Origin: an uncultured bacterium | GTDB taxonomy: Bacteria; Patescibacteriota; Saccharimonadia; Saccharimonadales; Saccharimonadaceae | Assembly (NCBI GenBank): GCA_903861015.1 | Contig: CAIOSL010000011.1 | Coordinates: 1 to 10,386 of the forward strand | Direction of reading: 5' to 3' | Length of the DNA stretch: 10,386 bases | Shown: in pieces, positions 1 to 10,386 of the stretch | Layout: each line of letters starts with the position of its first letter | Numbering within the stretch: position 1 is the first letter of the stretch | The notes under the pieces: generated by a model | The model's input: only the letters and a program-made list of their open reading frames with translations | The model's database searches: none | Told to the model about the DNA's origin: nothing | Translations under genes and position numbers: made by a program

Positions 1-652
1 CGCTGACAACGCGTATGATCGACTTTCTAGCATCTGACCCGCCGACTTTGGCGCTGATCCCGCCAGTAATAAATAGCGATAAAATTACGGCTGCAAATGT
101 CAGTGGCACAGTTAACGAACCGACAGGTAACAGCACGGCAATCATAGGTATAATCGAACCCGAGACAAAGGCTGCCGCCGAGGCATAGGCCGCATGCCAT
201 GGGTTTGTCAGATCGTCCGGATCAATCCCAAGCTCGATGTCAACATGGGCCGCAAACGCATCCTTTTCGGTCAGCTCGTTTGCCACAAGTGTCGCCGTTT
301 CGCGGCTAAGGCCCTTAGCCTGGTAAAGCGTCGTCAACTCTTCCAGTTCTTCTTTCGGAAAGTCGATTAGCTCTTGGCGCTCTTTGTCCAATAAGGCCAG
401 TTCGATATCTCGCTGCGTACTGACCGATACGTATTCGCCAGCCGCCATCGACAGCGCACCGGCGATAATGCCCGCCAGGCCAGCAGCCAAGATAATTGAT
501 TTAGAGCTTGTTGCACCAGCTACACCAACCACCAAACCAGCTATCGAAACGATGCCGTCATTCGCCCCCAAAACCGCCGCTCGCAGCCAATTAGATTTGC
601 TGTTAGCGTCGTTTTTGTGTGGCTCGTGGTGTCGATGGTCGTGTATAGACAT
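1..652 (-). CDS. VIT1/CCC1-family metal ion (Fe/Mn) transporter, 3' end outside window
   Basis: Membrane transporter of the VIT1/CCC1 family, which moves Fe2+ or Mn2+ across a membrane. 217 codons are visible and the frame is still open at position 1, so the C-terminus (probably the last membrane helix) is missing. Seen: a His-rich N-terminus (residues 4-12), a first hydrophobic helix at about 25-47 containing the GANDGIVS motif, a second at 53-75 with the family hallmark SMAAGEY (68-74), an acidic cytoplasmic stretch at about 80-150 rich in Glu/Asp as in the metal-binding domain of the family, and two further helices at about 155-178 and 182-200. The start at 652 is supported by an extended -10 box nine bases upstream and no Shine-Dalgarno, implying a leaderless message. 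No ferritin-like domain precedes it. The family call is secure; the transported ion is not determined. Confidence 0.93.
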   Translation of the reverse strand, partial: MSIHDHRHHEPHKNDANSKSNWLRAAVLGANDGIVSIAGLVVGVAGATSSKSIILAAGLAGIIAGALSMAAGEYVSVSTQRDIELALLDKERQELIDFPKEELEELTTLYQAKGLSRETATLVANELTEKDAFAAHVDIELGIDPDDLTNPWHAAYASAAAFVSGSIIPMIAVLLPVGSLTVPLTFAAVILSLFITGGISAKVGGSDARKSIIRVVS

Positions 653-661
653 TATCTAATT

Positions 662-670
662 ATTATACCA
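662..670 (-). promoter_or_regulatory. extended -10 promoter of the VIT1-family gene (leaderless)
   Basis: On the minus strand TGG-TATAAT is followed by nine bases and then the ATG at 652. The TGn extension and perfect -10 hexamer are seen directly; no good -35 is visible. The expected transcription start falls at or within a few bases of the start codon, so the mRNA would be leaderless. Confidence 0.65.
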
Positions 671-711
671 ACAACCGACATTCACGACCATATTGACATA
701 TCCGCAGTAAA

Positions 712-1647
712 TTACTTTTTGAAACTTTGGATCATTTGACGCATCGCTTCTTCGTACGATGTCGACACAAAATCAGGATATTTTGCCCTAAACTTTTTGT
801 CCGACATGACATATGGATTGTCAAACTGGTAAAGCATTTCTTTGACCTCTTTTAAGACCGGGATAAAGATCGACAAAATACCCAACATAAACCTTGGCAT
901 GTATGACACTTTGTGTGTGGTGCCCAAAATCTTATTGATCATCGCCATAACATCATCCACCGTAATTGGCTGGCCGACTGGCAAGTGCCAAACCTGACCA
1001 TAGGCAGCGTCGTCCAATGCCAGTTGTACTAGGGCGCGACCATTATCGATGCTGTTGGCATAGGTATGTTTGACACCTGACTTGCTGACAGATTGAGGAT
1101 TTTTGCCAACCAATATGCGCTCCAAAAAACTCGTATACAGCGCGCTGTTAACCGTACCCGGGCCAAAGAAGTCGGCTGATCGCCCAATAACCGCCTTTAC
1201 CTTACCAGCCTTGTCGGCCGCCATTAACATATCGGCAATCTGTTTGCGCACAGCGCCTTTGGCCGAAGATGGATCTTGGCTAGTACTCTCATCAAACGGA
1301 ACAGGTAGTGGGCTGGGGCCATACATATAAACGTTGTCCAAGAAAATCAATTTAGCATCAACTGCCGCACAGGCATTAATAACCGATTGCATAATCTTTG
1401 GCCAGTCACGCCTCCAGGCCTCCGCTTGATAGGGGATACCCACACATAAATAAACATGAGTTGCACCGGCCAACGCTTTGACGGTTTGCTGTTCGTCCAT
1501 CAGACCGGCATTAATCGTGTCGATGCCAGCCACCTTTTTTGAGCGCTCAACCGCCCGAATGTCTAGTTTCTTTGCTTTTAAGGCGTTTATAACACCTTGG
1601 CCAATCGCACCCGATCCACCCAATACTACGTGTAATTGTTTTGTCAT
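712..1647 (-). CDS. atypical SDR, NAD(P)-dependent epimerase/dehydratase (internal start)
   Basis: A 311-residue Rossmann-fold protein starting at the ATG at 1647 within the longer MarR-SDR frame. Seen: N-terminal dinucleotide-binding motif GGSGAIG (residues 10-16); NVYMYGP followed by a Lys/Arg segment (AKGAVRKQ) where extended SDRs carry their active-site Tyr and Lys; and GRSADFFGPG, typical of NAD-dependent epimerase/dehydratase proteins related to sugar epimerases. The usual YxxxK spacing is not present, so it is an atypical member whose substrate cannot be told. The C-terminus has a hydrophobic stretch (FMLGILSIFIPVL) in a region often used for substrate binding. AAAGGAG lies eight bases before this ATG, supporting independent translation as the downstream cistron of a marR operon. 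It is probably the target that the MarR domain controls. Confidence 0.8.
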   Translation of the reverse strand: MTKQLHVVLGGSGAIGQGVINALKAKKLDIRAVERSKKVAGIDTINAGLMDEQQTVKALAGATHVYLCVGIPYQAEAWRRDWPKIMQSVINACAAVDAKLIFLDNVYMYGPSPLPVPFDESTSQDPSSAKGAVRKQIADMLMAADKAGKVKAVIGRSADFFGPGTVNSALYTSFLERILVGKNPQSVSKSGVKHTYANSIDNGRALVQLALDDAAYGQVWHLPVGQPITVDDVMAMINKILGTTHKVSYMPRFMLGILSIFIPVLKEVKEMLYQFDNPYVMSDKKFRAKYPDFVSTSYEEAMRQMIQSFKK

Positions 1648-2085
1648 TTTATTGTCTCCTTTATTATTAATACTTTCATATATCTTGTTAATACCTTGTG
1701 TAATCTTGGCTAGGTCGCCCGACGATACCGCATCGAAATGAACTGTTAGGTCACGTTCCAACACCGGATAAACTCGTTCAATCAGTTGGCGGCCCTTGTC
1801 GGTTACGTAAACCTGTTTGGACCTAACATCGGCCGTATCATTTTTTAAATTAACATACCCCGACACTTCTAGCTTGCTAATCATGTAGCTGACAGTCGCC
1901 TCAGACAGTTGCAGCCAATCGGCCGCAAACCGCTGACTTTGGCCGGGGTTTTGGTAAGCACACAAAACTACCAAAAACTGCGACAGATTAATCGAACCTT
2001 GCTGTTTGAGTGTTCTACTGGCCAGTTTATCAATCGAATAGACCAGGGCATGCAAACGATAGCTAAGTGATTCTGATGGCTTCAT
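712..2085 (-). CDS. MarR-family regulator fused in frame to an NAD(P)-dependent epimerase (SDR)
   Basis: A continuous 457-codon frame. Residues 1-146 are a MarR-type winged-helix regulator: recognition-helix region LSEATVSYMISKLEVSGYV (about 58-76) and wing DVRSKQVYVTDKG (about 83-95). From residue 147 follows an atypical extended SDR (see the entry at 712..1647). The frame is open up to 2127, but 2085 is preferred: a -10 box at 2093-2098 lies seven bases before this ATG, so upstream codons would not be transcribed and the message would be leaderless. MarR proteins are usually about 145 aa and end where this one reaches the SDR. No stop separates the domains, yet the joint contains a Shine-Dalgarno and ATG, so the locus may yield a fusion, a free SDR, or both. 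A lost base could also have merged two genes: TAATAATAA sits out of frame at 1661-1669. It probably represses its own promoter and senses an unknown ligand. Confidence 0.7.
   Translation of the reverse strand: MKPSESLSYRLHALVYSIDKLASRTLKQQGSINLSQFLVVLCAYQNPGQSQRFAADWLQLSEATVSYMISKLEVSGYVNLKNDTADVRSKQVYVTDKGRQLIERVYPVLERDLTVHFDAVSSGDLAKITQGINKIYESINNKGDNKMTKQLHVVLGGSGAIGQGVINALKAKKLDIRAVERSKKVAGIDTINAGLMDEQQTVKALAGATHVYLCVGIPYQAEAWRRDWPKIMQSVINACAAVDAKLIFLDNVYMYGPSPLPVPFDESTSQDPSSAKGAVRKQIADMLMAADKAGKVKAVIGRSADFFGPGTVNSALYTSFLERILVGKNPQSVSKSGVKHTYANSIDNGRALVQLALDDAAYGQVWHLPVGQPITVDDVMAMINKILGTTHKVSYMPRFMLGILSIFIPVLKEVKEMLYQFDNPYVMSDKKFRAKYPDFVSTSYEEAMRQMIQSFKK
1656..1662 (-). promoter_or_regulatory. 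internal Shine-Dalgarno for the SDR start
   Basis: AAAGGAG on the minus strand, eight bases before the ATG at 1647, inside the open MarR-SDR frame. It decides that the SDR can be translated alone. Overlapping it, TAATAATAA (1661-1669) lies in a different frame from the open one. Confidence 0.7.
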
Positions 2086-2092
2086 AATTACC

Positions 2093-2120
2093 ATTATACT
2101 TAGATGTCTAAGTATTTCAA
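2093..2120 (-). promoter_or_regulatory. marR promoter, TTGAAA - 16 bp - TATAAT
   Basis: The minus strand has TTGAAA (2115-2120), a 16-bp spacer and a perfect TATAAT (2093-2098), then seven bases to the ATG at 2085. Transcription would start at about the A of the ATG. The spacer is almost wholly occupied by the palindrome described at 2096..2115. Confidence 0.8.
2096..2115. promoter_or_regulatory. MarR operator candidate, 9-2-9 palindrome
   Basis: ATACTTAGA and its exact reverse complement TCTAAGTAT are separated by two bases. Size and symmetry fit the site of a MarR dimer. It overlaps the last three bases of the -10 box and touches the -35 box, so a bound dimer would block RNA polymerase: classic negative autoregulation. 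It lies 21 bp from the -35 of the divergent ABC permease promoter, so that operon may also respond. Confidence 0.8.
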
Positions 2121-2136
2121 TAGCCAAATTAATGTG

Positions 2137-2167
2137 TTGACAATCAGCTTAACGGTTGTGGTATAAT
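2137..2167 (+). promoter_or_regulatory. promoter of the ABC exporter operon
   Basis: Perfect TTGACA (2137-2142) and perfect TATAAT (2162-2167) preceded by TGG (extended -10). The 19-bp spacer is longer than ideal, which the extended -10 may compensate. A leader of about 20 bases follows, with GAGGGG (2183-2188) as Shine-Dalgarno four bases before the ATG at 2193. Confidence 0.75.
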
Positions 2168-2192
2168 CACTACATAAACATAGAGGGGATAT

Positions 2193-3353
2193 ATGATCGA
2201 AATCTTAAAAAACATGTTTCGGCGCAAAACCCGTACATTACTGACAGTTTTTGGTATCACAATCGGTATCCTTGCGCTGGTAGTTATGGGGGCAATGGCC
2301 GAAAAACTAAACGTCCTAGTCAGTGGCGGCACAGATTATTACAAAGATAAAGTCACGGTATCTGCCAAGGGTAATGGCCTAGCGACATTACCTATATTAT
2401 TATCCAAGAAAACGGATATCGAAAAGATAGATGGCGTTAAAGCAGTTTTTGGCGAAACCTACGCTACGCTGGACCAAGAATTATCAACGGTTAATTTTGG
2501 GCCTCCGGCTTCGATCGTAGCCTCAGAGTACGGTCGTAACAATTACGAAAGCTTTAAGTTGAATATATCTCGTGGGCGCGACCTGACCAGTACCGATAGC
2601 CAAAAAGTCGTACTCGGGTCTGACCTAGTCAAAAAGCTTAATGCCGACATTGGCAAAAATATCAAATTACGGGGCAAAGATTACGAAGTTGTCGGTATAT
2701 ACGAAAAAACTTTTACCAGCCCCGACACCGAGGCGGTTATATCGTTTAGTGATGGCCAAAAGTTAATGTACGACGATCAGCCCCAGATCATCCGCAGCAA
2801 CACCAAACCATCTGATTTGGTATATGGCTTTGTTGTCTATCCAAATGACGGCGTTAACCCGGACGACCTAGCCACCAAGATCCAAAACGAAGTCGCCGAC
2901 GTAGCAACGGTTGGTCCAAAAGCCTTCAACAGTCAAGTCACAGCATCGGTCGGCACGTTTACGTCTATAATCTATGGCATCGGCTTTATATCATTACTGG
3001 TCGGTACGTTGTCGATTATCAACACCATGACTATGTCGATCTCGGAACGTACCAAAGAGATCGGAATTAAAAAAGCCCTTGGCGCCAAGAATCGCGACAT
3101 TATGATCGAATACCTGACCGAGGCCGGCATAATCGGCTTTTTGGGTGGCGTAATCGGCATTGCACTCGGCAGCAGCATAGTTACTTTGATCAATGCCCAG
3201 ATGGAACAAACAGGCGACAAGATCTTCCTGCTGACACCAAACCTATTGATCAGCTCGATGGTATTCTCGGTTATTGTCGGCATCATAGCCGGTATTTATC
3301 CGGCCATGCACGCCGTCCACATCAGCATCGTCAAATCATTGAGGGAGGAATAA
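2193..3353 (+). CDS. ABC transporter permease, MacB/FtsX type
   Basis: Membrane half of a MacB-like ABC transporter (386 aa). Seen: one N-terminal membrane helix at about 16-36; a large extracytoplasmic domain at about 37-255 (MacB_PCD-like); then three C-terminal helices at about 258-282, 308-335 and 347-372. Between the second and third helices is the FtsX-family coupling segment ERTKEIGIKKALGAKNRDI (from residue 285), which contacts the ATPase. This 1+3 topology is that of MacB/LolCE mechanotransmission transporters, which expel peptides, lipoproteins or drugs rather than form a classical channel. No MacA-like adaptor gene is adjacent, as expected for a cell without an outer membrane. The Shine-Dalgarno supports the start at 2193. 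Its stop lies one base before the ATPase ATG. Possible co-control by the divergent MarR protein suggests an efflux role, but the substrate is unknown. Confidence 0.92.
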   Translation: MIEILKNMFRRKTRTLLTVFGITIGILALVVMGAMAEKLNVLVSGGTDYYKDKVTVSAKGNGLATLPILLSKKTDIEKIDGVKAVFGETYATLDQELSTVNFGPPASIVASEYGRNNYESFKLNISRGRDLTSTDSQKVVLGSDLVKKLNADIGKNIKLRGKDYEVVGIYEKTFTSPDTEAVISFSDGQKLMYDDQPQIIRSNTKPSDLVYGFVVYPNDGVNPDDLATKIQNEVADVATVGPKAFNSQVTASVGTFTSIIYGIGFISLLVGTLSIINTMTMSISERTKEIGIKKALGAKNRDIMIEYLTEAGIIGFLGGVIGIALGSSIVTLINAQMEQTGDKIFLLTPNLLISSMVFSVIVGIIAGIYPAMHAVHISIVKSLREE

Positions 3354-3354
3354 T

Positions 3355-4239
3355 ATGCCAAAAACCATCTTGAAACTCAGCAACCTCCGCAAGATATATA
3401 TTATGGGCGACAAAAAAGACGCTCGTCGCGCTCAAAAGGAAATCCAAAAACTTCACAAGAAGTACGAGCAAGCATACGCCGACACTAACAAAAATGAGAT
3501 CAAACGAATCGGCGAGCGGCTCGAATCAGCCCAAACCATGTTTGCCAACGAGGACTATACCGGCGCCTACAATATAGTAACCGGTCGCAAGATCAAGCCG
3601 CACACTAGCCATAAGGGCGTCGTTGTCCATGCTTTAAACGGCATTAATTTGTCGATCGAAGAAGGTGAAATGGTAGCGATTATGGGACCGTCGGGTTCGG
3701 GCAAGTCAACTCTTTTGAATATGTTGGGCCTCTTAGACGAGCCAACAACCGGCCAAATCTTCTTGCGCGACCACAACATTACAACTATCGCCAAAAGTAG
3801 ATTACCCGAGATCAGGTCAAAGGAATTAGGCTTCGTCTTTCAATCATTTAACTTGATCCCCAGCCTAACCGCAATCGAGAACGTCATGCTGCCGCTCAAA
3901 TATTCCAAGACAACATATGGCAAACGCCGCCAAATGGCCGAAGAAGCCCTGCGAATGGTTGGTTTGGGTGACCGACTACACCACAGCCCAAACGAACTAT
4001 CAGGTGGCCAAAGGCAGCGCGTAGCGATTGCCCGGTCGATCGTTAACAAGCCGGCGATTATCTTTGGCGACGAGCTAACCGGCGAGCTTGACACCAAGAT
4101 GACCAAAGAGATCATGCAGTTGATTATCGACCTCAACCAGAAAGGTCAGACTTTTGTGATCGTAACCCACAACCCCGAAGTAGCCCGACTTTGCGGACGT
4201 ACGATTAAAATCGTCGACGGAAAAGTTGCCAGTAAATAA
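3355..4239 (+). CDS. ABC transporter ATPase, MacB/LolD type, with an N-terminal helical insertion
   Basis: ATP-hydrolysing partner of the preceding permease (294 aa). Motifs seen: Walker A GPSGSGKST (111-119), Q-loop in FVFQSFNL, signature LSGGQRQ (215-221), Walker B IIFGDE (D239, E240), and H-loop His272 in VTHNPE. The start at 3355 is supported by AGGGAGGA in the last codons of the permease gene, so the two are translationally coupled. Family members are about 220-235 aa with Walker A near residue 40; here about 70 residues (roughly 19-88) separate the first strand (LKLSNLRKIY) from the second (VHALNGINL). The insert is charged, Lys/Glu-rich and probably a helical hairpin. The segment after Walker B reads DELTGELD where most homologues have DEPTGNLD. 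All catalytic residues remain, so the protein should be active. Confidence 0.93.
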   Translation: MPKTILKLSNLRKIYIMGDKKDARRAQKEIQKLHKKYEQAYADTNKNEIKRIGERLESAQTMFANEDYTGAYNIVTGRKIKPHTSHKGVVVHALNGINLSIEEGEMVAIMGPSGSGKSTLLNMLGLLDEPTTGQIFLRDHNITTIAKSRLPEIRSKELGFVFQSFNLIPSLTAIENVMLPLKYSKTTYGKRRQMAEEALRMVGLGDRLHHSPNELSGGQRQRVAIARSIVNKPAIIFGDELTGELDTKMTKEIMQLIIDLNQKGQTFVIVTHNPEVARLCGRTIKIVDGKVASK

Positions 4240-4962
4240 CTAGAACTCGCCAGCCAGATAACGCTTGCGCATATCGAGACTGAAATGCTCGATCGCATAG
4301 CGCAAAGTAGTGCGTGGCATTTGATCGTAATTTTGTTTTATAAATTCAACCAACATTGCACTGTCAATTCGCTTGCCAAGTTCGCGTAACATCCAGCCGT
4401 TGGCCTTTTGGATCAGATCGTGTTTATCGGTTAGAAGTTTTTCGACAATTCGTAAGGTAACCCGAGGGTCACCTTGAATAATAAAATACAGTGTACTAAT
4501 AACCGCGATTCGACGGTCCCACAACAGATCTGACGTCGCCAACCGATCCAAAACCGACTGTTGGTAGGCGTGATCAAAGGTGTAGCGACCGACGATCCGC
4601 GGCGCACTTTGATCAACCAAATCCCAATTGTTAACTCGGCCCGTATTAGCCAAATACAGATCAAAAATCTGCTTGCGCATGTCGTGACCGGCACGTTCAA
4701 ACATGTGCGTCAAAATCAAAAGCGCCACCAGCCTAACCTCGTGCCACTCGCTGTTTAACAAATCTTGTATATCAACCAGTGTTAATTTATCGCTATACTG
4801 TTTGGCCACTTTACGGCAACTAGGAACGGTTACGCCCAAAAACTTGTCGCCCTCGCCGTACTGACCGGGGCCAGCTTTAAAAAACCGCGGATAAACCTCT
4901 GCTTTTTCGGGATCAACGCAGGCGATTAATTCGTCTCGTATCAAACTGACGATCTTAGTCAT
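4240..4962 (-). CDS. AlkD-family DNA alkylation repair protein (DNA glycosylase)
   Basis: HEAT-like-repeat DNA glycosylase of the AlkD family (COG4912), which removes N3- and N7-alkylated purines without flipping the base. At 240 aa it has the normal family length. Seen: NNWDLVDQSAP (W113, D117), LWDRRIAVIST (R150/R151) and KANGWMLRELGKR (W190), matching the Trp/Asp/Arg/Trp set known in Bacillus cereus AlkD, plus the C-terminal MPRTTLRYAIE motif. The ATG at 4962 lies inside the 3' end of the isomerase gene (8-base overlap, different frame) with no clear Shine-Dalgarno, so it probably depends on translational coupling. Its TAG abuts the TAA of the convergent ABC ATPase gene directly. Family call is strong; activity rests on the conserved residues. 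Confidence 0.92.
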   Translation of the reverse strand: MTKIVSLIRDELIACVDPEKAEVYPRFFKAGPGQYGEGDKFLGVTVPSCRKVAKQYSDKLTLVDIQDLLNSEWHEVRLVALLILTHMFERAGHDMRKQIFDLYLANTGRVNNWDLVDQSAPRIVGRYTFDHAYQQSVLDRLATSDLLWDRRIAVISTLYFIIQGDPRVTLRIVEKLLTDKHDLIQKANGWMLRELGKRIDSAMLVEFIKQNYDQMPRTTLRYAIEHFSLDMRKRYLAGEF

Positions 4963-5809
4963 GTTGGGCCATATATTCTTTTAGGGTAGTTTGATGAAAT
5001 TGCTTGACTTGATCTTTGCACCAAAACGACCAAACGTCACCGGTGTCAGCCGACAGCTGGGCGGTAAAATCCGCCCATTCTAGCCACTTGTAACTATCCA
5101 CCTCGTCTGGATTGGGCAGGGGATCAGTTGCGGCCTTCGCCAGATAAACCGGACAAAATTCATTCTCGATAATACCGTTAAATGGCGGGGTGATATATGC
5201 GTAATTTGGCAATACAACCCTTACGTCACTGAATTTAAGGCCCAGCTCAAAATCCGCTCGCCTGGCAATCGCGTCAGTAATCGCTTCGTTAGGGCCGGGG
5301 TGGCCGCAAAAACTATTAGTCCAAACCCCTGGCCAAACTTTTTTGGTCAGGGCCCGCCTGGTCACCAATACCTGACCCTGGTCATTAAAGACATAGCAAG
5401 AAAATGCCAGGTGCAACTTGGTATTGGCATTGTGCGCCTCTAACTTAGGAGCGGTCTCGCCAGTCGGTGTGCCGTCAGGGTTAACATAGACGATCAATTC
5501 CGGTTTTATATTCTGGCCCGACAGCTCGTTTTCCAATTGCGCAACCAAATCCTTAACGCGCGACCACTCGGCCTCAATTTCTGCCTGACTAGAATAAACC
5601 TGGTGGTCATAAGCGATTTCAAGCGCCGAAACCAAATCAAATATTTCTAGTACCGTTTGGTTGCCATCATACCAGTCACTGTCATCATCGCCCAGTAATC
5701 GTCCAACCATATCATAAGCCACATCGGTCGGCCGATCGGTCGCTAATCGCGCCAGGTCACCGCGCCACAATTGCAATAATTCATTCAAGTTATTTGGTTT
5801 TACATCCAT
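4955..5809 (-). CDS. idi: isopentenyl-diphosphate delta-isomerase type I with extra N-terminal domain
   Basis: Nudix-fold enzyme interconverting isopentenyl and dimethylallyl diphosphate, the building blocks of isoprenoids. Residues about 103-284 match type I IDI: EAHNANTKLHLAFS (metal ligands H126, H133), TNSFCGHP (catalytic C168, ligand H170), and IIENEFCP (catalytic/metal E215, E217). The LVTRRAL and WPGVW motifs are also present. Type I enzymes are usually about 180 aa; this one is 284 because of an acidic N-terminal segment of about 100 residues, rich in Asp, Glu and Trp and predicted helical, which I do not recognise. The start at 5809 is supported by a perfect -10 box six bases upstream, and there is no Met between residue 34 and the catalytic domain, so the extension is probably real. 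It is the first gene of a two-gene unit with alkD. Confidence 0.9.
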   Translation of the reverse strand: MDVKPNNLNELLQLWRGDLARLATDRPTDVAYDMVGRLLGDDDSDWYDGNQTVLEIFDLVSALEIAYDHQVYSSQAEIEAEWSRVKDLVAQLENELSGQNIKPELIVYVNPDGTPTGETAPKLEAHNANTKLHLAFSCYVFNDQGQVLVTRRALTKKVWPGVWTNSFCGHPGPNEAITDAIARRADFELGLKFSDVRVVLPNYAYITPPFNGIIENEFCPVYLAKAATDPLPNPDEVDSYKWLEWADFTAQLSADTGDVWSFWCKDQVKQFHQTTLKEYMAQHD

Positions 5810-5815
5810 GTAGTT

Positions 5816-5821
5816 ATTATA
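5816..5821 (-). promoter_or_regulatory. -10 box of the idi-alkD unit (leaderless)
   Basis: TATAAT on the minus strand, followed by six bases and the ATG at 5809. There is no room for a Shine-Dalgarno between the expected transcription start and the ATG. The -35 region is poor (at best TGGCAA at 5840-5845). Confidence 0.65.
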
Positions 5822-5884
5822 GCTAATTAGTCATATATCTTGCCATATATCCGCCAAAGTATGATAATTACAAATTCACATCTG

Positions 5885-5912
5885 TTGCATCACATATCTA
5901 TGATGATATAAT
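5885..5912 (+). promoter_or_regulatory. promoter of the tRNA-Gln region
   Basis: TTGCAT (5885-5890), a 16-bp spacer, and perfect TATAAT (5907-5912) with an upstream TGA (extended -10). The predicted start is at about 5919-5922, immediately before the tRNA-like sequence at 5922. No convincing promoter lies directly before the intact tRNA-Gln at 6111, so this one probably drives the whole stretch to the terminator at 6183-6221. Confidence 0.65.
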
Positions 5913-5921
5913 AGTGACTAT

Positions 5922-6060
5922 TGGGGATTAGCCAAGTGGTAAGGTGAGAACTGCCATGTCGGCAGTTCGCAAGGCCGCAGCCTGGATTGCGAATGCAACC
6001 AAGCGAGGCGAGGTAGCGGAAATTTGCAAGGCAAATTATCTGCAACACGGGTTCTGTCAT
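5922..6060 (+). pseudogene. broken tRNA-Gln copy, interrupted in the D arm
   Basis: The first 23 bases (5922-5944) are identical to the 5' end of the intact tRNA-Gln at 6111: acceptor strand TGGGGAT, D-stem and D-loop through GGTAAGG. The sequence then leaves tRNA homology for about 100 bases (element A) and resumes at CAAC...GGGTTCTG (about 6043-6056). That segment resembles the anticodon arm CAACGGGTTCTG with two extra bases, and then jumps to TCAT with GTCCCG missing. The T arm and 3' acceptor strand are absent. It cannot give a functional tRNA unless the missing half is supplied elsewhere. It lies directly behind a good promoter, so it is probably transcribed. Confidence 0.75.
5945..6059 (+). 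ncRNA. structured RNA element, copy A
   Basis: Predicted structure from direct pairing: hairpin 1 GAACTGCC/GGCAGTTC (5948-5955 with 5961-5968); hairpin 2 CGCAA/TTGCG (5968-5972 with the matching TTGCG about 15 bases on) enclosing GGC/GCC; a short GC-A-ACC/GGT-A-GC helix; and hairpin 3 GCGGA plus AATTTGC pairing with GCAAATT plus TCTGC near 6016-6043. The core 5968-6046 matches copy B at 6285-6363 in 74 of 79 positions without gaps. A possible closing stem pairs TGAGAAC (5945-5951) with GTTCT..CA (6051-6059, two-base bulge). I cannot name the RNA; it lacks recognisable group I, group II, RNase P, SRP or tmRNA core motifs. Right-hand limit is uncertain. Confidence 0.6.
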
Positions 6061-6110
6061 TAACCAGGCGACCAGAACCAAAATGTGCGACAAGCACCAA
6101 TAATAATCAA

Positions 6111-6184
6111 TGGGGATTAGCCAAGTGGTAAGGCAACGGGTTCTGGTCCCGTCATCGGGGGTTCGAGTCCCTCATCCCCAGCCA
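6111..6184 (+). tRNA. tRNA-Gln (anticodon CUG)
   Basis: Complete 74-base cloverleaf including encoded CCA. Acceptor TGGGGAT/ATCCCCA (6111-6117 with 6174-6180), D-stem GCC/GGC with loop containing GTGG, anticodon stem ACGGG/CCCGT with loop TTCTGGT giving anticodon CUG, T-arm with loop TTCGAGT and one G-U pair in its stem, discriminator G and CCA at 6181-6184. The U1-A72 pair is characteristic of tRNA-Gln. It reads CAG codons. The last A of CCA is the first base of the terminator stem. Confidence 0.96.
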
Positions 6185-6221
6185 AATTAAAAACAGACCC
6201 GCGTGGTCTGTTTTTAATTTG
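6183..6221. terminator. strong intrinsic terminator after tRNA-Gln
   Basis: A perfect stem of 16 bp (6184-6199 with 6205-6220, 17 with the outer C-G pair) and a five-base loop CGCGT. The 3' arm contains TTTTTAATTT, providing the U-rich tail on the plus strand; the mirrored A-rich arm makes it usable from the minus strand as well. It begins within the tRNA CCA. Confidence 0.9.
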
Positions 6222-6256
6222 CTCGTAACTGCGGGAATCGAAGCCCCGATGACCAT
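6221..6256 (-). repeat. inverted, degenerate copy of the tRNA-Gln 3' half
   Basis: Read on the minus strand from 6256, this stretch contains TGGTC, ATCGGGG, TTCGA and TCCC in the same order as the anticodon-to-T-arm part of the tRNA-Gln at about 6143-6171, and then continues into the mirrored terminator arm. The tRNA 3' half plus terminator therefore forms an imperfect inverted duplication centred at about 6202. It also has a small perfect hairpin CCCGAT/ATCGGG (about 6245-6260). It is not a complete tRNA. Confidence 0.6.
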
Positions 6257-6262
6257 CGGGAG

Positions 6263-6384
6263 TGAGGATTGCAAGTCTGCAATCCGCAAGGCCGCAGCCT
6301 GGATTGCGAACGCAACCAAGCGAGGCGGGGTCGCGGAAATTTGCAAGGCAAATTATCCGTAACCGAGTCCTTCATCCTCAGCCA
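6263..6384 (+). ncRNA. structured RNA element, copy B, with tRNA-like ends
   Basis: Second copy of the element at 5945-6059. Hairpin 1 is GGATTGCA/TGCAATCC (6266-6273 with 6278-6285): three of its eight base pairs differ from copy A as compensated double changes. The core 6285-6363 is 74/79 identical to copy A. Hairpin 3 closes with GCGGA/TCCGT, exchanging G-U and G-C pairs relative to copy A. Its outer ends form a perfect 7-bp stem TGAGGAT/ATCCTCA (6263-6269 with 6374-6380) followed by GCCA, exactly like a tRNA acceptor stem. The last 21 bases are a near copy of the tRNA-Gln 3' end. No promoter lies between it and the terminator at 6183-6221, so it may be silent. Confidence 0.55.
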
Positions 6385-6419
6385 TGAAATAAATCAGGCA
6401 TATTCGGTCTGGCTTTTTT
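6380..6419 (+). terminator. weak terminator candidate
   Basis: AGCCA (6380-6384) can pair with TGGCT (6410-6414) just before a run of six T (6414-6419), but the stem is short and the loop long (25 bases). It could end read-through of copy B. Confidence 0.25.
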
Positions 6420-6447
6420 CATAACCCGAAATCGTGAACTCGAGAAG

Positions 6448-6798
6448 TTGCGTTTTGCTATAATACATCCATGCCCTGACGACATTTTCCTAGAAACATT
6501 CTTCCAAACAGCCATACTACCACACTATAAAGGCGAGCTGGATTTAGATTACGTTAAATGGTTTAGCCATGGCAAAATTGGCCCCGATTCGTGGGCGCAT
6601 TATTTTAACAGCGGTGGTATCGAATACGCTTTGGTATACGAAGATTTTCCAGATGGTTCGTATCTGTCGGATGGCTTAACTCACGAAATAGTCCTGCTGG
6701 GTGATGGCCATGGATGCCTAGAGCTTCATTTTAACGATCAAAAGAACATCGATGGTATTACAGGTTGGTATACCTTGTTTAAAGAGAAAAAGCGCTAA
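6448..6798 (+). CDS. hypothetical protein, probable 5' frameshift
   Basis: I do not recognise this protein. The open frame gives up to 116 residues from a TTG at 6448, with no transmembrane segment and many aromatic residues (DYVKWFSHG, YFNSGGIEYALVYEDF). The TTG start is doubtful: it has no Shine-Dalgarno and lies upstream of the -10 box at 6459-6464. The expected leaderless ATG at 6471 is in another frame and reads Met-Pro-stop. Removing one C from the CCC at 6474-6476 would join that ATG to the open frame as MPDDIFLETFFQ, a natural beginning for a protein of about 108 residues. So this is either a gene disabled or altered by a one-base insertion, or a sequencing error. There are no Met codons further in. 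Stop TAA at 6796-6798; the next gene follows after 66 bases. Confidence 0.5.
   Translation: MRFAIIHPCPDDIFLETFFQTAILPHYKGELDLDYVKWFSHGKIGPDSWAHYFNSGGIEYALVYEDFPDGSYLSDGLTHEIVLLGDGHGCLELHFNDQKNIDGITGWYTLFKEKKR
6456..6464 (+). promoter_or_regulatory. extended -10 promoter of the gene at 6448/6471
   Basis: TGC-TATAAT, perfect extended -10, followed by six bases (ACATCC) and an ATG at 6471. The spacing equals that at idi, so a leaderless start at 6471 is expected. That ATG, however, meets a stop after two codons (see the coding entry). Confidence 0.65.
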
Positions 6799-6851
6799 CA
6801 TAAAAACTCGTTGGCAGATTACAATAAAGTAAGAGCGTTTAACAAAACAAC

Positions 6852-6859
6852 AAGGAGGT
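6852..6859 (+). promoter_or_regulatory. strong Shine-Dalgarno deciding the start at 6865
   Basis: AAGGAGGT, a full anti-16S match, five bases before the ATG at 6865. It favours that ATG over the TTG at 6862, which would be only two bases away. A possible -10 (TACAAT, 6820-6825) lies upstream without a clear -35. Confidence 0.8.
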
Positions 6860-6864
6860 AATTG

Positions 6865-7329
6865 ATGCCATACATAGTCGATTTTAATACTGTATCTGCC
6901 ATCGGGCTGGAATCTTCACCCGTTGCTGATGCGCTAGCTGGCTTGCGCGCCAATGAAGCCCGGTACTTTATGAATAAATACAACCATGCGTTTGCGGTTA
7001 CGCCAGCCGGTGAAAGCCAGGAAGTTGTTGATTATGTCAGCCGAATTCTTAAACAAGAGCGTGATATCGAGTTTGCTGCCAAACCTCTAGAAACATCCAG
7101 TTTTCAGGTAGATAACATCAAATGGTCGTATGTGTTTTACGAAGATGGCCTGGAGGTTAACGTACTATACAACCTGGATAACCCTAAAAAACGAGCCGTC
7201 GGCTTTAAGTTGTCGGAAGGCATGGAGGTGCCGATTGAACTGGCTAGTAAATTCAAGTTCGCCAGACAAAAGTCTAAGCTGGCCGGGGTAATACGTGGTT
7301 CATTCTTTGTGATTAAAGCCAGTTATTGA
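6865..7329 (+). CDS. hypothetical protein, 154 aa
   Basis: Not recognised. A soluble, mixed alpha/beta-looking protein of 154 residues beginning MPYIVDFNTV. No signal peptide, membrane helix or Cys cluster is visible. Residues around 75-130 alternate hydrophobic and charged positions (IKWSYVFYEDGLEVNVLYNL), suggesting beta strands, and the C-terminus is basic (KFKFARQKSK) before a hydrophobic end GVIRGSFFVIKASY. The start is fixed by the Shine-Dalgarno at 6852-6859. The stop TGA (7327-7329) is part of the TTGACA -35 box of the next promoter, so the genes are packed but separately promoted. No function can be assigned. Confidence 0.8.
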   Translation: MPYIVDFNTVSAIGLESSPVADALAGLRANEARYFMNKYNHAFAVTPAGESQEVVDYVSRILKQERDIEFAAKPLETSSFQVDNIKWSYVFYEDGLEVNVLYNLDNPKKRAVGFKLSEGMEVPIELASKFKFARQKSKLAGVIRGSFFVIKASY

Positions 7330-7354
7330 CATAATACTTACTTGGTGCCATAAT
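7326..7354 (+). promoter_or_regulatory. promoter of the 894-aa repeat protein gene
   Basis: Perfect TTGACA (7326-7331), 17-bp spacer, CATAAT (7349-7354, five of six) preceded by TGC (extended -10). This is the closest to consensus in spacing in the window. The predicted start is near 7361, giving a leader of about 25 bases. Confidence 0.8.
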
Positions 7355-7386
7355 ATAGGTAGTTACTACTTCTAGGCAGGTGGCCG

Positions 7387-10071
7387 TTGACTATAGCTAT
7401 GGAACACAAATCCAAAACTCCTGAAAAGATGATTGGCAATAAGCCAAGATCGATACTGCCTGAATTAGGAAGGTCTGCATTAAGCACGGAACAGACGACC
7501 CCACCAATAACGATATTCGACGACAAGAATAGCCTTGACGAGCAACTTAATAACCCTAAACCTGAATGCATTAAATTAGGGCTTGAATGGGCTATTCCAC
7601 TAATCGAGACCTGGGACGGTGAACGTATCACCGAGAACATCTCTAACTATACAGAGTCTGACCATTACGAGATAGCTGATAGAATAATTGAAAAGGGAAG
7701 CGGCTGGAGTGTTGCAGAGTACCTTCCAAATTTTACTGGGCTTAACCATACCGACATTGCCAACAAACTAATTGAAAGGGGAGGTGGTAAGGATGTCGCC
7801 CACTATCTGCCAAACTTTATTGGTATCGACCATAACGCAGTAGCTAACAAGATAATTGAAATGAGAGACGGCTGGGAGGTTGCCAAACACCTGCCAAATT
7901 TTATTGGGCTTGACCATACCGAGATTGCCAACAAGATAATAGAGACTGGATACATCAAATGCGTTGTGACCTATTTAAGTCACTTTACAAATCTGCCTGG
8001 CAACAAAATACCGCAGCTAGAGGAGCATTTTAGCGACCCTAATATACTAAAAAGTAACTTATTCCGGTTTGTGGACATGCCAGAAGAAATACTTAGAAAT
8101 CTAAGTATTAGGTTTGACATACCAGAACTTACAAATATGCCCAGACCACGGACAAATGACTCGGGCGAGATCCGTCAGCCACGATCATCAGCAATAGATC
8201 GTTGGTACGGCGAGCTGTCGTACGCGCATATGGAAGGTGGTTTTAATAAAGCAACTATTGGGCATTTAATTCGACTACAGATTGAAAACAAAGTCCAAGA
8301 TAACATCCATGACGCTTCGCAATGGTTGTCGACTTTTCGTATTCCTGAAACCAGTCATGACATTACGGAGATATTGAACGCGCGCAATTCAGCCGATTTT
8401 GATCCTAAATATCTGGATGACTTTAGGGCAACCTTGATCGATCATGACGCCGAAAAACAATTTTTCGTTCAACTGTTGGCCACCGGTCAAGACACGAGGG
8501 CTCGACTGCGTTACGAAGGGGTCGAGCGCGAGCCATCGGTTGACGATAAGCTATCCGGCATATTCAAACTCCGACCTGGTTTACGACAAGATCTAAATGC
8601 AAAGTTAGCTATCGAAAATAATGTCTTTACAAACAATTTCTATAACAAAATACTTATTGATGATCCAAACCTTGCCCAAAAATACAACGAGGCGACTGCC
8701 AACAGCATCACAAAACGTAAGTTTTTTAAAGATATACTTAAAGATAATATTTCGTATGCGACCGAATTAGACCAGCAACTAAAACAATTGCTTGGCAGTA
8801 TTAAAAATGAATTCTGCAATATGGTTTTAAATAACAGCCCAGAATTATTAGACACTTTGGGTAAAAAGAAGGATAAATCTGTTGAAAATGAGTCTTGGTT
8901 CTTTTCGCCAGAGAATCAACTGCTATTTAGGGCAGCGCTGGAAAGTGTTGACGGCATACCATTTTACAAACGATCTGACTTTTCAGCCCAGACGTTATTT
9001 GACAGAGCCAAACTGATGATAGATGACTTTCATCAAACGACAGCATTCGGGCGAGGCAAAGAGGTGTTTAGCTATTATTTAAGTGCGGCCGACTTGTCTA
9101 ATCGTCTTGACGATATGCGTAACGTCGTACAGACAGGCGAGCCGGCTGTATTGGGCAATCTGGGCGATACGGTGCGCGCTCTGACGCAGGCCCGGACCGC
9201 ACGCAATAATTATATAAATGATACTCAAAGTTGGCTAATGAGACACACTAGCTCGACTAATAGCCGGCTGACAAAGATATGGAGTGATCGTCCGATGGCG
9301 TTAGCATGCGGCATATCAGATAACGTCAAAGATATAGAGCTCTGGCATAATAACAACGCGCTCGAGCAAATGGCTTTAGACCTAGAATCTAGTGGTAACT
9401 TACAGGATAAATTCGATCTATCATATAGAGAAGTAATGGACGAAGGGCAAAAGCCTGTCCGCACAGAGTTAATGCGACGCCTATCAGCAATTGATACCAT
9501 ACGCGCTATGTCAAGATTAAAGGACTGGAAGAACAAACGCATTGAAAAAAATATTGTTAGTATCCTGCCTGCATCCAGTTGCACAGTGGATATAAAACGG
9601 GGCAACACAAGCAAGTCGTACAAATTTGAAGTCCTCAGCAAGGACGACCCACGTGGTTTTACGATCGGGGAAGATACAAATTGCTGCATGACAATCGACG
9701 GAGAATCTAGCGACTGCATCAGAGCGGGTTACACTGAAAAAAACTGCGGTTTCATGGCGGTATACAACACTACCGGCACCATAATCGCCCAGTCATTCTG
9801 GTTTATTAACGAAACCCATCCAAACACTCTGGTAATCGATAATATCGAAGCATATGGCGCCAAAGACTTGCAATCAGTGGTCGAGATTTATCGTCACGCC
9901 TTGAAAGACTACCTAATAACGCATGCCGAACTTGGGATTACAAATGTCCATGTTGGTACTGGCTTTTCAGACGTCGATCTAGGCACGCTGCCAACCGCCC
10001 GTCCAGTCCCAGTATTAGAGAACATCGATTATTCAGACGCAGAGGTTCAAAAATTATTGCTAGAGTTATAG
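7387..10071 (+). CDS. large uncharacterised protein with 28-residue tandem repeats and Cys-containing C-terminal domain
   Basis: An 894-residue protein I cannot name. Layout: a polar N-terminus (1-84); four tandem 28-residue repeats (85-196; consensus close to LPNFxGLDHxEIANKIIExGxGxxVAxY) and the start of a fifth; a long, mostly helical, charged middle (about 205-735); and a C-terminal domain (about 745-870). The latter has the line TIGEDTNCCMTIDGESSDC, then CGFMAVYNTTGTIIAQSFWFI, LVIDNIEAYGA and a helix plus ITNVHVGTG, an order of strands and helix that recalls acetyltransferase-like folds without a clear acetyl-CoA loop. No signal peptide or membrane helix, so probably cytoplasmic. Start: AGGTG (7378-7382) is four bases before TTG 7387, better placed than for ATG 7399 (four codons in), so TTG is preferred. 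It has its own promoter. Confidence 0.85.
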   Translation: MTIAMEHKSKTPEKMIGNKPRSILPELGRSALSTEQTTPPITIFDDKNSLDEQLNNPKPECIKLGLEWAIPLIETWDGERITENISNYTESDHYEIADRIIEKGSGWSVAEYLPNFTGLNHTDIANKLIERGGGKDVAHYLPNFIGIDHNAVANKIIEMRDGWEVAKHLPNFIGLDHTEIANKIIETGYIKCVVTYLSHFTNLPGNKIPQLEEHFSDPNILKSNLFRFVDMPEEILRNLSIRFDIPELTNMPRPRTNDSGEIRQPRSSAIDRWYGELSYAHMEGGFNKATIGHLIRLQIENKVQDNIHDASQWLSTFRIPETSHDITEILNARNSADFDPKYLDDFRATLIDHDAEKQFFVQLLATGQDTRARLRYEGVEREPSVDDKLSGIFKLRPGLRQDLNAKLAIENNVFTNNFYNKILIDDPNLAQKYNEATANSITKRKFFKDILKDNISYATELDQQLKQLLGSIKNEFCNMVLNNSPELLDTLGKKKDKSVENESWFFSPENQLLFRAALESVDGIPFYKRSDFSAQTLFDRAKLMIDDFHQTTAFGRGKEVFSYYLSAADLSNRLDDMRNVVQTGEPAVLGNLGDTVRALTQARTARNNYINDTQSWLMRHTSSTNSRLTKIWSDRPMALACGISDNVKDIELWHNNNALEQMALDLESSGNLQDKFDLSYREVMDEGQKPVRTELMRRLSAIDTIRAMSRLKDWKNKRIEKNIVSILPASSCTVDIKRGNTSKSYKFEVLSKDDPRGFTIGEDTNCCMTIDGESSDCIRAGYTEKNCGFMAVYNTTGTIIAQSFWFINETHPNTLVIDNIEAYGAKDLQSVVEIYRHALKDYLITHAELGITNVHVGTGFSDVDLGTLPTARPVPVLENIDYSDAEVQKLLLEL
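7639..7974 (+). repeat. four in-frame 84-bp repeats in the 894-aa protein gene
   Basis: Four consecutive units encode 28 residues each (residues 85-112, 113-140, 141-168, 169-196), with conserved LPNF, (L/I)(N/D)H, IA-K-IIE and VA positions. Repeats of this length with hydrophobic i, i+3/4 spacing suggest a two-helix solenoid, a common protein-binding scaffold. Units 2 and 4 are more alike at DNA level (38/41 over their first 41 bases) than units 3 and 4 (31/41). Confidence 0.85.
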
Positions 10072-10138
10072 CGCCAGGTTGGTATTAATATATACAAAGA
10101 AACAACAAGTAATAAGAAGAAGGAATAAAAGGAAGAGT

Positions 10139-10163
10139 TAATTACTAAATAATAAAGTAATTA
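10139..10163. repeat. AT-rich inverted repeat downstream of the 894-aa protein gene
   Basis: TAATTACT (10139-10146) and AGTAATTA (10156-10163) form a perfect 8-bp stem with a nine-base loop. No T-tract follows, so it is at best a weak terminator or a protein-binding site. The purine-rich stretch before it (10086-10137) shows nothing else recognisable. Confidence 0.4.
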
Positions 10164-10164
10164 C

Positions 10165-10260
10165 ATCACTGTGAGGCGAACCCGCACACTGTCATCCCGG
10201 CGGTCAGCCCAGCCCAAGCACGACCTGACCTGGCCGCCGTCCCAGCCGTGTCCCCCTCCT
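10165..10260. other. C/G-rich island of unknown role
   Basis: About 95 bases markedly richer in C and G than the AT-rich flanks, C-rich on the plus strand. No open frame with coding character. It can fold: CGGCGGTCAG (10198-10207) pairs with CTGA and CCGCCG (10225-10228, 10234-10239) leaving a five-base bulge, or GGTCAG pairs with CTGACC alone. A smaller imperfect hairpin lies at about 10171-10187. It could be a small structured RNA or acquired DNA; I recognise neither. Confidence 0.4.
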
Positions 10261-10290
10261 AATACAATCAACACATAGTCTCTTCCGGAA

Positions 10291-10317
10291 TTGGCTAAAA
10301 TATTAATTTAGTATAAG
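10291..10317 (+). promoter_or_regulatory. promoter candidate of the gene starting at 10368
   Basis: TTGGCT (10291-10296), 15-bp spacer (16 if ATTGGC is used) and TATAAG (10312-10317). The spacing is short, so it is only a candidate. A start about seven bases after the -10 would fall at the base of the hairpin at 10325. Confidence 0.45.
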
Positions 10318-10324
10318 AATAGGT

Positions 10325-10350
10325 ATAGACAGGGCGTTAGCCCTGTCTAT
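10325..10350 (+). promoter_or_regulatory. perfect hairpin in the 5' leader of the gene at 10368
   Basis: ATAGACAGGGC (10325-10335) pairs completely with GCCCTGTCTAT (10340-10350) around the loop GTTA: 11 bp, no mismatch. No T-tract follows, so it is not an intrinsic terminator on the plus strand. It sits at the predicted 5' end of the mRNA and just before the Shine-Dalgarno GAAAGGA (10351-10357), where it could protect the mRNA end or affect translation. Confidence 0.7.
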
Positions 10351-10367
10351 GAAAGGACTATTAAAAT

Positions 10368-10386
10368 ATGCCCACAGGTAAACCAG
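10368..10386 (+). CDS. start of an unidentified gene, cut by the window end
   Basis: ATG at 10368 followed by Pro-Thr-Gly-Lys-Pro to the end of the window. AAAGGA ten bases upstream, the leader hairpin and a candidate promoter all point to this start. Too little is visible to identify the product. Confidence 0.55.

Follow-up and report, generated by a model that had tools for sequence, protein, structure and literature searches.

What are the two nearly identical, hairpin-bearing stretches that stand on either side of a single tRNA gene in a genome of the Saccharimonadaceae, and what ties them to that gene? The window, the whole 10,386-nucleotide stretch of DNA analysed here, comes from an uncultured bacterium (contig CAIOSL010000011.1) and holds two copies, E1 and E2, of an element, E, with a tRNA-Gln(CTG) gene between them. 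A preliminary description of the window recognised the pair; it missed the tie to tRNA genes and, judged from the sequences, the presence and absence from species to species, the nesting and the repeats that resemble those of a mobile element. Very probably E is an RNA-type element, structured and not described before, that is bound to tRNA genes.

Two elements inside partial copies of a tRNA gene

The features around the tRNA gene are arranged in the following order.

5907..5912, + strand: TATAAT, an exact match to a -10-like box, 5' of the upstream tRNA copy
5922..5944, + strand: left arm L of copy 1, equal to tRNA-Gln bases 1-23 (23/23 identical to 6111-6133)
5945..6046, + strand: E1, with H1 at 5948-5968, H2 at 5974-6009 and H3 at 6013-6046 (family structure read onto the sequence)
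6047..6056, + strand: right arm R of copy 1, equal to tRNA-Gln bases 26-35 (ACGGGTTCTG, as in the tRNA)
6072..6079, + strand: strip antisense to the anticodon region, CCAGAACC; similar strips occur at other upstream loci
6111..6184, + strand: intact tRNA-Gln (CTG), called by ARAGORN; Rfam tRNA, 61.9 bits
6185..6220, + strand: terminator-like palindrome 3' of the intact tRNA, seen in the sequence; part of an inverted repeat
6233..6252, + strand: strip A, antisense to the T-arm of the intact tRNA (sequence comparison, family profile)
6254..6262, + strand: left arm L of copy 2, T-arm 5' side (CATCGGGAG; CATCGGGGG in the tRNA)
6263..6363, + strand: E2, replacing T54-T55 of the tRNA copy (model match, alignment to the tRNA)
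6364..6384, + strand: right arm R of copy 2, the tRNA 3' end from base 56 (CGAGTCCTTCATCCTCAGCCA; CGAGTCCCTCATCCCCAGCCA in the tRNA)
6394..6412, + strand: terminator-like hairpin 3' of copy 2, found by scan

The element limits (E1 5945-6046, E2 6263-6363) are fixed by alignment against tRNA-Gln, and on that alignment each element lies within an incomplete copy of that gene: E1 stands where tRNA-Gln bases 24-25 (CA) should be, and the right flank of E2, CGAGTCC..CAGCCA, corresponds to the T-arm and 3' end of the tRNA. The ranges first proposed, 5945-6059 and 6263-6384, were right in placing two elements there and too wide in taking in tRNA-derived arms. ARAGORN, run on the window, calls no complete tRNA over E1 or E2. 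Strip A has two mismatches, one at G53, directly before the insertion point, and one at another base.

The likeness of the two copies is as originally described, with 74/79 identities and no gaps between 5968-6046 and 6285-6363; the mismatches fall at 5994, 6011, 6015, 6041 and 6043 in E1 numbering. The covariation claimed for the first hairpin is likewise present in the window sequence. Its arms are 5948-5955 (GAACTGCC) and 5961-5968 (GGCAGTTC) in E1, and 6266-6273 (GGATTGCA) and 6278-6285 (TGCAATCC) in E2, and three of the eight H1 pairs are altered on both sides (A-T to G-C, C-G to T-A, C-G to A-T). Three E stretches fold more stably than their shuffles (z -2.9 to -3.0). E1 and E2 are imperfect, worn members of the family. 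The last helix of each contains one non-standard pair (A-A in E1, C-A in E2), and they score 36.4 and 32.9 bits against model R2, where the best-listed family copies reach about 75-106 bits.

A promoter scan lists candidates on the + strand other than the TATAAT at 5907, and a terminator scan does not call the palindrome at 6185..6220 as a terminator. A -10-like match of at least 5/6 precedes 11 of 24 upstream D-arm copies and 15 of 24 intact tRNAs, compared with 7/24 in a zone 50 nt further up and 20% in shuffles; these counts hint faintly that the box in front of the upstream tRNA copy may be a candidate promoter element. Elsewhere in the window, an 894-aa open frame (7387-10071) has repeated stretches, for example LPNFIGLDHTEIANKIIE, near its start.

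A covarying structure, probably kept as sense RNA

The aligned copies share three predicted helices, H1-H2-H3, within a length of mostly 85-105 nt. In the 34 copies that have a short third helix, from whose alignment the structure itself was drawn and whose relatedness inflates the counts, the 33 pairs are formed in 95.7% of cells, 22 of them change on both sides, and two-sided cells number 157 against 38.7 in shuffles. None of 500 shuffles attains any of five covariation measures, and slid structures are only 29-42% paired. Two-sided changes also affect 13 of 16 predicted pairs, H1 included, in a set of 70 copies, and H2 is built from quite unlike sequences among copies with its pairing unchanged. 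Five of the ten H1 pairs never vary in the 34-copy alignment A2, where H1 variation is underestimated because the consensus H1 was used to scan the named genomes. Covariation beyond that of shuffles, by which a structured non-coding RNA is recognised, is thus present, and the early claim that the pairing is under selection is borne out, homologues compensating in the covariation test. Neither outcome that the preliminary description had named as speaking against it, hairpin arms that diverge without compensation or a match to a DNA-only element, is seen; homologues keep the arms, with compensation.

The wobble pairs suggest which strand folds. One H3 pair is G-U in 30/34 copies; with the conserved 83:91 wobble left out, G-U outnumbers A-C by 10:2 in the 34 copies, and by 12:1 in a larger set that shares rows with them. 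Folding of the sense strand would be expected to leave such a bias, so it is the sense RNA that seems to be kept. The original reading of E as a structured element acting as RNA is strengthened to this extent, the tRNA setting being what it overlooked. Its author also recognised no known RNA class, and rightly: a search of the window against Rfam release 15 at E-values up to 1 returns the intact tRNA as its sole match, and at 14 E loci the Rfam matches that overlap E are weak and below gathering cut-offs. In the open-licence PMC literature, nothing was recognised as E.

Distribution

Searching related genomes with a model, as had been proposed, finds homologues: model R2 has matches in 63 of 244 genomes sampled from the class (Saccharimonadia) and in 38 of 108 genera, genome counts that the strict filters make a lower bound, with up to 16 matches per genome. 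The window's own genome has eight, six of which adjoin tRNA-Gln(CTG), Gln(TTG), Glu(CTC), Glu(TTC) and His, while two lie near contig ends with no intact tRNA in the stretch examined. Within the genus, 23/28 genomes match the query 5921-6062, which includes a tRNA arm. A phylum-wide sample yields 8 matching genomes out of 286, all within the order of the window's genome; the class sample contains two further matching genomes outside that order. Of 71 stretches from named genomes, most carry a Saccharibacteria title, some are labelled just bacterium or Patescibacteria, and one MAG titled Parcubacteria contributes three (L131, L145, L147). A viral origin of E was considered and dropped, one exact consensus-H1 pattern having 0 matches in viral contigs.

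A variant of E, in which the first hairpin starts CGA, then GAG, instead of TGA..GCAA, is seen at L037, L152 (7780-7870), L263, L272, L282 and L295.

Placement at tRNA genes

A same-strand tRNA lies at most 300 nt from 137 of 171 candidates found by script; one candidate has a tRNA on the opposite strand alone, and 33 have none on either strand, part of these being chance matches, contig ends or tRNA remnants. The flanks match the neighbouring tRNA at 13 or more of 16 bases at 112 of the 137 sites, and at these E replaces two tRNA bases in 95, three in 13, one in 2 and none in 2. Taken together, the alignments establish a two-base rule and a linkage of E to same-strand tRNA genes. In 69/70 downstream copies E sits in the T-loop; among the upstream ones, 25 have it in the D-arm, 8 in the anticodon, 8 in the T-loop and 1 elsewhere. 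All 14 model matches of one single-contig genome (G039) fit this setting: 12 adjoin an intact same-strand tRNA, and the remaining two, by eye, sit in tRNA remnants.

Archaeal tRNA introns may sit in the D-arm, anticodon and T-loop, and the choice of the same sites by E is what speaks for a tRNA intron-like element, excised from precursor tRNA. This we consider extremely improbable. An intact tRNA adjoins 137/171 candidates, and clean removal of E would not restore a normal tRNA, because E replaces two bases; Rfam introns have no match over E in the window or the 14 E loci. At L308, one tRNA-Glu copy bears E in all three loops (by eye), and next to this E-filled copy is a plain copy with an N-gap. 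The genome G260, which seemingly had an E-filled tRNA-Glu only, was dropped as a case for an intron on finding that the E-filled gene is followed by a plain copy, which has an N-gap.

tRNA arms and the antisense strip

The arms of 40 downstream copies match the tRNA over about 8 bases per side, the right arm fading toward the tRNA end. In the 25 upstream D-arm copies the match starts at tRNA base 1, with no mismatch to the neighbouring tRNA in 13, one in 5, 2-4 in 4 and 8-12 in 3; over the 20 nt 5' of base 1, upstream copies match at 1-13 bases, and one copy (L097) at 20. Co-evolution of arm and tRNA appears only weakly in these comparisons, since the upstream arms fit their own tRNA little better (mean mismatches 1.76) than the same tRNA of other genomes (2.68).

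Strip A is present in 52/60 downstream loci and conserved from -8 to +4. It is mismatched at -1 in 31 of the 52, against 65/571 over the other eleven positions between -7 and +4 (p ~1e-16, the loci not being independent), and it retains the complement of the two-base core, with mismatches in only 8 and 4 of 52. At upstream loci the strip is found in 8 of 33, covering the core and right arm. Where tRNA and E copy differ, strip A follows the tRNA 37 to 4, and it alone differs at 72 further sites, in a comparison that used 34 of 43 loci (six left out for unlike arms, three for a weak strip); in these 34 loci compensation between strip A and the E-copy arms is not seen (37 sites against, 4 for). 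Predicted folds of the 52 downstream loci contain L:A pairing in 44, R:A in 30, both in 26 and L:R in 0. A rigid arm-pairing search (49 rows; mean 14.2, null 11.4, sd 3.7) misplaced many strips and was dropped, looser or anchored strip matching taking its place.

Like downstream tRNA copies can also hold a second, unrelated insert after TTCG of the T-loop or nearby (L121 Arg(TCG), L148 Ser(GCT), L101 Gly(TCC), L022 Arg(TCT), L309 Gln); by eye, several of these end near GGAGGAGGCTTTAGCC, and an antisense strip is there too.

Gain, loss and nesting

Presence and absence of E between species, its nesting and its repeated units are apparent from comparison of the loci. At 24 tRNA-His loci of the genus, E is found by the strict finder in 6, variant E in one (L263) and remnants in two (L255, L264); 15 have neither E nor strip (partly by eye). 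An upstream tRNA copy occurs at 8 of 15 tRNA-Gln(CTG) loci of the genus, with E recognised by script in 6 and by other comparisons in 2; among the 7 loci without a copy, one stretch is only 150 nt. H1 sequences differ between the tRNA-Gln(CTG) loci and pairing is kept, and these paired differences also fit long retention for a function. At L245 a unit made up of a tRNA 3' end, a terminator, the strip, L and E occurs repeatedly, interrupted by a run of N, and the array terminates in a strip without E; L257 has one unit and then a second strip without E. E is nested in E at L080, and two consecutive E-bearing tRNA-Pro copies stand at L095. At L118 (296-385), a GC-rich hairpin that is not a tRNA holds E in its loop and is followed by a terminator-like hairpin; this is possibly a free-standing E gene.

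Candidate movers and closest known systems

REP/BIME repeats with RAYT (Y1) transposases are bacterial hairpin repeats without a gene of their own. E is also a gene-less hairpin repeat and co-occurs with Y1 genes: 30 genomes have both Y1_Tnp and E, 33 E only, 22 Y1 only and 159 neither (p 4e-8, lineage uncorrected). A REP-like DNA hairpin element moved by a Y1 transposase is nonetheless very unlikely. The 33 E genomes without a Y1 match include E-rich ones (G026, G039, G088, G098, G204); the H1 script recognises no E at 20 Y1 loci, where other palindromes occur; and the G-U bias favours RNA. REPs of RAYTs flank the RAYT gene, an arrangement that E does not have at the 20 loci. E differs from REP/BIME further in its three helices and in being same-strand and tRNA-bound. 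RAYT was accordingly rejected as the mover of E, real as the co-occurrence is. The Saccharibacteria RAYT-like Y1 genes L223-L242 are the source of a separate observation, that about 8 of 19 resolved Y1 genes are flanked on both sides by one same palindrome, unlike E (by eye).

Other candidate proteins fare no better. Reverse transcriptase (RVT_1) occurs in 15/63 E genomes and 61/181 others (p 0.16, lineage uncorrected) and, showing no association with E, was rejected as mover. IS110 transposase, rare in the class (6/244 genomes, 4 above cut-off) and present in 1/63 E genomes, was dismissed as partner for the same lack of association. An IS110-type transposase is found in the window's own genome, at G000:C79:3997-4350. 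Nop proteins seem not to be associated with E either, no match in 244 genomes exceeding the family cut-off; of 7 weak matches below it, 3 are in E genomes, and distant Tas proteins may escape the Pfam model for Nop. At the loci viewed, no protein gene accompanies E.

The layout of E is shared by none of the tested families. Rickettsia palindromic elements are small palindromic bacterial elements inserted in genes, as E is, and unlike E they are not known to be tied to tRNA copies. Mitochondrial double-hairpin or repetitive hairpin-forming elements may lie within RNA genes and within one another. They are short, hairpin-built, mobile and protein-less like E (PMC2800124); E differs in being bacterial, covarying as RNA, replacing two bases, and coming with a partly copied version of the neighbouring tRNA and, in most cases, an antisense strip. 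IS110 bridge RNAs have short target-matching stretches round a dinucleotide core (PMC11208160), which likens them to E with its tRNA-matching arms about two bases; their guides pair with opposite strands (PMC11208160), whereas L and R are both sense copies and E lacks an IS110 partner and sits at the core itself. TIGR-Tas tandem guide RNAs have paired ~9-nt spacers and are reported from Candidate Phyla Radiation bacteria (PMC12045711); E, by contrast, adjoins tRNA genes and does not form arrays beside a Nop-type protein. Bridge RNA and TIGR-Tas are nearest to E in layout, not in membership (PMC11208160, PMC12045711).

Mobility, guidance or regulation

The explanation that we favour, tentatively and with a little less than even confidence, is that E is a mobile non-coding structured RNA element of Saccharibacteria tied to tRNA genes, with mobility that would act at the level of sense RNA. 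E sits in a partial tRNA copy beside the intact gene, taking a two-base slot in the D-arm, anticodon or T-loop; on this reading E would be transcribed, and new copies would arise through an RNA step; arms and strip would tie E to its tRNA gene, which would stay intact. The RNA step is proposed because upstream copies start at mature tRNA base 1 and are mostly unlike the tRNA locus 5' of that base, and because downstream copies fade toward the tRNA 3' end. Against this explanation, such a step would need a reverse transcriptase, and RVT_1 does not track E; nor is the -1 mismatch of strip A explained by simple insertion. This mismatch, with the core bases kept, is the fact least fitting plain mobility; those least fitting plain regulation are the presence and absence of E, its nesting and its repeated units.

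The strip and arms invite readings in which E acts on its gene. E may, though this is rather unlikely, be a tRNA-programmed RNA element, one scaffold with arms and strip copied from each tRNA that would recognise both strands of the gene; on that same improbable reading, a two-base core and one built-in mismatch would be used, and E would be kept or newly inserted by a hypothetical partner. A programmable guide RNA, in which L, R and A let E RNA bind both tRNA-gene strands round the two-base core, is similarly doubtful, and so is its analogy with bridge RNAs or tandem guide RNAs working with a hypothetical protein partner. The ~8-nt arms that flank a two-base core would suit a guide, as would a strip that keeps the core complement (mismatches in 8 and 4 of 52) though the E copy is without the core, and that is mismatched at -1 far more often (31/52) than elsewhere from -7 to +4 (65/571). 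Yet IS110 is in 1/63 E genomes, Nop is above cut-off in none of 244, no protein gene travels with E at the loci viewed, and the arms fit their own tRNA little better than those of other genomes (1.76 vs 2.68); L and R are both sense, whereas the guides of bridge RNA and tigRNA bind opposite strands (PMC11208160, PMC12045711). An unlikely alternative of another kind is a cis regulator, in which A pairs either with the intact tRNA or with the E-copy arms and E decides between them, controlling tRNA folding or processing. The position of A between E copy and intact tRNA (at downstream loci, and at upstream ones where it is found) would allow this, the predicted folds pair A with L in 44 and with R in 30 of 52 (both in 26, L:R in 0), and A follows the tRNA 37 to 4 where tRNA and E copy differ. 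Opposed to it are the downstream A and E sitting behind a terminator-like palindrome, E-copy arm changes that go uncompensated in A, the 72 sites at which A alone differs, the strip being found in just 8/33 upstream loci, and the 15/24 His loci of the genus that manage without E and strip.

Meaning for the Saccharibacteria

One RNA structure thus has up to 16 model matches per small genome, most of those examined beside tRNA genes, and its layout obeys strict rules, in that two bases are replaced, the tRNA arms are about 8 bases long and the strip favours a mismatch at one position. A mobile E would be an RNA element that has specialised on tRNA genes and leaves them functional; an E that acts would be an RNA regulator or guide, specific for its tRNA and present at many of them.
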